In this document: piece by piece, positions 1 to 64,000 of the stretch | Numbering within the stretch: position 1 is the first letter of the stretch | How the letters are laid out: every line of letters begins with the position of its first letter | NCBI RefSeq assembly: GCF_000092645.1 | Contig: NC_014165.1 | Span: 1,178,001-1,242,000 of the forward strand | DNA from: Thermobispora bispora DSM 43833 | GTDB lineage: Bacteria > Actinomycetota > Actinomycetes > Streptosporangiales > Streptosporangiaceae | Reading direction: 5' to 3' | Length of the DNA stretch: 64,000 nt | Position numbers and translations under genes: made by a program | Notes under the pieces: generated by a model | What the model saw: only the letters and a program-made list of their open reading frames with translations | Told to the model about the DNA's origin: nothing | Database searches by the model: none

Positions 1-115
1 CCGAGCACGGGAAACCGGCCGGGCGCAGGCGACCGGCCGTTCACGGAACGCCGGCCGGGCGTGCGGGAGGGCCGGCCTGCTGTTCCGGAAAGCGGGCGGA
101 AAGGGAAATCCGGGA

Positions 116-133
116 CGGCGGGAAAGCCCGCCG
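116..133 (-). terminator. Hairpin downstream of the AA10 oxygenase gene
   Basis: Arms CGGCGGG and CCCGCCG are separated by a 4-base loop and flanked by further GC pairing. It lies about 70 bases beyond the stop of the minus-strand oxygenase gene, so it is a plausible terminator for it. There is no clear U tract, which is common in high-GC actinomycetes. The rest of 1-205 shows nothing I can name. Confidence 0.4.
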
Positions 134-205
134 CCCCGGATCACATCACCGGCCGGTATGACCGGGCGGGCCGGTCAGGGCCGGATGGGCAGCCTCCGCC
201 TCGGA

Positions 206-1324
206 TCAGGAGGCCTCGCAGGACACCGACGGAGCCTCGTCGCTCGGCCCGTTCGCGATGAAGCCGAACGTGGTGGACCCGTGCGCCTCCACGTTGCCGT
301 TCCAGCTCTCGTTCTTCACCGTGACGGTGCCGTTCGACTGGCTGAGCCGGCCGTTCCAGACCTGGGTGATGGACTGGCCGCTCGCCGGCTGCCAGCTCAC
401 GCTCCAGCCGGACAGCGCCGTGTGGCCCGAGTTGTGGACGGTGACCTCACCCTGGAAGCCGCCGCTCCAGGAGTTGACGACCCGGTAGGTCGCCGTGCAC
501 TGACGCTCCGACGGCGGCGGGGAGACCGGCGGAGAGACCGGCGGGGAGACGGGCGGCGAGACCGGCGGGCTGCTCGGCGGGTTGGTCGGGCCGCCGGAGC
601 CGGGGCCGATGCCGGTCACCTCGCCGTTGCCGCCGTCGAACACGACGTCAGAGCAGTTGTAGAAGGTCTCCTGGCTGTCGGACCGCTGCCAGATCGAGTA
701 GATGATGTGCCGCCCCGACTTGTTCTCGGGCAGCTTGGCGTTCCAGTAGTAGTAGGCGTCCTCGTTGCCCGGCGAGCCGACGCTCGGCGGGTCGGTGACC
801 TCGCTGAACGGCGTGGGCTCCAGGTCGTCCCAGCTGAGCGGGCGGTTCGGGTCCCAGGAGTCCTTGGTGACGTACAGGCGGAAGGTGCCCGGGTGGTGGG
901 CCCACATGTTGTACCGGATCTGGATGGTGGCGCCCGCCGTCAGGTGGGTGACGGGCCAGTCGTCCCGGGCCAGGTCGAAACCGCTGAAGTCATAGACCTT
1001 GGCGTCCGCGCTGCACAGCTTGCCGTCGGGGATGTACCCGCGCGTCCGCCCGGCGCCGTCCGAGCGGAGCACGGCGAACCAGTTGTACAGGGCGTTGGTG
1101 CCGCTCTGGGCCACCGCGGCCGCGCAGGCGGGGTTGTTCGGCACGATGTTGCCCTGCGGGGTGAGGCCGTCCTTCCAGCACAGGTAGGTGCGGCTGCCGG
1201 GCATCATCATCGCGCCGTGCGCCGCCGCCGGGGACGACGGCAGGACACTGGCCACGAGGGCCGCGAGCGCCGCGGCTGAGATGCTGACTGTCGTTTTCGA
1301 CGTGCTTCTACGAAGTCTTCCCAC
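206..1324 (-). CDS. Secreted AA10 lytic polysaccharide monooxygenase with CBM2
   Basis: A copper enzyme that oxidatively cleaves crystalline polysaccharide outside the cell. The 372-residue precursor has a signal peptide of about 35 residues ending in AAA; cleavage would expose the copper-binding N-terminal His (mature start HGAMMMPG). The second histidine of the brace is in MWAHHPGTF, and IIYSIWQRSD and FYNCSDVVF are AA10 landmarks. The catalytic domain spans about residues 36-240. A linker with tandem PPVS repeats follows, then a C-terminal CBM2 of about 100 residues bounded by cysteines. From memory the catalytic domain resembles the cellulose-active CBM2 oxygenase of Thermobifida fusca (AA10B/E8), so cellulose is the inferred substrate rather than chitin. 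It stands alone and is divergent from ispG. Confidence 0.93.
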   Translation of the reverse strand: MGRLRRSTSKTTVSISAAALAALVASVLPSSPAAAHGAMMMPGSRTYLCWKDGLTPQGNIVPNNPACAAAVAQSGTNALYNWFAVLRSDGAGRTRGYIPDGKLCSADAKVYDFSGFDLARDDWPVTHLTAGATIQIRYNMWAHHPGTFRLYVTKDSWDPNRPLSWDDLEPTPFSEVTDPPSVGSPGNEDAYYYWNAKLPENKSGRHIIYSIWQRSDSQETFYNCSDVVFDGGNGEVTGIGPGSGGPTNPPSSPPVSPPVSPPVSPPVSPPPSERQCTATYRVVNSWSGGFQGEVTVHNSGHTALSGWSVSWQPASGQSITQVWNGRLSQSNGTVTVKNESWNGNVEAHGSTTFGFIANGPSDEAPSVSCEAS

Positions 1325-1429
1325 GGCTTAACCCTTTCGCTGGTCATGGCTGCCGTATGGGTGGTGCGGCACGGGCGACGCCGGACACGTCGGCCAGAGG
1401 GCAGCCGGTGACCGTCTGTCGGGATGCGC

Positions 1430-1437
1430 GAGCGCTC
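1430..1437. promoter_or_regulatory. Possible LacI-type (CelR/CebR-like) operator core
   Basis: The palindrome GAGCGCTC lies about 105 bases upstream of the oxygenase start. It equals the centre of the CelR/CebR operator (TGGGAGCGCTCCCA) that controls cellulase genes in Thermobifida and Streptomyces, but the flanks (TGCGC and ACGCG) match poorly. No LacI regulator is in this window, so this is a suggestion only. Confidence 0.25.
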
Positions 1438-1665
1438 ACGCGGTTCGGACTGTAGACCGGCCGGCGGGCCCGGCCCAGGGAGGCGGGGCGACCGGAGGGC
1501 GGGCTCCGGCGTTTGCCCAGGTAAATGCGGATAAAGTCAACGAATTTTCATGAAAGCTTCATTGCGGCGCAGCCGTACGGTCGCCGGCGGCGCGGCGAGC
1601 CGCCGCGGGGCACTGCCTAGACTGGGAACGCCTCCACGGCATCGCCGATACCACAAGGTGCTGAT

Positions 1666-2826
1666 ATGTCTGTTGATCTCGGGATTCCCACAGTCCGGAC
1701 CAAGCCGATCGCCAAGCGGCGGGTGTCCCGGCAGATCATGGTCGGCTCGGTTCCGGTCGGCGGTGACGCGCCGATATCGGTCCAGTCGATGACCACCACG
1801 GTCACGGCGGACGTCAACGCCACACTCCAGCAGATCGCCGAGCTCACCGCGGCCGGATGCCAGATCGTGCGCGTCGCCGTGCCCTCCCAGGACGACGCGG
1901 ACGCGCTGCCGGAGATCGCGAAACGGTCCCCGATCCCGGTGATCGCCGACATCCACTTCCAGCCGAAGTACGTGTTCGCCGCGATCGACGCCGGCTGCGC
2001 CGGCGTGCGGGTGAACCCCGGCAACATCAAGAAGTTCGACGACAAGGTGGCCGAGATCGCGAAGGCCGCCTCGGACGCGGGGGTCCCCATCCGCATCGGC
2101 GTCAACGCCGGCTCGCTCGACCCGCGGTTCCTCAAGAAGTACGGCAAGGCCACCCCCGAGGCCCTGGTCGAGTCGGCGCTGTGGGAGTGCTCGCTCTTCG
2201 AGGAGCACGGCTTCCGGGACATCAAGATCTCGGTGAAGCACCACGACCCGGTGGTGATGATCCAGGCGTACCGGCTGCTCGCCGAGCGGTGCGACTACCC
2301 GCTGCACCTGGGCGTCACCGAGGCGGGGCCCGCCTTCCAGGGCACGATCAAGTCCGCGGTGGCGTTCGGCGCGCTGCTCGCCGAGGGGATCGGCGACACG
2401 ATCCGCGTCTCGCTCTCCGCGCCGCCCGTGGAAGAGGTGAAGGTCGGCACCCAGATCCTGGAGGCGCTCGGGCTCCGGGAGCGCGGCCTGGAGATCGTCT
2501 CCTGCCCGTCGTGCGGGCGCGCCCAGGTCGACGTGTACACCCTCGCCGAGCAGGTGCAGGCGGGCCTGTCCGGCCTGAAGATGCCGCTGCGGGTCGCCGT
2601 GATGGGCTGCGTGGTGAACGGGCCGGGCGAGGCGCGCGAGGCCGACCTCGGCGTGGCCTCCGGCAACGGCAAGGGCCAGATCTTCGTCAAGGGCAAGGTC
2701 ATCAAGACCGTGCCGGAGTCGCAGATCGTCGAGACGCTGATCGAGGAGGCGCTCCGCCTCGCCGAGGAGATGGGCGTGGACCCGGAGAGCGGCGAGGGCA
2801 CCGGCCCGCAGGTGGTCGTCCGCTAG
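1666..2826 (+). CDS. ispG: 4-hydroxy-3-methylbut-2-enyl diphosphate synthase (IspG/GcpE)
   Basis: Penultimate enzyme of the non-mevalonate isoprenoid pathway. It converts methylerythritol cyclodiphosphate to HMBPP with a 4Fe-4S cluster in the cytoplasm. The 386 residues match the short bacterial form: a TIM barrel at the N-terminus ([31 protein letters not shown]) and a C-terminal cluster domain with the ligands in [11 protein letters not shown] and [11 protein letters not shown]. The ATG at 1666 has AAGGTG at 1655-1660, and TAGACT at 1618-1623 is a candidate -10 box. In many actinomycetes dxr, ispG and proS are neighbours; here proS lies 17 kb downstream with unrelated genes between. Confidence 0.97.
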
Positions 2827-3146
2827 ACCGGGGCCGGCCGTACCGGTGGGCGCGGGTGCGCTCCGGCATGCCGTGACCGCACCCCGGTGACTCGTCCGTC
2901 ACCACGCCCCGCTGACCGGCCCGCGTTCCCAATCGGCCCGGCGGTCTCCATCCACGGCGGCCGAGCCGTCTCCACGTCCGGACGGGCCGGAGCGCCCCAC
3001 CGGGCGGCGTTCGCCTCCGGCGTGCGACACAGCGCAATGGCTTGATTACACACTGGCAGGAATCGCGCGGACCGGCCGGTGGCCGTCCGCGCGCTCCTGG
3101 AAGCTGTCCTCTGCCGTACGTGAGCCGCCAGAGGGGAGCGTCGCCG

Positions 3147-4754
3147 GTGAGACAGGTCCTCGCAGTGGTCGCGGGCGCCGCCGCGCTGATCGCCGGATCG
3201 GCCGTCCCCGCCGGAGCGCGGCCCGCACCCGGGCGCGGCATCGCCTGGCGCCCCTGTGACCGGACGCTCACCGCCCGGCCGCCCCTCGGCATCGGCATCC
3301 GCGCGGCCCGGGAGGATCCCGGCGGGAAGCGGGCCGGGCGCGCCCTTCAGGAGGAGTGCGCCACGGTCCAGGTGCCCCTCGATCACTCCCGGCCGGACGG
3401 CCGGCAGATCACCCTCGCGATCAACCGGATCAGGGGCACGGCCCCCCGGAACGGCGAGCACCGCGGCGTGCTGCTCGTCAACCCCGGCGGGCCGGGCGGG
3501 TCCGGGCTGGAGCTCGCCCGCCACGTGGCGGCCCTGCTGCCGCCCGAGGTCGCGGCGCGCTACGACGTGATCGGCTTCGATCCGCGTGGCGTGGGCGCCA
3601 GCCGGCCCGCCCTCACCTGCGTGGACGCCCGGCGGTACTTCGCGGCGCCCCGGCCGGACAACGTGCCGCGCACCGCGGCGGAGGAGGACGCGCTGGTCGC
3701 CCGCGCGAAGCGGTACGCGAAGGCGTGCGGCGAGCGCTGGGGCTGGTTCCTGCCGCACCTGCACACCGAGAACGCCGCGCGGGACATGGACGTGATCCGC
3801 GCGGCCCTCGGCGAGGAGAAGATCAGCTACCTCGGCTACTCGTACGGCACCTACCTCGGCGCCGTCTACGCCACGCTCTTCCCGCACCGGGTCCACCGGC
3901 TGGTGCTCGACAGCGTCGTCGACCCGGGCCGGGTCTGGTACGACTCCAACCTCGATCAGAACCACGGCTTCGACCGGCGGCACCGGGACTTCCTCGCCTG
4001 GGTGGCGCGGTACCACGCCGAGTACCGGCTCGGCCGGACCGAGGCGGCGGTGAGCCGCGCCTGGTACGCGCTGCGCGACCGGCTCCGCACCCGGCCGGCG
4101 GCCGGGATCATCGGGCCGAGCGAGCTCGACGACATCTACACGGCCGGCGCGTACTCCTCACGGCTCTGGCCCGCGCTCGCCGGCGCGTTCTCCTGGTACG
4201 TGCACCGCGGGGAGACCGCGGGCCTGGTACGGCTGCACCGCGCCCTCGGCAAGGAGGACGAAGAGGAGGAGAACTCCTACGCCGTCTACCTGGGCGTGGA
4301 GTGCCGCGACGCCCCCTGGCCGCGCGACTGGGCGCGCTGGCACAGGGACACCGTCCGGTCGCATGAGGACGCCCCGTTCATGGCCTGGCCGAACACGGTC
4401 TACAACGCGCCGTGCGCCTTCTGGCCGGTGCCCGGGCGCACCCCCGTGCGCGTGGGCACGGACCGCCTGCCCCCGGTGCTGCTGATTCAGTCCGAGGGCG
4501 ACCCGGCCACGCCGTACCCGGGGGCGCTGACCGTGCGCCGCCTGTTCCCCACGGCCCGGCTGGTCGTCGAGAGCGGCGGGGGCGACCACGGGGTGTCGCT
4601 CGGCGGGAACCCCTGCGTCGACGACCGGCTCGCCGCCTACCTGCTGGACGGGAGAGTCCCGGAGCGCCGCAGCACCGGGCACGCCGACGCGGTCTGCCCG
4701 GCGCCGCCCGCGCCGGAGCCGGCCGCGGCCGAGGACGGCGACCGTCGGCCGTGA
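3147..4754 (+). CDS. Secreted alpha/beta-hydrolase, TAP-like (SlpD/SlpE-type) peptidase
   Basis: Predicted secreted serine hydrolase of the tripeptidyl-aminopeptidase / mycelial protease family. I chose the GTG at 3147 because GAGGGG lies just upstream at 3131-3136 and it opens directly into a signal peptide (RQVLAVVAGAAALIAG... ending AGA); the open frame starts earlier at 3042. The product is 535 residues. The oxyanion-hole motif is NPGGPGGSG, the nucleophile Ser sits in GYSYGTYLG, and the C-terminal TAP-like region supplies the acid (SEGDPATPY) and the catalytic His (GGGDHGVSL). The tail after residue 510 is low-complexity Pro/Ala. It stands alone; the substrate is unknown. Confidence 0.88.
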   Translation: MRQVLAVVAGAAALIAGSAVPAGARPAPGRGIAWRPCDRTLTARPPLGIGIRAAREDPGGKRAGRALQEECATVQVPLDHSRPDGRQITLAINRIRGTAPRNGEHRGVLLVNPGGPGGSGLELARHVAALLPPEVAARYDVIGFDPRGVGASRPALTCVDARRYFAAPRPDNVPRTAAEEDALVARAKRYAKACGERWGWFLPHLHTENAARDMDVIRAALGEEKISYLGYSYGTYLGAVYATLFPHRVHRLVLDSVVDPGRVWYDSNLDQNHGFDRRHRDFLAWVARYHAEYRLGRTEAAVSRAWYALRDRLRTRPAAGIIGPSELDDIYTAGAYSSRLWPALAGAFSWYVHRGETAGLVRLHRALGKEDEEEENSYAVYLGVECRDAPWPRDWARWHRDTVRSHEDAPFMAWPNTVYNAPCAFWPVPGRTPVRVGTDRLPPVLLIQSEGDPATPYPGALTVRRLFPTARLVVESGGGDHGVSLGGNPCVDDRLAAYLLDGRVPERRSTGHADAVCPAPPAPEPAAAEDGDRRP

Positions 4755-4832
4755 CCTGCGCGGACCGCACCGGACGGTTCGATCACCGGACCGGTGCGGA
4801 TCAGCGGGCGGGCGGTGGCGTACGCTGGCTGC

Positions 4833-5678
4833 GTGAGGCTGGGGATTTCGGCGTCGCGTGTGCTCGACGACCGTGATCGGGACGAGGTGCTCGAGCTCCT
4901 CGACACCGATCCGATCACGAACGTGTTCGTCGCCGCCCGGGTCCGGACCGTCGGTCTGAACCCCGCCCGCCTCGGTGGCCAGATGTGGGGGTACGGCCCG
5001 CGGGGCCGGCTCGTCTCCCTCTGCTACGCCGGGGCCAACATGGTGCCGGTGAACGCCACCCCGGAGGCCGTGCAGGCCTTCGCCGAGCGGGCCCGGCGGC
5101 AGGGCAGGCGCTGCTCGTCGATCGTCGGCCCGTCCGAGGCCGTGCGGCAGCTCTGGGAGCGGCTCGAACCCCACTGGGGGAAGGCGCGGGCGATCAGGTG
5201 GGTCCAGCCGGTCATGGCGACCTCCTCGGCCCCACCGGTCAAGCCCGATCCCCGGGTGCGCCGGGTGCGGCCGGAGGAGCTCCCGATCCTGCTCCCGGCG
5301 TGCATCGCGATGTTCACCGAGGAGATCGGCGTCCCGCCGGACAACGGGGACGGCGGCGCGCTCTACCGGTCGCGGGTGGCCGAGCTGATCCGCATCGGGC
5401 GGTCGTACGCCCGCATCGACGACGGCAAGGTCGTGTTCAAGGCGGAGATCGGCGCGGTGACGCCGCACGCCTGCCAGATCCAGGGCGTGTGGGTCCACCC
5501 GGAGATGCGCGGGCGCGGGCACGCGGTGGCCGGGATGGCCGCCGTGGTGGAGGAGGCGCTCAAGCACTTCGCCCCGGTCGTCACCCTCTACGTCAACGAC
5601 TTCAACCTGCCGGCCAGGGCCGCCTACCGGAAGGTCGGCTTCAAGGAGGTCGGCACCTTCACCTCGGTGCTGTTCTGA
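4833..5678 (+). CDS. GNAT N-acetyltransferase with N-terminal DUF4081-like domain
   Basis: Two-domain acyl-CoA-dependent transferase of 281 residues. Residues 1 to about 130 form a DUF4081-like region common in actinobacteria. The C-terminal half is a GNAT fold with the acetyl-CoA loop (VHPEMRGRGHAVAGM) and the typical final strand (LYVNDFNLPARAAYRKVGF). The GTG at 4833 is preferred because a -10 box TACGCT at 4821-4826 ends 6 bases before it, as in leaderless transcripts; the open frame begins at 4794. The substrate is unknown. It follows the TAP-like hydrolase by 78 bases but has its own promoter signal. Confidence 0.85.
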   Translation: MRLGISASRVLDDRDRDEVLELLDTDPITNVFVAARVRTVGLNPARLGGQMWGYGPRGRLVSLCYAGANMVPVNATPEAVQAFAERARRQGRRCSSIVGPSEAVRQLWERLEPHWGKARAIRWVQPVMATSSAPPVKPDPRVRRVRPEELPILLPACIAMFTEEIGVPPDNGDGGALYRSRVAELIRIGRSYARIDDGKVVFKAEIGAVTPHACQIQGVWVHPEMRGRGHAVAGMAAVVEEALKHFAPVVTLYVNDFNLPARAAYRKVGFKEVGTFTSVLF

Positions 5679-6261
5679 CCCGCGGGCCGGCCGTCCCGGC
5701 CGGCCCGGAGCGGTCGCCGGGTGCCGTCCCGACCGGTGAGTGCGTCGTCCGGTGCCGTCCTGGTGCCGGGCCACGGTCCGACGGGGGCGGGGCCGCCCGC
5801 CGTGCGGCGCGGACGCCGGGCGGCGGGCCTGCTTCGCCGGCGGGCGTGCACCGGACGGCGGGCGTGCGGCCCATCAGGCGTGCCTGACGGCGGGCGGCGT
5901 GCATCGTCCGGGTGCGGCCGCCCGTGCGGGGCGCGGTCCGGCCCTCAGCTCCCCACGGCCGGATCACGTGCGCGGCCGCCCGCGCAAGGCGAGGGCCATC
6001 GGCGCCGGTGGCGAGCGGCGGTGTCCGCCCGGCCGCGCGTTCACGCCGATCGGGCGTCCCGCACCGGCGGTCACGCGCCCACCCGTGCGCGGCCGCCCGT
6101 GCGGGGCGCGGGCCGGCTGCACCCCGCACGGGCCGGAGCGTGCCGGGTCCCCGGCCCGGAGGCCGGGATGGTGTGCCGATCCGGGACGGCGAGCGGGGCC
6201 GGGGAGCGGGGCATGTGGAGCCCGTCTTCCGCCGGCCCGGCGCCCCTTATTGGACCCCACG
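5679..6261. other. Gene-free GC-rich repetitive stretch
   Basis: No credible gene on either strand: the open frames are long only because of base composition, and all have biased Arg/Pro/Gly/Ala translations. The tract is built from degenerate CGGGCGTGC-like words and contains an exact 23-base direct repeat at 5914-5936 and 6089-6111. Confidence 0.6.
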
Positions 6262-6804
6262 TCAAGATCCGCCGTAGAGGGCGAGCACAATATCGGTGAG
6301 CGTCTCGGCCACGGTCTCCTCCGGGAGATCGAGGGTCTTGACCACGCTCACCTGCACCGCGCCGAGCGCCGCGCAGGCGCGGATCCGCTCCTCGGCGGAG
6401 GGGGTCGTTCCGGTGAGCTTGGTGAAGATCTGCTCGCTGAACGCCTTGATGGCCTCCCGCGGAGACCCTGGCGGTGCGTCGTCCGCGCCGCCGATGTCCT
6501 CGGTGAGCAGGCGGATCACCGTGCGGTGCCGTACCGCGAACTCGATGAAGGCCCGCAAGAACGCCTGCGGGCCGGGGTAGTCGGTCTCCAGCAGGGCGAT
6601 CAGGTCGTCGGCGGCGGGCGTGATGAGCTCTTCGACCAGCCGGTCCTTGGGGTGGAAGTGGTAGGCCACCGCGGTCTTGGTGATCCCGACGGCCGCGGCG
6701 ATGTCGGCGAGCGAGGTGGCGGCGTAACCCCGCTGGGCGAATAGCTCCCGGGCGGCGGCGAGGATCTTCGATCGCGTCGCCCTGCCCTGATCGGCAGTGG
6801 TCAT
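6262..6804 (-). CDS. TetR-family repressor, divergent from an MMPL transporter
   Basis: 180-residue regulator. The N-terminal helix-turn-helix spans about residues 10-55 (TRSKILAAARELFAQRGY then TSLADIAAAVGITKTAVAYHF), followed by an all-helical ligand-binding domain. It starts at the ATG at 6804, 91 bases from the divergently transcribed MMPL exporter at 6896. This layout normally means that the regulator represses both itself and the exporter. The intervening DNA carries a GTACG-CT-CGTAC dyad. The ligand is unknown, probably a hydrophobic export substrate. Confidence 0.92.
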   Translation of the reverse strand: MTTADQGRATRSKILAAARELFAQRGYAATSLADIAAAVGITKTAVAYHFHPKDRLVEELITPAADDLIALLETDYPGPQAFLRAFIEFAVRHRTVIRLLTEDIGGADDAPPGSPREAIKAFSEQIFTKLTGTTPSAEERIRACAALGAVQVSVVKTLDLPEETVAETLTDIVLALYGGS

Positions 6805-6827
6805 GTTCTGATCCGTGCCTTTTCGGC

Positions 6828-6864
6828 GTACGCTCGTACTGTACTACCGTATAGAACTTGCGTA
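6828..6864. promoter_or_regulatory. Candidate TetR operator between tetR and mmpL
   Basis: The dyad GTACG-CT-CGTAC lies at 6828-6839. Related GTAC and CGTA half-sites continue to about 6864, including a TATAGA box at 6850-6855. It sits midway between the two divergent starts, where a TetR dimer could block both promoters. Confidence 0.45.
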
Positions 6865-6895
6865 TGAATCCTACCTAAAAGGGCATTTGGGGGAA

Positions 6896-9118
6896 ATGAG
6901 CGCGCTATTAGGACGGCTGGGGGGTTGGTGCGCACGGCACGGCCGTATCGTGCTCGCGCTCTGGGTGCTCCTCGCCGGGCTGCTGACCGGGGCCACCCTG
7001 GTCTGGGGCAGGCCGGTGAACAACAACGTCGCGATTCCCGGCAGTGACGCGCAGATCGCGCACGACCTGATGCGCGAGGGCTTCGGCCCGGGCTACGACG
7101 TCGGCGGCACCGTACAGCTCGTGCTCTACACCGCGGACGGCACGCTCCTCGAGAAGCCGCGCAAGAAGGCCGTCGAGAAGGCCCTGGACGAACTGCGCCG
7201 GGTGCCCAACGTCGCCAAGGTGGAGACGCCGTACCGGATGGGCGGCATCGCCGCCAACATGCAGATCGGCATGATCGTGGTACGGCTCGGCAGCGTCGAG
7301 GGCGTCTCTCCGACCGAGAGCGCCCGGCAGCTCACCGCGGCCGCCTCGCCACCGCTCACCGAGGCCGGGATCGAGGTGGTGCCGGCCAACCCGGGCACCC
7401 CGGCCGACAAGGAGATCAAGTCGGGCACCAGCGAGATCATCGGCCTGCTGATCGCGCTCCTCGTGCTGCTCTTCGCCTTCGGCACGCTGGTCGCCGCGCT
7501 CATCCCGATCTTCACCGCGGTGATCAGCATCGGCGTCGGGCTCGGCGTGATCGGGCTGCTCGGGCACGTCGCCGACGTCCCCAGCACGGCCCCGGTCATC
7601 GCGACCATGATCGGCCTCGGGGTCGGCATCGACTACGCGCTCTTCCTGCTCTCCCGGTACCGCCGCCTGCTCGCCGAGGGCGTGCCGGTGGTCGAGGCGG
7701 TCCGGCAGACCATCTCCAGCTCGGGCGGCGCCGTCGTGTTCGCCGGCGGCACGGTGATCATCGCGCTGAGCGCGCTCATGCTCGCCGGATTCCCGGTGCT
7801 CACCGCGCTCGGCTGGATCACCGGGATCTCCGTCGTCTGCGCCGTGCTCACCTCCATCACGCTCGTGCCCGCGCTGCTCGGGATCCTCGGCCACCGGATC
7901 AACGCGCTCCGCATGCCGTTCTTCGGCAGGTCGGGCACCGACGGCAGCGGCTGGGCCCGGCTCAGCGACTGGGTCGCCGGGCGGCCGTGGCGGGTGCTCC
8001 TGATCACCACGGCCGTGCTCGCCGCGCTCACCGTGCCCGCGGCCGGCCTGAAGCTCGGCTCGCTCGACGACGGGTACGGCGATAAGAACACCCCGTACCG
8101 GCGCGCCTACGAGCTGCTCGAGGCGGGGTTCGGCCCGGGCGCCAACGGGCCGATCATCGTGGTCGCCAAGGTCGGTGAGCAGGTCGACGAGGACGACAAG
8201 ATCGTCTCGACCGTCAAGCGCCGGATCGAGCGCGTCGACGGCGTGTCGTACGTGATGGACCCGCAGATCAACGAGAACGGCCGCTCGCTGCTCATCCAGG
8301 TGCTCCCCGACTACGCGCCGAGCGACGCGCGCACCATCGACGTGGTCAAGGCGATCAGGGCGCTCGACATCCCCGGCGTCGAGCTCCACGTGGGCGGCAA
8401 GGTCGCGGGCCTCGCCGACGCGAGCGACCAGATCGTGGAACGGACCCCGATCGTGGTCGGGGTGGTGGTGCTGCTCAGCGCGCTGTTACTCCTCCTGGCC
8501 TTCCGCGCGCCCATCATCGCCCTCAAGGCCGCGGTGATGAACCTCGTCTCCCTCGGCGCGGCCTTCGGCACGCTCGCCGTGGTGTTCTCCGTCGGCCTGG
8601 GCAGCAGCCTGATCGGCATGGACCCCCCGCCCTCGGTCGAGGGCGCCTACCTGGAGACGCTCTTCTTCACCGTGCCGATCGAGCGGTACGTCCCGCTCAT
8701 GCTGTTCGCCGTGCTGTTCGGGCTCTCCATGGACTACGAGGTCTTCCTCCTCACCTCGGTACGGCAGGCCTACGCGCGGCACGGGGACAACCGGCGGTCG
8801 GTCGCCGAAGGGCTCGGCGCGACCGGCCGGGTCATCACCTCGGCCGCGCTCATCATGGTCGCGGTCTTCACCGCGTTCATCGCCTACCCCGACCCGCTGG
8901 TGAAGGTGTTCGGCGTCGGGCTCGCCGCCGCGATCGCGGTCGACGCCACCATCATCCGCGGCTTCCTGGTGCCGTCGACGATGGTGCTGCTCGGCAGGTG
9001 GAACTGGTGGATCCCCCGGTGGCTCGACCGCATCCTCCCCAACCTGGCGATCGAGGGGGCGGAGGAGACGGCGGAGCGGCCGGTGCGGGAGCCCGACCTG
9101 GCGGCCACCGCCCGGTAG
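6896..9118 (+). CDS. MMPL-family RND transporter
   Basis: Inner-membrane exporter of 740 residues, driven by the proton gradient and related to mycobacterial MmpL proteins. It has two tandem halves, each with one membrane helix, a large outer loop and a five-helix bundle (about residues 180-350 and 540-710). Family motifs are GLGVGIDYALFLLSRYR in the first half and FGLSMDYEVFLLTSVRQAY in the second. I chose ATG 6896, which has GGGGGA just upstream; the open frame begins at 6815 but would add residues unlike an MMPL N-terminus. In actinobacteria such proteins export lipids or drugs. The divergent TetR gene probably controls it. Confidence 0.92.
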   Translation: MSALLGRLGGWCARHGRIVLALWVLLAGLLTGATLVWGRPVNNNVAIPGSDAQIAHDLMREGFGPGYDVGGTVQLVLYTADGTLLEKPRKKAVEKALDELRRVPNVAKVETPYRMGGIAANMQIGMIVVRLGSVEGVSPTESARQLTAAASPPLTEAGIEVVPANPGTPADKEIKSGTSEIIGLLIALLVLLFAFGTLVAALIPIFTAVISIGVGLGVIGLLGHVADVPSTAPVIATMIGLGVGIDYALFLLSRYRRLLAEGVPVVEAVRQTISSSGGAVVFAGGTVIIALSALMLAGFPVLTALGWITGISVVCAVLTSITLVPALLGILGHRINALRMPFFGRSGTDGSGWARLSDWVAGRPWRVLLITTAVLAALTVPAAGLKLGSLDDGYGDKNTPYRRAYELLEAGFGPGANGPIIVVAKVGEQVDEDDKIVSTVKRRIERVDGVSYVMDPQINENGRSLLIQVLPDYAPSDARTIDVVKAIRALDIPGVELHVGGKVAGLADASDQIVERTPIVVGVVVLLSALLLLLAFRAPIIALKAAVMNLVSLGAAFGTLAVVFSVGLGSSLIGMDPPPSVEGAYLETLFFTVPIERYVPLMLFAVLFGLSMDYEVFLLTSVRQAYARHGDNRRSVAEGLGATGRVITSAALIMVAVFTAFIAYPDPLVKVFGVGLAAAIAVDATIIRGFLVPSTMVLLGRWNWWIPRWLDRILPNLAIEGAEETAERPVREPDLAATAR

Positions 9119-9431
9119 GCGCCCGGCGGGCGCCGCCCTGCAGGCGTGACCAACGTGCCCGCGGCCGGATGGGCCGCGGGCACACGCGTGCCATGGCGCG
9201 CACCGGAATCCACCCTCGCCCGGTGCGGGCCCGTTCCCTGCGCGCGGAGCACCGCCTCCTGGCGCGTCCCCTGCGCGGAGCACCGCCCCCTGCGGTGCGT
9301 CCTTCACCGTCGCTCCGTCGCGCTCCCGCCGCCTTCGCTCACGATCTGATCCATCGCCGTGCCGCCGCCGGGTGCCCGGCCGACGGGGAGCGCCGTCCGG
9401 GCACCCGGCATCCCGGCGTTCTCGAGCGCGA
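9119..9431. other. Gene-free stretch after the transporter
   Basis: GC-rich, with degenerate repeats of GCGGAGCACCGCC (around 9244-9290). I see no gene. Base composition changes sharply to AT-rich at about 9430. Confidence 0.5.
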
Positions 9432-9490
9432 TTAGCGCAATTTGTCCGCTACACGGTTTTTGAGAAAAGCGCTAAAGCGGACATATTGCT
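9432..9490. repeat. Interleaved inverted repeats in an AT-rich patch
   Basis: CGCAATTTGTCCGCT at 9436-9450 is the reverse complement, with two mismatches, of AGCGGACATATTGCT at 9476-9490. Inside and overlapping it, TTAGCGC at 9432-9438 pairs with GCGCTAA at 9469-9475. The patch is far richer in A and T than anything around it. It may be a regulator binding region or a remnant of foreign DNA. Confidence 0.5.
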
Positions 9491-9627
9491 ACAAACGCAG
9501 GATTAATCGTATGGAGCAATTGATAAACCGATAACAGGGAACCAAAAGTCTTGGATCTCCGTTTGCGGCACGACGTGTCCGGAAATCTAGGAAGCGCAGG
9601 GAACGTGGCTCGGTAATGGGCCATTGA

Positions 9628-9657
9628 GACATTTTCCCGGTATCTCGGGAAAATGTC
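9628..9657. promoter_or_regulatory. Perfect 12-bp inverted repeat upstream of the secreted His-rich protein
   Basis: GACATTTTCCCG (9628-9639) and CGGGAAAATGTC (9646-9657) are exact reverse complements around a 6-base centre. It ends 40 bases before the start codon at 9698. It could act as a dimer operator or as an RNA hairpin in the leader. Confidence 0.65.
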
Positions 9658-9697
9658 GTGGATTCAAGTGCAGTGTTTCCTTTCAAGGAGGAACGTC

Positions 9698-10096
9698 ATG
9701 GCCATGTTGAAGAAGGCTTTCGCCGGGCTCGCGCTCGGCACCGTCATCGCCGGCGGCATGTTCGCCCTGGGTGCCGGCGCTGCGGTGGCCGCCGAGGGTC
9801 CGGGGGCCGTTCCGGCTGAGCACGCACACGTGGACCAGGACCTGTGGAACCGCGGCCACGCTGCGTTCTACCCCCAGGGCCACCTGTGGGGCAGCCTCTT
9901 CTACCGGGACACCGGCGACGCTAAGGACGCCTTCGGCCTCGCGGCCAAGGACATCGCCGTCGGCTTCCAGGAGAAGGCCAACAAGAACAGCTGGCTCGGC
10001 CTCAGCGAGTGGCTCAACCACCACCTGTGGGCCAACGCGCACGAGCGGCTCAACAACCACGCTCACGCCAAGGAGCGGGTCCACCCCGTCCGGTGA
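9698..10096 (+). CDS. Small secreted histidine-rich protein, unknown family
   Basis: I do not recognise this 132-residue protein. The ATG at 9698 has a strong AAGGAGG at 9685-9691; the open frame starts earlier, at 9653. A clear signal peptide (MLKKAFAGLALGTVIAGGMFALGAG, split here only by description, ending AVAA at about residue 33) leads into a mature part of about 100 residues. That part has some ten histidines (EHAHVD, LNHHLW, NNHAHAKERVH), several tryptophans and no cysteine. It is probably a small helical extracellular protein. Its upstream DNA is AT-rich with two inverted repeats, unlike its neighbours, and no partner gene adjoins it. Metal binding is only a guess. Confidence 0.75.
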   Translation: MAMLKKAFAGLALGTVIAGGMFALGAGAAVAAEGPGAVPAEHAHVDQDLWNRGHAAFYPQGHLWGSLFYRDTGDAKDAFGLAAKDIAVGFQEKANKNSWLGLSEWLNHHLWANAHERLNNHAHAKERVHPVR

Positions 10097-10887
10097 GAAG
10101 CGGTGATCCGGCGCCCGTGGCCGGCCAGCCGTACCCCACGGGCGTGAACCGGGCCGCGACAGGGTGGGAAGCCGGAAGCGTTCTCCGAGCCCGTGCCGTA
10201 GTCCACGCCGGCTGATTCCGGCGGGTTCAGGTCGAGGACGGGTCCTCCCCGATCGCCGTCCGCGGCGGGGAGGACCTGGCCTTCCCGCCCGGAGGACCTG
10301 CCGTGGCCCACCGGTGGCCGTGCCGGGCGATGTCCGGCGGTGCGGCGGCGAGGGCCGGTGGCGTGGGCCCGGTTCATGTCCCTCGGCTCCATTTCCCGCA
10401 CGGGCGCACCGGCGTGTTTCCCGCTGGCTTTTCCCGTACACGGCGTATGTCGCGGCCGCCCCGGCGATCCCGTGATCTCCGCTCGATCCCGTCATCGATT
10501 CGCGTGGGGCGGGGATTCGTGAAATGGCGTGGGACGGGGCAGGCCGTCCCGTCATCGCATTCCGCTCCAGGACTTCCGGATTCGCCCTCGGATTCCCGCA
10601 TTCCGCCCCAAGGACCGCGCTCCGCCGCCGGATTCCCTCACCCGCGGTCTCCGCGCCGTTGCTCCGCCGTTCTCCAGCAGCGGCCTGCATTCCCACCGGC
10701 GCCCGGCGGAACCGATCGATCCGAACACCCCACCGGCCCGCCGTCTCCGGTGGTCACGACACCCGAGGGCTCCGGGAGCGGCGACGGTCTCCGCCGTCCC
10801 GGACCACCGCCTTCGGCACCGCGGTCTCCCGGCACATGATCGGAAACCGCGTGCGCGACAAGATCAACGGGTGTCACACTGATCGTC
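10097..10887. other. Gene-free stretch with a terminator-like hairpin
   Basis: The hairpin GGTCCTCCCC (10241-10250) / GGGGAGGACC (10267-10276), with a 16-base loop, is a plausible terminator for the secreted protein gene. From about 10480 to 10650 the DNA is made of degenerate GATTC and CATTCCGC words. I find no credible gene here on either strand. Confidence 0.5.
10241..10276 (+). terminator. Hairpin 145 bases after the secreted protein gene
   Basis: A perfect 10-bp stem GGTCCTCCCC / GGGGAGGACC with no U tract. It is the only strong hairpin seen between the stop at 10096 and the next gene. Confidence 0.4.
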
Positions 10888-12117
10888 GTGGGCGATCACG
10901 ACGTGCTGGCCGGGCTCGACGAGATCCCCTGGGAGGAGCTGAGGCACTGTTACGGCCCGGCAGGAGACGTCCCGGGCCAGCTGCGGGCGCTGCGCTCCCC
11001 GGACCCCGTGGAGCGGGAGCGCGCCCTCTGGCACCTGTACGGCAACATCTACCACCAGGGCGGCCGGTATGAGGCGGCCGCGTACGCCGTCCCGTTCCTC
11101 GCGCGGCTCGCCCTCGACCCCGGGACCGAGCAGCGGGCCGAGATCGTGGTGCTGCTCGGCGCGCTGGCCATCGGCTACGACGACGATCTGCTGCCGCACG
11201 GGCTGGACATCGCCGCATGGCGGGCCGAGATCGAGCGGAAGCGCAGCGCCGGTGACGAGGGGGCGATGCGCGAGACGGGCGAGGGGGTGGCGGCGGCCGC
11301 CGGCGAACCCGAACAGCGGATCGGGCAGGAGCGCCGGGACGTGTACGACATGAGGTGGGTGGACGTGTACGGCGCCACGGAGGCGGAGCTGGCCGCCTAC
11401 GACGCCGTGCTGGCCGAGATCCCCCGGCTGCGCACCCTGCTGACCGCGGACGACCCACGGCTCCGCGCCGCCACCGCCGGCCTGCTGGGCTGGTTCCCGG
11501 AGGAGGCCGCCGGCTCGGTGGCCGCGCTCGGGGAGCTGCTGGAATCGGAGGCCGTCCCCATCGTCCTGGCCAACGCGATCGTCTCGGTCGGGCTGCTCTC
11601 CGGCACCGGGCTGATCCCGCGGCTGCGCGAGCACCTCGGCGGCCCCGACCCGCTGGTGCGCTGGGCCGCCGCCGTGGCCTTGGCCCGGCTGGGCCGTACC
11701 GACCCGGAGGTGATCGCCGCGCTCACCGCCGCGATGGCGAGCATGCCGCTGGCGTCCCCCGAGGACCTGCACTTCCACGACGGGAACACCCGCGACTACG
11801 CCGCGCTGGCCCTGGGCGCGGTGGCCGACCGGGTGCCGCCGGAGGCCGTGGACGGCGTGCTGGACGCGCTGGCGCGGCACCGATACCTGACCAAGGAGAT
11901 GGTCGGGGCCGCGCTGCGGCTCGCCTTCCCGGACGGACCGCTCCGCCGGGTGCCGCCGTTCGCGGAGCTGACCGCCCCCCAGCGGCGGCTGGTGCGCATC
12001 CTCGCCGACCTCGACCCCGACTCCTGGCGCGGGTGCCACTTCGACCGCACCCTGCAGAAGTGGAACCTGCCCGCCGACCGCGCCGCGTGCCGTGCCTACG
12101 CGGGCCTGCCCGAGTGA
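10888..12117 (+). CDS. HEAT-repeat protein of unknown function
   Basis: 409 residues of helical repeats rich in Ala, Leu, Glu and Arg. Repeats are visible at about 25-75 (VERERALWHLYGNIY), 150-260 (DPRLRAATAGLLGWFPEEA, LIPRLREHLGGPDPLVRWAAAVALARLG) and beyond (HFHDGNTRDYAALALGAVAD). HEAT-repeat proteins of this type are common orphans in actinomycetes and act as protein-binding scaffolds; I infer a cytoplasmic binding role, no enzyme. The GTG at 10888 follows a CACACT box by 7 bases, which fits a leaderless start. No signal peptide is visible. Confidence 0.8.
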   Translation: MGDHDVLAGLDEIPWEELRHCYGPAGDVPGQLRALRSPDPVERERALWHLYGNIYHQGGRYEAAAYAVPFLARLALDPGTEQRAEIVVLLGALAIGYDDDLLPHGLDIAAWRAEIERKRSAGDEGAMRETGEGVAAAAGEPEQRIGQERRDVYDMRWVDVYGATEAELAAYDAVLAEIPRLRTLLTADDPRLRAATAGLLGWFPEEAAGSVAALGELLESEAVPIVLANAIVSVGLLSGTGLIPRLREHLGGPDPLVRWAAAVALARLGRTDPEVIAALTAAMASMPLASPEDLHFHDGNTRDYAALALGAVADRVPPEAVDGVLDALARHRYLTKEMVGAALRLAFPDGPLRRVPPFAELTAPQRRLVRILADLDPDSWRGCHFDRTLQKWNLPADRAACRAYAGLPE

Positions 12118-12306
12118 GCCGCCCCGCGCACCGCTGACCCGGTACCACGGCCGCGGCCGTCGGCCCGCTCGCGGGCATGGCCGCCGGACCGGCGGCCCAC
12201 GCGCGGTCACCCCGCGCCCGCCGAGGAGAACACCGGGGGAAGCGCCACCGGAAAGGGCCCGTCCGGTGCGAAACCGGACCATCCCGCTGTGATAGACCTT
12301 GGGCCC

Positions 12307-13323
12307 ATGCACCAGTTCTCCGCACCAGGCGATCCGGCGGAGCCCGCCCGGATCACGGATGACCCGCGTCCACCGGAACCGCGCGCCGCGGAGCCGCCCG
12401 CCGGACCCGCGGCCGGGACCTCCAATCCCGCGATCGGCGGCCTCGGCACCGGGCGCTCCCCGGCACCGCGGCCGGGCCGCGGCGGCCCGGGCGATCGGCT
12501 CCGCCGGGTCGCGTACGTCACCGCCGCCGGGGACGCCGCGGCGGAGGACGACGAACGGGAGGTCGTGCTGGCGGCCTGGCTGGGCGCCGGGATCGAGGGC
12601 GTGCCCGTCGCCTGGGACGACCCTGGAGTCGACTGGGCGTCGTTCGATGCGGCCGTGGTCCGCTCGGCCTGGGACTACATCGACCGCCGGGACGAGTTCG
12701 TCGCGTGGGCGCGCCGGGCGGAGGCGGTGACCCGGCTGTTCAATCCGGCGTCCGTGATCGAGTGGAACACCGACAAGACCTACCTGCGCCGGCTCGGCGT
12801 GCCGATCGTGCCGACCCGGTGGTTCGAGCCGGGGGAGGAGCTCGATCTGCCCGGGTGGGCCGAGTACGTGGTCAAGCCGGTCGTCTCCGCCGGGGCGCGC
12901 GACACGGTGCGCACCGCGGACAGGGCCGCCGCCGAGGCTCACGCCGCCCGCCTGCTCGGCCAGGGCCGGGCCGTCATGGTCCAGCCGTACCTGGAGAGCG
13001 TGGAGCACGAGGGCGAGCTGTCCCTGCTGTACTTCGGCGGGGAGTTCAGCCACGCGGTACGGCGGCGCCCGATGCTCGCGGGCACGGAGTCGGGCCACCC
13101 CCTGGCGACGCTGCGCGACCCGGACGACGATCAGTTCGCCCTCGCCGAGCGCACGCTGAGCGCGGTCAAGGAGGACCTGCTCTACGCCCGGGTTGACGTG
13201 GTCCGCATGCCGGACGGGGAGCCGGTGCTCATGGAGTTCGAGGTGACCGAGCCGTACCTCTTCCTCCGGACCGAGCTCGCCGCGCCCGAGCTCTTCGCCC
13301 GGGCGCTCGCCGCCCGGCTCTGA
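12307..13323 (+). CDS. ATP-grasp domain protein (carboxylate-amine ligase-like)
   Basis: 338 residues if read from the ATG at 12307; a TAGACC box at 12293-12298 ends 8 bases before it, which suits a leaderless start, while the open frame itself begins at 12289. The first 65 residues are Pro/Ala-rich and look disordered. An ATP-grasp enzyme follows: Rossmann-like start (VAYVTAAG), substrate region (VRSAWDYIDRRDEF), NTDKTYLRRLGVPIVPT, nucleotide-binding YVVKPVVSAGARDT, MVQPYLES and a C-terminal metal site (EFEVTEPYLFLRTE). Such proteins ligate an acid to an amine or thiol with ATP; RimK and cycloserine ligase are distant relatives. The substrate cannot be told from the sequence or from the neighbours. 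Confidence 0.82.
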   Translation: MHQFSAPGDPAEPARITDDPRPPEPRAAEPPAGPAAGTSNPAIGGLGTGRSPAPRPGRGGPGDRLRRVAYVTAAGDAAAEDDEREVVLAAWLGAGIEGVPVAWDDPGVDWASFDAAVVRSAWDYIDRRDEFVAWARRAEAVTRLFNPASVIEWNTDKTYLRRLGVPIVPTRWFEPGEELDLPGWAEYVVKPVVSAGARDTVRTADRAAAEAHAARLLGQGRAVMVQPYLESVEHEGELSLLYFGGEFSHAVRRRPMLAGTESGHPLATLRDPDDDQFALAERTLSAVKEDLLYARVDVVRMPDGEPVLMEFEVTEPYLFLRTELAAPELFARALAARL

Positions 13324-13354
13324 TCGCCGCCCGGGTACGGCCCGGCGGCACCGG

Positions 13355-13831
13355 TCAGCCGTCCGGTCGGCCGGCCAAGGCCAGCCGTACCGCCTCGGCG
13401 GGGTCCGCCGCGGCGAGCAGGCCCGGGACCGGGCGGCCGGATGAGTCGAGCACCCGCCACCCGCCGAGGGTGACCACCGGGGTGCCGCCGCGCCGGGCGA
13501 GCGCGAGCTCCGAGAGCGTGCCCCACGAGCCGCCGACCACGATGACCGCGTCCGCGGCCCGCACGATGATCGCGTTGCGCGCCTCGCCCATGCCGGTGGG
13601 GATGGCGACCGTGAGGTGCGGGTTGGCGCCGGTCCGGTCGCGGCCGGAGAGGATGCCGACCACGATGCCCCCGGCGGCGCGGGCGCCGGCGGCCGCGGCG
13701 GCCATCACGCCCCCGTAGCCGCCGCAGAGCACCACCGCGCCCCGCTCGGCGAGCAGGCGGCCCACCTCCCGGGCCGCCTCGGCCTCCTCGGGCGTGCACT
13801 CCGACGGCCCGCACACGGCGATCTGTGCCAC
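13355..13831 (-). CDS. SLOG-fold protein of the TIGR00725 / LOG-like family
   Basis: 158 residues of a Rossmann-like nucleotide-binding fold: IAVCGPSECTPEEA at the start, VLCGGYGGVMAAAAAGA in the middle, and GGSWGTLSELALA where LOG phosphoribohydrolases have PGGxGTxxE. The catalytic Arg/Glu arrangement of true cytokinin-type LOG enzymes is only partly present, so the function is unknown. It starts at the GTG at 13831. A TACACT box on the minus strand (13839-13844) lies 7 bases upstream, so the message is probably leaderless. It converges on the ATP-grasp gene. Confidence 0.85.
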   Translation of the reverse strand: MAQIAVCGPSECTPEEAEAAREVGRLLAERGAVVLCGGYGGVMAAAAAGARAAGGIVVGILSGRDRTGANPHLTVAIPTGMGEARNAIIVRAADAVIVVGGSWGTLSELALARRGGTPVVTLGGWRVLDSSGRPVPGLLAAADPAEAVRLALAGRPDG

Positions 13832-13856
13832 GGGCGGGAGTGTACGGCGGGCCCGG

Positions 13857-14618
13857 TCAGCCGTGGGTGGACAGGCCGCCGTCCACCGGGATGACCGCGC
13901 CCGTGAGGTAGGAACCGGCCCGGGAGGCGAGGTAGATCGCGGTGCCCGCCATGTCGTCCGGCCGCCCGATCCGGCCGAGCGGGACGGTGCTCTCGATCGC
14001 GCCGCGCAGCTCGGGGTCGTCGAGGGCGAACGCCATCATCTTCGACTCAAAGGGGCCGGGCGCGATGGCGTTCACGGTGATCGACTCGCGGGCGAGGCGG
14101 TGGGCGAGCTGCCGGGTGAGCATGTGCACCGCCGCCTTGGAGGCCGCGTACGCGTAGTTCTCCATCGCCGGGACCCGGATCCCGTCGATCGAGCCGATGT
14201 TGATCACCCGGGCCGGGTCGTCGGGCGTGGCGGCCGCGCGCAGCAGCGGGAGGAACGCCCGGGTGAGGAAGAAGATCGCCTTGACGTTGACGTTCCAGAC
14301 CTTGTCGAAGCCGTGCTCGGGGTACTCCTCGAGCGGTGCGCCCCAGGCGGCCCCGGCGTTGTTCACCAGCACGTGGAGCCGGCTCTCCCGGGCGGAGACC
14401 GCCTCCACCAGGGTCTGGATCCCCTCGCTCGTCGACAGGTCGGCCTGGATCGCCTCGCAGCCCAGCTCGGCGGCGGTGGCGTCGAGCTCGTGCTTCTTCC
14501 TGGACGCGATGTAGACGGTCGCCCCGGCGTCGCGGAAGCCCTTCGCGATCATCTTCCCGATGCCGCGGGAGCCGCCCGTGACGACGACGGTCTTGCCTGC
14601 GACGGAGAACAGAGTCAT
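13857..14618 (-). CDS. Short-chain dehydrogenase/reductase
   Basis: NAD(P)-dependent oxidoreductase of 253 residues, the standard length for classical SDRs. The cofactor motif is TGGSRGIG at about residues 12-19, followed by the NNAG motif (VLVNNAGAAWG), the catalytic Ser in NIGSIDGI, YAASKAAVHM for Tyr and Lys, and AIAPGPFES. Closest in feel to rhlG-like or gluconate 5-dehydrogenase members, but the substrate is unknown. I chose the ATG at 14618: a TATGAT box at 14625-14630 on the minus strand is 6 bases before it (leaderless). A TetR-like palindrome adjoins this -10 box. The longer open frame upstream is composition-driven. Confidence 0.9.
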   Translation of the reverse strand: MTLFSVAGKTVVVTGGSRGIGKMIAKGFRDAGATVYIASRKKHELDATAAELGCEAIQADLSTSEGIQTLVEAVSARESRLHVLVNNAGAAWGAPLEEYPEHGFDKVWNVNVKAIFFLTRAFLPLLRAAATPDDPARVINIGSIDGIRVPAMENYAYAASKAAVHMLTRQLAHRLARESITVNAIAPGPFESKMMAFALDDPELRGAIESTVPLGRIGRPDDMAGTAIYLASRAGSYLTGAVIPVDGGLSTHG

Positions 14619-14624
14619 GTTCGG

Positions 14625-14643
14625 ATCATACCGACCAGTCGGT
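14625..14643 (-). promoter_or_regulatory. Leaderless promoter with a TetR-type operator
   Basis: The -10 box TATGAT (14625-14630) of the SDR gene abuts the perfect palindrome ACCGAC-CA-GTCGGT (14630-14643). This shape and position are typical of TetR operators in actinobacteria, although no TetR gene adjoins. Confidence 0.55.
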
Positions 14644-15240
14644 TCCTCGGCCCGAGGGTGATCCGCCCTGGTTCTCACCGGGCGCTGCCGCGCACGGCTG
14701 GGCGGGACCGGTCTCGGGAGCCGCGGCACGGGGTGAGTGAGCGCGGCGCGTGGCCGGGCCGGGCGCCCGGTGGCCGATCGCCTGTCCGGGCGCCGGCCGG
14801 AGGGGGAGAGGGCGCGGCCGCCGGACGGGCAGACCGACCGGTGCGGCACGGAGCCACCCGGTTGAGCCGCCCGGTTCAGCACGGAGCCAACCGGTTCGGC
14901 CACCCGGTGCGGCATGGGATCGCCCGGCGCGGCGAACCCGGCGGGCCGCCGGCGTGACGAACAAGGGGGAGCACTGGAACGGCGCGGAAAAGCGGACGGC
15001 GCGTCCTGACGGGTGTGGGGAACCCGTCAGGACGCGCGCCGCTACCGCGCGGGGGACCTCGACCCCGGCGAGGGATGAGGCCGAAGCCCCGCCAGCGCGG
15101 AGTCCATGGGGACCGGCCCGGTCACCGCGCGGGGGCGCGGAGCGCCGGTCCGTGGCCATCGGCGGCCGGACGCCGCAGACCGCGGCCGGCCGCTCCGAAG
15201 AGGCGACGAGGCGCGAGCGGCATGCGCCCGCGGTCGGCAC
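14644..15240. other. Gene-free stretch between divergent genes
   Basis: Contains degenerate tandem copies of a CGGTGCGGCACGGAGCCACC-like unit (about 14838-14930) and a very strong orphan hairpin at 14999-15037. The open frames on both strands look composition-driven. Confidence 0.5.
14999..15037. terminator. Orphan perfect 16-bp hairpin
   Basis: GCGCGTCCTGACGGGT (14999-15014) and ACCCGTCAGGACGCGC (15022-15037) pair perfectly around a 7-base loop. It lies between divergent genes, 380 bases from one start and 340 from the other, so it terminates no visible gene. It could belong to an unannotated small RNA. Confidence 0.5.
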
Positions 15241-15244
15241 GCAC

Positions 15245-15360
15245 CCATCCGTCAAAAGGATGGATTTGTACCAACATTTGGATAATCGCGGTCCGGCGGC
15301 CTCCGGTCAAGTGGTCATTTCCCCCGTGAGACGATGATCGTCTAGGTTTGTTGGAACAAA
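15245..15360 (+). promoter_or_regulatory. Promoter/operator region of the GntR/UTRA gene
   Basis: Three elements precede the GntR gene. A stem CCATCC/GGATGG lies at 15245-15263. A perfect palindrome AGACGAT-G-ATCGTCT lies at 15329-15343. A 12-base word TTTGTACCAACA (15265-15276) recurs in reverse orientation with one change as TGTTGGAACAAA (15349-15360). The last copy lies between a TAGGTT box and the start, the expected place for autoregulation. Confidence 0.5.
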
Positions 15361-15379
15361 AGGTCGAATTGAGGGAAAG

Positions 15380-16138
15380 ATGGCACGATTATCGCTCTAT
15401 CAACAGGTGGCGGCCGCGCTGCGGCGGGCCATCTACACGGGCGAACTCGCGCCAGGCGACCAGATACCCACCGAGGCCGACCTCATGGAGACCTACGGGG
15501 TCAGCCGCAACACCGTTCGGCTGGCCCTGGGCGAGCTGGAGAACGAGGGCCTCATCCTGCGGATGCGCCGCCGTGGAACGTTCGTACGGGAACGCCGCCC
15601 CCTCCTCATGCGCCCCCAGGACGAGTTCCGCTACCTCGAGCAGGGCGAGCCGCGCTTCGACTCGTTCGTCCACGCCGTCACCGCGGAGGGCCGCAAGCCC
15701 GACCAGCGGATCGAGGTCTCCATCGTCGAGCCGAGCCCCGACATCGCGGCCCGGCTCGCCCTCCCCAAGGGAGGCCTGGCCGTGGTACGGCGCCGTCTCC
15801 GCTACGTGGACGGCCGGCCGTACAACACCAACGACTCCTACTTCCCCTTCGACCTGGTCGCCGCATCGGAGATCGCCAGACCGGGGAACATCACCCGCGG
15901 GGCCAACCGCGTGCTGGAAGAGCTCGGCCACCCCCAGATCCGGGTCGTCGACGACATCTCGGCCCGGATGCCGACCGCCGATGAGTCCCAGCGGCTGCGG
16001 CTCGACCCGGGAACCCCGGTCATCGTCCACATCCGCGTCGGTTACGACCCCGAGGACACCCCGGTACGCGTCGCCGTGTCCGTGCTCCCGGCCGACAAGC
16101 ACCTGATCCGTTACGAGCTGGAACGCCGGCGTCATTGA
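15380..16138 (+). CDS. GntR-family regulator with UTRA domain (HutC subfamily)
   Basis: 252-residue transcription factor. The N-terminal winged helix covers about residues 4-70 (LYQQVAAALRRAIYTGELAPG, then the recognition helix in YGVSRNTVRLALGELENEGL and the RRRGTFVRE wing). A UTRA effector domain follows (residues 90-245), the type that binds sugars, phosphosugars or amino acids. No metabolic gene adjoins that would reveal its ligand; the next gene is a GNAT acetyltransferase 205 bases on. Repeats and a palindrome upstream suggest that it regulates itself. Confidence 0.93.
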   Translation: MARLSLYQQVAAALRRAIYTGELAPGDQIPTEADLMETYGVSRNTVRLALGELENEGLILRMRRRGTFVRERRPLLMRPQDEFRYLEQGEPRFDSFVHAVTAEGRKPDQRIEVSIVEPSPDIAARLALPKGGLAVVRRRLRYVDGRPYNTNDSYFPFDLVAASEIARPGNITRGANRVLEELGHPQIRVVDDISARMPTADESQRLRLDPGTPVIVHIRVGYDPEDTPVRVAVSVLPADKHLIRYELERRRH

Positions 16139-16293
16139 CGGGACACGGCTGATCCGCGTGCCCCGGCGGCCCACCCGGTCCGGCGTCGCCGGCCGTCACC
16201 GGCGATCCTCCGGCCGGCCGCGCGCTCCTCCTGAGAGATAAGTCCTCTTTCTTCCGTTCTCTGGCTGCTCTGCGCCGTCATCCGGTCACGCTT

Positions 16294-16335
16294 CGTGAAT
16301 TTTTCACGACTCACCGCATTCGAACCGAATTCGAA
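16294..16335 (+). promoter_or_regulatory. Dyads upstream of a GNAT gene
   Basis: CGTGAA-TTT-TTCACG (16294-16308) is a perfect dyad 36 bases before the start codon. Two copies of TTCGAA follow at 16319-16324 and 16330-16335, the second overlapping the GAAGGAG ribosome-binding site. These are candidate operator sites for an unknown regulator. Confidence 0.4.
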
Positions 16336-16343
16336 GGAGTCTC

Positions 16344-16928
16344 ATGTCCATCGCCACGCTCCATCGCGCCCCGGAACTCCTCCTCCGCCGGGCCGACCTC
16401 GACGACTTACCGGGGGTGCTCCGGCTGCTCGCCGAGACCGCGGGCTGGCTCCACTCCCTCGGCGTGCGCCAGTGGCCGGCCGGTGGCTTCCCCGCCGCCC
16501 GCATCCGCCCGCTCATCGAGGCCGGGACCATGTACCTGGTCGTGGACGGCGACGCGGAGACGCCGGCCGCGACGATCACCGTCGACGACCACGCCGACCC
16601 CGAGTTCTGGGGGCCGGCCGACCGGCCCGGTGACGCCCTGTACGTGCACAAGCTCGCGGTGAGCCGGGCGCACGCGGGCCGCGGGCTCGGCGAGGCGCTG
16701 CTCGGCTGGGCCGGGCTGCAGGCCGCGGCCGCGGGCCGCCGCTGGCTGCGGCTCGACTGCGCCAAGCACAACACGCGGCTCCAGGCGTACTACCGGAGGC
16801 TGGGATTCCGGCACGTCCGCACCGTGGACCTGCCGCACCGGGCCTCCGGCGCGCTATTCGAGCGCCCGGCGGGCTGGGCGCAGCCCGGCGGCCCGGCCGC
16901 GGCGTTCACCGCGCTCATCCCCGGGTAG
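16344..16928 (+). CDS. GNAT-family N-acetyltransferase
   Basis: 194-residue acetyl-CoA-dependent transferase. The GNAT core shows the beta-4 strand and acetyl-CoA loop (YVHKLAVSRAHAGRGLGEALLGWA) and the C-terminal motif (LDCAKHNTRLQAYYRRLGFRHV). The ATG at 16344 has GAAGGAG 4-10 bases upstream, so the start is secure. The substrate is unknown. The promoter region carries a CGTGAA/TTCACG dyad, so the gene may be regulated. Confidence 0.88.
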   Translation: MSIATLHRAPELLLRRADLDDLPGVLRLLAETAGWLHSLGVRQWPAGGFPAARIRPLIEAGTMYLVVDGDAETPAATITVDDHADPEFWGPADRPGDALYVHKLAVSRAHAGRGLGEALLGWAGLQAAAAGRRWLRLDCAKHNTRLQAYYRRLGFRHVRTVDLPHRASGALFERPAGWAQPGGPAAAFTALIPG

Positions 16929-17287
16929 CGCGTCTTCCCGAACGTCTCCCGCGTCGCGGTCCGCCCGGAGCCGGCCCAGGTGTCCGCCGGCTCCGGGCCC
17001 CGTGGGAGCCCGCGCCCGCCCGGCGCCGAGCCGCCGGGCGGGCGCCGGCCGCTCCGGCACCGCGCCGGGCCCGCGCCGGACCCGGGCGCCCGGATATGCG
17101 GCGCGTGCCGACGGCCGCGCCGGCGCCCCACCGGCATGCGGCTTGCCGTACGCGCGCCTCTGCTCCTCCGCAAGGCGCACCCGTTCCGGTCCTCACGGCG
17201 CACGCCTTCAGGCCCGGCGTGGCCCTCGCGCGCCCGTTCCGGCCGGACGTTGGCCCTCGCGCCCGTTCCCGCCCGGCGTCCGCGCCC
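16929..17287. other. Gene-free GC-rich spacer
   Basis: Lies between convergent genes. Degenerate repeats around GCCGGCGCCGGGCC and GCGCCCGTTCCGGCC (17190-17290); no gene or clear terminator seen. Confidence 0.45.
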
Positions 17288-18607
17288 TCACGCGCGCCCG
17301 GTCTCCGGGACCCGGCCGCAGGCCGCGAGCATGGCGTCGCGGCCGATCAGCTTCACCCGGCGCCCTCGCCCGAGCCGGGCGGCGAGCTCCGCCTCCGCCC
17401 GCTCGATCGCGAGCCAGTCCCGGTACGTCACCGGCCGGATCCCCCGGGCGCTCAGCAGGTCGTCGAAGCGCGGGCGCGACGGGTCGGGCACCGCCTCGGC
17501 GAGCAGCGTCCGGGCGGTCTCGGCCGCATCGGACTTGTTGGTGCCGATGACCCCGGACGGGCCGCGCTTGAGCCAGCCCGCGACGTACTGCCGGTCCGCC
17601 ACCTTTCCCGCGACGTGCGGCACGGTCATCGTCCGGGGGTCGAACCGCACCCCGGGCAGCGGGACGCTCCGGTAGCCGATCGACCGGATCACCATCCCGG
17701 CCGGGATCGTCGTGTACTCGCCGGTCCCCTCCACCCGCCCGTCCACCAGGCGGGTCCGCTCCAGCCGGACCCCCTCGACCCTGGACGTGCCGACGATCTC
17801 CACCGGGCGCAGCCAGAAGCGCACCTCCACCCGCCGGGGCCGGCCCGCCGGGACCCGCCGCGACCACGACCGCAGCACCTCCACGACGCCCGCGGCCTGC
17901 CGGGAGAGCCCGGTGAGGTCGCCGACGGCCAGCTCGTCGGCGCGGGCGAGCACGTCGGCGTTCTCCAGCTCGCCGAGCTCCCGGAGCTCCTTCAGGGTGA
18001 ACTTCGCGTGCTGCGGTCCGCGGCGGCCGATCATGTGGATGCGCCTGACCCGGGACGCGGCGAGCCGCCGGAGCACCTCCTCGGGGATGTCGGTGCCGCG
18101 GAGCTCGTCCGCCGACCGCGCCATGATCCGCACCACGTCGACGGCGACGTTCCCCACCCCGATGACCACGACCTCCTCGGCGTCGAGGGAGAACGTCTCG
18201 GGCGGCACGTCCGGGTGCCCGCAGTACCAGTTCACGAAGTCGGTCGCGGCCACGCTGCCCGGCAGGTCCTCGCCCGGCACCCCCAGCCTCCGGTCGACCG
18301 CGGCGCCCGTGCAGTAGACCACCGCGTCATAGCAGGCGAGCAGGTCTTCGACCGACACGTCGGTGCCGACCTCGATCCCGCCGAGGAAGCGCACCCCCGG
18401 CGTCTCGAGCACCCGCCGGAGGTATCCGGCGATCGACTTGATCGACTCGTGATCCGGGGCCACGCCGTACCGGACCAGCCCGTAGGGGGTCGGGAGCCGC
18501 TCGAGCACGTCGATCTCCACGGTCCGCTGGGCGTGCTTGAGGAGCGCCTCGGCCGTGTAGATGCCGGCGGGGCCGGAACCGACGATCGCGACACGCAAGG
18601 CCACCAT
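17288..18607 (-). CDS. fprA: Ferredoxin/adrenodoxin-NADP+ reductase, FprA type
   Basis: FAD flavoprotein that shuttles electrons between NADPH and ferredoxin, for example to supply cytochromes P450. The 439 residues fit the adrenodoxin-reductase-like family. They hold the FAD-binding GSGPAG at residues 10-15, YGLVRYGVAPDHESIK, the NADPH-binding GVGNVAVDV at about 176, RRGPQHAKFTLKELREL, and the conserved FAD-contact WLKRGPSGVIGTNKSDA near 360. The ATG at 18607 has GAGGAGG about 7 bases upstream. It stands alone between convergent and divergent neighbours, with no ferredoxin gene beside it. Confidence 0.92.
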   Translation of the reverse strand: MVALRVAIVGSGPAGIYTAEALLKHAQRTVEIDVLERLPTPYGLVRYGVAPDHESIKSIAGYLRRVLETPGVRFLGGIEVGTDVSVEDLLACYDAVVYCTGAAVDRRLGVPGEDLPGSVAATDFVNWYCGHPDVPPETFSLDAEEVVVIGVGNVAVDVVRIMARSADELRGTDIPEEVLRRLAASRVRRIHMIGRRGPQHAKFTLKELRELGELENADVLARADELAVGDLTGLSRQAAGVVEVLRSWSRRVPAGRPRRVEVRFWLRPVEIVGTSRVEGVRLERTRLVDGRVEGTGEYTTIPAGMVIRSIGYRSVPLPGVRFDPRTMTVPHVAGKVADRQYVAGWLKRGPSGVIGTNKSDAAETARTLLAEAVPDPSRPRFDDLLSARGIRPVTYRDWLAIERAEAELAARLGRGRRVKLIGRDAMLAACGRVPETGRA

Positions 18608-18830
18608 GGACCTCCTCGCGGGAAACCCCGGGTTTCCTCATTCCTACCCGGACGCGCACCCGCCGGGGAGGGAGGCGCGAGGTGTCACCGCAGCGTAAGG
18701 CCCCGGATACGCGGGCCTGGCCGATCCTTTCCCCGTTCTAGAGCGAAAACAAAGGAAAAGCCCGGGACGAGCGGGCCCCGGGGTGGCACGCTCCCAAGGC
18801 ATGAGGGGATTCCACGGGGGAGGGGAGCAG

Positions 18831-19376
18831 ATGCCCGGTGCACCGGCCCGGAACGACGGCGGGCGCGCGGGCGCCGGCGGCGCCGCGTTAACCGGCGGCG
18901 GTGTCGCCGTGATCGATGACGCGGACGGCGCACCGGCCGGCGCCGCCGCACGGGAACGGGCGTGCCCCCCATACGCGCGGCGGTACGAGGCGCTCGGCCG
19001 GGTCATGGCGGCGCTCGCCGGGCACGCGGAGCTGCTGCAGGCCTGCCGTGAGCTCGCCTGGTGGCGGGGCGACGATCACTGCTGGCACATCGAGTGGCGG
19101 GAGGGGCCGCACGCCTGCGAGGTCGCCGAGATCCTCGTCGGCGGGGAAACGGAGCTGAACGGCCTGGCCGTCCCGGTCGGGCCGGTCACCGGGCGCACGG
19201 CGTCGCTCGACGTCATGGGGGTGGGGTTCGTCCTGCGGGCGATCGATCCGCTCGGGATGGAGCGGCTCCGTTCCCGGCCCGGGGTGTGGCGGATGGCCGC
19301 CGCGCTCAACGGCGCGGTTCCCGCGGGCGGCCGGAGCCGGACCGGGCGGCACTGGGAGGCGCTCCTCGGCGGCTGA
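18831..19376 (+). CDS. Hypothetical protein, unknown family
   Basis: I do not recognise this protein of about 181 residues. ATG 18831 is preferred because GGGGAG lies just upstream (18821-18826); the frame is open from 18783. The first 45 residues are Gly/Ala-rich and look disordered. A folded part follows with Trp/His-rich segments ([18 protein letters not shown]) and alternating hydrophobic strands ([24 protein letters not shown]), possibly a small alpha/beta domain. There is no signal peptide or membrane segment. It lies between fprA (divergent) and proS, 188 bases before proS. Confidence 0.6.
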
Positions 19377-19564
19377 AGCCCCGCGCGTTCCGCCGCCGGC
19401 CCGCCGCTCGGGCGCGTGACGGGGCGGCGCCGGCGGCCCGCGGCCACGGGGCCGCGGCCCGCCGGAAGCCGATAATCTTAGGGGACACGTTCTTCCGTCA
19501 CCCGTCTCCCACGGCGTCTCCGAGGAGATATCGCGCGAGACCCCGTCACGAGCAAGGAGTAGCC

Positions 19565-21307
19565 GTGCTGCTGCGCATGTCGACGCTGTTCCTGCGCACA
19601 CTGCGTGAGGATCCGGCGGACGCGGAACTGCCGAGTCACAAGCTGCTCGTGCGCGCCGGGTACATCCGCCGGGTCGCGCCCGGCGTCTACTCCTGGCTGC
19701 CGCTCGGCAAGATCGTGCTGGAGAACATCGCGCGGGTCGTGCGCGAGGAGATGGACCGGATGGGCGCCCAGGAGGTGCTGTTCCCGGCCCTGCTGCCCCG
19801 CGAGTACTACGAGGCGACCGGCCGGTGGACCGAGTACGGCGACACCCTGTTCCGGCTGAAGGACCGCAAGGGCGCCGACTACCTCCTCGGGCCCACCCAC
19901 GAGGAGATGTTCACCGACATGGTCAAGGGGGAGCTCTCCTCGTACAAGGACTTCCCGGTCACGCTCTACCAGATCCAGACGAAGTACCGGGATGAGGCGC
20001 GGCCCCGGGCCGGCCTGCTGCGGGCCCGCGAGTTCGTCATGAAGGACTCCTACTCCTTCGACCTCGACGACGACGGGCTCAAGCGCTCCTACGAGGCGCA
20101 CCGGGAGACCTACATCCGGATCTTCGACCGGCTCGGCCTCGACTACCGGATCTGCTTCGCGGTCTCGGGTGCGATGGGCGGCTCGGCCTCCGAAGAGTTC
20201 CTCGCGCCCTGCCCGAACGGGGAGGACACGTTCGTCGCCTGCCACGGCTGCGGCTACGCCGCCAACGCCGAGGCGGTGGTCACCCCGGCGCCGCCGGCGG
20301 TGACCGCCGAGCACCCGCCGATGCAGGTCCTCGACACGCCGGACACCCCGACGATCGAGACGCTCGTCAGCTACGTCAACGAGCACTACGGGCTCGGCAT
20401 CACCGCGGCCGACACGCTGAAGAACGTCGTGGTCAAGGTGCGCACGCCGGGCTCGGACGAGGTCAAGGTCGTCGTGATCGGCGTGCCCGGCGACCGCGAG
20501 GTCGACATGAAGCGCCTGGAGGCGGCGCTCGCCCCCGGGGTGCCGGAGATCTTCACGGCGGAGGACTTCGCCGCGCACCCGGCGCTGGTGCGCGGGTACA
20601 TCGGGCCGCAGATCCTCAAGTCGCTCGGCATCACCTACCTCGTCGACCCGCGGATCGTGCCGGGGTCGGCGTGGGTGACCGGGGCGAACCAGCCGGGCAA
20701 GCACGCCGCCCACGTGGTCGCCGGCCGGGACTTCCAGCCGGACGGAACGATCGAGGCGGCGGAGATCAAGCCGGGGGACGCCTGCCCCCGCTGCGGCGGC
20801 CCGCTCTCCATCGACCGCGGCATCGAGATCGGGCACATCTTCCAGCTCGGCCGCAAGTACTCCGACGCCGCGGGGCTCGACGCGCTCGGCCCGGACGGCA
20901 AGCCGATCCGGATCACCATGGGCTCGTACGGCATCGGCGTCTCCCGCCTGGTCGCGGTCATCGCCGAGCAGAGGCACGACGAGCTCGGCCTGGTGTGGCC
21001 GCGCGAGGTCGCCCCGGCGGACGTGCACATCGTCGGCACCGGCAAGGAGAACCAGATCGAGGTCGCGGTCGAGCTCGCCGAGACGCTCGAGTCGCGCGGC
21101 CTGCGCGTGCTGGTCGACGACCGGCCCGGTGTCTCGCCCGGGGTGAAGTTCAAGGACGCCGAGCTGCTCGGCATGCCGACCATCGTGATCGTCGGCCGTG
21201 GGCTCGCCAACGGCGTGCTGGAGCTGCGCGACCGGGCGAGCGGGGCACGGGAGGAGATCCCGCTCGGCGAGGCCGCCGACCGGATCGTCGCCGCCTGCCG
21301 CGGCTAG
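19565..21307 (+). CDS. proS: Prolyl-tRNA synthetase (bacterial type, with editing domain)
   Basis: Class II aminoacyl-tRNA synthetase that charges tRNA-Pro, cytoplasmic. 580 residues from the GTG at 19565 (AAGGAG 5 bases upstream); the ATG at 19577 is an alternative. Motif 1 and 2 regions read [20 protein letters not shown] and [20 protein letters not shown] YbaK-like insertion that edits Ala-tRNA-Pro occupies about residues 230-390. Then come [15 protein letters not shown], motif 3 ([13 protein letters not shown]) and the C-terminal anticodon-binding domain. The stop is 7 bases from that of the convergent ferritin-like gene. Confidence 0.97.
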
Positions 21308-21314
21308 CCTCCCG

Positions 21315-21860
21315 TCACCCGCGCGGCGTGCCGCCCGCCGGGGTGGCCGTGGGCGTGGCGGACGGCTCCGCCGGCCCGGGAGACCCCGGCGTGGTCCCGG
21401 CCTGGCCGGGCATCCCGGGGAACGCCTGGAGGGTCTCCGGCCGCCAGCCGTAGGCGCGGGTGGCGCACTCCTGGGCGGCGAGCGCGGCGAGCCGCCGGAG
21501 CGACGGGTCGTTCACGGCGGCGAGCTCCAGGTATGCGGTGATCAGGCCCTCCTCCACGTGCGCGGCGAGGCGGGCCGCGTCCTTCGCGCTCTCCACCGGG
21601 AACGGCAGCCGGTAGGCCGGGCTGGGCTCGGCGGGAGAGCCGCCCATCCGGACGATGAGCGAGCGGAGCTGGTCGCGGCGGGCCCGGTGGGCGTCGAAGC
21701 CCGCCCGCGCGCGGGCCCGCAGCCTGCCGTCCGTCCGCGCCCCGACCACTCCGTAGGCGTACACGGCGGCGTGCTCCGCGGCGAGCGCCTTGGCGAGCGC
21801 GGCGGCCGGGGCCGGCGGTGCGGGCGAGGGCGTCGTGCGAGCGGCGGGCACCTCAGTCAT
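21315..21860 (-). CDS. DUF4439 ferritin-like protein
   Basis: 181-residue protein of the ferritin-like DUF4439 family: an antiparallel helical bundle with ALAAEHAAVYAYGVVGART, AHRARRDQLRSLIVRMGG and LITAYLELAAVNDPSLRRLAALAAQECATRAYGW. The C-terminal 30 residues are Pro/Thr/Gly-rich. Function is not established, and I cannot see a complete di-iron site. The ATG at 21860 lies inside the end of the upstream lipoprotein gene (ATGACTGA overlap), so the two are translationally coupled. Confidence 0.85.
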   Translation of the reverse strand: MTEVPAARTTPSPAPPAPAAALAKALAAEHAAVYAYGVVGARTDGRLRARARAGFDAHRARRDQLRSLIVRMGGSPAEPSPAYRLPFPVESAKDAARLAAHVEEGLITAYLELAAVNDPSLRRLAALAAQECATRAYGWRPETLQAFPGMPGQAGTTPGSPGPAEPSATPTATPAGGTPRG

Positions 21861-22353
21861 GCAGCCTTCCCAGGGCGACCACGTGGACGGCCTCACACGC
21901 GCCGATGCTCGCCAGGAGCTGGGCGAGCGCCGGCGAGGCGGACGCCATCTGCGTCGGCCGCCCGGCGGCCGCTCGCCGCTCGGCGGCGCGGAGCCCGCTG
22001 AGGGACGCGTCCGGGCTCGCGGTCGCCGAGGGAGACGGTGCCGGCGAGGCCGGGGCCGATGGGGAGGCGGCGTCCTCGGGCAGCAGCCGCCGCAGCGCGT
22101 CGAGGTGCGCGGTGTGCCGCTGCACGAACGGCTCGAGCGCGGGGGCGAGCCCGGTGTGCGCGGCGGCCGTCTGCCGGTAGAGCGCGATGAGCCGCGTCTT
22201 GTCCTCGATGAGCGAGCGGAGCAGCACGGTCTGCGGGTCCGGCGGCCTCGGGGCCGGGGGCTCCTCCCGCGAGCAGCCGCCGAGCGCCAGCCCGGCCGCC
22301 GCGGCGCCCAGCAGCGCGCGCCTGGTCACCCGCGGCCGGTCGAACTGCTCCAC
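21853..22353 (-). CDS. Lipoprotein coupled to the DUF4439 gene
   Basis: 166-residue predicted lipoprotein. The signal has a twin-arginine-like start (RPRVTRRALLGAAAAG) and a lipobox LGGC; the mature protein is helical (LIEDKTRLIALYRQTAAAHTG, HTAHLDALRRLLP) with a Pro/Ser/Ala-rich linker. It probably works at the cell surface with the coupled ferritin-like protein, which it overlaps by 8 bases. The GTG at 22353 has a TACGAT box (22362-22367) 8 bases upstream on the minus strand, so transcription is probably leaderless. The pair is divergent from rimP. A role in iron or redox is inference only. Confidence 0.75.
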   Translation of the reverse strand: MEQFDRPRVTRRALLGAAAAGLALGGCSREEPPAPRPPDPQTVLLRSLIEDKTRLIALYRQTAAAHTGLAPALEPFVQRHTAHLDALRRLLPEDAASPSAPASPAPSPSATASPDASLSGLRAAERRAAAGRPTQMASASPALAQLLASIGACEAVHVVALGRLHD

Positions 22354-22501
22354 GGCACAGAATCGTAGAGGTCCGCGGGCGCTGATCCACCGCCGCGCCA
22401 CGGCGTGGGTCACCCGCTCGCGTGCGGCGCCTTGTCCATGCCGCAGTATCGATAGGCTGTTGGCACATCGGGCGGGGCACACCAGTGAAAAGGAGGGCGG
22501 A

Positions 22502-23017
22502 ATGGGCAGCGACGCTCGGCGGGGCCGGCTGGTGGAGCTTCTCGGCCCGGTGGTCGAGGCCAAGGGGCTCGACCTGGAAGACGTGACGATCACCTCGGCG
22601 GGGCGGCGCCGGATCGTGCGCGTGGTGGTGGATCGGGACGGCGGCGTGACCGTGGACGAGATCGCGGACGTCAGCCGCTCCGTCTCCGATCGGCTCGATG
22701 AGGTGGACGTCCTCGGTGACGCTCCGTACGTGCTGGAGGTCACCTCCCCCGGGGTGGACCGGCCGCTCACCGAGCAGCGCCACTGGCGGCGCGCGCGGGG
22801 CCTGCTGGTGAAGGCGGTGCTGCGGGACGGCGGCACGGTCGAGGGCCGGATCACCGACGTGACCGAGACCGAGGTCGAGCTGGACGGGACGCGCCGCATC
22901 CCGCTGGCCGACCTGGTGAAGGGGCGGGTGCAGCTCGAGTTCGGCCGGCCTCGCGACGCCGGCACGGCCCGTGGTGGAAATGGCAAGGACGCCCTTGCGA
23001 TCGGCGACGAGGGCTAA
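22502..23017 (+). CDS. rimP: Ribosome maturation factor RimP
   Basis: Cytoplasmic factor for 30S subunit maturation. 171 residues: an N-terminal alpha/beta domain (VVEAKGLDLEDVTITSAGRRRIVRVVVD), the conserved VLEVTSPGVDRPL at about 78-90, and a C-terminal SH3-like domain. The ATG at 22502 has AAGGAGG about 8 bases upstream. It opens the rimP-nusA-ylxR-infB cluster, 12 bases before nusA. Confidence 0.95.
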   Translation: MGSDARRGRLVELLGPVVEAKGLDLEDVTITSAGRRRIVRVVVDRDGGVTVDEIADVSRSVSDRLDEVDVLGDAPYVLEVTSPGVDRPLTEQRHWRRARGLLVKAVLRDGGTVEGRITDVTETEVELDGTRRIPLADLVKGRVQLEFGRPRDAGTARGGNGKDALAIGDEG

Positions 23018-23029
23018 GGGGGAGGCCTT

Positions 23030-24031
23030 GTGGACATTGACATGAGCGTCCTACGCAGCCTGGAGCGGGAGAAGGACATCTCGTTCGACCTCGTCGTCAA
23101 GGCGATCGAGGACGCCCTTCTGATCGCCTATCACCGCACCGAGGGGGCCGCGCCGAAGGCCCGCGCCGAGCTCGACCGCGAGACGGGTCACGTGACCATC
23201 TGGGCGGCCGAGCTCGACGAGAACGGCGAGGTGATCAGGGAGTACGACGACACTCCGAGCAACTTCAGCCGGATCGCGGCCACGACGGCCAAGCAGGTCA
23301 TCCTGCAGCAGCTCCGGGACGCCGAGGATGAGATCAACTTCGGCGAGTTCGCCAGCCGGGAGGGCGAGCTGGTCTCCGGCGTGATCCAGCAGGGCAGGGA
23401 CTCGCGGGTGGTGCACGTCGACCTCGGCAAGATCGAGGCGATCCTCCCGCCCAACGAGCAGGTCCCCGGGGAGGAGTACCGGCACGGCGACCGGATCCGC
23501 TGCTACGTCGTGCAGGTGAAGAAGGGGCCGAAGGGTCCCTCCGTGACCCTGTCGCGGACCCACCCGAACCTGGTGAAGAAGCTGTTCGCGCTGGAGGTGC
23601 CGGAGATCGCCGACGGCACGGTGGAGATCGCCGCCATCGCCCGCGAGGCCGGGCACCGTACGAAGATCGCGGTGCGGTCGCGCCGGCCGGGGGTGAACGC
23701 CAAGGGGGCGTGCATCGGCCCGATGGGCTCCCGGGTGCGGAACGTGATGGCGGAGCTGCACGGCGAGAAGATCGATATCATCGATTGGTCGGAGGATCCG
23801 GCCGAATTCGTAGGGAATGCCCTCTCGCCGGCGCGCGTTTCACGAGTCGAGGTGGTAGACCGCGAGAATCGGGTCGCGCGTGTCACCGTTCCCGATTACC
23901 AGCTCTCGCTGGCGATCGGGAAGGAGGGACAGAACGCCCGTCTCGCTGCGCGTCTGACCGGATGGCGGATCGACATCCGGCCGGATACTCAGGAGGCACC
24001 GGCAGATCCTGCTGATGTCTCGGCAAGGTAA
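23030..24031 (+). CDS. nusA: Transcription termination/antitermination factor NusA
   Basis: Binds RNA polymerase and nascent RNA and modulates pausing, termination and antitermination. 333 residues, the short actinobacterial form without the C-terminal acidic repeats of E. coli. It has an N-terminal polymerase-binding domain (residues 1-105), S1 (about 110-180; [25 protein letters not shown]), KH1 ([14 protein letters not shown]) and KH2 ([19 protein letters not shown]). The start is the GTG at 23030. Its last 17 bases overlap ylxR, so the two are coupled. Confidence 0.96.
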
Positions 24032-24308
24032 GCTGGAACGGAGTGGCCGGACGGCCCCGCTGCGAACTTGTGTAGGATGCCGAGTTCGCACGGTAAAGTC
24101 CGAGTTGCTCCGTACGGTCGTGGTTGAGGGGGCGGTCGTCCCCGATCCACGAGGACGGCTTCCGGGGCGCGGTGCGTCGTTGCACCCGTCCTTGCGCTGT
24201 CTGGAGCTCGCCGAGCGCCGGAAGGCGTTCCCTCGCGCGTTCCGCGTCGAAGGGCCGCTTGAACTGGGCGCTCTGCGGGTCTACCTTGAGGGGCTTGATG
24301 TCGGGTAG
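24015..24308 (+). CDS. YlxR/RnpM family RNA-binding protein (DUF448)
   Basis: Small nucleic-acid-binding protein of 97 residues. Its conserved family motif is RTCVGCR near residue 18, then [16 protein letters not shown]. In Bacillus subtilis the homologue binds and modulates RNase P (RnpM). It overlaps nusA by 17 bases and lies 231 bases before infB, the standard position in Gram-positive genomes. Confidence 0.93.
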
Positions 24309-24339
24309 GTCCGGGTGAACGGTTACCACTTCGACCGCA

Positions 24340-24357
24340 GATCTCGGTTCCGAGATC
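24340..24357 (+). promoter_or_regulatory. Hairpin in the ylxR-infB interval
   Basis: GATCTCGG-TT-CCGAGATC is a perfect palindromic stem 32 bases after the ylxR stop and about 180 bases before infB. It may be a processing or attenuation site in the infB leader. The rest of 24309-24539 holds nothing else I can name. Confidence 0.35.
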
Positions 24358-24539
24358 GAAGCGCACCGGCTCGGGGGAAACCTCCTGAGCGTGTGGGGCG
24401 CATGACCATCCGCAAGACGCCGAGTTGACGGGCGGAGATCAGATTGAGATGAGCGCCTGATGAGCACGCGGCGATGAGTACGTTCAGGTAGCGACGGTCC
24501 GGCGGCCCTGCAGGCTCCCGGACCGAGTTAGGGAGTGCA

Positions 24540-27425
24540 GTGGCGAAGGTCCGGGTATACGAGCTCGCCAAGGAATTCGGTGTCGAGAGCAAGGTCGTCA
24601 TGGCCAAGCTCAACGAGATGGGCGAGTTCGTCAGGTCGGCGTCCTCGACGGTCGAGGCGCCGGTCGTCCGTAAGTTGACTGAGGCTTTCAAGAACGAAGC
24701 CGCCGCCAAGAGCGGCGCGAAGGAACAGGCCAAGGAGGCGCAGCCCAAGCCCGCGCAGCAGGCGGCCGGGAGCGCGGCCGCCCAGGCGCAGGCCCAGGCC
24801 CAGGCCAAGCCGGCGGGCACCGCAGGCGCGGCGGCGAAGCCGGCCCCGAAGCCGGCGCCGCCACCGGGCGCGCGTCCGGTTCCCACGCCCCCGCCGTCCG
24901 CGGCTCAGCCGGCGGCACGGCCTGGCGGGGCGGTTCCCGAGGCTCCACGTCCCCAGCCCCCGGCGGCCGGTCCGCGGCCGACCCCCGCGTCGATTCCGAA
25001 GCCGGGTCCGCGGCCGGGGCCCATTCCGCGTCCTCCGGTGCCGGCGCCCCCGCCCGGTGCCGCCGGCGCCGTTCCACGTCCTCCCATTCCGAAGCCCGGC
25101 CCGCGTGGCCCGCGCCCGGGGAACAACCCGTTCACGTCCACGACGGGGATGGGGCAGCGCCCCCGGCCCGCCGGTGGCCCGGCCGCCGGTGCCCAGCCGC
25201 GGCAGCCCGGCAAGGACGCGCCGATTCCGCGTCCGCCGTCCGCGCGCGGTGGCCCGGGCGGCCCGGTGCCGCGTCCCGGTGCGCCGCGCCCGAGCCCGAT
25301 GATGATGCCGCAGGGCCGTCCGGCCGCTCCCGGTGCCCGGCCCGGCGCCGGGCGTCCCGGTGGGGGCGGCGGCCGTCCGGCCGGTGGCGGCCGTGCCGGC
25401 GCGGGCTTCGGCGTCTCCCGTGCGGGTGGCGGCGCCGGTCGCCCCGGTGGCGGCGGGTTCGGCGGCCGTCCGGGTGGTGGCGGCCGTGGCCGTGGCGGGT
25501 CCGGTGGCGCCTTCGGCCGTCCCAGCGGCCGCCCGGCGCGTGGCCGCAAGTCGAAGCGCCAGCGGCGCCAGGAGTTCGACAACCTGCAGGCCCCGACCAT
25601 CGGCGGTGTGCAGGTCCCCCGCGGTAACGGGCAGACCATCCGCCTGCCGCGCGGGGCGACCCTCACCGACTTCGCCGACCGGATCGGCGCGAACCCCGCG
25701 TCGCTCGTGCAGATCCTCCTGCACCTCGGCGAGATGGTCACCGCGACCCAGTCGGTCAGCGAGGAGACCCTGCAGCTCCTCGGTGCCGAGCTCGATTACG
25801 ACGTGCAGATCGTCAGCCCGGAGGAGGAGGACCGCGAGCTCCTCGAGTCCTTCAACATCGAGTTCGGCGAGGACCAGGGCGACGAGGCGGACCTCGTGCC
25901 GCGGCCGCCGGTCGTGACCGTCATGGGTCACGTCGACCACGGTAAGACCAAGCTCCTCGACACGATCCGGAACACGAACGTCGCCGCGCGGGAGGCCGGT
26001 GGCATCACCCAGCACATCGGCGCCTACCAGGTGACCACCACGCTCGACGGCGAGGAGCGGAAGATCACCTTCATCGACACCCCGGGTCACGAGGCGTTCA
26101 CCGCCATGCGGGCCCGCGGTGCCCAGGTGACCGACATCGCCGTGCTGGTGGTGGCGGCCGACGACGGCGTGAAGCCGCAGACGATCGAGGCGCTCAACCA
26201 CGCCCGGGCGGCCGACGTGCCGGTCGTGGTCGCGGTCAACAAGATCGACAAGGAGGGCGCCGACCCGATCAAGGTCCGGTCGCAGCTCACCGAGTACGAC
26301 CTCGTGGCCGAGGAGTACGGCGGTTCCACGCTCTTCGTGGACATCTCCGCCAAGGAGGGCATCGGCATCGACAACCTGCTCGAGGCCATCCTCCTCACCG
26401 CGGACGCCGAGCTCGACCTGCGGGCCAATCCGGACATGCCCGCTCAGGGCGTGGCGATCGAGGCGCACCTCGACAAGGGCCGCGGCCCGGTGGCGACCGT
26501 GCTGGTGCAGCGCGGGACGCTGCGGGTCGGTGACTCGATCGTGTGCGGTGAGGCCTTCGGCCGGGTCCGGGCGATGCTCGACGACAACGGCAAGGCGCTG
26601 AAGGAGGCGCCGCCGTCCTGCCCGGTCCAGGTGCTCGGTCTCACCTCCGTCCCGCGGGCCGGTGACAACTTCATCGTCGTCCCCGACGACCGCGTGGCCC
26701 GCCAGATCGCCCAGCAGCGTGCGGCGCGGCAGCGGTCGGCCGAGATGGCGAAGTCCGGGCGCCGCCGCACCCTCGAGGAGATGTTCAAGGACCTCGAGAA
26801 GGGCAAGGTCAGCGAGCTCAAGCTCATCATCAAGGGCGACGTCTCCGGTTCGGTCGAGGCCCTCGAGGACGCCCTCCTCAAGATCGATGTGGGCGAGGAG
26901 GCCAAGCTCCGCGTCCTGCACCGCGGGGTCGGCGCGATCACGGAGTACGACGTCAACCTGGCGATGGCCGACGACAACGCGGTCATCATCGGCTTCAACG
27001 TGCGCCCGGAGGTCCGGGCCCGCGAGCTGGCCGAGCGCGAGGGCGTCGACATCCGGTACTACTCGGTCATCTACCAGGCGATCGAGGAGATCGAGGCCGC
27101 CCTCAAGGGCTTGCTCAAGCCCGAGTACGAGGAGGTTGTCACCGGTACCGCCGAGATCCGGGAGATCTTCCGGGTGCCGAAGATCGGCAACGTCGCCGGT
27201 TGCGTGGTGCGCAGCGGTGTGATCACCCGGAACAGCAAGGCCCGGCTCATCCGGGACGGCACGGTGGTGGCCGACAACCTCACCATCGAGTCGTTGCGCC
27301 GGTTCAAGGACGACGTCACCGAGGTCCGCGAGGGCTTCGAGTGCGGTATCGGCCTCGGCTACAACGACATCAAGATCGAGGACGTCATCGAGACGTTCGA
27401 GATGCGGGAGAAGCCGCGCGCTTGA
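24540..27425 (+). CDS. infB: Translation initiation factor IF-2
   Basis: GTPase that places fMet-tRNA on the 30S subunit. 961 residues, long as usual for actinomycetes. It has an IF2-N domain ([20 protein letters not shown]), then a disordered Pro/Gly/Ala/Arg-rich stretch of about 300 residues (45-345), and the second IF2-N region near 365-410. The G domain starts near 460 (G1 GHVDHGKT, G3 DTPGHEAF, G4 NKID). Domains II, III and IV complete the C-terminus. The start is the GTG at 24540. The repetitive GC-rich middle explains the many spurious frames there. Confidence 0.97.
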
Positions 27426-27430
27426 CAGGC

Positions 27431-27460
27431 CGTGCCGCCGCCCGCCCGGGCGGCGGCACG
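27431..27460 (+). terminator. Perfect hairpin right after infB
   Basis: CGTGCCGCCGCCCG (27431-27444) and CGGGCGGCGGCACG (27447-27460) are exact reverse complements, starting 6 bases after the infB stop. This is a very stable stem. It is likely a terminator, or a processing site within a longer operon, since the DUF503 gene follows only 33 bases later. Confidence 0.6.
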
Positions 27461-27493
27461 ACCTTGTCACCGCCGCCGGGTCTTTGAACGGTC

Positions 27494-27793
27494 ATGTACA
27501 TCGGTGCACTCACCTTCGACATCCTGCTCGGCGACGTACGCTCGCTGAAGGAGAAGCGCTCCGTGATCCGGCCGATCATCGCCGAGCTGCAACGGCGGTT
27601 CCCCGGGATCGCGGTGGCCGAGACCGGCCACCTCGACCTGCACCGCCGGGCGGAGATCGGCGTGGCCGTGGTCTCCGCCACGGCGGCCAACTGCGGTGAG
27701 GTGCTCAGCGCGTGCGAGCGCGTGGTGGCGTTCCACCCGGAGATCGAGCTGCTGTCCACCCGGCAACGACTCTTCAACGACCACGAGGAATGA
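27494..27793 (+). CDS. DUF503 protein (YlxP-like)
   Basis: 99 residues with the family pattern: [32 protein letters not shown] split over two elements, [21 protein letters not shown] in the middle, and a charged C-terminal helix. DUF503 proteins normally sit between infB and rbfA, as here, and are thought to take part in ribosome or RNA metabolism; the exact role is unknown. ATG 27494. Confidence 0.92.
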
Positions 27794-27843
27794 AGCGGCG
27801 AGGCAGGCGCGTAGGCCACAGGCCTATTCGAGGGAGCGGGAGC

Positions 27844-28338
27844 ATGGACGCAGCGGCGCGCGCCAGGAGGCTGGCCGACCGCATCAAGCAGGTGGTCGCC
27901 GAGATGCTGGAGCGCCGGATCAAGGACCCCAGGCTCGGGTTCGTCACGGTGACCGACGCCCGGATCACCGCCGACCTGAGCGCGGCCACCGTCTACTACA
28001 CGGTGTTCGGGTCGGAGGAGGAGCGCGCGGCCACCGCGGCGGCGCTGGAGAGCGCCAAGGGCCTCATCCGGTCCGAGGTGGGCCGGCGGACCGGCCTGCG
28101 GCACACGCCCACGATCGCCTTCGTCCACGACCCGCTGCCCGCCAGCGCCCGGCACCTCGACGACCTGTTCGCCATCGCCCGGGCCCGCGACGCCGAGATC
28201 GCCAAGCAGGCCGAGGGGGCCCAGTTCGCCGGGGACGCCGACCCGTACCGGGTCCCCAAGGAGGCCGAGGAGGACCGGGAGAACGGCGAGGAGGACGGCG
28301 AGGAGGACACGGCCTCCGGCCGGGCGGGGGACAGGTGA
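27844..28338 (+). CDS. rbfA: Ribosome-binding factor A
   Basis: Cold-shock-type 30S assembly factor that helps 16S rRNA 5'-end processing. 164 residues: a type-II KH fold over residues 1-110 ([25 protein letters not shown] split by description, then [19 protein letters not shown], and [15 protein letters not shown]) and an acidic Glu/Asp-rich tail after 130. ATG 27844. Its stop overlaps the next gene's GTG (GTGA), so translation of nrnA is coupled. Confidence 0.95.
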
Positions 28339-29363
28339 GCGGGGCCGGCGCGCCGATCGGCGAGGCGGATTGGGCGCGCGCGGCCGAGCTGGTGCACGCC
28401 GCCGGCCGGGTCGCGCTCGCCTGCCATGTCTCGCCCGACGGGGACGCCCTCGGCTCCATGCTCGGGCTCGGGCTCGCGCTGCGCCGCGCGGGCAAGGACG
28501 TCGTGGCGTCCTTCGGCGACCGCGACGCGGCCGTGCCCCGCATGCTGCGCTTCCTGCCCGGGCGGGAGCTGCTCGTGGCGCCGTCCGCGTTCCCGGCCGA
28601 GCCGGAGCTGATGATCACGTGTGACGCGTCGAGCCGGGAACGGCTCGGCCTGCTCGAGCCCAACGCCGCCCGGGCCGGTGAGCTGATCGTGATCGACCAC
28701 CACGCCTCCAACACCGGGTTCGGCTCGGTGCACCTCGTCGACCCGGAGGCCCCCGCCACGACCGTGCTCGTGGCGGAGCTCCTCGACCGGCTCGGGATCG
28801 AGATCGACCGCGAGGTGGCCACCTGCCTGTACACCGGGCTGGTCACCGACACCGGCTCGTTCCGCCACTCGTCGGCCACCCCGGCCGCCCACGCGATGGC
28901 CGCGCGGCTGATCGCGAAAGGGGTCGCGCCGGACGAGATCGCCCGGGCGCTCTTCGACAGCGTGCCGTACGGCTACCTGCACGTGCTCGGCACGGCGCTC
29001 GGCCGGGCCGCGCTCGAACCGTCGGCCGCCGCCGGCCACGGGCTGATCTGGACCTATGTCACGCGGGAGGACCGGGCCCGGTACGCTCTGCCGTACGACG
29101 AGCTGGAGGGAGTGATCGACGTCGTGCGGCGGGCCGACGCCGCCGACGTGGCCGTCGTGCTCAAGGAGACCGACGACGGCGAGTGGCACGCCTCGGTGCG
29201 CTCCCGGTGCGCGGTCGACGTCGGCCGGGCGTGCGCCGCGCTCGGCGGCGGGGGCCACCGCCGCGCCGCCGGCTTCGCCACCTCCCTCCCCCCGGAGCAG
29301 GCCATCGCGGCCCTCCGCCCGCACCTGACCGCCGCCACCCGAGCAGACCTGGACGCCCGATGA
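28335..29363 (+). CDS. nrnA: DHH/DHHA1 phosphoesterase, NrnA-like oligoribonuclease / pAp phosphatase
   Basis: Degrades very short RNA oligomers and 3'-phosphoadenosine 5'-phosphate in the cytoplasm. 342 residues. DHH-family metal motifs are [21 protein letters not shown] and the signature [12 protein letters not shown], then [13 protein letters not shown]; the C-terminal DHHA1 domain carries [11 protein letters not shown]. It starts at the GTG at 28335, inside the rbfA stop, and ends in an ATGA overlap with truB, so three genes form one translational unit. Confidence 0.92.
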
Positions 29364-30259
29364 GCACGGATCGAGCCCGACGCACCCCGCCGCCGAGCGG
29401 CCTGGTCATCGTGGACAAACCGGCCGGCTGGACGTCGCACGACGTCGTCGCCAAGATCCGCCGCCTCGCCGGCACCCGCCGGGTCGGCCACGCCGGCACC
29501 CTCGACCCGATGGCGACCGGGGTGCTCGTCGTGGGGGTGGAGAAGGCCACCCGGCTCCTCGGCCACCTGGCGCTCGCCGAGAAGACCTACGAGGCGACCA
29601 TCCGGCTCGGGGTGGCGACCGACACCGACGACGCCGAGGGGCAGGTCACGGCCACCGCCCCCGCCGGGCACATCACGGACGAGCGCCTCCACCAGGCGGT
29701 CGCCTCGCTCACCGGCGAGATCATGCAGGTCCCGCCGCAGGTGAGCGCGATCAAGGTGGACGGGCAGCGCGCCTACCGGCGGTCCAGGGCGGGGGAGCGG
29801 GTCGAGCTCGCCGCCCGCCCCGTCACGGTCCACCGGTTCGAGGTGACCGGGATCCGCAGGAGCGGCGACGTCATCGACGTGGACGCGGTCATCACCTGCT
29901 CGAGCGGCACCTACATCCGCGCCCTCGCCCGGGACCTCGGCGCCGCGCTCGGCGTCCACGGCCACCTCACCCGGCTCCGGCGCACCCGGGTGGGGCGGTA
30001 CGGCGTCGAGTCGGCGCGCACCATCGACGAGCTGAGCGACGAGCTGGTGATCATGCCGATGGCCGAGGCGGTGGCCGCCGCCTTCCCGTGCCGGCGGGTC
30101 ACCGCCGCCGAGGCGCGGCGCGTGGTGCACGGCGGGCGGCTGCCCGCGGCCGGGCTCGGCCCGGGACCCGTGGGGGTGTTCGGCCCCGGGGGCGAGCTGC
30201 TCGCGCTCGTCGAGGAGAAGGGCGGCACGGCCAAGCCGCTCGCGGTCTTCGTACCGTGA
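29360..30259 (+). CDS. truB: tRNA pseudouridine-55 synthase
   Basis: Makes pseudouridine at position 55 in the T-loop of tRNAs. 299 residues: LVIVDKPAGWTSHDVV at the start, the catalytic Asp in GHAGTLDPMATGVL, and YEATIRLGVATDTDDAEG. The C-terminal region (VFGPGGELLALVEEKGG) is the actinobacterial TruB C-terminal domain. The start ATG at 29360 overlaps the nrnA stop. Confidence 0.96.
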   Translation: MSTDRARRTPPPSGLVIVDKPAGWTSHDVVAKIRRLAGTRRVGHAGTLDPMATGVLVVGVEKATRLLGHLALAEKTYEATIRLGVATDTDDAEGQVTATAPAGHITDERLHQAVASLTGEIMQVPPQVSAIKVDGQRAYRRSRAGERVELAARPVTVHRFEVTGIRRSGDVIDVDAVITCSSGTYIRALARDLGAALGVHGHLTRLRRTRVGRYGVESARTIDELSDELVIMPMAEAVAAAFPCRRVTAAEARRVVHGGRLPAAGLGPGPVGVFGPGGELLALVEEKGGTAKPLAVFVP

Positions 30260-30355
30260 CACCGGGAGCGGGAGAGCCGGTTCTCAGGCGCTTCCGCGGG
30301 CATGGCACTCTTGTCTACTGCCGGTTGGCCACGCCGTAGGAGAATCGAGGTCGAA

Positions 30356-31303
30356 GTGCAGAGCTGGCACGGTCTGGACGAAGTCCCCGGCGACTGGGGC
30401 AGGTCCGTCGTGACGATCGGCGTGTTCGACGGGGTGCACCTCGGCCACCAACGGCTGGTGGGCCGGGCGGTCGGCCTCGCCAGGGAGCTCGGGCTTCCCG
30501 CCGTCGCCGTCACCTTCGACCCCCACCCCGACGAGGTGGTCCGCCCCGGGAGCCACCCGCCGCTGCTCACCGGGCTGCGGCGGCGGATCGAGCTGCTCGC
30601 CTCGCTCGGCGTCGACGCGGTCTGCGTGCTCCGGTTCACCCTCGAGCTCTCGCGGATGTCGCCGGACGAGTTCGTGCAGACCGCGCTGGTGGACCGGCTC
30701 CACGCCGCCCACGTGGTGGTCGGGGAGAACTTCCGCTTCGGGCACAAGGCGGCCGGTGATGTGGAGACCCTGCGCACGCTGGGGGAGAAGTACGACTTCG
30801 CCGCCGAGGGCGTGCCACTGGTGAGCAACGGCGTGGCGATCTCCTCCACCCTGATCCGCGAGCGCGTCGCCGCCGGTGACGTCGCGGGCGCCGCCGCGGC
30901 CCTGGGCCGCCCGCACCGGGTCGAGGGCGTCGTGGTCCGCGGCCACCAGCGGGGCCGGGCGCTGCTGGGCTTCCCCACCGCGAACGTCGAGTCGCCGCCG
31001 CACACCGCCATCCCCGCGGACGGCGTCTACGCGGGCTGGCTGGAGTGCACCCAGCGGCCCTCGCCGTACGAGGGCGAGCGCTGGCCGGCGGCGATCTCCA
31101 TCGGCACGAACCCGACCTTCGAGGGGCGGGAGCGCACGGTCGAGGCGTACGCGCTGGACCGGGACGACCTCGACCTGTACGGTGCGCACGTGGCCGTGGA
31201 CTTCGCCGAGCGGCTCCGCGACACGCTGCGGTTCGAGTCGATCGAGGCGCTGATCGCGCAGATGCGGGAGGATGTCGAGCAGGTCAGGCGGCTGATCACC
31301 TGA
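30356..31303 (+). CDS. ribF: Bifunctional riboflavin kinase / FAD synthetase
   Basis: Converts riboflavin to FMN and FAD. 315 residues from the GTG at 30356, which gives the usual RibF N-terminus (QSWHGLDEVPGDWG); the open frame extends back to 30302. The FAD-synthetase nucleotidyltransferase part has GVFDGVHLGHQ and GENFRFGHKAAGD. The kinase part begins near 185 with RALLGFPTANVE. It lies between truB and rpsO as in most actinobacteria. Confidence 0.95.
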   Translation: MQSWHGLDEVPGDWGRSVVTIGVFDGVHLGHQRLVGRAVGLARELGLPAVAVTFDPHPDEVVRPGSHPPLLTGLRRRIELLASLGVDAVCVLRFTLELSRMSPDEFVQTALVDRLHAAHVVVGENFRFGHKAAGDVETLRTLGEKYDFAAEGVPLVSNGVAISSTLIRERVAAGDVAGAAAALGRPHRVEGVVVRGHQRGRALLGFPTANVESPPHTAIPADGVYAGWLECTQRPSPYEGERWPAAISIGTNPTFEGRERTVEAYALDRDDLDLYGAHVAVDFAERLRDTLRFESIEALIAQMREDVEQVRRLIT

Positions 31304-31344
31304 CCGGCCCGGCCGTCGCCCGGACGTGGGACGGGCCACCGGTG

Positions 31345-31365
31345 GTAGCCTTACTTGACGGCTAC
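31345..31365 (+). promoter_or_regulatory. Stem-loop and -35-like box upstream of rpsO
   Basis: GTAGCC (31345-31350) pairs with GGCTAC (31360-31365), and TTGACG at 31355-31360 resembles a -35 box. It lies in the 186-base ribF-rpsO gap, so it may be part of the rpsO promoter or leader. Confidence 0.35.
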
Positions 31366-31489
31366 GTAGTGGTGGTGCCTTTCGCGCCACCCGCGAGACC
31401 GGTCACGGCGACTGTAGGCACGCGCGGTCGTCCGCGGGCCGGTTCGGTCGGTTCGCGTGCCTCCTGTACGGGAAAGGAAGAGAGAAAGA

Positions 31490-31759
31490 GTGCCGCTCGA
31501 CGCCGCTACCAAGAAGGCGATCATCAGCGAGTACGCCACGTCACCGAACGACACGGGCAGCCCGGAGGTGCAGGTCGCGCTGCTGACCCAGCGCATCAAG
31601 GACCTGACCGAGCACCTGAAGGTGCACAAGCACGACCACCACAGCCGCCGCGGCCTGCTCCTGCTCGTCGGCCGGCGTCGGCGGTTGCTCAACTACCTGC
31701 AGGCGCAGGACATCAACCGCTACCGCTCGCTCATCGAGCGGCTCGGGCTGCGGAGGTAA
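31490..31759 (+). CDS. rpsO: 30S ribosomal protein S15
   Basis: Primary 16S rRNA-binding protein of the small subunit. 89 residues, the standard length, with [16 protein letters not shown] and [12 protein letters not shown], the conserved rRNA contacts. The GTG at 31490 has AAGGAAG about 9 bases upstream. A terminator hairpin follows at once and then pnp, the conserved rpsO-pnp order. Confidence 0.97.
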
Positions 31760-31763
31760 CTGA

Positions 31764-31794
31764 AAAGGAGCGGTGAAATCCTCGCCGCTCCTTT
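31764..31794 (+). terminator. rpsO terminator
   Basis: AAAGGAGCGG (31764-31773) and CCGCTCCTTT (31785-31794) form a perfect 10-bp stem with an 11-base loop, starting 5 bases after the rpsO stop and followed by TCTCGT. It is probably a partial terminator between rpsO and pnp. Confidence 0.7.
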
Positions 31795-31855
31795 CTCGTA
31801 GCCCGTAACAATGAATGACGACGTAAAGCCCGGCGGGCCCTCACGAAGCGGCCTG

Positions 31856-32034
31856 CCGGCTGACAACTGAACAGCCGGTGGGGATGAGGAAGCCCGACGG
31901 GCGGACTCGACCCGACAGACGAATCCCGCGTCCGAACGAGTGCAGCACGCGCGGTCCCGCGGGCGTGAGAGGGCCGGTCCTCGGTAGTGGCCCCCGGTTG
32001 GGATACGGCACGTGCCGTACCTGCGGCAACCGGG
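31856..32034 (+). promoter_or_regulatory. Structured rpsO-pnp leader (candidate RNase III site)
   Basis: CCGGCTG (31856-31862) pairs with CAGCCGG (31872-31878). Further on, a 16-base palindrome TACGGCACGTGCCGTA (32004-32019) is nested inside arms CCCGGTTG (31993-32000) and CAACCGGG (32027-32034). In Streptomyces the rpsO-pnp interval forms a hairpin cut by RNase III, which then affects pnp expression; this element is in the matching place. Confidence 0.55.
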
Positions 32035-32122
32035 CGCTTCGATCGAAGACCGGCGCTGCACTGAACGGGGAGCCCGGCACACGACAGGACGCGGGAGACC
32101 GATTCCATCAAGGAGGTCCCCC

Positions 32123-34444
32123 GTGGAGGGTGTCCACACATCTGAAGCCGTAATCGACAACGGCTCCTTCGGCACGCGCACGGTCCGCTTCGAGACCGGG
32201 CGCCTGGCCCGTCAGGCGACGGGAAGCGCGGTCGCCTATCTCGACGACGAGACGATGGTGCTCTCGGCCACCACCGTCTCCAAGCAGCCCAAGGAGGGCC
32301 TGGACTTCTTCCCGCTCACCGTCGACGTCGAAGAGCGGATGTACGCGGCGGGCAAGATCCCCGGCTCGTTCTTCCGCCGGGAGGGCCGCCCGTCCGAGGA
32401 CGCGATCCTCACGTGCCGGCTGATCGACCGGCCGTTGCGCCCCTCCTTCGCCAAGGGCCTGCGCAACGAGGTCCAGATCGTGGCGACGGTCCTGGCGATC
32501 CACCCCGACCACCTGTACGACGTGGTGGCGATCAACGCGGCGAGCATGTCGACCCAGCTCGCCGGCCTGCCGTTCTCCGGCCCCATCGGCGGTGTGCGGG
32601 TCGGCCTGATCGACGGCAAGTGGGTGGCGTTCCCCACCTACTCCGAGCTGGAGAACGCGACGTTCGACATGGTGGTCGCCGGCCGGGTGCTCGAGGACGG
32701 CGACGTGGCGATCATGATGGTGGAGGCGGAGTCGACCCGCAACACCCTCAAGCTGGTCGCCGAGGGCGCCGTCGCCCCCACCGAAGAGGTGGTCGCCCAG
32801 GGCCTGGAGGCCGCCAAGCCGTTCATCAAGGTCCTCTGTGAGGCCCAGGAGAAGCTCGCCAAGGTCGCGGGCAAGGCGCCGGGCAACTACCCGATCTACC
32901 CCGACTACCAGGACGACGTCTACGAGGCGGTCTGCGCGGCGGTCAAGAGCGAGCTCGCCGCGGCGCTCACCATCCCGGGCAAGCAGGAGCGCGAGCTCGA
33001 GATCGAGCGGGTGAAGGCGATCGCCGCCGAGAAGCTGCTCCCGGAGTTCGAGGGCCGGGAGAAGGAGATCGGGCCCGCGTTCCGGGCGCTCACCCGGCAG
33101 CTCATGCGGGAGCGCGTGCTCAACGAGGGCATCCGGATCGACGGGCGGGGCCCGAAGGACATCCGGCAGCTCAACGCGGAGGTGCACGTCATCCCGCGGG
33201 TGCACGGCTCGGCCCTGTTCGAGCGCGGCGAGACCCAGATCCTGGGCATCACCACGCTGAACATGCTCCGGATGGAGCAGACCATCGACACGCTCAACCC
33301 CGAGCGCACCAAGCGCTACATGCACAACTACAACTTCCCGCCGTACTCCACCGGTGAGGTGGGCCGGGTCGGCGCGCCCAAGCGGCGGGAGATCGGCCAC
33401 GGTGCGCTCGCCGAGCGGGCGCTGCTGCCCGTGCTCCCGTCCCGGGAGGAGTTCCCGTACGCGATCCGGCAGGTGTCGGAGGCGATCGGGTCGAACGGCT
33501 CGACCTCGATGGGCTCGGTCTGCGCCTCGACGATGTCCCTGCTCGACGCCGGTGTGCCGCTCAAGGACATGGTGGCGGGCATCGCCATGGGCCTCATCGG
33601 TGAGAACGGCAAGTACGTCACGCTCACCGACATCATCGGGGCCGAGGACGCCATGGGCGACATGGACTTCAAGGTCGCCGGCACCCGGGACCTGATCACC
33701 GCCCTCCAGCTCGACACCAAGCTCGACGGCATCCCCGCCGAGGTCCTCGCCGGCGCGCTGAAGCAGGCGCGGAGCGCCCGGCTGGCGATCCTCGACGTGA
33801 TGAAGGAGGCCATCGACGCCCCGGCCCCGCTCAACCCTAACGCGCCGCGGATCCTCACGCTCAAGGTGCCGGTGGACAAGATCGGCGACGTCATCGGCCC
33901 CAAGGGCAAGATCATCAACCAGATCCAGGAGAAGACCGGCGCCGAGATCACGATCGAGGACGACGGCACCATCTACATCGGCGCCACGGACGGCGCGTCC
34001 GCCGAGGCGGCCAGTGCGCTGATCAACGGCATCGCGAATCCGCACATGCCGGAGGTCGGTGAGCGGTACCTCGGCACGATCGTGAAGCTCGCCGCGTTCG
34101 GGGCCTTCGTCTCGCTGCTCCCCGGCAAGGACGGGCTGCTGCACATCTCGCAGATCCGCAAGCTGTACGGCGGCAAGCGGATCGACAACGTCGAAGACGT
34201 GCTGACCGTCGGCGAGAAGATCCAGGTCGAGGTCGTCGAGATCGACTCGCGCGGCAAGCTCTCCCTCGTCCCGGTCGAGGTCATCGAGCGGGAGCGCGCC
34301 GAGAAGGAGAAGGCCGAGAAGGAGAAGGCGGAGAAGGAGAAGGCCGCGGCGGCCGCCACGGCGTCCGCGGATGAGGACGAGCAGCCGCGGCGGCCCCGGC
34401 GCCGCCGTACCCGCGCGGGACGTACGACGCAGCGCAACACGTGA
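32123..34444 (+). CDS. pnp: Polyribonucleotide nucleotidyltransferase (PNPase)
   Basis: Phosphorolytic 3'-5' exoribonuclease and RNA polymerising enzyme. 773 residues from the GTG at 32123, which has AAGGAGG at 32110-32116. It has two RNase PH domains (residues 10-250 and 355-575; [17 protein letters not shown] and [10 protein letters not shown]), then KH ([18 protein letters not shown]) and S1 ([20 protein letters not shown]). The tail has KEKAE repeats followed by an Arg-rich end ([12 protein letters not shown]), likely RNA-binding. Its stop overlaps the next start (TGATG). Confidence 0.96.
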
Positions 34445-35751
34445 TGACGACGACGTTGTACCCGGGCAAGGACGGCGCGGGCGTCGTGCGCCGCACGGTC
34501 CTGCCCGGAGGGTTGCGGGTTGTCACCGAGACCATGCCGACCGTGCGCAGTGTCGCGGTCGGCATCTGGGTCGGCATCGGGTCACGCGATGAGGCCCCCG
34601 AGCACATGGGGGCCACCCACTTCCTCGAGCACCTGCTCTTCAAGGGCACGCCCACGAGGAACGCCATGGAGATCTCGGCGTCCATCGAGGGCATCGGCGG
34701 TGAGATCAACGCCTTCACCGCCAAGGAGTACACCTGCTACTACGCCCGGGTGCTCGACGAGGACCTCGCGATCGCGATCGACGTGCTCGCGGACGTGGTC
34801 ACGTCCTCCCTGCTCGCGCCGGAGGACGTGGAGTCGGAGCGTGGCGTGATCCTCGAGGAGATCGCCATGCACGACGACGATCCGGCGGACCTCGTCCACG
34901 AGGAGTTCTCCGCCGAGCTGTTCGGCGACACGCCGATCGGCCGGCCGATCCTCGGCAACGAGGAGTCGATCAACGCCCTCACCCGGGACCGCATCGGGGA
35001 GTACTACCGCCGGTTCTACGTGCCCTCCCGCACCGTGGTCTCGGTGGTGGGCAACGTGGACCACGAGCGGGTGGTCGACCTGGTGGCGGCCGCCTACGAG
35101 CGGGCCGGCGCGCTGCACGGCCCGGCGGAGCCGGCGCCGCCGCGGATCGGCGGGCCGGGCGTGCCGCAGCGGTCCGGGGTCCGGGTGATCGCCCGCCCGA
35201 CCGAGCAGGCCAACCTGGTGCTCGGCACCACGGCCTACCCCCGGACCGATGAGCGGCGCTTCGCCCTGGGCGTGCTGAACGCGGCGCTCGGCGGCGGCAT
35301 GTCGTCCCGGCTCTTCCAGGAGATCCGGGAGAAGCGCGGCCTGGCGTACAGCACGTACAGCTTCACCGCGCACTACGCCGACACCGGCCAGTTCGGCATC
35401 TACGTCGGCTGCCTCCCGTCCAAGATCGACGAAGTGCTGAAGATCTGCCGGGACGAGATGGCCCGGGTGCTGACCGAAGGGCTCACCCCGGAGGAGATCG
35501 CCCGCGGCAAGGGGCAGATGCGCGGCGGGCTCGTGCTCGGCCTGGAGGACACCGGCTCCCGGATGTCCCGGATCGCCAAGAGCGAGCTGGTGTACGAGCG
35601 CCTCATGCCGGTCGACGAGGTGCTCGCCCGGATCGCCGCCGTCACTCCGGAGGACGTCGCCGCGGTCGCCCAGGACGTGTTCAACCGCCCGCTCACGCTC
35701 GCGGTGATCGGCCCGTACGAGGACCGGGACTTCGGCTTCGCCATCGCCTGA
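34444..35751 (+). CDS. M16-family zinc metallopeptidase (processing-protease-like)
   Basis: Predicted cytoplasmic zinc peptidase, related to mitochondrial processing peptidase and Bacillus YmxG. 435 residues in two homologous halves. The inverted zinc motif HFLEHLLFKGT is near residue 58, with the third ligand Glu in SERGVILEEIAMHDDDP; LFQEIREKRGLAYSTYSF is in the second half. The ATG at 34444 shares a base with the pnp stop; a GTG at 34441 is an alternative start. The coupling to pnp is conserved in actinobacteria; the substrate is unknown. Confidence 0.92.
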   Translation: MTTTLYPGKDGAGVVRRTVLPGGLRVVTETMPTVRSVAVGIWVGIGSRDEAPEHMGATHFLEHLLFKGTPTRNAMEISASIEGIGGEINAFTAKEYTCYYARVLDEDLAIAIDVLADVVTSSLLAPEDVESERGVILEEIAMHDDDPADLVHEEFSAELFGDTPIGRPILGNEESINALTRDRIGEYYRRFYVPSRTVVSVVGNVDHERVVDLVAAAYERAGALHGPAEPAPPRIGGPGVPQRSGVRVIARPTEQANLVLGTTAYPRTDERRFALGVLNAALGGGMSSRLFQEIREKRGLAYSTYSFTAHYADTGQFGIYVGCLPSKIDEVLKICRDEMARVLTEGLTPEEIARGKGQMRGGLVLGLEDTGSRMSRIAKSELVYERLMPVDEVLARIAAVTPEDVAAVAQDVFNRPLTLAVIGPYEDRDFGFAIA

Positions 35752-36285
35752 GCGACGGGTGGGCCGGCCGGGTGCGCCGGGACCGGTGCTCCGGGGCCGG
35801 GCGGGTGCCGGGTCGGCGCGCGCCGGCATGGGCCCGGCCCGGCAGGGGTTCCCCGACGGTTCCGCCCGGTACGGCACGGCACCGGGCGGCCGCCGGCATC
35901 GCAGGCGGCCCCGGGCATCCGGCCGGGTGGCGGCCGGTCCGGTCGCGACCGGCTCCCATCCGCCTCCCATCCGCGAGCTTTCGCGGCCCCGGGGCGCGCC
36001 CACCGGCGCCCGGGGTGTGCGCCGAGGTGTGCTTGATCCCGGCGGCACGGATGCGCCGATCCGCGCGCTCCGAGGCCGCGGGCCCGGGTGGCCGTCACCG
36101 GGCGGCCCGGCGGGTGCTCTCCGGGGTTGGGCGCATGCCCGCCGGGGCGATGGGCCCGTTCCCGATCCCCGGCCGATGGCCCGGGCATCCGGCGCGGCCG
36201 TACCCGTGGGCGGGCGGTCTCCGGGCCGGTTCGGCCCTCGGGAACGCGGCACGCCCGCGCGGCGACCCGGATCCACCGGTCGCGG
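35752..36285. other. Gene-free GC-rich stretch before dapB
   Basis: Degenerate GCCGGGTGCGCCGGGACC-like words over 530 bases. The open frames on both strands are composition-driven. The only functional signal I see is the dapB -10 box at its end. Confidence 0.5.
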
Positions 36286-37037
<752 letters not shown>

Positions 37038-37511
37038 CCCGCGCCCCCTGGGGACGGGCCGGAGCCCTCGGGCCCGTCGTCCCCCTGGAATCGCGGCTCA
37101 CGCCCTCCGGGGAACGCACGCGGGCCGTGGGAATCTCATCGAGGGGGCATCGCATCTCGCCCCGGGGCATGCGGCCTCGAGGCCGACGCCCCGGAGCGGG
37201 AGCCGTGGCCGAAGCCGGTGCCCGGCGGCCGCCCCGGGTACCGGTGGCTCCCCGGGCCCGGTCGCCGGCACTGCCCGCCATCGGTACGCGGCCGCCCGCC
37301 CCTCCGGTCATCGGCACGACGGGACGCGAGCCCTCGGGGCGCCGGCCCGCGGCCCCGGGGACGAGCCGGGTGCCTGCCGGGCGGGCGCGGCCGCGCTGCG
37401 ACGGTCCGGATCTCCGGCGGCGAGGGACGGTGGCCCGCCTTGGCGCGCAACCGTGCGCGTGGGCGCGTCCGTGTGGCCCCGGGCGCGCCGCCGGGGATCC
37501 CGCGGGCGGCC
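37038..37511. other. Gene-free stretch with a dapB terminator-like hairpin
   Basis: GGGGACGGGCC (37050-37060) pairs with GGCCCGTC plus TCCCC (37071-37084) with a small bulge, 13 bases after the dapB stop. Beyond it the DNA is GC-rich, with nothing I can identify, up to the end of the convergent menA gene. Confidence 0.45.
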
Positions 37512-38384
37512 TCAGGAGAGCGCCAGGCCGAGCGTGAAGAGAGCGCCGAACGCGAGCTGCAGGCTCCCGGTCTGGCGGAGGCTCTCGATCAGCGCCCGGC
37601 CGGTCGCCCCCGACCGCACCGTCCGCACCGGTGCGATCGCGAGGGGCAGCGCGAGCACGGGCAGCGCCGCGAACGGTCGCCACGGGATCAGCGCGACGGC
37701 GATCACGAACGGGATGAGCAGCGTCGCGGTGTACAGCAGGCGGGTGCGGGCGTCGCCCAGCACCACGGCGAGCGTGCGCTTGCCCGCGCGATCGTCCGTC
37801 GGGATGTCGCGGAGGTTGTTCACGATGAGGAGCGCGCACGCCAGCAGCCCGACCGGGACCGCCGCGGCGAAGGCGAGCCAGCTCCACCGCTCGATCTGCA
37901 CGTAGACGGTGCCCACCACGGCGACGAGGCCGAAGAACGTGAACACGGAGACCTCGCCCATGGCGCGGTAGCCGTACGGGCGCGAGCCGCCGGTGTAGAA
38001 CCAGGCGGCGAGGATGGCGGCGAGGCCGACGAGCAGCAGCCACCACGCCCCGATCGCCGCCACGAGGACGAGCCCGGCGACCGCGGCGGTGAGGAAGCAG
38101 CCGAGCGCGGCGGCGAGCACCGCCTTCGGCGTGGCCGCGCCCGAGCCGACCAGCCGCATCGGCCCGACCCGGTCCTGGTCCGCGCCTCGCACCCCGTCGC
38201 TGTAGTCGTTCGCGTAGTTGACCCCTACCTGCAGGGCGAGCGCGACCAGCAGCGCGAGGAGGGCGCGCCACCAGACCGCGCCGCCCTCCGACCACGCGAT
38301 GCCGGTGCCGACGGCGACGGGAACGATCGCCGCGGGCAGGGTCCTCGGGCGGGCGCCCGCTAACCATTGCGCTGGCGTGGCCAC
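37512..38384 (-). CDS. menA: 1,4-dihydroxy-2-naphthoate polyprenyltransferase (MenA)
   Basis: Integral membrane UbiA-family prenyltransferase that attaches the isoprenoid tail in menaquinone synthesis. 290 residues with about eight or nine membrane helices. The first Asp-rich prenyl-diphosphate motif is in NYANDYSDGVRGADQDR and the second in NNLRDIPTDDRAGKRTLAVVLG. ARPRTLPAAIVPVAVG is the MenA N-terminus. The start is the GTG at 38384, with GAGGAG 6 bases upstream; the longer frame to 38876 is spurious. It stands alone, unlike loci where it sits with other men genes. Confidence 0.94.
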   Translation of the reverse strand: MATPAQWLAGARPRTLPAAIVPVAVGTGIAWSEGGAVWWRALLALLVALALQVGVNYANDYSDGVRGADQDRVGPMRLVGSGAATPKAVLAAALGCFLTAAVAGLVLVAAIGAWWLLLVGLAAILAAWFYTGGSRPYGYRAMGEVSVFTFFGLVAVVGTVYVQIERWSWLAFAAAVPVGLLACALLIVNNLRDIPTDDRAGKRTLAVVLGDARTRLLYTATLLIPFVIAVALIPWRPFAALPVLALPLAIAPVRTVRSGATGRALIESLRQTGSLQLAFGALFTLGLALS

Positions 38385-38979
38385 GTGTCTCCTCACTTCG
38401 CCGGGGATGGTGCGGCTTGATCCGCGGTGCGGATGCGCGGCGCGTGGTGGCGCCGGTGCCACCACGCCACGATAGCCGCGCGGCAGCGGACGCCGGTCAC
38501 GGCCTCGGCCGCCCGCCCGCGGCGCGGTCACCCCGGGGCCGGGGCCAGCGCCGACCCGCTGATCCGCGGCGAGGTGGCGTCCCGGCCCGCCGCCGGAACG
38601 GGATGCTCCGGGCGCCGGTGCCGCTCGGCCGCCGTCGCAGGCCGGCCGCGCGACCTCGGGCACCGCCGGTACTCGTGGGCCGTCGCGGCGGGCGTACGCC
38701 GGGCCTCGCCGGTGCGCGGAGCCGGGAGAACCGGGCACCTGCCGGGCTTCGGGGTGCGCGCCCTGGCTTCCGGGGGGACGGCCGCCCGCCCTTGCGGCAT
38801 CGCCGGGCACGGGCCACGACCGCGGCCGCCGGGCACGTGTCCGCGCGCCCGGCGCGACGTCGCGCTCGCCCGTCACGGGACCCGGCGGGCGTGGGGTCTC
38901 GCCGCCGGGAACGCGCCGGATCCGCCGCGACGTTGGTGCGCGGCGCGGCCGGCACCGTCGGCCGGTACGGCGCCGCGGG
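38385..38979. other. Gene-free GC-rich stretch
   Basis: About 600 bases upstream of menA and downstream of the GNAT gene. Several overlapping open frames on both strands, none with a recognisable protein. No hairpin or repeat stood out. Confidence 0.45.
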
Positions 38980-39588
38980 TCAGCTGATGTCGGTGCAGAG
39001 CCGGATCATGCGGATCGGGCGTCCCATGTCGAGCACCCGCTCGGCCTCGTCCTCGCCCCAGCCGGCCGACTCCAGGAAGCTCAGCATGGGGTAGTTGTCG
39101 GCGAACACCCAGGTCACGACCATGCTGTAGCCGTCCTCGCGGAGGTAGTCGACCGTCGCGTTGAGGAGGCGGCTGCCGTGGCCGCGCCGGATGTGGTTGG
39201 GGTCGACGAGCAGCGTCAGCAGCTCGGCCGTGGTGCTCGAGCTGAGATCGGGGTCCTCGGCGGGGCCGTGCGAGGCGATGCCGACCACCCGGTCCGTCGC
39301 GCGCTCCGCGGCCGGCGGGACGTAGACCCGCCCGCCCGGGCCGAGGGCGGTGAAGGCGTCCGTGTCGGGCACCACGCGCTCGACCGCGACGAGCACCCGG
39401 TGCCGCGGGGTGGGCGGGGAGAGGATCGCCTCCTCCCACTGCCGGCGCCACATCTTCTCCGCCGCCGGCCCGGTCATCTGCTCCAGCGGGCCGGGTGGCA
39501 GGAACTCACGGTATGCGTACTTCCACGCCCGGATCTGGGTGCTCGTCACCGCGTCAACGTCTTCTGGACGGGCTGGTCTGACACCCAT
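38980..39588 (-). CDS. GNAT-family N-acetyltransferase
   Basis: 202-residue acetyltransferase with a typical start (VRPARPEDVDAVTSTQIRAWKYAYREFLPP), the acetyl-CoA loop (LLVDPNHIRRGHGSRLLNATVDYL) and a C-terminal NYPMLSFLESAGW segment. Such sequences are usually annotated as GNAT with unknown substrate. The ATG at 39588 has AAAGGAG about 8 bases upstream. It lies 39 bases downstream of the CGNR gene on the same strand and may be co-transcribed with it. Confidence 0.87.
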   Translation of the reverse strand: MGVRPARPEDVDAVTSTQIRAWKYAYREFLPPGPLEQMTGPAAEKMWRRQWEEAILSPPTPRHRVLVAVERVVPDTDAFTALGPGGRVYVPPAAERATDRVVGIASHGPAEDPDLSSSTTAELLTLLVDPNHIRRGHGSRLLNATVDYLREDGYSMVVTWVFADNYPMLSFLESAGWGEDEAERVLDMGRPIRMIRLCTDIS

Positions 39589-39627
39589 TCGGCCGGCTCC
39601 TTTCTTTGCCGCTACAACGCTACTGGG

Positions 39628-40329
39628 TCAGGACGGCCTGGGCGTGCCTTGCGCCCGGCGCCGCGCCCGATATGCCCGCGTTTTGGTGCGGTTGCCGCAC
39701 ACGCGCATGGAGCACCAGGCGCGCGATCGGTTCTTGGACGAGTCGATGAACGCCCACTGGCAGGTGCTCTCGGCGCACACCTTCAGCCGGGACCACGTTC
39801 CCTCCGCGTACGCCGCCGGGATCATCCCCGCGATCCGGGCCAGCCCGGCCGCGGCTCCGGAGCGGATCGGCTCGAGCGTGGGGGCGCCGGTGGCGAGCGA
39901 GACGCGCACCGGGAGCGCGGCCAGCACCGCGTCGAGGTCGGCGGCGTCCCTCACCGCGTCCCCCGCGTCCTCCGCCGCGTTCTGGGCGTTCCCGGCCGTG
40001 CCCTCCGTGGGGGCGTCAGTGGCGTCCCCGGCCGGGTCCCCGCCGGGCTCCTGCGCGGTGTCCCCGGCCGCGGCGCCCGCGGGCTCGTCCGCGGTGTCCC
40101 GGGCGGTGTCGCGGCCTGCGCCGCCGTGGCCGCGGCGGAGCACGGCCCGCAGTCCCTCGCGCAGCCGGATCGCCAGGGCGAGGTCATCGTCCGCGGCCCG
40201 GTCGCCGTCGCCGATCAGCCCGCGCTCCCGCAGCCAGGCGGTGAGCTCGGCCGGCGAGGTCAGCCGGTCGGCGTCCGACTCCACGTCGTAGGTGTTCACG
40301 AAGTCGCGGAGCAGCTCCGCCGGGCCCAT
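39628..40329 (-). CDS. CGNR zinc-finger / ABATE-domain regulator
   Basis: 233-residue predicted regulator. The N-terminal ABATE (DUF1470) domain (LLRDFVNTYDVESDADRL, LTAWLRERGLI, LAIRLREGLRAVL) is followed by the C-terminal CGNR zinc finger (CAESTCQWAFIDSS, then RAWCSMRVCGNRTKTRAYRAR), which probably binds DNA. A 65-residue low-complexity insert (about 67-130) made of GDTA/GDATD-like repeats interrupts the ABATE domain. The ATG at 40329 replaces the longer frame. The neighbouring GNAT gene may be its target. Confidence 0.88.
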   Translation of the reverse strand: MGPAELLRDFVNTYDVESDADRLTSPAELTAWLRERGLIGDGDRAADDDLALAIRLREGLRAVLRRGHGGAGRDTARDTADEPAGAAAGDTAQEPGGDPAGDATDAPTEGTAGNAQNAAEDAGDAVRDAADLDAVLAALPVRVSLATGAPTLEPIRSGAAAGLARIAGMIPAAYAEGTWSRLKVCAESTCQWAFIDSSKNRSRAWCSMRVCGNRTKTRAYRARRRAQGTPRPS

Positions 40330-40378
40330 CGGTCGATCACCTCTCGTGCCAACTGTAGGCCAGTGACCGGGCCCTCCG

Positions 40379-41818
40379 TCAGGCACCGGTCCCCCTGGTC
40401 CCGGCGGCCTCCGTCCCGCCCGCGCCCTGGGCGAGCACCGCGCCGAGCCGGCGGACGCCCTCCTCCAGGTCCGCCGCCCCGGCCGCGGCGGTGTGGGTGA
40501 GCCGCAGCCGCGGCCCCGGGGGCTCGGACGGGTAGTAGATGCGCCCCGGGCTCACCAGCACGCCGTTCAGCCGGGCGGCCTCGACCAGGGACGCCTCGTC
40601 CACCTCCTGCGGGAGCCGTACCCACAGGTGCATGCCGCCGCGCGGCACGAGGTGCACCCGGGCGGCGGGCGCGTGCCGGGCGAGCGCGGTGAGCAGCGCC
40701 CGCTGCCGGGAGACGACCTCCCGCTGCACCTCGGCGAGGTGGCGCCGCCAGGCGGGGGAGCCGATGAACTCCAGGGCCGCCTCCTGCAGCGGCCGGGCCA
40801 CGAAGAACGAGTCCACGGCCTGGACGGCGCGGAGCCGGTGCGCGGCCGGCCCGCGGGCGATGACACCGGCGATCCGCAGGCTGGCCGCGGAGATCTTGCT
40901 GAGCGATCGCACGTGCACCACGGTGCCGTGGGCGTCCAGGGTCACCAGCGGCGGCGGGACCCGCCCGGCCGCGAAGTACGCGGCGTAGTCGTCCTCGATC
41001 ACGAAGGCCCCGGCCGCCCGCGCCACCGCGAGCACCTCCTCCCGGCGGTGCCTCGGCAGCGTGGCCCCGGTGGGGTTGTGCAGGGTGGGCTGGCAGTAGA
41101 AGACCCGGGCCCCGGTCAGGGCGAACGCCTCGGCGAGCAGCTCGGGGCGGACCCCCTCCTCGTCGATGGGCACGGCCACCACCCGCAGCCCGGCCGCGCG
41201 GGCCGCGGCGAGCGCCCCGGGGTAGGTGGGGGTCTCGACGAGCACCGGGCCGCCGGGCGCGGCGAGGGCCCGGAAGGCGTGGGCGAGCGCCGCCTGGCCG
41301 CCGCCCATCACGAGCACGTCGTTCTGCGTCACCGTGCCGCCCACCTCCGCCGCGAACCACCGCCGGAGGCCGGCGAGGCCGTTGAGCGGCGGCGCCGACC
41401 AGGCGTCCGGCCGCCGTACGGCTCGCGCCATCGCCGCGGCCAGCGCCTTCGCCGGCCGCAGGTCCGGGTGGAGGTAGCCGCCGGTGAGCGGCACGACGCC
41501 GTCGGGCGGCTCGGCCAGCAGGGTGGTCACGGCCGAGTCGTCGACCACCCGGTCGCCGAGGGCCACGGTCTGCCACGAGGTGTCGGGCGTCTCGGCCGTG
41601 GCGGGGTGGGACGGCGCGACGTACACCCCGCTGCCGGGCTTGGAGATCACCAGGCCCTCGGCGGCGAGCCGGGCGATGGCCCGGGAGACCGTGATCGGGC
41701 TCACCCCGTGCCGGCGCATGATCTCCCGGCTCGACGGCAGCCGATCGCCCGGCCGGGACCGTTTCACCTCCTCGCGGAGGATCGCGGCGAGCCGGGCGAT
41801 ACTGCTATCGTTTTGCAT
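40379..41818 (-). CDS. MocR-type GntR regulator with aminotransferase domain
   Basis: 479-residue PLP-dependent transcription factor. The N-terminal GntR winged helix covers residues 5-70 (SREIMRRHGVSPITVSRAIARL). A fold-type-I aminotransferase domain follows, with YCQPTLHNPTGATLP, IEDDYAAYFA and the PLP-lysine in VRSLSKISAASLRIAG. MocR proteins sense amino acids or pyridoxal phosphate. The ATG at 41818 shares the bases CATG with the start of the divergent EamA transporter, which is its obvious target. A TATCTT box on the minus strand (41827-41832) is 8 bases upstream, so the message is leaderless. Confidence 0.93.
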   Translation of the reverse strand: MQNDSSIARLAAILREEVKRSRPGDRLPSSREIMRRHGVSPITVSRAIARLAAEGLVISKPGSGVYVAPSHPATAETPDTSWQTVALGDRVVDDSAVTTLLAEPPDGVVPLTGGYLHPDLRPAKALAAAMARAVRRPDAWSAPPLNGLAGLRRWFAAEVGGTVTQNDVLVMGGGQAALAHAFRALAAPGGPVLVETPTYPGALAAARAAGLRVVAVPIDEEGVRPELLAEAFALTGARVFYCQPTLHNPTGATLPRHRREEVLAVARAAGAFVIEDDYAAYFAAGRVPPPLVTLDAHGTVVHVRSLSKISAASLRIAGVIARGPAAHRLRAVQAVDSFFVARPLQEAALEFIGSPAWRRHLAEVQREVVSRQRALLTALARHAPAARVHLVPRGGMHLWVRLPQEVDEASLVEAARLNGVLVSPGRIYYPSEPPGPRLRLTHTAAAGAADLEEGVRRLGAVLAQGAGGTEAAGTRGTGA

Positions 41819-41858
41819 GAGGAATCAAGATAGCGTTATCGTTCGCGGCGCGATAGCG
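41804..41858. promoter_or_regulatory. Overlapping divergent leaderless promoters with GATAGC repeats
   Basis: Both genes' start codons lie in the middle of this region. The word GCTATCG (41804-41810) is inverted as CGATAGC at 41851-41857. TATCGTT occurs at 41806-41812 and 41837-41843, and GATAGCG at 41829-41835 and 41852-41858. The -10 boxes are TATCGT (41806-41811, plus) and TATCTT (41827-41832, minus). These repeats are the likely MocR binding sites. Confidence 0.6.
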
Positions 41859-42770
41859 GCACCCCCGGACCGGAGGTCCGCGTGGCGGGGGACCCTGCTC
41901 GCCGGCCTCGGCGTGGCCGCCTTCTCCGGCACGCTCCCCGCGACCGCGTTCGCGCTGCAGGGGTTCGACCCGTACCTCGTCGCGGCCGGGCGGGCCGCGC
42001 TGGCGGCGCTCGCCGCGGCCATCTGCCTGAAGGCGGCGGGCGCGCCGCTGCTCCCACCCCGGGCCTCCCTGCGGTCGTACGCGGTGATCGCGCTCGGGGT
42101 GGTCATCGGATTCCCGCTCTTCAGCGGGCTCGCGCTCGCGGCGGGTGCGAGCACCGCGCACGCCGCGGTGGTGATCGGGCTGCTGCCCGCGGCCACCGCC
42201 GTCGGCGCCGTGCTCCGGGCGGGGGAGCGGTCCCGGCCCCTGTTCTGGGCCGCCTGCGCGGCCGGCGCGGTGTCGGTCACCGTGTTCACCCTCACCCGAG
42301 AGGGCGGCCGCCTCACCGGGGCCGACGCGCTGCTCGCCCTCGCCCTGGTCGCGGCCGCCGCCGGCTACACCGAGGGCGGGCGGCTGGCCCGGGAGACGCC
42401 CGGCTGGCGGGTGATCTCGCACGCCCTGGTCCTCGCCGCCCCGGTGACCGTGCCCGCGACCGCGGTGCTCGCCGCGGTCACCGAACCACGGCCCACGGCG
42501 GCGTCGCTCGCCGGGTTCGCCTACGTCGGCCTGATCTCCATGTTCCTCGGCTTCTTCCCGTGGTACGCCGGGCTGGCCGCCGGGGGCATCGCCCGGGCGG
42601 GGCAGACCCAGCTCGCCCAGCCGCCGCTCACCCTGGTCTGGTCCTGGGCGCTGCTCGGGGAACGGTTCGGCACGGCCACGCTCGCCGCGGCCCTCGCCGT
42701 GCTCGGCTGCGTCGCCGTGACCCAGGCCGCCCGCGACCCGGGAGCCGGGGCGCGGACCGGGGGCCGCTGA
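41817..42770 (+). CDS. EamA/DMT-family transporter
   Basis: Ten-helix inner-membrane transporter of the drug/metabolite family, 317 residues, with two EamA halves (GTLLAGLGVAAFSGTLPATAF onward, and LLALALVAAAAGYTEGGRLA onward). Family members export amino acids or other metabolites. Its start overlaps that of the MocR regulator, so one probably controls the other. Substrate prediction: an amino acid or a compound sensed by the aminotransferase-like domain (inference). Confidence 0.9.
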   Translation: MRNQDSVIVRGAIAAPPDRRSAWRGTLLAGLGVAAFSGTLPATAFALQGFDPYLVAAGRAALAALAAAICLKAAGAPLLPPRASLRSYAVIALGVVIGFPLFSGLALAAGASTAHAAVVIGLLPAATAVGAVLRAGERSRPLFWAACAAGAVSVTVFTLTREGGRLTGADALLALALVAAAAGYTEGGRLARETPGWRVISHALVLAAPVTVPATAVLAAVTEPRPTAASLAGFAYVGLISMFLGFFPWYAGLAAGGIARAGQTQLAQPPLTLVWSWALLGERFGTATLAAALAVLGCVAVTQAARDPGAGARTGGR

Positions 42771-42833
42771 TCCCGCCCGCTCACGCCGGCGTGACCTCCG
42801 GCCGCCCGGCGCAGCGCCGGGACGAGGCCCGCG

Positions 42834-43310
42834 TCACGCCGGCCAGTTATCCGGCGGGGAGACGTACGTGCCGCGGTAGGGGACGGTGAACACCCAGCCC
42901 TGGTCGCGCAGGTGGCGGACGGCCTGGCGCACGGTGGCCTTGGCCACGCCGTACTCCCGCATCAGCGCCTTCTCACTGGGGATCGGCCGGTGGACCGGGA
43001 TCTCGCCGGACCGGATCCGCTTCTCGATGTCCGCGGCGATCCGCTGGTAGACCGGCATCCGCTCGGGCGGGCGCGGCGTGCCGGGGCGGCCGACGAAGGT
43101 GCCCTGACCCTGCACCGTGTAGACGAGACCCTGCTCCCTGAGCTCCCGGGCCACCCGCCGCGCGGTCAGGCGGGCGATCCCGTACTCGGCTTCGAGCTCG
43201 GCCTCGCTCGGGATCGCGTCGCCGGGGAGCAGTTCCCCTTTGTCGATCTGCTCCCGAATCCTCTCGGCGATCTGCTTGTAGATCGGCACGGGTCCGTCTC
43301 GATCGAGCAC
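42834..43310 (-). CDS. Tandem-GntR protein: two winged-helix domains, no effector domain
   Basis: 158 residues made of two consecutive GntR winged helices and nothing else. Domain 1 (about 8-72) reads PIYKQIAERIREQIDKGEL then EYGIARLTARRVARELREQG; domain 2 (about 83-152) reads PVYQRIAADIEKRIRSGEI then EYGVAKATVRQAVRHLRDQG. Each ends in a GTFV/GTYV wing. It could bind an extended site as a monomer. I take the GTG at 43310 because TATCAT (43317-43322, minus strand) is 6 bases upstream (leaderless); the frame continues to 43394 without support. The region upstream carries an 11-bp inverted repeat, probably its own operator. Confidence 0.85.
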   Translation of the reverse strand: MLDRDGPVPIYKQIAERIREQIDKGELLPGDAIPSEAELEAEYGIARLTARRVARELREQGLVYTVQGQGTFVGRPGTPRPPERMPVYQRIAADIEKRIRSGEIPVHRPIPSEKALMREYGVAKATVRQAVRHLRDQGWVFTVPYRGTYVSPPDNWPA

Positions 43311-43316
43311 GGACGC

Positions 43317-43400
43317 ATGATAGACGAATCGATACGTATACCTACGAAACAGACATGTAGTGCACCAATGTAGTGGTGCAGTACACGTATACATTGGTGC
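43317..43400 (-). promoter_or_regulatory. Promoter and operator of the tandem-GntR gene
   Basis: AT-rich for this genome. The -10 box is at 43317-43322. ACGTATAC occurs twice (43334-43341, 43385-43392). GCACCAATGTA (43362-43372) and TACATTGGTGC (43390-43400) are a perfect 11-bp inverted repeat with centres 28 bases apart. The two arms could be the two sites for the two DNA-binding domains. Confidence 0.6.
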
Positions 43401-43412
43401 GGTACTGGTCTA

Positions 43413-44087
43413 TCATTGAGCGTGCGCATCCTCGTGCGGCACACGGCGCCAGGCCGTGTCGGTGACGATCAGGTGGTCGAGGAAGCGGAGCCCGACGGTC
43501 TCCGCCGCGGCGCGGAGCCGAACGGTGACCTCGACGTCGGCCGGGCTCGGCTCGAGCGAGCCGCCGGGGTGGTTGTGCGCGAGGCCGAAGGCGGCCCCGC
43601 CCGAGACGAGGACGGTGGTGATGATGTCGCGAACGGGTGCGGAGGTGTGGTCGCTTCCGCCCTCGCTGACCACGGCGCGGCGGAGCACCGTGCCGCGCGT
43701 GTCGCAGATCACCGCGACGAGCCGCTCCCGCGCGAACCCGCGGAGCAACGGCGCGGCGGCGGCCGCCAGGTCGGCCGAGCAGGTGATCCGGATACGCTCG
43801 GGCTCCGCCTGGGCGCGGCGCATGAGCTGGAAGGCGGCGGCGACCCGGGCCGCCTTCGCCGGCCCGATCCCGGGTACGGCGAGCAGCCGGTGCGGCTCGG
43901 ACCGGGACAGCTCCCCGAGGGTGCCGCAGTGCGCGATCAGCCGGGAGGCGAGCTCGACGGCGTTGACGCCCTTGCCGCCCGAGCCGAGGAGCAGGGCGAG
44001 CAGCTCCCGGTCGGCGAGCGCGGCCGCGCCCGCGGTCAGCAGCCGCTCGCGCGGCCGATCCGCCGGCGGGAGATCCTTGACACGCAT
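43413..44087 (-). CDS. radC: RadC/MPN-domain (JAMM) protein
   Basis: 224 residues with helix-hairpin-helix DNA-binding segments (LLAVPGIGPAKAARVAAAF) at the N-terminal half and the MPN/JAB catalytic core at the C-terminus. The zinc motif reads LAHNHPGGSLEPSPAD, preceded by EGGSDHTSAPVRDI. RadC proteins were once linked to DNA repair, but their true function is unsettled. The ATG at 44087 is used; the longer frame upstream is spurious. It is followed by the tandem-GntR gene on the same strand after 102 bases. Confidence 0.92.
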   Translation of the reverse strand: MRVKDLPPADRPRERLLTAGAAALADRELLALLLGSGGKGVNAVELASRLIAHCGTLGELSRSEPHRLLAVPGIGPAKAARVAAAFQLMRRAQAEPERIRITCSADLAAAAAPLLRGFARERLVAVICDTRGTVLRRAVVSEGGSDHTSAPVRDIITTVLVSGGAAFGLAHNHPGGSLEPSPADVEVTVRLRAAAETVGLRFLDHLIVTDTAWRRVPHEDAHAQ

Positions 44088-45094
44088 CGGCACCTCCGGG
44101 TCGGCAACCTTGGAACGTTTTATCAACGGCCACCGACAGTCACCGGTGGGCCGGGCCGGCGTGCCCCCGGACCACACGCCGATGCCGTCGATCCCGCCGG
44201 CCGTACGGCCGTGCCCGATTAGCCGTGGGCAAGCCCGCCCCGTCCGGCCGTACGGCACGCTCCGCGGCGGCGTGGTGCGGCGGGCGGCGCCCCGGCGACG
44301 GCGGCCTGAAGGGGTGCCTCGGAGCTGGGACCCCTGGGGAGGTGGCCACGGGCAGGGTGTCCCGGGCAACAGGCCGGGCTGGCGTCCGGCCTCGCGGGAA
44401 CACGGGGTCCGCGTTCGGCGGCGCGAGGACACGCGGTGACGCGGCGGGCGCGGGCGCCGTGGGGACAACCGCGAGACGCGGTGACAGGCCGCCCGGCACT
44501 GATCCCGTCCGCCGCGGGCGCCCTGCGAGCGCCTCGCACCCGGCCGGCGGGGTCGTACGCAGGTCATTCCCGTCAGCGGCGCCGGGGAGCCGGCGCCTGC
44601 CCACGGCCGGCCGGTCAGTGCTTGGTGCGAGCCCGGGCGCACGCGGGCGCCTTCGCTCATCGCCGTGATCGGCGGGCATCGTGCGGGAGCCGGCCACATG
44701 GACGTCCCGGTCGCCGGAGCCGCCCCTGCGTGCCGTGCGGTGCGCCGCCGTTCACCGTGTGGTGCGCGGCCGATCGCGGTGGCCGGGGCGCCCCAGCGGA
44801 ACACGGGCCCGCCAGGGCCGACGCGGGGGTTCGCCGCGGCGGGGATGCGCGGGCCGGTGGGCCCCGGTGGGCCGCCACCCACCGGGGCCCGGAGCATCGA
44901 GTGATTGGAGTCCCACGATGCACGTCCAGCGTACGCGTCGTCCTGGGAGGCCGGGGGGAACGAGCATCTCCCCGGTGAGGCGCGGGTCGCCCCGCGGACG
45001 CGGCCCGCTCCGGTGGGCCGATGGGAGGTCAGCGGAGCGCCGCGGAATCCCCGGATCGCCGGTCCGGGGCCGGTGCGCCGGCGGGCCGCCGCGG
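44088..45094. other. One kilobase without genes
   Basis: GC-rich and degenerate. Multiple overlapping composition-driven frames on both strands, no credible protein. The only distinct structure is the 13-bp GC-only hairpin at 44859-44890. Confidence 0.5.
44859..44890 (-). terminator. Strong GC hairpin downstream of a GntR gene
   Basis: GGGCCCCGGTGGG (44859-44871) and CCCACCGGGGCCC (44878-44890) are exact reverse complements with a 6-base loop, 205 bases past the stop of the minus-strand GntR gene. It may be that gene's terminator. Confidence 0.45.
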
Positions 45095-45832
45095 TCACGG
45101 GCGGGCCGGAATGCCGTAGACCAGGCGGAACCGGTCACCGGGGACCACGAGGTCGTGGGTCTCCACCGGGCGCCCACCGGCCCAGTAGGTGCGCTCCACC
45201 TGCATGACCTGGACCCCGGTGGGGAGCTGGAGCAGGTCGCTCTCGCCCGGCTGGGGCACCCGGATGTAGACGCTCTCGCTGATCTCGTCGACCGGCGTGC
45301 CCGCGGCCGCCAGCCGGGCGGCGGCGCCGACGCGCTCGGCCGTCCCCTCTTCCGGAGCCTGGCTCTGCCCGAACTCGGTCGGCTCGTACACGGTGAGGAG
45401 CTGCATCGGGCGGTCGTCGCCGCGGAACACGAAGCTGACCTTGATCACCGGGACCGGTTCGGGGAGCCGGAGGCGCTTGGCGACCTCCGGTGGCGGATCG
45501 GCGAGCTCGCTCCGCCAGGTCCAGGTGGGCTTGAGGCCGAGGGCCTGCATGTCCGCGACGAAGGCCGCCTGGGGGTCGGCGTGACGGTCGCGGTGGAGGG
45601 GGAAGAGGATCGGCTTCTCGCGCACGCGGTGCCCCGAGCTCACCCGGCCGATGATCAGGCCTTCCTGGGCGAGCACGCGGAGCGCGTGCCGGGCCGCGGT
45701 CTCGCCGACGCTGTACTTCCGCGTGATCTGGTGGCGCGACGGGATCGGCGCGCCCGGGGGAAGCGTGCCGTCGATGATCTGCCGGCGCAGATCTTCCACC
45801 ACGCGCAGATAAACCGGATCGGAATTCGCCAT
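45095..45832 (-). CDS. GntR-family regulator with UTRA domain
   Basis: 245-residue transcription factor. The winged helix spans residues 6-70 (YLRVVEDLRRQIIDGTLPPG, YSVGETAARHALRVLAQEGL, GHRVREKP). The UTRA ligand domain follows (DMQALGLKPTWTWRSELADPP, VIKVSFVFRGDDRPMQLLTVYEP). It starts at the ATG at 45832 and is divergent from a 106-residue unknown gene at 45942; the 109 bases between hold inverted repeats. The ligand is unknown. Confidence 0.92.
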   Translation of the reverse strand: MANSDPVYLRVVEDLRRQIIDGTLPPGAPIPSRHQITRKYSVGETAARHALRVLAQEGLIIGRVSSGHRVREKPILFPLHRDRHADPQAAFVADMQALGLKPTWTWRSELADPPPEVAKRLRLPEPVPVIKVSFVFRGDDRPMQLLTVYEPTEFGQSQAPEEGTAERVGAAARLAAAGTPVDEISESVYIRVPQPGESDLLQLPTGVQVMQVERTYWAGGRPVETHDLVVPGDRFRLVYGIPARP

Positions 45833-45857
45833 TCGTCATTCCTTGGAGCTGACGTGG

Positions 45858-45906
45858 ACTGCGGCTTCTGCGTATCCGTCCTACCACAGAGCGTGACGGC
45901 CGCAGT
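45858..45906. promoter_or_regulatory. Inverted repeat between divergent GntR and small gene
   Basis: ACTGCGGC (45858-45865) and GCCGCAGT (45899-45906) are exact inverses. CACAGA and TCTGTG form a second, nested pair nearby. This is a candidate operator region for the GntR regulator and could control both genes. Confidence 0.4.
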
Positions 45907-45941
45907 CTGTGATTCCACCTTTGCCCGGAGAAGGGCGGCGC

Positions 45942-46262
45942 ATGGGCCGCACCACGACGCCCCGTGACGGTGACGCCGCGCTTCCGCCGGAGTACCACGG
46001 CCTGCACGTCGCCCCGGTGCAGCCCGGCCACGAGGCCATCGAGTGGCTGACCCCCACCAACCGCAGCGACCGGGTACGGGTGGTCCAGCACACCTGCGAG
46101 TGCCGGACCACGATCTACGAGCTGTGCCGTTCCGGCGGGCTGATGTTCATCCGGCGCACCGTCCGCACCGCGAAAGGGGCGCGGGTGCACGAGACCGAGC
46201 GCCTGATCACCGCGCGGATGGAGCGGCTCTGGATGCGGCTCCTCCTCGGCCAAGCCCGGTGA
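45942..46262 (+). CDS. Small hypothetical protein beside a GntR gene
   Basis: 106 residues, family not recognised by me. ATG 45942 has GGAGAAGG upstream (45927-45934). The central part reads WLTPTNRSDRVRVVQHTCECRTTIYELCRSGGLMFIRRT, here cited in part, with three cysteines (CEC and LC) and many Arg, followed by a helical basic C-terminus (ITARMERLWMRLLLG). This looks like a small nucleic-acid-binding or adaptor protein. In actinomycetes, GntR regulators are often paired with small basic proteins of this sort; the meaning is unknown. Confidence 0.65.
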   Translation: MGRTTTPRDGDAALPPEYHGLHVAPVQPGHEAIEWLTPTNRSDRVRVVQHTCECRTTIYELCRSGGLMFIRRTVRTAKGARVHETERLITARMERLWMRLLLGQAR

Positions 46263-46633
46263 GGCGGCTCTCCCCGGCCGGTCCCGATGAGGCGGTTCTT
46301 GCCCGGGATCGGTTAGGCGGTTCTCACCCGGGCCTGGTGAGGGGGCTGCTCGGCCAATCCGGTGCGGCGGCACTCCCCGGGGGCACGTGACACCGGAGCC
46401 GCTCCCGAGCGAGGCGCTCCGGCCGCGGCACGGCCGTCCCCGTCCGGTGGGAGACCGCTCCAGGCGGATCGCGGGAACGCGAGCGCTCAGGCCGGCCACT
46501 GCCGCCGGGGACCGTTCCGAACGCCGGCGTCTTCGTGGCCGGGAAGCGAACCTCTTCGCGACCGGGAAGCGACCGGCGCTTTGCAATGAGGCCGGTGTAA
46601 CGCGAGCGGCCTTTGGAACGATTGGGGGAATGG
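46263..46633. other. Spacer with degenerate tandem repeats
   Basis: From 46256 to 46380 the DNA repeats a GGTGAGGCGGCTCTCCCCGG-like unit four or five times with drift. No gene seen. A strong terminator follows. Confidence 0.5.
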
Positions 46634-46675
46634 AGGCCGCTGATATGTGTACCCCCGAGCACATATCAGCGGCCT
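46634..46675 (+). terminator. 16-bp perfect terminator-like hairpin upstream of dapA
   Basis: AGGCCGCTGATATGTG (46634-46649) and CACATATCAGCGGCCT (46660-46675) pair perfectly over a 10-base loop, with TTCC after the stem. It ends 72 bases before the dapA -10 box. It may end the transcript of the small upstream gene, or insulate dapA. Confidence 0.65.
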
Positions 46676-46747
46676 TTCCGGTTCTCATCCGGTCGTGACG
46701 GCGTCGATCACCGGGTGGCGGGCTCCACCAACCCGCGCGGTTGCGGG

Positions 46748-46753
46748 TAGCGT
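46748..46753 (+). promoter_or_regulatory. Leaderless -10 box of dapA
   Basis: TAGCGT lies 7 bases before the ATG; no ribosome-binding site is present. Confidence 0.55.
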
Positions 46754-46760
46754 TCGGTCT

Positions 46761-47678
46761 ATGGCATCGCCAACTGGAACTTCCGACGCCCCCTTCGGCC
46801 GCATGCTGACCGCGATGGTGACGCCGTTCACGTCGGACGGAGCGGTCGATTACGAGGCCGTCCAGTGCCTCGCGGAGTACCTGGTCGACGAGCAGCGCAA
46901 CGACGGCCTGATCGTCAACGGCACCACCGGGGAGTCCCCCACCACGACGGACGAGGAGAAGGAGCGCATCCTCCGGGCGGTCGTCGAGGCCGTCGGTGAC
47001 CGGGCCTTCGTCGTCGCCGGAGCCGGCACCAACGACACCCGGCACAGCGTCGAGCTGGCCAAGGCCGCCGAGCGGGCGGGCGTGCACGGCCTGCTCGTGG
47101 TGACGCCCTACTACAACAAGCCACCGCAGGAGGGCCTCTACCGGCACTTCTCCGCCGTCGCCGATGCCACCGGCCTTCCGGTGATGCTCTACGACATCCC
47201 CGGGCGGACCGGGGTGCCCATCGCCACCGAGACACTGCTCCGGCTCGCCCAGCACCCGCGGATCGTCGCGGTGAAGGACGCCAAGGGCGACCTGTTCGCG
47301 GCCTCCCAGGTGATGGCCGCCACCGATCTCGTGTTCTACTCGGGCGACGACCTCATCAACCTGCCGTGGCTCTCGGTCGGCGCGGCGGGGTTCGTGAGCG
47401 TGATCGGCCACGTGGTCGGCGCCGATCTCGCCGCCATGATCCAGCACCACCGTTCCGGGAACGTCGCCGGCGCCCTGGAGATCCACCGCCGCCTGCTCCC
47501 GGTGGCCGCGGGGATCATGACGCGCACCCAGGGGGCGATCATGGCCAAGGCGGCCCTGAAGCTGGTCGGCCAGGACGCCGGCCATGTCCGGCTGCCGCTC
47601 GTGGACGCGACCGAGGAGCAGATCTCCCTGCTCCGCGCGGACCTGTGCGCGGCCGGCGTCAAGCTGGCCGATGGCTGA
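46761..47678 (+). CDS. dapA: 4-hydroxy-tetrahydrodipicolinate synthase
   Basis: First committed enzyme of lysine / diaminopimelate synthesis. 305 residues. TIM-barrel motifs: MLTAMVTPF, GTTGESPTTTDEE, the substrate-contact Tyr in PYYNKPPQEG, YDIPGRTGV and the Schiff-base lysine in VAVKDAKGDL. ATG 46761 with a leaderless -10 box. rnj follows 77 bases later, the conserved actinobacterial pair. Compare the related but distinct aldarate enzyme at 52049-52954. Confidence 0.95.
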   Translation: MASPTGTSDAPFGRMLTAMVTPFTSDGAVDYEAVQCLAEYLVDEQRNDGLIVNGTTGESPTTTDEEKERILRAVVEAVGDRAFVVAGAGTNDTRHSVELAKAAERAGVHGLLVVTPYYNKPPQEGLYRHFSAVADATGLPVMLYDIPGRTGVPIATETLLRLAQHPRIVAVKDAKGDLFAASQVMAATDLVFYSGDDLINLPWLSVGAAGFVSVIGHVVGADLAAMIQHHRSGNVAGALEIHRRLLPVAAGIMTRTQGAIMAKAALKLVGQDAGHVRLPLVDATEEQISLLRADLCAAGVKLADG

Positions 47679-47755
47679 TTCCGATGGAGACGAATGAGCG
47701 AGCGGAATACATGGAAGGACAGATCTGACCGGCACGAGGCGGGGGAGGGACGCGT

Positions 47756-49441
47756 ATGAGCCACCCGCATCCCGAGCTCGGGCCGCCCCCGCCACTGCCA
47801 GCCGATGGCCTGCGCATCGTGCCGCTGGGCGGCCTGGGAGAGATCGGCCGCAACATGGCGGTCTTCGAGTTCGGCGGGCGCCTGCTGGTGATCGACTGCG
47901 GGGTGCTCTTCCCTGAACCCGACCAGCCCGGCGTCGATCTCATCCTGCCGGACTTCGACTACATCCGGGGGCGCCTCGACGACATCGAGGCGCTCGTGCT
48001 CACCCACGCGCACGAGGACCACATCGGGGCGGTGCCGTACCTGCTCCGGGAGCGCCGGGACATCCCGATCGTCGGGTCGCGGCTCACGCTGGGGCTGGTC
48101 GACGTCAAGCTCAGCGAGCACCGCCTCCAGGCGGTCAAGGTGGAGGTCGCCGAGAACGAGCGGCGGAGGTTCGGGCCGTTCGACTGCGAGTTCATCGCGG
48201 TGAACCACTCGATCCCGGACGCCCTCGCCGTGGCGATCCGGACGCCCGCCGGGCTCGTGCTCCACACCGGCGACTTCAAGATGGACCAGCTCCCGCTCGA
48301 CGGGCGCCTCACCGACCTCGGCGCCTTCGCCCGGCTGGGCGCCGAGGGCGTCGACCTGCTGATGTCGGACTCCACCAACGCCGAGGTTCCGGGGTTCGTC
48401 ACCAGCGAGCGGGAGATCGCCCCGGTCATCGACGAGATCTTCCGCACCGCCGAGAAGCGGATCATCGTGGCGTGCTTCGCCTCGCACGTCCACCGGGTCC
48501 AGCAGATCATGGACGCGGCGCAGCGGCACGGCCGCAAGGTGGCGCTGATCGGCCGGTCGATGGTGCGCAACATGGGCGTCGCCCGGGACCTCGGCTACCT
48601 GAAGGTGCCCCCGGGGCTGCTCGTGGACTCCCGGGAGGTCGAGGAGCTGCCGCCGGAGTCCGTGGTCCTCATCTGCACCGGATCGCAGGGGGAGCCGATG
48701 GCGGCGCTCTCCCGCATGGCCAACCGGGACCACCCCATCCGCATCGCGGCCGGGGACACCGTCCTGCTCGCCTCGTCCCTGGTCCCGGGGAACGAGTCGG
48801 CCGTCAACAAGGTCATCAACGGGCTGAGCCGGTGGGGGGCCCGGGTGGTGCACCGGGGCAACGCCCGGGTGCACGTCTCCGGCCACGCCGCGTCCGGTGA
48901 GCTGCTCTACGTGCTCAACCTCACCAAGCCGTCCAACTTCATGCCGATCCACGGGGAGTGGCGGCACCTGCGGGCGCACGCCAAGCTGGCGAGCCTGACC
49001 GGGGTCCCGGAAGAGAACATCGTGATCGCCGAGGACGGCGTGGTGGTCGACCTGGTGGACGGCAGGGCGCGGATCGTCGGCGCCGTGCCGTGCGGTTACG
49101 TGTTCGTGGACGGCACCTCGGTCGGCGACATCACCGACGTGGCGCTGAAGGACCGGCGCATCCTGGGGGACGAGGGGTTCATCTCGATCGTGGTGGTCGT
49201 CGACTCGACCACCGGCAAGCTCGCCGGCGGCCCGGAGATCACCGCTCGGGGGTCGGGCATCGAGCCGGAGGCGTTCGACGCGGTGATCCCGCAGATCGAG
49301 CAGGCGCTCCACGAGGCCGCCGCGTCGGGTGTCACCGACCCCACGCAGCTCCGCCGTACCGTCCGCCGGACCGTGGGGCGCTGGGTGCACGAGACCTACC
49401 GGCGCCGGCCGATGATCATCCCGGTGGTCATCGAGGTCTGA
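47756..49441 (+). CDS. rnj: Ribonuclease J
   Basis: Metallo-beta-lactamase / beta-CASP RNase with endo- and 5'-3' exonuclease activity, part of mRNA decay. 561 residues. The zinc motif is THAHEDHIGA near residue 85, then IAVNHSIPDA, HTGDFKMD, SDSTNAEVPG, and beta-CASP motifs (FASHVHRVQQIMDAA, SGHAASGE, PIHGEWRH). ATG 47756. In many actinobacteria ftsK lies close downstream; here the pectin island separates them by 13 kb. Confidence 0.96.
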   Translation: MSHPHPELGPPPPLPADGLRIVPLGGLGEIGRNMAVFEFGGRLLVIDCGVLFPEPDQPGVDLILPDFDYIRGRLDDIEALVLTHAHEDHIGAVPYLLRERRDIPIVGSRLTLGLVDVKLSEHRLQAVKVEVAENERRRFGPFDCEFIAVNHSIPDALAVAIRTPAGLVLHTGDFKMDQLPLDGRLTDLGAFARLGAEGVDLLMSDSTNAEVPGFVTSEREIAPVIDEIFRTAEKRIIVACFASHVHRVQQIMDAAQRHGRKVALIGRSMVRNMGVARDLGYLKVPPGLLVDSREVEELPPESVVLICTGSQGEPMAALSRMANRDHPIRIAAGDTVLLASSLVPGNESAVNKVINGLSRWGARVVHRGNARVHVSGHAASGELLYVLNLTKPSNFMPIHGEWRHLRAHAKLASLTGVPEENIVIAEDGVVVDLVDGRARIVGAVPCGYVFVDGTSVGDITDVALKDRRILGDEGFISIVVVVDSTTGKLAGGPEITARGSGIEPEAFDAVIPQIEQALHEAAASGVTDPTQLRRTVRRTVGRWVHETYRRRPMIIPVVIEV

Positions 49442-49644
49442 GCTCGGCACGCCGCACCGGCGCCGCGCACCGAGGCCGGCGCGGACGGCCACGGCCAGGG
49501 CCGCGATCCGCGAGCGGCGGTGCGCCGGGCGCCGGCGGGGCGGGGGCGCCCGGCGAGCGCACCGGCCGCCCCGGCACCCCGCCGCACCGGTGGTGAGCCG
49601 CGCACCACCGGTCACGCTGCGGCGCGGCGCACCCGAGGGGAAGG

Positions 49645-50799
49645 TCAGCCCCGGTCCGATCCCGCGCCCGGGCCGTGCCCGGTCGCCGCGATCGCCTCGG
49701 CGATGGCCTTCAGCCGGGCGGCCGAGGCGAGCCCGGCGTGGTACCAGTGGATCTCGGCGGCCCCGGCCGCGCGGTACGTCTCGGCCAGCCGGGCGAGGGC
49801 GGCGCCGTCCGCGGGCCGCGGGGGCAGGGCGAGCAGGTAGGCGCCCACGCGCGGGCCGAGCCGGCCGAGCGCGCGCAGCCCTTCGGTGTCGGTCTCCGGC
49901 GCCCCCCAGCAGCTCCCCACGAGCAGGTCCACGTCCACCCCCTCGGGCACGGTGGCGAACGGGCCGGTCGCCCACGGGTCGGCGCTGGCGTGGAGGGTGA
50001 TCGGGATCCCGGGCCGGACCGACCTCGCCTCGGCGATCAGCAGGTCGCGCAGCTCCCCGGCGAGCCCGGTCCGCAGGTCGCGCACGGTCTCCGCCATGTC
50101 GCCGAGGGCGTCCTCCACCGACACGGGCGCCCCGTCGACCCCGGCCCGCACCCGGGAGCGCAGCTCCGGGACGTCGAGCCCGGCCGACTCGTACCGGGCG
50201 CGGCAGGCCGCGCAGAAGCAGAGCGACAGCAGCGCCGTCTGCACGGGCGACCAGTCCGCGCCGTCGGTCTTCTCGTGGTGGCCGCCGTGCTTGAACCCGA
50301 GCGCCCCGCACGCCTCCAGGATCAGCGCGTCGGGGGCGCCGAGCTCGACCACCTCGTGGACCAGGGTGCGGCAGTACTCCCGCACGTCGGCCGCTGCCGG
50401 GCAGAGCGCGTACGGGTACGGCTCGCCGAAGGCGTTGGTGACCACCAGGTCGGGCGCGGACGAGCCGAGCACCGAGTTGTGGGTGAGCACGGTCCAGGCG
50501 TGCACGGGCAGGCCCTCGGCGCGCAGGGCGTCGCGGGCCTCGCCGAACGGGTCGGCCGAGGACATCCAGGCCGGCCGGGGCGGGACGAGCCGGTGCCCGC
50601 GCCAGGCCTCCTCCCGGACGGGGACGTAGCACGCGGCGTGCACGTCGACCAGCCGGTGCTCGGGGTGGTGCGGGGTCGCCGCCCGCGTGGTGTGGTAGGC
50701 GGCGGCGAGCGCGACCGCGTCGGCGCCGAGCGCCTTCAGGCGGCCGGGGGCCGCGGGGTCGCCGACGATGTCCCAGGGGTAGGCGTAGACGACGTTCAC
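49645..50799 (-). CDS. Unrecognised cytosolic protein, possibly a glycoside-hydrolase-like barrel
   Basis: 384 residues, no signal peptide. I do not recognise the family. It begins VYAYPWDIVGDP with a substrate-like PGRLKALGADAVALAAAYHTTRA segment; VHAWTVLTHNSVLG and DALILEACGALGFKHGGHHEKT look like barrel strands with acidic and His residues; CFCAACR resembles the CFC-C motif of some putative glycoside hydrolases. The GTG at 50799 overlaps the glucarate-dehydratase-like gene by 4 bases (GTGA), so it belongs to that operon as its last gene. Inference: it acts on an oligo- or acid-sugar intermediate of pectin breakdown. An alternative is a lactonase- or isomerase-like enzyme. Confidence 0.6.
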   Translation of the reverse strand: MNVVYAYPWDIVGDPAAPGRLKALGADAVALAAAYHTTRAATPHHPEHRLVDVHAACYVPVREEAWRGHRLVPPRPAWMSSADPFGEARDALRAEGLPVHAWTVLTHNSVLGSSAPDLVVTNAFGEPYPYALCPAAADVREYCRTLVHEVVELGAPDALILEACGALGFKHGGHHEKTDGADWSPVQTALLSLCFCAACRARYESAGLDVPELRSRVRAGVDGAPVSVEDALGDMAETVRDLRTGLAGELRDLLIAEARSVRPGIPITLHASADPWATGPFATVPEGVDVDLLVGSCWGAPETDTEGLRALGRLGPRVGAYLLALPPRPADGAALARLAETYRAAGAAEIHWYHAGLASAARLKAIAEAIAATGHGPGAGSDRG

Positions 50800-52055
50800 C
50801 AGAATCCTCTCCGGGTGGAAAAGCTCGGATCGAAGCTCCGCATGTATCCTTCGTCGTCCCGGGTGCGGATGCCACAGCGCTCGTACTGCTCGTGCATGAC
50901 GGCGAGCGCGTCGCGGTCGAGCTCCACGCCCAGCCCGGGCCCGTCCGGCACGGGGACGGCGCCGTCGACGAACCGCAGCGCGCCCGGCGCGACCACGTCC
51001 TGCCCGTCCTGCCACGGGGTGTGCGTGTCGCAGGCGTGGGTGATCGCCGGGGTGGCGGCGGCGAGGTGGGTCATGGCGGCGAGGCTGATCCCCAGGTGCG
51101 AGTTCGAGTGCATCGACAGCTCGATGCCGAACGTGGCGCACAGCGTGGCGATGTGCGCGGAGCGCACCAGCCCGCCCCAGTAGTGGTGGTCGATGAGCAG
51201 CACCCCGATCGGCCTCCGCTCCACGGCCGCGGGCAGGTGCTCGGGGGTGACCACGCACATGTTCGTGGCGAGCGGCATGGGCACCTCGGCCGCGACCCGG
51301 GCCATGCCGTCGATCCCCGGGGTGGGGTCCTCCAGGTACTCGAGCACGCCGTCGAGCGCGCGGCCCACCCGGATCGAGGTCTCCACCGTCCAGGCGGCGT
51401 TCGGGTCCAGCCGCAGGGGGAGGCCGGGGAACGCGTCCCGGAGGGCCTGGATCGCCTCGGCCTCCTGCTCGGGCGGGAACACCCCGCCCTTGAGCTTGAT
51501 GGAGCGGAAGCCGTACTCGCCGATGAGCAGGCGGGCCTGGGCGACGATCCCGTCGGGGTCGAGCGCGGGGCCGAAGCGGTCCTCGGGCTTCCCGGGGTGG
51601 CCGGCCCACTTGTAGAAGAGGTAGGCGCTGTACGGCACCGCGTCCCTGACCTTGCCGCCGAGCAGGTCGGCCACGGGCCGCCCGGCCGCCTTGCCCTGGA
51701 TGTCGAGGCAGGCGACCTCGAACGCGGCGAAGACCCGGTCGACGGTCTTCACCCGGCTGGAGGAGCCGGTGAGCCCGTGCATGTCGGTGACGATGTTCGC
51801 GCCGACCACGTCGGCCACCCGCCGGTAGATGCGGTGCAGCGCGTAGACGTCGAGCCCGGGGAGCCGCGCGGCGGCGGCGCGGACCTGCTCGAGGTGGGCG
51901 AGGTCGCCGTAGGTCTCGCCCAGGCCGGTGATGCCCTCGTCGGTGACCACCTCGACGATGGTGCGCAGCGCCCATGGCTGGTGCACGCCGGCGGCGTTGA
52001 GCAGCGGCGGGTCGCGGAACGCCACCGGGGTGACGCGGACCTCCCGGATCAGCAT
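50796..52055 (-). CDS. Glucarate-dehydratase-type enolase-superfamily enzyme
   Basis: Expected to dehydrate glucarate (or galactarate) to 5-dehydro-4-deoxyglucarate. 419 residues. The glucarate dehydratase active-site set is complete: K187/K189 in KLKGG, metal ligands D217 (LDPNAAW), E242 (LEDPTPGIDG) and N265 (TNMCVV), and the acid/base pair D289 (LLIDHHYWGG) and H316 (MHSNSHLG). It starts at ATG 52055, overlapping the stop of the KDG dehydratase gene by 7 bases. It is upstream of the unknown gene in the same operon. Confidence 0.85.
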   Translation of the reverse strand: MLIREVRVTPVAFRDPPLLNAAGVHQPWALRTIVEVVTDEGITGLGETYGDLAHLEQVRAAAARLPGLDVYALHRIYRRVADVVGANIVTDMHGLTGSSSRVKTVDRVFAAFEVACLDIQGKAAGRPVADLLGGKVRDAVPYSAYLFYKWAGHPGKPEDRFGPALDPDGIVAQARLLIGEYGFRSIKLKGGVFPPEQEAEAIQALRDAFPGLPLRLDPNAAWTVETSIRVGRALDGVLEYLEDPTPGIDGMARVAAEVPMPLATNMCVVTPEHLPAAVERRPIGVLLIDHHYWGGLVRSAHIATLCATFGIELSMHSNSHLGISLAAMTHLAAATPAITHACDTHTPWQDGQDVVAPGALRFVDGAVPVPDGPGLGVELDRDALAVMHEQYERCGIRTRDDEGYMRSFDPSFSTRRGFW

Positions 52056-52954
52056 CCGGCGATCTCCAGTCCCTTGGCGATGAGACGTTCCAGCCGGGCG
52101 ATGTGCTCCGGCGTGGGGTCGACGAGCGGTGGCCGGACGGAGCCGGCGTCGATGCCGCGGAGGGTGACGCCCGCCTTGATCAGCGCCACCGCGTACCCGG
52201 GCACCTGGTCGCGCAGCTCGACGAGGGGGCGGTAGAACTCGGTGAGGAGACGCTGGGCGAGCTTGTCGTCGCCGCCGGTGAGCGCGCGGTAGAAGGCGAG
52301 CGCCACCTCGGGGAGGAAGCCGTACACGGCGGAGGAGTAGAGGGGCACGCCGAGCCCGCGGTAGGCGTGCGCGGTCATCTCGGCCGTGGGGAGCCCGTTG
52401 ATGAAGAGGAGCTCCCGGTCGGTGGCCCGCCGTACCGCGAGGAGGATCCGCTGGAACAGGTCGATGTCGCCGATCCCGTCCTTGAACCCGACCACGTTGG
52501 GAAGCCCGGCGAGGCCGGCGGCCGCGTCGGGGGTGAGCCGGGCGTTGCCGCGCAGGTAGACGATGAGCGGCAGGTCGGTGGCGGCGGCGAGCTCGCGCAC
52601 GTAGCGGGCCACGCCCTCGGGCGGGGCGCTCACCAGGTAGGGCGGCATGACGAGCAGCCCGTCGGCGCCGGCCGCGGCCGCCCGCCTGGCGCACTCGCGG
52701 GCGTACGGCAGGGAGCCGCCGGCCCCGGAGAGGACCGGGACCCGGCCCGCGGTGGTCTCGACGGCGACCCGCACCACGCGCTCGTACTCGTCCGCGTCGA
52801 GCGCGTGGAACTCGCCGGTGCCGCAGGCGGCGAAGACCCCACCGGCCCCCTTGGTCACTCCCTGGTCCACGTGCCGGGCGAGCATCTCCTCAGCGAGCCT
52901 CCCGTCGCCGCCGAACGGCGTGACCGGGAAGAAGAGAACCCCCTCGAGGTGCAT
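52049..52954 (-). CDS. 5-dehydro-4-deoxyglucarate dehydratase (DapA-fold)
   Basis: Dehydrates and decarboxylates 5-dehydro-4-deoxyglucarate to 2-oxoglutarate semialdehyde (EC 4.2.1.41). 301 residues of the DHDPS/NAL TIM barrel, with the family-specific N-terminus LFFPVTPFGGDG, GTGEFHALDADEYERVV, and the Schiff-base lysine in VVGFKDGIGD. First gene of the minus-strand operon; ATG 52954. Its promoter region faces the udh operon and carries a degenerate copy of the island's operator. Confidence 0.9.
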   Translation of the reverse strand: MHLEGVLFFPVTPFGGDGRLAEEMLARHVDQGVTKGAGGVFAACGTGEFHALDADEYERVVRVAVETTAGRVPVLSGAGGSLPYARECARRAAAAGADGLLVMPPYLVSAPPEGVARYVRELAAATDLPLIVYLRGNARLTPDAAAGLAGLPNVVGFKDGIGDIDLFQRILLAVRRATDRELLFINGLPTAEMTAHAYRGLGVPLYSSAVYGFLPEVALAFYRALTGGDDKLAQRLLTEFYRPLVELRDQVPGYAVALIKAGVTLRGIDAGSVRPPLVDPTPEHIARLERLIAKGLEIAGC

Positions 52955-53108
52955 TCCACATCCTTCGCTTTCCGTTGATCATCGGTGTCCGGGCGGCATG
53001 TGCCTGCCGCCCGTTCGGCGCCCGCGGGCGCCGGAAGGCCAGGAACGCGGTGCTCGACGGCAGGGAGCGCGGGTGCGGCGAGCAGGCGGGATCGCCAGAG
53101 CGCCCCTG

Positions 53109-53122
53109 TTCACATAGCAGAA
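53109..53122 (-). promoter_or_regulatory. Degenerate copy of the pectin-island operator
   Basis: TTCA-N6-AGAA on the plus strand (minus strand: TTCT-N6-TGAA) matches the inner part of the 23-bp element with one mismatch; the outer half-site (GGGA) has two. It is placed for control of the glucarate operon. Confidence 0.3.
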
Positions 53123-53197
53123 CCTCGTCCCTCCTTATGTACATCACGACGGTAGGAATCGGGAAGAGGCGCCGTCAAGGGAGCTGAGTCGCATATC

Positions 53198-53220
53198 TGA
53201 ATGAGATTCACTCTTGTGAA
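53198..53220 (+). promoter_or_regulatory. Pectin-island operator, copy A (udh promoter)
   Basis: TGAA (53198-53201), N5, TTCA (53207-53210), N6, TGAA (53217-53220). It overlaps a TTGTGA that may be the -35 box, fitting repression. The same pattern occurs at 57176-57198 and 57323-57345. Confidence 0.65.
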
Positions 53221-53292
53221 CAGAACCGAATCCTGCCAGACTGGCGACTCCAGCGGACAGTGAACGGACCACCCGCCGAAACGAGGAGGCTC

Positions 53293-54096
53293 ATGCGGAT
53301 TCTCATCACCGGTGCTGCGGGCGGCGTCGGCACGCTGCTGCGCCCCCGCCTGGCCCGGCAAGGGCGGGTTCTGCGCCTGCTCGACATCGCCCCGATCGAG
53401 GCCGGACCGGGCGAGGAGGCGGTGACCGCCGACATCACCGACCCCAAGGCCATGGCCGAGGCGATGGACGGCGTCGACGCGGTGCTCCACCTGGGCGGGC
53501 ACAGCCTGGAACGGGCGTGGGAGGAGATCCTCCACGTCAACATCCACGGCACCTATGTGGTGCTCGAGGCGGCGCGGAGGGCCGGGGTACGGCACGCGGT
53601 GCTGGCGAGCAGCAACCACGCGGCCGGCTTCCACCCCCGGTCGGCCGGGGAGGCCCCTGACTACCTCTTCCCCCGCCCGGACACCTACTACGGCGTGAGC
53701 AAGGTCGCGGTCGAGGCGCTCGGCTCGCTTTACCACGACCGGTACGGCATGCACGTCACCTGCCTGCGGATCGGCTCGTGCTTCGAGCGGCCCAAGGACA
53801 CCCGCATGCTCTCCACCTGGCTCTCCCCGGACGACTGCGCCCGCCTCGTCGAGGCGGCGCTCACCGCCGAGGGGTTCCACGTCGTCTGGGGCATCTCGGC
53901 CAACACCCGGCGCTGGTGGTCGCTCGAGGAGGGCCGCGCCATCGGCTACGAGCCGCAGGACGACGCCGAGGTCTTCGCCGCCGAGCTCATCGCCGAGCAC
54001 GGCGAGCCGGACCCGGAGGACATCGCCCACCGCTACCTGGGCGGCGCGTTCTGCGGCCCCCGGTACCACGCCGACAACCTGACGGGGGGACGGTGA
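53293..54096 (+). CDS. Uronate dehydrogenase (NAD-dependent)
   Basis: Oxidises D-galacturonate / D-glucuronate at C1 to the aldaric-acid lactone with NAD+, cytoplasmic. 267 residues, short SDR of the extended type as in characterised Udh proteins. Motifs are the cofactor site ITGAAGGVG, LHLGGHSLERAWEEIL, the catalytic Ser in LASSNHAAGFHP, and Tyr/Lys in TYYGVSKVAVEALG, all Udh-like. GAGGAGG sits 5 bases before the ATG at 53293. The aldehyde dehydrogenase follows 1 base later. The glucarate operon is divergent. Confidence 0.88.
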   Translation: MRILITGAAGGVGTLLRPRLARQGRVLRLLDIAPIEAGPGEEAVTADITDPKAMAEAMDGVDAVLHLGGHSLERAWEEILHVNIHGTYVVLEAARRAGVRHAVLASSNHAAGFHPRSAGEAPDYLFPRPDTYYGVSKVAVEALGSLYHDRYGMHVTCLRIGSCFERPKDTRMLSTWLSPDDCARLVEAALTAEGFHVVWGISANTRRWWSLEEGRAIGYEPQDDAEVFAAELIAEHGEPDPEDIAHRYLGGAFCGPRYHADNLTGGR

Positions 54097-54097
54097 G

Positions 54098-55570
54098 ATG
54101 GGCGCCGGGGACGCGGGAACGGTGACCCCGGCCGGCGGGGCCGCGACCGCCGCGGAGGCGGTGCGCGAGGCGGTCGAGCGGGCGGCCGCGGCCTGGGAGG
54201 CCTGGCGCGCGGCCGGCCCGGCCGGGCGGGCCCGGGCGCTCGAGGCCGCCGCCGAGGCGCTGCTCGACCACACCGAGGAGCTCTGGCCGGTCGCCGACGC
54301 CGAGACCCACCTCGGCGAGACCCGGCTGCGCGGGGAGATCGCCCGCACCGCGGCGCAGCTGCGGCTCTTCGCCGGCGTGCTGCGCGACGGCGGCTACCTG
54401 GAGGCCACCATCGACCACCCGGACCCGGAGGCGACCCCGCCCCGCCCCGACGTGCGGCGGATGAACCACCCCATCGGGGTGGTGGCGGTGTTCGCGGCGA
54501 GCAACTTCCCGTTCGCCTTCTCCGTCGCCGGCGGGGACACCGCGTCGGCGCTCGCGGCCGGCTGCCCCGTGGTGGTCAAGGCCCACGAGGGGCACCCCAA
54601 GACCTCCGAGCTCACCGCGTCCGTGGTACGGCAGGCCCTGCCCGACCCCGCCCTGCTCGGCCTGGTGCACGGCTTCGAAGCGGGGGAGCCGCTGGTCACC
54701 CACCCGCGCGTGGCGGCCGTCGGGTTCACCGGCTCGCTCGCCGGCGGCAAGGCGATCCAGGCGCTGATCCGCCGGCGGCCGGACCCGATCCCGTTCTACG
54801 GCGAGCTGGGCAGCGTCAACCCGGTGATCGTGCTGCCGTCCGCCGACCCCGCCGCGGTCGCCGAGGGGTTCGCCGCCTCGCTCACCCTGGGCGTGGGCCA
54901 GTTCTGCACCAACCCCGGCCTGGTGTTCGTCCCGGCGGACCGGCCCGAGTTCGAGCGGGCGATCGCGGACGCGGTCGCCAAGACCACGGGCGGGCGGATG
55001 CTCACCGCGAAGATCCGCGACGGCTACCTGCGCGGCGTGGACCGGATCGCCGGCGCCGGCCTCGCCGTGCTCGCCCGAGGGCGGGCCGGGAGCGCGCCGG
55101 ACGCGGTCGCCCCGCAGGTTTTCGTCACCGACCTGGACGCCTTCGCCGCCGGGCTGCCCGCGCTGGCGGAGGAGTGCTTCGGGCCCGCCTCGATCGTGGT
55201 CCGGTACGGTGACCCGGCCGAGCTGCCCGCCGTGCTGCGCCGGCTGCCCGGGTCGCTCACCGCCACCGTGCACGCGGCGAGCCCCGGCGAGGCGGGCGGG
55301 CTCGTGCCCGTGCTCGAGCGGCTCGCCGGCCGCCTGATCTGGAACGGCTGGCCGACCGGCGTCGCGGTCTGCTGGGCCATGCACCACGGCGGGCCGTGGC
55401 CGGCCACGACCTCGGCCGCGCACACCTCGGTCGGCGCCGCGTCGATCAAGCGCTGGCTGGTGCCGGTGGCCTACCAGGACTGGCCGGCCGAGCTGCTGCC
55501 GCCCGAGGTACGGGACGGCAACCCCCTCGGTGTCCCGCAGCGGGTGAACGGGCGGCTGGTGCGCCCGTGA
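54098..55570 (+). CDS. 2-oxoglutarate semialdehyde (2,5-dioxovalerate) dehydrogenase
   Basis: NADP+-linked aldehyde dehydrogenase expected to make 2-oxoglutarate, the last step of the aldarate route. 490 residues. ALDH motifs: VVAVFAASNFPFAFSVAGGD, GCPVVVKAHEGHPKTSEL, catalytic Glu E236 in FYGELGSVNPV and Cys C270 in VGQFCTNPGLV. This N-terminal and FxASNFP pattern is typical of alpha-ketoglutaric semialdehyde dehydrogenases. The ATG at 54098 is 1 base after udh, so the two are coupled. Confidence 0.9.
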   Translation: MGAGDAGTVTPAGGAATAAEAVREAVERAAAAWEAWRAAGPAGRARALEAAAEALLDHTEELWPVADAETHLGETRLRGEIARTAAQLRLFAGVLRDGGYLEATIDHPDPEATPPRPDVRRMNHPIGVVAVFAASNFPFAFSVAGGDTASALAAGCPVVVKAHEGHPKTSELTASVVRQALPDPALLGLVHGFEAGEPLVTHPRVAAVGFTGSLAGGKAIQALIRRRPDPIPFYGELGSVNPVIVLPSADPAAVAEGFAASLTLGVGQFCTNPGLVFVPADRPEFERAIADAVAKTTGGRMLTAKIRDGYLRGVDRIAGAGLAVLARGRAGSAPDAVAPQVFVTDLDAFAAGLPALAEECFGPASIVVRYGDPAELPAVLRRLPGSLTATVHAASPGEAGGLVPVLERLAGRLIWNGWPTGVAVCWAMHHGGPWPATTSAAHTSVGAASIKRWLVPVAYQDWPAELLPPEVRDGNPLGVPQRVNGRLVRP

Positions 55571-55753
55571 CCGGCGCCGGGCCCGCCGCCGGGCGGGCCC
55601 GGCCGTCACGGGGCCGCCGTGAGGCCGCCGCGGGGCCGTCACGGGGCCGGCGCGGGCCGCCCGGCGCGCGGGCGCCCGCCCGGCGGGGCCGGACGGGCGC
55701 GGAAAGGGGCCGTGGGGGAGAGGGCCTGTGACGCGGGCGTCCGATGGGCGCCG

Positions 55754-57064
55754 TCAGAGCAGGCGGCCGGCGCCCGCGTGGGCGGCGACCTTCGCGGCGA
55801 CGGACGGCGCCGGGTCGATCTTGGTGTACCGGGTCGGCGTCCAGCCGGCGTCGGTGCCGAGGTCGGGGTCGTTCGCCGCGTTGTAGACGCCGATCAGGTC
55901 GATCGGCTGGAGCCTGCCGTCGATGCGCGCCACGTTCTCCCGGGCGGTGAGCGCGGTCCCACCCCAGTCGTGGAGCAGCGTGGCCGGGTTCACGCCCTTG
56001 CCCAGGTGGAAGTGGTTCCGCTCGGCGTAGATCTGCGACTGGACGCCCACGCCGAGCGCGTAGACGAACGTGCCCGGGTCGGGGATCTCGTAGGAGTTGT
56101 TGTAGACGTGGACCTTGCCGAAGCGGACGCGCGGCAGCCGCTGGAGCGTGTTCGTGAACCGGTTGTGGTGCACGGTCACGTTGAGCTTGCCGGCGTCGTT
56201 CGCGGGGTTGTCGGTCGAGCCGATCAGCATGGTCTTGTCATGGTCGGCGAAGACGTTCCATGACACCGTCACGAGGTCCGACCCGTTGGTGATGTCGAGC
56301 TGGCCGTCGTGCACCTGGTACGGCCGGCCGAAGTAGTGCGGCTGGGCCGAGTCGGGGTTGTCGCCGTCGGTGAACGTGTTGTGGTCGATCCACACGTTGG
56401 TGGACCGGGTCACCGAGATGCTGTCGTAGGCCGAGTTCCAGTTGCCCTCCGGGCCGTCGGTCGGGTCCCACTGGGGGAAGCAGTCCGCGGCGTCCTCGAA
56501 CCGGATGTTCCGGATGATCACGTTGCGCGCCTGGTCCACGCGCAGGTTGAGGTGCCGGATCACCGCGCCGGGCAGGCCGACGATCGTGGTGTCCGAGGGC
56601 ACCCGCAGCACGATGTCCGCGGCCTGCGCGGCCGCGGAGGCGGCCCGCGCCTCCTCGAGCGGCCCGGACGGTTCCCGGTCCCGCCCCCAGACCTCCGGGT
56701 CGTAGGCGGCGAGGTAGGCCTCGAGGGAGTACCCGTTCCGGACGTAGTCCGCGCAGGTCTTGCCGGTGTCGATCACGCCCTTGACGTAGATGATCCGCGG
56801 CCCGGGCGCGGCGAGGGCGGCGGCGAGCCCGTCCCGGTCCGTGACCACGTGGATGTTCTCCCGGGGCGCGCCGGATCCACCGGTCGTGCCGCCGTTCGCC
56901 GAGGCCCAGCCGTCGTTCGGGGGCAGGGTCTCGTGGCCGAGCCGCCAGGCCTTGCTGCCCGGCCGGAGCGGGTCGTGCTCATCGGCGGCCTGGGCGGCCG
57001 GCGCGCTCATGGCCGCCACGGTGACCGCGATGGCGGCCGGCAGGAGGACGGCTCGTGCACGCAT
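55754..57064 (-). CDS. Secreted pectate lyase, PL1 family
   Basis: Extracellular beta-helix lyase that cuts de-esterified pectin by beta-elimination. Precursor 436 residues with a signal peptide ending AQA (about residue 28). Landmarks: NVWIDHNTFTDGD (the vWiDH motif), VTVHHNRFTNTLQRLPRVRFG with the catalytic Arg, and VHVYNNSYE. Of two adjacent ATGs (57067, 57064) I take 57064; AAGGAGG lies just upstream. It faces the ABC operon across 300 bases that hold two operator copies and a long hairpin. Confidence 0.95.
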   Translation of the reverse strand: MRARAVLLPAAIAVTVAAMSAPAAQAADEHDPLRPGSKAWRLGHETLPPNDGWASANGGTTGGSGAPRENIHVVTDRDGLAAALAAPGPRIIYVKGVIDTGKTCADYVRNGYSLEAYLAAYDPEVWGRDREPSGPLEEARAASAAAQAADIVLRVPSDTTIVGLPGAVIRHLNLRVDQARNVIIRNIRFEDAADCFPQWDPTDGPEGNWNSAYDSISVTRSTNVWIDHNTFTDGDNPDSAQPHYFGRPYQVHDGQLDITNGSDLVTVSWNVFADHDKTMLIGSTDNPANDAGKLNVTVHHNRFTNTLQRLPRVRFGKVHVYNNSYEIPDPGTFVYALGVGVQSQIYAERNHFHLGKGVNPATLLHDWGGTALTARENVARIDGRLQPIDLIGVYNAANDPDLGTDAGWTPTRYTKIDPAPSVAAKVAAHAGAGRLL

Positions 57065-57127
57065 CATGCCTCCTTCCCGCGGTCCCCGGCGCGGGACCGC
57101 GTCGGGATCGGGGGGTGGGCGGCCCGG

Positions 57128-57164
57128 CCCGGGTGTGGTGTGGCGCGGGCACACCACACCCGGG
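57128..57164 (-). promoter_or_regulatory. 15-bp perfect hairpin in the pectate-lyase leader
   Basis: CCCGGGTGTGGTGTG (57128-57142) and CACACCACACCCGGG (57150-57164) pair exactly over 7 bases. It starts 64 bases upstream of the lyase start. It could stabilise the secreted enzyme's mRNA or attenuate transcription. Confidence 0.6.
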
Positions 57165-57175
57165 GGCCACATCCA

Positions 57176-57198
57176 TGAATCACGTTCATGTCCGTGAA
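57176..57198 (-). promoter_or_regulatory. Pectin-island operator, copy B (pectate lyase promoter)
   Basis: TGAA (57176-57179), N5 TCACG, TTCA (57185-57188), N6 TGTCCG, TGAA (57195-57198): identical spacing to copy A. Confidence 0.65.
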
Positions 57199-57275
57199 AC
57201 GTAACCGGACCGTACGGCGTGAGCGCGCGGCGGTCAAGACCCACGCGAATGTCCGATCGCTTCCGGAATTGGGCC

Positions 57276-57281
57276 TTGACA
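57276..57281 (+). promoter_or_regulatory. -35 box of the ABC-transporter operon
   Basis: A perfect consensus TTGACA. The matching -10 is weak (around 57300-57306). The next operator copy lies just downstream, where a bound repressor would block the polymerase. Confidence 0.45.
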
Positions 57282-57322
57282 ACTTTTGGGGTGGCCGAGC
57301 ACCGTTGATCCGTCCACGTTTG

Positions 57323-57345
57323 TGAACGCCATTCAGAAGTGTGAT
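57323..57345 (+). promoter_or_regulatory. Pectin-island operator, copy C (ABC operon)
   Basis: TGAA (57323-57326), N5 CGCCA, TTCA (57332-57335), N6 GAAGTG, TGAT (57342-57345): the same three half-sites with one change in the last. It is 17 bases before the start codon at 57363. Confidence 0.6.
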
Positions 57346-57362
57346 TCCCGGGAGGTGCGCCG

Positions 57363-58229
57363 GTGGTGGCGTTGCGCCGCAGGGCGGTGCCCTACCTGCT
57401 GATCTCCCCGACGGTCGCGCTGATCGCGGCCTTCCTCGCCTACCCCATCGCCAGCGTGGCGTACTACAGCCTCCAGCACCGCAACCTGATCCGGCCGTGG
57501 GCGGACGGGTTCGCCGGGCTGGAGAACTTCCGCCGGATGCTCTTCGAGGACGAGCTCTTCTGGCAGAGCCTCGTCTTCACGGCGAAGTGGGTGGTCACCG
57601 AGGTGGGCCTGCAGTTCGTCCTCGGGCTCGCGCTCGCGCTCATCGTCAACGAGACCTTCATCGGACGAGGGCTCGCCCGGGCGCTCGTCTTCTCCCCGTG
57701 GGCCGTCTCCGGCGTGCTCACCACGGGAATCTGGATCCTGCTCTACACGCCCGGCACCGGGGTGCTGCGCTTCCTCGGCCACCCCGAGGCCGCCCCGCTC
57801 GGCGATCCCGACGCGGTCTTCCCCGCCGTCGTCCTGGCCGAGCTGTGGCGGGGCGTGCCGTTCTTCGCGATCCTGCTCCTCGCCGGCCTCCAGGGCATCC
57901 CCGGCGAGCTCTACGAGGCGGCCTCGGTGGACGGGGCCGGGCGCATCCGCCGCTTCATCCACATCACGCTGCCCCACCTGAAGGACGCGATCGTGCTCGC
58001 CACGCTCCTGCGCTCCGTCTGGGAGTTCAACAACGTCGACCTGCTCTACACGCTCACCGGCGGCGGGCCCGCGCACCTCACCACAACGCTCCCGCTCTAC
58101 GTGGCGCAGCGCGCCATCGACGCCAAGGACTTCGGGTACGGCTCCGCGCTCACCATGGCCGGCTTCGCGATCCTGCTCTTCTTCTCGATCCTCTACCTGA
58201 GGGTCACCAGGTTCGGAGGTGAGCGGTGA
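57363..58229 (+). CDS. CUT1 ABC sugar transporter, permease 1
   Basis: MalF-type inner-membrane subunit, 288 residues with six membrane helices. The EAA loop for ATPase contact reads EAASVDGAGRIRRFIHITLPHL (cited in part). GTG 57363 has GGAGG 7 bases upstream. First gene of the operon permease-permease-binding protein-enolase-IclR; its stop overlaps the next GTG. Probably imports oligogalacturonides or uronates. No ATPase gene is present. Confidence 0.92.
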   Translation: MVALRRRAVPYLLISPTVALIAAFLAYPIASVAYYSLQHRNLIRPWADGFAGLENFRRMLFEDELFWQSLVFTAKWVVTEVGLQFVLGLALALIVNETFIGRGLARALVFSPWAVSGVLTTGIWILLYTPGTGVLRFLGHPEAAPLGDPDAVFPAVVLAELWRGVPFFAILLLAGLQGIPGELYEAASVDGAGRIRRFIHITLPHLKDAIVLATLLRSVWEFNNVDLLYTLTGGGPAHLTTTLPLYVAQRAIDAKDFGYGSALTMAGFAILLFFSILYLRVTRFGGER

Positions 58230-59122
58230 CCCCGGGCGTGAGCGCCGACGTGATGACCCGCCCGCCGCAGGCCGCGCGGGCGGCGACCTCGCGGGCACGG
58301 CGCCGGGCCATGCGGGACCCCGGCCGGGCGCTGCGGCTCTACCTGCCGCTCGCCCTCTACCTCGCCTTCACCCTGGTCCCGTTCTACTGGATGATCTGCT
58401 TCGCGCTGCGGCCCTCCGGGTCGACCTCGCTCGTGCCGTGGCCGATCACGTTCGAGAACTTCGAGACCGTCTGGAACGACATCGGCTACGCGGTGTTCTT
58501 CAAGAACAGCGTGATCGTCGGCGTGTGGTCGCTGCTCGCCACCACCGTGCTCGCCCTGATGGGCGGCTACGCGCTGGCCCGGTACCGGTTCCGCGGGCGG
58601 ACGCTCTTCATGATCGTCCTGCTCTGCAGCCAGTTCATCCCCGGCGCGATGCTGCTCATCCCGCTCTTCTCGATCTTCAAAGGGCTCGGCCTGATCAACA
58701 ACCTGTGGAGCCTCATCATCGCGGACACGGTGTTCAACCTGCCGCTGTCGATCATCCTGATGAGCGGCTTCATCACCGCGGTGCCGTACACGGTGGAGGA
58801 GGCCGCGATGGTGGACGGCTGCACCCGCCTGCGGGCCTTCTTCGCCGTGGTCCTGCCCCAGCTCCGCCCGGGACTGATCGCGGTCGGGTCGTTCGCCTTC
58901 ATCCACACCTGGAACAACTTCCTGTTCGCGCTCATGTTCATGAGCCGGGAGGACGGGTTCACCATCCCGGTCGGGCTGAGCTACACGATCGGGGAGTACA
59001 GCGCCGACTTCGGAGCGCTCGCGGCCGGGGGCGTCGTCGCCGCGCTCCCCGTGGTCCTGGTGTTCGCCGTGATCCAGCGCTATCTCGTGCGCGGGATCAG
59101 CGCCGGTGCGGTCAAGGGATGA
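58226..59122 (+). CDS. CUT1 ABC sugar transporter, permease 2
   Basis: MalG-type subunit, 298 residues. After a disordered N-terminus come six membrane helices, with the EAA loop EEAAMVDGCTRLRAFFAVVLPQL (cited in part). The GTG at 58226 overlaps the first permease by 4 bases. The substrate-binding lipoprotein follows 19 bases later. Confidence 0.92.
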   Translation: MTPGVSADVMTRPPQAARAATSRARRRAMRDPGRALRLYLPLALYLAFTLVPFYWMICFALRPSGSTSLVPWPITFENFETVWNDIGYAVFFKNSVIVGVWSLLATTVLALMGGYALARYRFRGRTLFMIVLLCSQFIPGAMLLIPLFSIFKGLGLINNLWSLIIADTVFNLPLSIILMSGFITAVPYTVEEAAMVDGCTRLRAFFAVVLPQLRPGLIAVGSFAFIHTWNNFLFALMFMSREDGFTIPVGLSYTIGEYSADFGALAAGGVVAALPVVLVFAVIQRYLVRGISAGAVKG

Positions 59123-59141
59123 CTCCCCCTGGAGGAACCAG

Positions 59142-60452
59142 ATGAGATCCACTCAGAGCACCGCCGTGGGGCGCCGCCTCCTGCGCGCGGCGGCCTGCGC
59201 CCTCCTCGCCGTGATCGTCGCCGCGTGCGGCTCCACCGGCCCCAGCGAATCGGGCAAGGTGACGATCACCTTCTGGGACAACAACGGGGGCGTCCGGACC
59301 CCGATCTACAAGGAGCTGATCAAGCGCTTCGAGCAGGCCAACCCGGACATCCGCGTCGAGTACGTCGGCATCCCCATCTCCTCGGTCCAGCAGAAGTACG
59401 ACACCGCGGTCGCCGGCGGGGACACCCCGGACGTCGGCGGCGTCACCACCTCCTACCTCGCCAACCTCGTCGGCCAGCAGGCCCTCGAGCCGGCCGAGGA
59501 CTGGCTCGCCAAGAGCTCGGTGAACGGCAAGCTCGCCCCCGCCATGCTCGAGGCCGCGCGCAAGGCCTCCCCGGACGGGAAGCTCTACCTGGTCCCGAAC
59601 ACCTCCAACCTGGACGTGATCTGGTACCTCAAGGACCGGCTTCCCGAGCCGCCGAAGACCTGGGACGAGTTCTTCGCCGCGGCCGACCGGCTGACCAAGG
59701 CCCCCGACGAGTACGGCTACACCATCCGCGGCGGCGCCGGATCGATCTTCCAGATCCTCGCCGAGATGTACGCCTACTCGGGCGTGACCGAGTTCTTCGA
59801 CGCCTCGGGCAAGAGCACGGTCAACCACCCGGACAACGTCGAGTTCCTCACCAAGATGGCGGCGATCTACAAGAAGAACACCCCGGCCGCCGACGTCACC
59901 AACGACTTCGCCAAGATGGTCGCCCAGTTCGGCACCGGCAAGATCGCGATGATGCACCACAACCTGGGCTCGTACAACGACCACGTGAAGGCCCACGGTG
60001 CCGACAAGATCGGCGCGGTCGCCCTCCCGGTCGGCCCGTCGGGGCGGCGCACGATCGTCGCCAACCCCGTCGACGGCTTCGCGGTCTTCAAGAACAGCGA
60101 GCACAAGGAGGCGGCCTGGAGGTTCGTCGAGTTCCTCGTCTCCCATGAGGCCAACAGCTACTGGAACGAGCAGGTCGGGCAGATCCCCGCGAACACCGAG
60201 GCCCAGGCCGACCCGTGGGTGTCGCAGCTCCCGCACCTGAAGATGGCCGTCGAGACCCTCGAGGACCCGAACACGGTGGTGGTCTCGCCGCCCTACCACC
60301 TGCCGCAGTTCTCCTCGATCACCAAGTCCGAGACCGAGCCGCTCTTCCAGAAGGTGCTGCTCGGCGAGATGCGGCCCAAGGAGTTCCTCGACACGCTCGC
60401 CCAGAAGCTCACCGACGCCCAGGCCGAGTGGAACCGGGCCCAGTGCGGATGA
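59142..60452 (+). CDS. Sugar-binding lipoprotein of the ABC transporter
   Basis: Extracytoplasmic substrate-binding protein (family 1), 436 residues. The signal ends in the lipobox VAAC near residue 29. The mature fold has VTITFWDNNGGVRTPIYKELIKRFEQANPDIRV (cited in part), PDVGGVTTSYLANLV and a C-terminal domain (GPSGRRTIVANPVDGFAVFKNSE). ATG 59142, GGAGG 7 bases upstream. Substrate inferred from context as pectin-derived oligomers. A hairpin follows. Confidence 0.92.
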   Translation: MRSTQSTAVGRRLLRAAACALLAVIVAACGSTGPSESGKVTITFWDNNGGVRTPIYKELIKRFEQANPDIRVEYVGIPISSVQQKYDTAVAGGDTPDVGGVTTSYLANLVGQQALEPAEDWLAKSSVNGKLAPAMLEAARKASPDGKLYLVPNTSNLDVIWYLKDRLPEPPKTWDEFFAAADRLTKAPDEYGYTIRGGAGSIFQILAEMYAYSGVTEFFDASGKSTVNHPDNVEFLTKMAAIYKKNTPAADVTNDFAKMVAQFGTGKIAMMHHNLGSYNDHVKAHGADKIGAVALPVGPSGRRTIVANPVDGFAVFKNSEHKEAAWRFVEFLVSHEANSYWNEQVGQIPANTEAQADPWVSQLPHLKMAVETLEDPNTVVVSPPYHLPQFSSITKSETEPLFQKVLLGEMRPKEFLDTLAQKLTDAQAEWNRAQCG

Positions 60453-60460
60453 GACCCGCG

Positions 60461-60487
60461 GGCGGGCCGGCGCCAGCCCGGCCCGCC
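60461..60487 (+). terminator. Intercistronic hairpin after the binding-protein gene
   Basis: GGCGGGCCGG (60461-60470) and CCGGCCCGCC (60478-60487) form a perfect 10-bp stem with a 7-base loop, 9 bases after the stop. Such hairpins often leave the binding-protein mRNA more abundant than the downstream genes. Confidence 0.55.
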
Positions 60488-60526
60488 CCACCCCGTCCCA
60501 CCGGCTCAGCGGAGAAGGGAGGCCCG

Positions 60527-61690
60527 ATGGCGGTCATCGAACGCGTCGTGGTGACGGTCTTCACCACGGTCACCCACTCCTACGTCGACGAGCACGGGCA
60601 CCGGCACCCCGGGCCGCCGCGCGAGGTGACGGAGGCGCTGCTGACGATCACCGACGCCGACGGGGCCTCCGGCCACTGCCTCACCAAGCCCGACACCGTG
60701 CGCGAGGCGGTGGTCGGCGGCTACCTCGGCCCCGCGCTGCTCGGCGAGGAGGGGTTCGACCGGGAGCGGCTCTGGCACCGGATGGCCCGCCGGCAGCGGG
60801 GCTCGCAGGGCGCGTTCTCCGACCGCGCGCTCAGCGCGGCCGACCAGGCGCTGTGGGACCTCGCCGGGCGCCGGCTCGGCCTGCCGGTGTGGCGGCTCCT
60901 CGGCGGCGCGCGGGCGGAGGTGCCCGCGTACGCGAGCACCATGTGCGGGGACGACATCCCCGGCGGGCTCGCCACCCCCGAGGACTACGCGAACTTCGCC
61001 AAGGAGCTGGTGGCCCGCGGGTACCGCGCCATCGAGCTGCACACCTGGATGCCTCCGCTCCCGCACGGGGTGGACCGGGACATCGCGGCGTGCACCGCGG
61101 TGCGCGAGGCGGTCGGGCCGGACATCGAGCTCATGCTCGACAGCTACCACTGGTACTCCCGGTCCGAGGCGCTCACCCTCGGCCGGGCCCTCGACGAGCT
61201 CGGCTTCGCCTGGTTCGAGGAGCCGATGGAGGAGGCCTCGGTCCAGTCCTACCGGTGGCTCGCCGAACAGCTCCGCACGCCGATCATCGGCCCGGAGACC
61301 GCGTGGGGCAAGCACATGGCGCGGGCCGAGTGGGTGGTGGCCGGGGCCTGCGACATCCTCCGGGTGGGGGTGGTCGGGTCCGGCGGCATCACCCCCGCGC
61401 TCAAGGCCGTCCACCTCGCCGAGTCGTTCGGCATGGACTGCGAGATCCACGGCAACGGCTCGGGCGCGCTCGCCGTGATCGGCGCCACCCTCAGCGGGCG
61501 CTGGTACGAGCGGGGCCTGCTCCACCCGCACTCCGACTACGACACGCCACCGCCCCACCTGCGCTCGATCGTCGACCCCCTGGTGGACGGGAAGGTCCGG
61601 ATGCCCACGGCGCCCGGGCTCGGCGACGACATCGATCACGATTACATCGCGGCCCGCACCGTGGCGACCTGGGAGAGCCGGCTCCGCTAG
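60527..61690 (+). CDS. Enolase-superfamily (mandelate-racemase-like) protein with atypical active site
   Basis: 387 residues with the enolase-superfamily capping domain (VWRLLGGARAEVPAYA) and barrel. Metal ligands are intact: D205 (LMLDSYHW), E231 (WFEEPM) and E257 (GPETAW). The usual KxK acid/base pair reads E170-L-H172 (AIELHTWMPP) and the Asp partner of H308 (EIHGNGSG) is Gly281. So this is not a classical dehydratase; galactarate-dehydratase-III-type or related acid-sugar chemistry is possible. ATG 60527 with GAGG upstream. It lies between the binding protein and the IclR gene. Confidence 0.85.
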   Translation: MAVIERVVVTVFTTVTHSYVDEHGHRHPGPPREVTEALLTITDADGASGHCLTKPDTVREAVVGGYLGPALLGEEGFDRERLWHRMARRQRGSQGAFSDRALSAADQALWDLAGRRLGLPVWRLLGGARAEVPAYASTMCGDDIPGGLATPEDYANFAKELVARGYRAIELHTWMPPLPHGVDRDIAACTAVREAVGPDIELMLDSYHWYSRSEALTLGRALDELGFAWFEEPMEEASVQSYRWLAEQLRTPIIGPETAWGKHMARAEWVVAGACDILRVGVVGSGGITPALKAVHLAESFGMDCEIHGNGSGALAVIGATLSGRWYERGLLHPHSDYDTPPPHLRSIVDPLVDGKVRMPTAPGLGDDIDHDYIAARTVATWESRLR

Positions 61691-61735
61691 CACACTCACA
61701 ATAGGAGGCGAAGGCGGGCCAGGGGAGGTGCACAA

Positions 61736-62509
61736 GTGGCGGGAACGGTGCCCCACGTCAAATCGGCGCTCCGGACGGTCGAACTGCTGGACTTCTTCGC
61801 CCAGCACCCCGGGCTGCACAGTCTCACCGACATCCACGGCAAGCTCGGCTACCCGAAGAGCAGCCTCCACGCGCTGCTGCGGACCCTCGTCGACCTGGGC
61901 TGGGTGGAGACCGACGCCACCGGAACGCTCTACCGGATCGGCATGCGGGCCCTGCTCGTCGGCGCGACCTACATCGACGGCGACGCGGTCGTCCAGCTCT
62001 CCCGGGACGCGCTCGACTGGCTGGCCGAGGCGACGGGGGAGACCGTCCACCTCGCCCGGCTCGACCACTCCGACGTCGTCTACCTCGCCACCCGGGCCTC
62101 CCGCCACTACCTGCGGCCGTTCTCGCGCGTCGGCCGCCGCCTCCCGGCGAGCACCACCGCGCTGGGCAAGGCGATCCTGGCGACCCGCGACGACGAGGAG
62201 GTGCTCCGCATCCTGCCCGCCGAGCTCCCCAGGCTCACCCGGAACACGATCGTGGACCGGGACGAGCTCCTCGCCGAGCTGCGGGAGATCCGGGAGCGCG
62301 GGTACGCGATCGACCGGGAGGAGAACACCGAAGGGCTGCGCTGCTTCGGCGTCGCCCTGCGGCTCACCGACCCGCCCCGGGACGCGATCAGCTGCTCGAT
62401 CCCGGTGCCGCGGCTCACCCCGGACCGGGAGCAGGACATCGTCGCCTGCCTGATCGAGGCGCGGGAGCGGATCGAGCGCCTCCTCATGCGGGAACGCCGA
62501 GCGATCTAG
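61736..62509 (+). CDS. IclR-family regulator of the pectin island
   Basis: 257-residue regulator: winged helix at residues 8-70 (VKSALRTVELLDFFAQHPGLHSL, PKSSLHALLRTLVDLGW) and an IclR effector domain after 85 (GETVHLARLDHSDVVYLATR, TALGKAIL, REENTEGLRCFGVAL). The GTG at 61736 is used. Some IclR proteins (for example PcaU) bind three half-sites spaced by 10 bp; the island's 23-bp element has that shape, so I propose this protein binds it. It has no copy of the site just upstream of itself and is probably co-transcribed with the enolase-family gene. Confidence 0.92.
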   Translation: MAGTVPHVKSALRTVELLDFFAQHPGLHSLTDIHGKLGYPKSSLHALLRTLVDLGWVETDATGTLYRIGMRALLVGATYIDGDAVVQLSRDALDWLAEATGETVHLARLDHSDVVYLATRASRHYLRPFSRVGRRLPASTTALGKAILATRDDEEVLRILPAELPRLTRNTIVDRDELLAELREIRERGYAIDREENTEGLRCFGVALRLTDPPRDAISCSIPVPRLTPDREQDIVACLIEARERIERLLMRERRAI

Positions 62510-62568
62510 CGGCCAACGCGGGCAATCCGGGCTCGGCGCGTCACGCTGATATCCGGCGTTCTTCCCGG

Positions 62569-62574
62569 TAACTT
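62569..62574 (+). promoter_or_regulatory. Leaderless -10 box of ftsK
   Basis: TAACTT lies 7 bases before the ATG at 62582; there is no ribosome-binding site. Confidence 0.45.
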
Positions 62575-62581
62575 CGGCATC

Positions 62582-64000
62582 ATGGCCACCCGTACGTCCG
62601 GACAGGGGCCCGGCAAGCGCCCCACGCGCCCCGGGCCTCGTACGGCTTCCGCGAAGCGCCCCCCGGCCCCCCGGGCGGGATCGAAGGCCAAGGTCCCGCC
62701 GAAGGCGGCCCGCAAGCGCCCCGTCGCCGCGGGCCACGACCCGATCAGCTTCTTCTTCCTGATCATCGGCAAGATCGTCATCGGCGTGTGGCTGCTGCTC
62801 GCGCGCTCCGTCGGGGCGGCCGCGCGGGCGCTCGGCCGGGAGGCGCGCGACCTCGACCCGGCGCACCGGCGCGACGGCCTCGGCCTCTCCGTGCTCGCCG
62901 GCGCGATCGTGCTCGCCGCGATGATCTGGCGGGAGTCGAAGACCGGCGTGGCGGCCGTGGTCGACGCGGTCGTCCGCGGCACGGTCGGCTCCCTCGCCTG
63001 GGCGGTGCCGATCTTCCTCGCGCTGCTCGCCTGGCGGGTGCTCCGGCACCCGGACCGGGGCGCGGAGACCGGGCGGATGGGGATCGGCTGGATCGCCCTG
63101 GTCGTCGGGATCCTCGGGATCGTGCACGTCGCCCACGGCACGCCGTACCCGGCGGGCGGCCCGAACGACGGGATGGACAAGGTCGCGGCGGCCGGGGGCA
63201 TGCTCGGCTTCCTCGCCGCGGCGCCGCCGGCGAGCATCCTGCCGGACTTCATCACGATCCCGTTGCTCATGATGCTCTCCGGGTTCGGCCTGCTGGTGAT
63301 CACCGCGACGCCGATCTACCGGATCCCCGAGCGCATCGCCGAGATCCGGCAGCTCATCTTCCAGCGGCCGAAGGCGGACGAGGACACCCGGCCGGCCACC
63401 CCGCGCCGCCGGACCCGGCGGCCCGCGGCGGACCGGCGCCCCGGCGAGGGCGACAAGCCGTACGACACGCCGGTGCTCACCGAGAAGGACCACTCCCCGG
63501 AGATCATCCCGGGCCTCGTGGACGAGCCGCCCGCCGCGGCGGAGGAGCGCCCCGAGCCCAAGCCGGAGCCGCCGCGGGAGCCTCCGCTGCCGACCGAGCC
63601 GCCGAAGAAGGCCGAACAGCTCGAGCTCACCCAGCAGGAGGGGACCTACCGGCTCCCCGAGCTGCGGCTGCTCAAGCCGGGCACCCCGCCCAAGCCGGCC
63701 ACCCAGGCGAACCGGGACGTGGTCAACGCGCTCACCAGCGTGCTCGAGCAGTTCTCGGTCGACGCCCAGGTGGTCGGGTTCACCCGCGGTCCGACGGTCA
63801 CCCGGTACGAGATCGAGCTCGGCCCCGCGGTGAAGGTGGAGAAGGTCACCGCGCTGGCGAAGAACATCGCCTACGCGGTCAAGTCCGCCGACGTGCGGAT
63901 CCTCTCCCCGATCCCCGGCAAGTCGGCGATCGGGGTGGAGATCCCCAACCCCGACAAGGACCTGGTGTCCCTGGGGGACGTGCTGCGCTCGCCGGTGGCC
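62582..64000 (+). CDS. ftsK: DNA translocase FtsK/SpoIIIE, 5' part
   Basis: The gene runs off the window: 473 codons are seen, without the ATPase motor. The N-terminal 50 residues are basic. Membrane segments follow ([86 protein letters not shown]), then a Pro/Glu/Arg-rich linker. The start of the alpha domain comes next ([72 protein letters not shown]). Expected to pump chromosomal DNA at the septum. Confidence 0.95.

Follow-up and report, generated by a model that had tools for sequence, protein, structure and literature searches.

Four 33-bp elements in an island of pectin and uronate genes of Thermobispora bispora, within the 64,000-nucleotide stretch of DNA analysed here (the window), are very probably bound as operators by the IclR-family protein that the island itself encodes (positions 61736-62509), under a single explanation in which each element is a four-box tandem site and the protein most likely acts as a repressor. 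The four predicted operators sit in two divergent intergenic regions and would serve four presumed transcription units, namely kdgD-gudD, udh-aldh, pel and ABC-enolase-iclR.

The kdgD-gudD unit lies on the minus strand and comprises a KdgD-like 5-dehydro-4-deoxyglucarate dehydratase (52049..52954; above the cut-off of NF002958 and below that of TIGR03249), an enolase-superfamily sugar-acid dehydratase with MR_MLE N and C domains (50796..52055; named gudD by eye), and a conserved protein with no Pfam match (49645..50847, start approximate), homologues of which occur in many relatives' loci. Divergent from it on the plus strand are an NAD-dependent epimerase/dehydratase, a probable uronate dehydrogenase (udh; 53293..54096; PF01370; below NCBIfam cut-offs), and an aldehyde dehydrogenase that probably acts on alpha-ketoglutaric semialdehyde (54098..55570; PF00171; below NCBIfam cut-offs among the matches listed). 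The uronate pathway encoded here is presumably oxidative, via udh, and does not follow the isomerase route. A pectate lyase gene (55754..57067, minus strand; PF00544) stands back to back with a plus-strand row that consists of a sugar ABC transporter with two permeases and a binding protein (57363..60452; PF00528 twice and SBP_bac_1), another enolase-superfamily sugar-acid dehydratase (60527..61690; MR_MLE N and C domains), and the IclR-family regulator (61736..62509; HTH_IclR and IclR_C), which the initial annotation had correctly placed in this island. As iclR is the last gene of the row behind operator 3, the regulator would also control itself. Both of its domains score above the Pfam cut-offs (PF09339, 56.9 bits; PF01614, 129.5 bits), which places the protein in the IclR family, and its best sequence match among solved structures is 1ysp, the effector domain of KdgR. 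Membership in two narrower families was rejected, the protein scoring 124.1 bits against a cut-off of 284.75 bits for PcaR/PcaU/PobR (TIGR02431) and 124.7 bits against 275 bits for KdgR (NF011671).

The sites were initially described as three copies of TGAA-N5-TTCA-N6-TGAW with identical spacing, and exact matches were found at 53198-53220 (TGAATGAGATTCACTCTTGTGAA) on the udh side, at 57176-57198 (TGAATCACGTTCATGTCCGTGAA) on the pectate lyase side and at 57323-57345 (TGAACGCCATTCAGAAGTGTGAT) on the ABC operon side. These are the only three exact matches in the whole genome (4,189,976 bases), where 0.012 would be expected from base composition, and the pattern is thus not common outside the island. 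When up to one mismatch was allowed, the pattern occurred at 9 places genome-wide as compared to 2 for a reversed control pattern, and at 4 within the window as compared to 0 in 100 dinucleotide shuffles. A chance origin of the sites is ruled out by these shuffles, by the genome-wide counts, by the base-composition expectation and by the matrix scores given below.

The three boxes of that description are all present, but it missed a further box to the left and a fourth operator. At each of the three sites an extra box position precedes the first described box by 10 bp (TCCA at 57313, GCCA at 57166 and a degenerate GTCG at 53188), and the operator thereby extends to 33 bp with four half-sites, TTCA-N6-TGAA-N5-TTCA-N6-TGAA, whose positions follow one another at steps of 10, 9 and 10 bp. 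Listed without strand, operator 1 (53188..53220; GTCG CATATC TGAA TGAGA TTCA CTCTTG TGAA) lies in the udh promoter region and has the degenerate leftmost box, operator 2 (57166..57198; GCCA CATCCA TGAA TCACG TTCA TGTCCG TGAA) lies at the pectate lyase promoter, operator 3 (57313..57345; TCCA CGTTTG TGAA CGCCA TTCA GAAGTG TGAT) lies at the promoter of the ABC-transporter/enolase/iclR operon, and operator 4 (53109..53141; TTCA CATAGC AGAA CCTCG TCCC TCCTTA TGTA), with weak boxes 3 and 4, lies between kdgD and udh, towards kdgD.

In passages of a published survey of IclR-family operators, the group 1 palindrome is given as TYC-N7/8-GRA, and, for groups 1 and 2 combined, 94 orthologous groups are predicted to have tandem palindromes whose centres lie 18-22 nt from each other (Suvorova and Gelfand 2021, PMC8222616). 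All four operators contain one strict copy of this palindrome at spacing 8, a second copy that is never fully strict, and a distance between palindrome centres of 19, inside the published range. An offset of 19 also gave the best sums among offsets of 14-30 in the window, and it was found at 44 positions in 22 other loci, with at most 10 positions at any other offset in that range. We therefore read each operator as a tandem of two group 1 palindromes (TTC-N8-GAA) whose centres are separated by 19 bp, for which the published tandem arrangement is a better fit than a three-box one. The initial annotation had preferred the latter, a PcaU-type operator made of one palindrome and an external direct half-site, and boxes 2, 3 and 4 are indeed the strong ones in its three sites. 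External direct half-sites are described for the PcaU, PobR and HmgR operators, and three-box sites, which combine group 1 spacing with the group 2 spacing GRA-N7/8-TYC, are predicted for 32 orthologous groups in the parts of the survey drawn on here (PMC8222616). We nevertheless regard this arrangement as very unlikely and rejected the assignment: one pair does show group 1 spacing, but the inner pair reads GRA-N5-TYC in all four operators and is spaced as in group 2 in none of them, and the protein falls below the PcaR/PcaU/PobR cut-off. The leftmost box is moreover conserved, as TCCAC in 16/16 of the relatives' permA promoters listed, as TTCA or GTCA (box 1 of operator 1) in 10/11 of the listed udh regions from relatives, and upstream of iclR in the Streptomyces group.

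Searches with models trained on other species led back to the same four places. Model R1, for which 40 sites were taken from other species and none from the window, gave seven matches up to an E value of 10 in the T. bispora genome, with 150 of 313 first-look candidates scored, and all seven fell on the four operators (whole-genome E values of 3.4e-4 and 0.03 for operator 3, 0.09 and 0.28 for operator 1, 0.19 for operator 2, and 0.23 and 0.35 for operator 4). Individually, operators 1, 2 and 4 are weak in this search, with best E values of 0.09-0.23. A symmetrised tandem matrix, trained only on 51 iclR-promoter sites of the Streptomyces group that had been chosen with the four-box template, scored operators 1 and 3 at 26.7, operator 2 at 24.0 and operator 4 at 23.1, while the next-best score in the window was 10.6 and the maximum over 60 window shuffles was 18.8. 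With the unsymmetrised matrix, operator 2 was absent from the top 12.

The proposal in the initial annotation that the island's IclR reads these sites is strongly supported, as a prediction, by these island-only model matches and by the comparison with relatives. Among 250 genomes of the family (motif calls at E 0.01, 27 first-look candidates scored per genome), 28 had both the motif and an orthologue of the IclR, 1 had the motif only, 13 had the IclR only and 208 had neither, counts that are not independent, since these genomes share ancestry and their kin supplied the model; a Fisher test on the counts overstates the association. The orthologue thus accompanies the motif in 28 of 29 cases, and the motif-only genome has, in the same uronate locus, an IclR of 45% identity, with another copy of the motif upstream of its gene. 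In a set of 60 genomes, those matched by the motif were the same 4 that have an orthologue at at least 63% identity. At E 0.05, R1 gave no match in four genomes (G006, G007, G009 and G028) whose IclR homologues are 50-54% identical; across six homologues in this identity range, every locus has its best tandem match at most 400 bp from iclR and above all 60 shuffles. The recognition-helix sequence GYPKSSL(H/Y) is conserved in 86 of 89 IclR loci. Upstream of iclR in the Streptomyces group, TTC-N8-GAA is present in 58/58 loci (shuffle maximum of 5) and GAA-N16-GAA in 57/58; other spacings are also enriched there (TTC-N5-GAA and TTC-N9-GAA, each in 31/58), so the region is conserved beyond the motif.

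A different regulator, either an IclR paralogue or a protein encoded elsewhere, could in principle read sites that merely travel with the locus. Eight IclR_C matches in the T. bispora genome correspond to seven or eight IclR-type proteins, and another of these could therefore share the site; the relatives' loci were fetched by iclR, so that neighbours travel with it; and 13 of the 41 IclR-bearing genomes lack the motif at E 0.01. When E values up to 2 were admitted, matches appeared in 10 of these 13 genomes, at E >0.2 in all but one. Two of the 13 were examined at the iclR locus: one (G157) has a matrix match just upstream of iclR, and the other (G194) has only the element on the ftsK side. 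We consider a different regulator very improbable, as the genome searches began from DNA and not from the protein and yet matched almost only iclR-bearing genomes, and the motif stands at iclR itself in the Streptomyces group although gene order differs there. Remote copies of the motif point the same way, since 9 of 12 in relatives adjoin pectate lyase genes, in genomes that have the IclR. The island's own IclR thus stays the preferred reader of the four operators.

The position of the operators relative to promoter-like elements suggests, on sequence grounds, how this IclR might act. Promoter-like elements were found for the ABC operon (TTGACA-N18-CACCGT; 57276..57305, plus strand; conserved in relatives), for the pectate lyase gene (TTGACC-N17-TACGGT; 57209..57237, minus strand) and for kdgD (TTGACG-N18-TACCGT; 53149..53178, minus strand). 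From the sigma70-like -10 box to the start of the operator, the distance is 7 nt for operator 3, 10 nt for operator 2 in the pel direction and 7 nt for operator 4 in the kdgD direction. Lying 7-10 bp past a -10 box, these three operators would cover the presumed transcription start, and for this reason the IclR is most likely a repressor. Among 51 sites of relatives, 37 begin 3-13 nt after a -10 box, 22 of them at exactly 7, as compared to 9 of 12,000 control windows; the arrangement is absent from 14 of the 51. All of these counts include seven sites, among the 51, between iclR and ftsK (L049, L050, L052, two in L053 and two in L054) that we took for other elements.

Operator 1 differs, in that it is preceded by no promoter-like element in either orientation and the candidate udh -10 lies downstream of it. 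The candidate udh promoter (TTGTGA-N17-CAGACT; 53214..53242, plus strand) is weak and was identified by eye, and its -35 falls inside box 4, so the operator may overlap the udh -35. IclR proteins can act as activators, and this IclR might bind and activate, or both repress and activate, at the udh promoter. We regard this as unlikely, given that operators 2, 3 and 4 all follow a -10 box, in the position of repression.

Under the preferred reading of repression, two dimers, probably forming one tetramer, would occupy adjacent positions on the same face of the DNA at each operator, and binding of an intermediate of pectin or uronate degradation to the protein would release them. We lean slightly towards a broader hypothesis, in which this would be an as yet undescribed master repressor of pectin and uronate use common to several actinobacterial orders, not orthologous to KdgR but functionally parallel to it. 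Such a repressor would read a 33-bp four-box operator (two dimers, centres 19 bp apart, inner spacing of 5, outside the published three-box class) and control scattered pectate lyases, uptake, the oxidative uronate pathway and itself. Among the matches listed from the open-access literature, no IclR-type uronate regulator of Actinobacteria is described, which is weak evidence. The analysis offers a candidate regulator, with its operator and regulon, for the use of pectin and uronate by Actinobacteria, many Streptomyces among them. The four-box element might also find use in biosensors for uronic or aldaric acids. What is read as three boxes in a single genome can turn out to be a four-box tandem once relatives are compared, which bears on IclR 'three-box' sites generally.

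The regulator represents a type of switch that is already known. The TtgV operator likewise has four half-sites, and TtgV differs in its effector and genes. TtgV, itself an IclR-family protein, sets its recognition helices on strongly bent operator DNA (PDB 2xro), and is cited as binding as a tetramer in a passage of PMC8222616. The PcaU, PobR and HmgR operators resemble those described here in their alternating half-sites, IclR-family regulators and outer direct repeat, whereas the operators here have four boxes, an inner N5 in place of the group 2 N7/8 and another half-site sequence. Gammaproteobacterial KdgR shares the IclR family, the pectin and galacturonate genes and the closest effector-domain structure (1ysp), but our protein lies far below the KdgR cut-off, and we interpret the KdgR box RWWGAAACGNCGTTTCAKKA, as given in part of PMC8222616, as one palindrome spaced as in group 2, unlike the operators here; the presumably oxidative pathway of the island is a further difference. 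A prediction for this IclR orthologous group may already exist in the supplement of PMC8222616. As far as they are described in its passages on tandem sites, the closest counterparts are the group 1 tandem sites, which have the same palindrome type and range of centre distances, with the half-site here being TTCA/TGAA and the offset 19.

The three-box pattern TGAA-N5-TTCA-N6-TGAW, described in the initial annotation at three island promoters, was recovered at exactly the coordinates and with the identical spacing reported, and the expectation that it would not be common elsewhere was borne out: in the genome (a single contig of 4,189,976 bases, of which the window is 1178001-1242000) there are 3 exact matches, all in the island, with 0.012 expected from base composition. 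With up to one mismatch, the whole genome gave 9 places for the pattern versus 2 for the reversed pattern, and none turned up in 100 dinucleotide shuffles of the window. A symmetrised tandem-palindrome matrix, whose sole training set was 51 distinct iclR-promoter sites of the Streptomyces group selected with a four-box template (TTCA-N6-TGAA-N5-TTCA-N6-TGAA), singled out four places in the 64-kb window (26.7, 26.7, 24.0 and 23.1), with the next place at 10.6 and a best score of 18.8 over 60 shuffles. These are the three sites first described, here extended to 33-bp predicted operators 1 (53188-53220, udh), 2 (57166-57198, pel) and 3 (57313-57345, ABC operon), and a new operator 4 (53109-53141) in the kdgD-udh region, nearer to kdgD. 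When the matrix was left unsymmetrised, operators 1, 3 and 4 ranked highest and operator 2 fell outside its top 12. R1, a sequence-only model that leaves out the window's own sites and combines 25 sites from loci L035-L054 with 15 from the Streptomyces group (40 in all, from other species), was run on the whole genome at E up to 10 with 150 of 313 first-look candidates scored, and its 7 matches all lie at operators 1-4; the best E value is strong for operator 3 (3.4e-4) and weaker for operators 1, 2 and 4 (0.09, 0.19 and 0.23).

The IclR protein coded at 61736-62509 (+), the proposed reader of these operators, was searched against GTDB species genomes, and the best 80 of 143 stretches coding a relative were kept: 22 loci (L034-L055) from 21 Streptosporangiaceae-type records at 79–84% identity and one Rugosimonospora at 68%, and 58 loci (L056-L113, 64–68% identity) from 55 Streptomyces, 2 Wenjunlia and 1 other actinobacterium, referred to as the Streptomyces group. 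Among the 22, the ABC promoter takes the form TCCACGTTTGTGAACnnnGTTCAGAAATGTGTC, with a TCCAC box in 16/16 permA promoters displayed, and udh regions are exemplified by TTCATATACGTGAATCAGAGTCAGGATTGTGAAC, with a first box of TTCA or GTCA in 10 of the 11 displayed (L045 is the exception). An extra half-site thus stands ahead of the three first described. Over all 80 loci, 141 sites in 79 loci scored at least 17 versus 1 in reversed sequences, a count that includes the 58 training loci; in the 22 non-training loci, 51 sites in 21 loci scored at least 19, with 0 in the reversed control. A palindrome offset of 19 is preferred in these 22 loci (44 positions; no other offset between 14 and 30 exceeds 10). 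Gene order differs in the Streptomyces group, where iclR is divergent from aldh in 57/58 loci and GTTCGATATGCTGAACGCTGTCTCTGATGATGAA or a variant lies upstream of iclR. In that upstream region TTC-N8-GAA occurs in 58/58 loci, against a shuffle maximum of 5, and 57/58 have GAA-N16-GAA; spacings N5 and N9 are enriched too (31/58 each), and therefore conservation there extends past the motif. A four-box element scoring at least 17 was present in all 12 Streptomyces-group kdgD-udh regions examined.

Three other elements were observed in relatives' loci. Some Streptomyces-group loci carry an A+T-rich conserved element, TCTGATTATAAGGAGACGTTTGACTATCTCAAA, ~9.8 kb from iclR (L078:33, L089:205, L091:114, L092:208, L110:207). 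In Sphaerisporangium, a conserved and weakly matrix-like element, TCCATTACATGAAACATCATGTCAATACATAGA with variants, lies ~70–200 bp upstream of ftsK (L049:16069, L051:14749, L053:16118, L054:16204) and seems to be a motif different from the operator, while a repeated element between iclR and ftsK, TTCATGTAATGGAATCTGATTTCATGTGCTGCA with variants (L052:12757, L053:14216, L054:14355, L148:9141), is possibly the operator of another regulator.

Across 60 relatives, R1 at E up to 0.05 placed the motif in 4 genomes, precisely those with an IclR orthologue of at least 63% identity. In 250 family genomes (R1 at E up to 0.01; orthologue at E up to 1e-90 and at least 65% identity; both searches taken, from equal tallies and handles, as covering the same 250), the motif was found in 29 and the orthologue in 41, with both in 28, the motif only in 1, IclR only in 13 and neither in 208. 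The Fisher value for this co-occurrence, 5e-26, is overstated because the genomes are related and R1 was built from their kin. In G259, the sole motif-only genome, the motif sits between gudD and aldh; that locus also codes an IclR protein of 45% identity, and a second motif copy lies directly upstream of this iclR (matrix 24.2, R1 E 0.23). At E up to 2, matches appeared in 10 of the 13 IclR-only genomes (G219 at 0.04, the rest above 0.2), their places mostly unchecked. The iclR loci of two of the 13 were fetched: G157 has a matrix score of 21.6 directly upstream of iclR, and in G194 the sole matrix match is upstream of ftsK. Eleven homologues below 60% identity occur among the relatives, of which six of 50–54% were fetched and five of 38–48% left out. 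In each of the six loci the best matrix match (19.7–32.2) beats all 60 shuffles and is no more than 400 bp from iclR, to one side or the other. R1 at E 0.05 gave no match in four of the five genomes with 50–54% homologues (G006, G007, G009, G028), and in the fifth, G057, it matched once, at the other iclR (63% identity). Within the recognition helix, GYPKSSL(H/Y) is conserved in 86/89 loci (L025 and L044 are probably one locus), and the departures, L028, L030 and L031, are all among the six 50–54% homologues. The genome has eight IclR_C matches, corresponding to seven or eight proteins, which leaves a slight chance that another IclR protein reads the sites; the co-occurrence of motif and orthologue points to the 61736-62509 protein.

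On contigs without iclR, the 250-genome R1 search (G259 aside) placed the motif at 13 places, all of which were fetched and their genes called as simple ORFs; two places on the permA- and kdgD-bearing fragment G248:C66 count as one. Nine of the other 12 lie next to a gene for a pectate lyase (PF03211 or PF00544), and all nine enzymes (L130, L131, L133-L137, L139, L142) carry a ricin-type lectin domain, with the predicted operator either overlapping the predicted start codon or lying just ahead of it. The motif at L132 adjoins a CBM2 protein with a weak, below-cut-off beta-helix match, and no adjoining pectate lyase was found at L138 (LacI-type gene on one side) or L140 (contig end).

Promoter-like elements precede three of the window's operators: TTGACA-N18-CACCGT (ABC operon) and TTGACG-N18-TACCGT (kdgD), with operators 3 and 4, respectively, starting 7 nt after, and TTGACC-N17-TACGGT (pel), with operator 2 starting 10 nt after. 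No element of this kind stands in front of operator 1. Outside the Streptomyces group, in 22 loci, a −10 ends 3–13 nt before the operator edge in 37/51 sites (exactly 7 nt in 22), versus 9 of 12,000 control windows, which flank 6,000 random positions on each side. The 14 sites lacking a −10 are four in Microbispora udh regions, three in L050, one in L055 and six between iclR and ftsK, where one of the 37, L050:17005, also lies. Operators following a −10 would cover the presumed transcription start, and for this reason their predicted position is consistent with a repressor. By eye only, TTGTGA in box 4 of operator 1, 17 bp before CAGACT, is a possible udh −35. A gap of 45 bp separates the enolase gene from iclR; R1 places no operator there, nor does the matrix among its top listed places, so iclR would be controlled through operator 3. 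Among solved structures, the IclR protein has its best sequence match in 1ysp, the KdgR effector domain (E 8e-27).

The island, flanked by RNase J-like and FtsK-like genes (names by eye), contains a kdgD-type dehydratase, two enolase-type dehydratases, an aldehyde dehydrogenase, a pectate lyase, a sugar ABC transporter and the IclR regulator, and probably also codes a uronate dehydrogenase (udh). Domain matches, context and by-eye similarity underlie the names udh, aldh and gudD; udh and aldh stay below NCBIfam cut-offs among the matches listed. The gene set resembles the oxidative uronate route. The operators sit between the genes of two divergent pairs, kdgD/udh and pel/ABC. Within the kdgD-gudD cluster, 49648-50847 (−) codes a ~400-residue protein with homologues in many relatives' loci and no Pfam match; it may be a new uronate or pectin enzyme. 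In Microbispora, Planotetraspora and Sphaerisporangium, a second kdgD-like gene, 52–57% identical to the window's, sits between pel and the ABC operon (L036, L039, L040, L042-L044, L046, L048, also L026, L049, L054), and none is at this position in the window.

The 61736-62509 protein is an IclR-family member under the cut-offs for BhcR, KdgR, PcaR/PcaU/PobR, IclR and AllR, and no paper on it was found among the matches listed in the open-access literature. PMC12772271 mentions a different Streptomyces IclR, linked there to xylan promoters and allantoin, and PMC13273656 concerns PheR. PMC8222616 divides IclR sites into group 1 (GKTYCRYW3-4RYGRAMC) and group 2 (TGRAACAN1-2TGTTYCA), with three-box sites combining one group 1 pair and one group 2 pair, and tandem sites of either group having centres 18–22 nt apart in 94 orthologous groups. 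All four window operators contain one copy of the strict TYC-N8-GRA and also GRA-N5-TYC, and the group 2 spacing GRA-N7/8-TYC occurs in 0/4, which argues for reading the predicted operator as two tandem group 1 palindromes at a centre-to-centre distance of 19 bp, meeting at the conspicuous inner palindrome. Operator 1 is weak at box 1 (GTCG), and operator 4 at boxes 3 and 4 (TCCC, TGTA). The three-box, PcaU-like arrangement proposed in the initial annotation is not upheld, given this spacing result and the additional leftmost half-site kept in relatives. Set against the kinds of site in PMC8222616, the window operators fail the three-box kind on one tested feature, the group 2 spacing, and fit the tandem group 1 kind.
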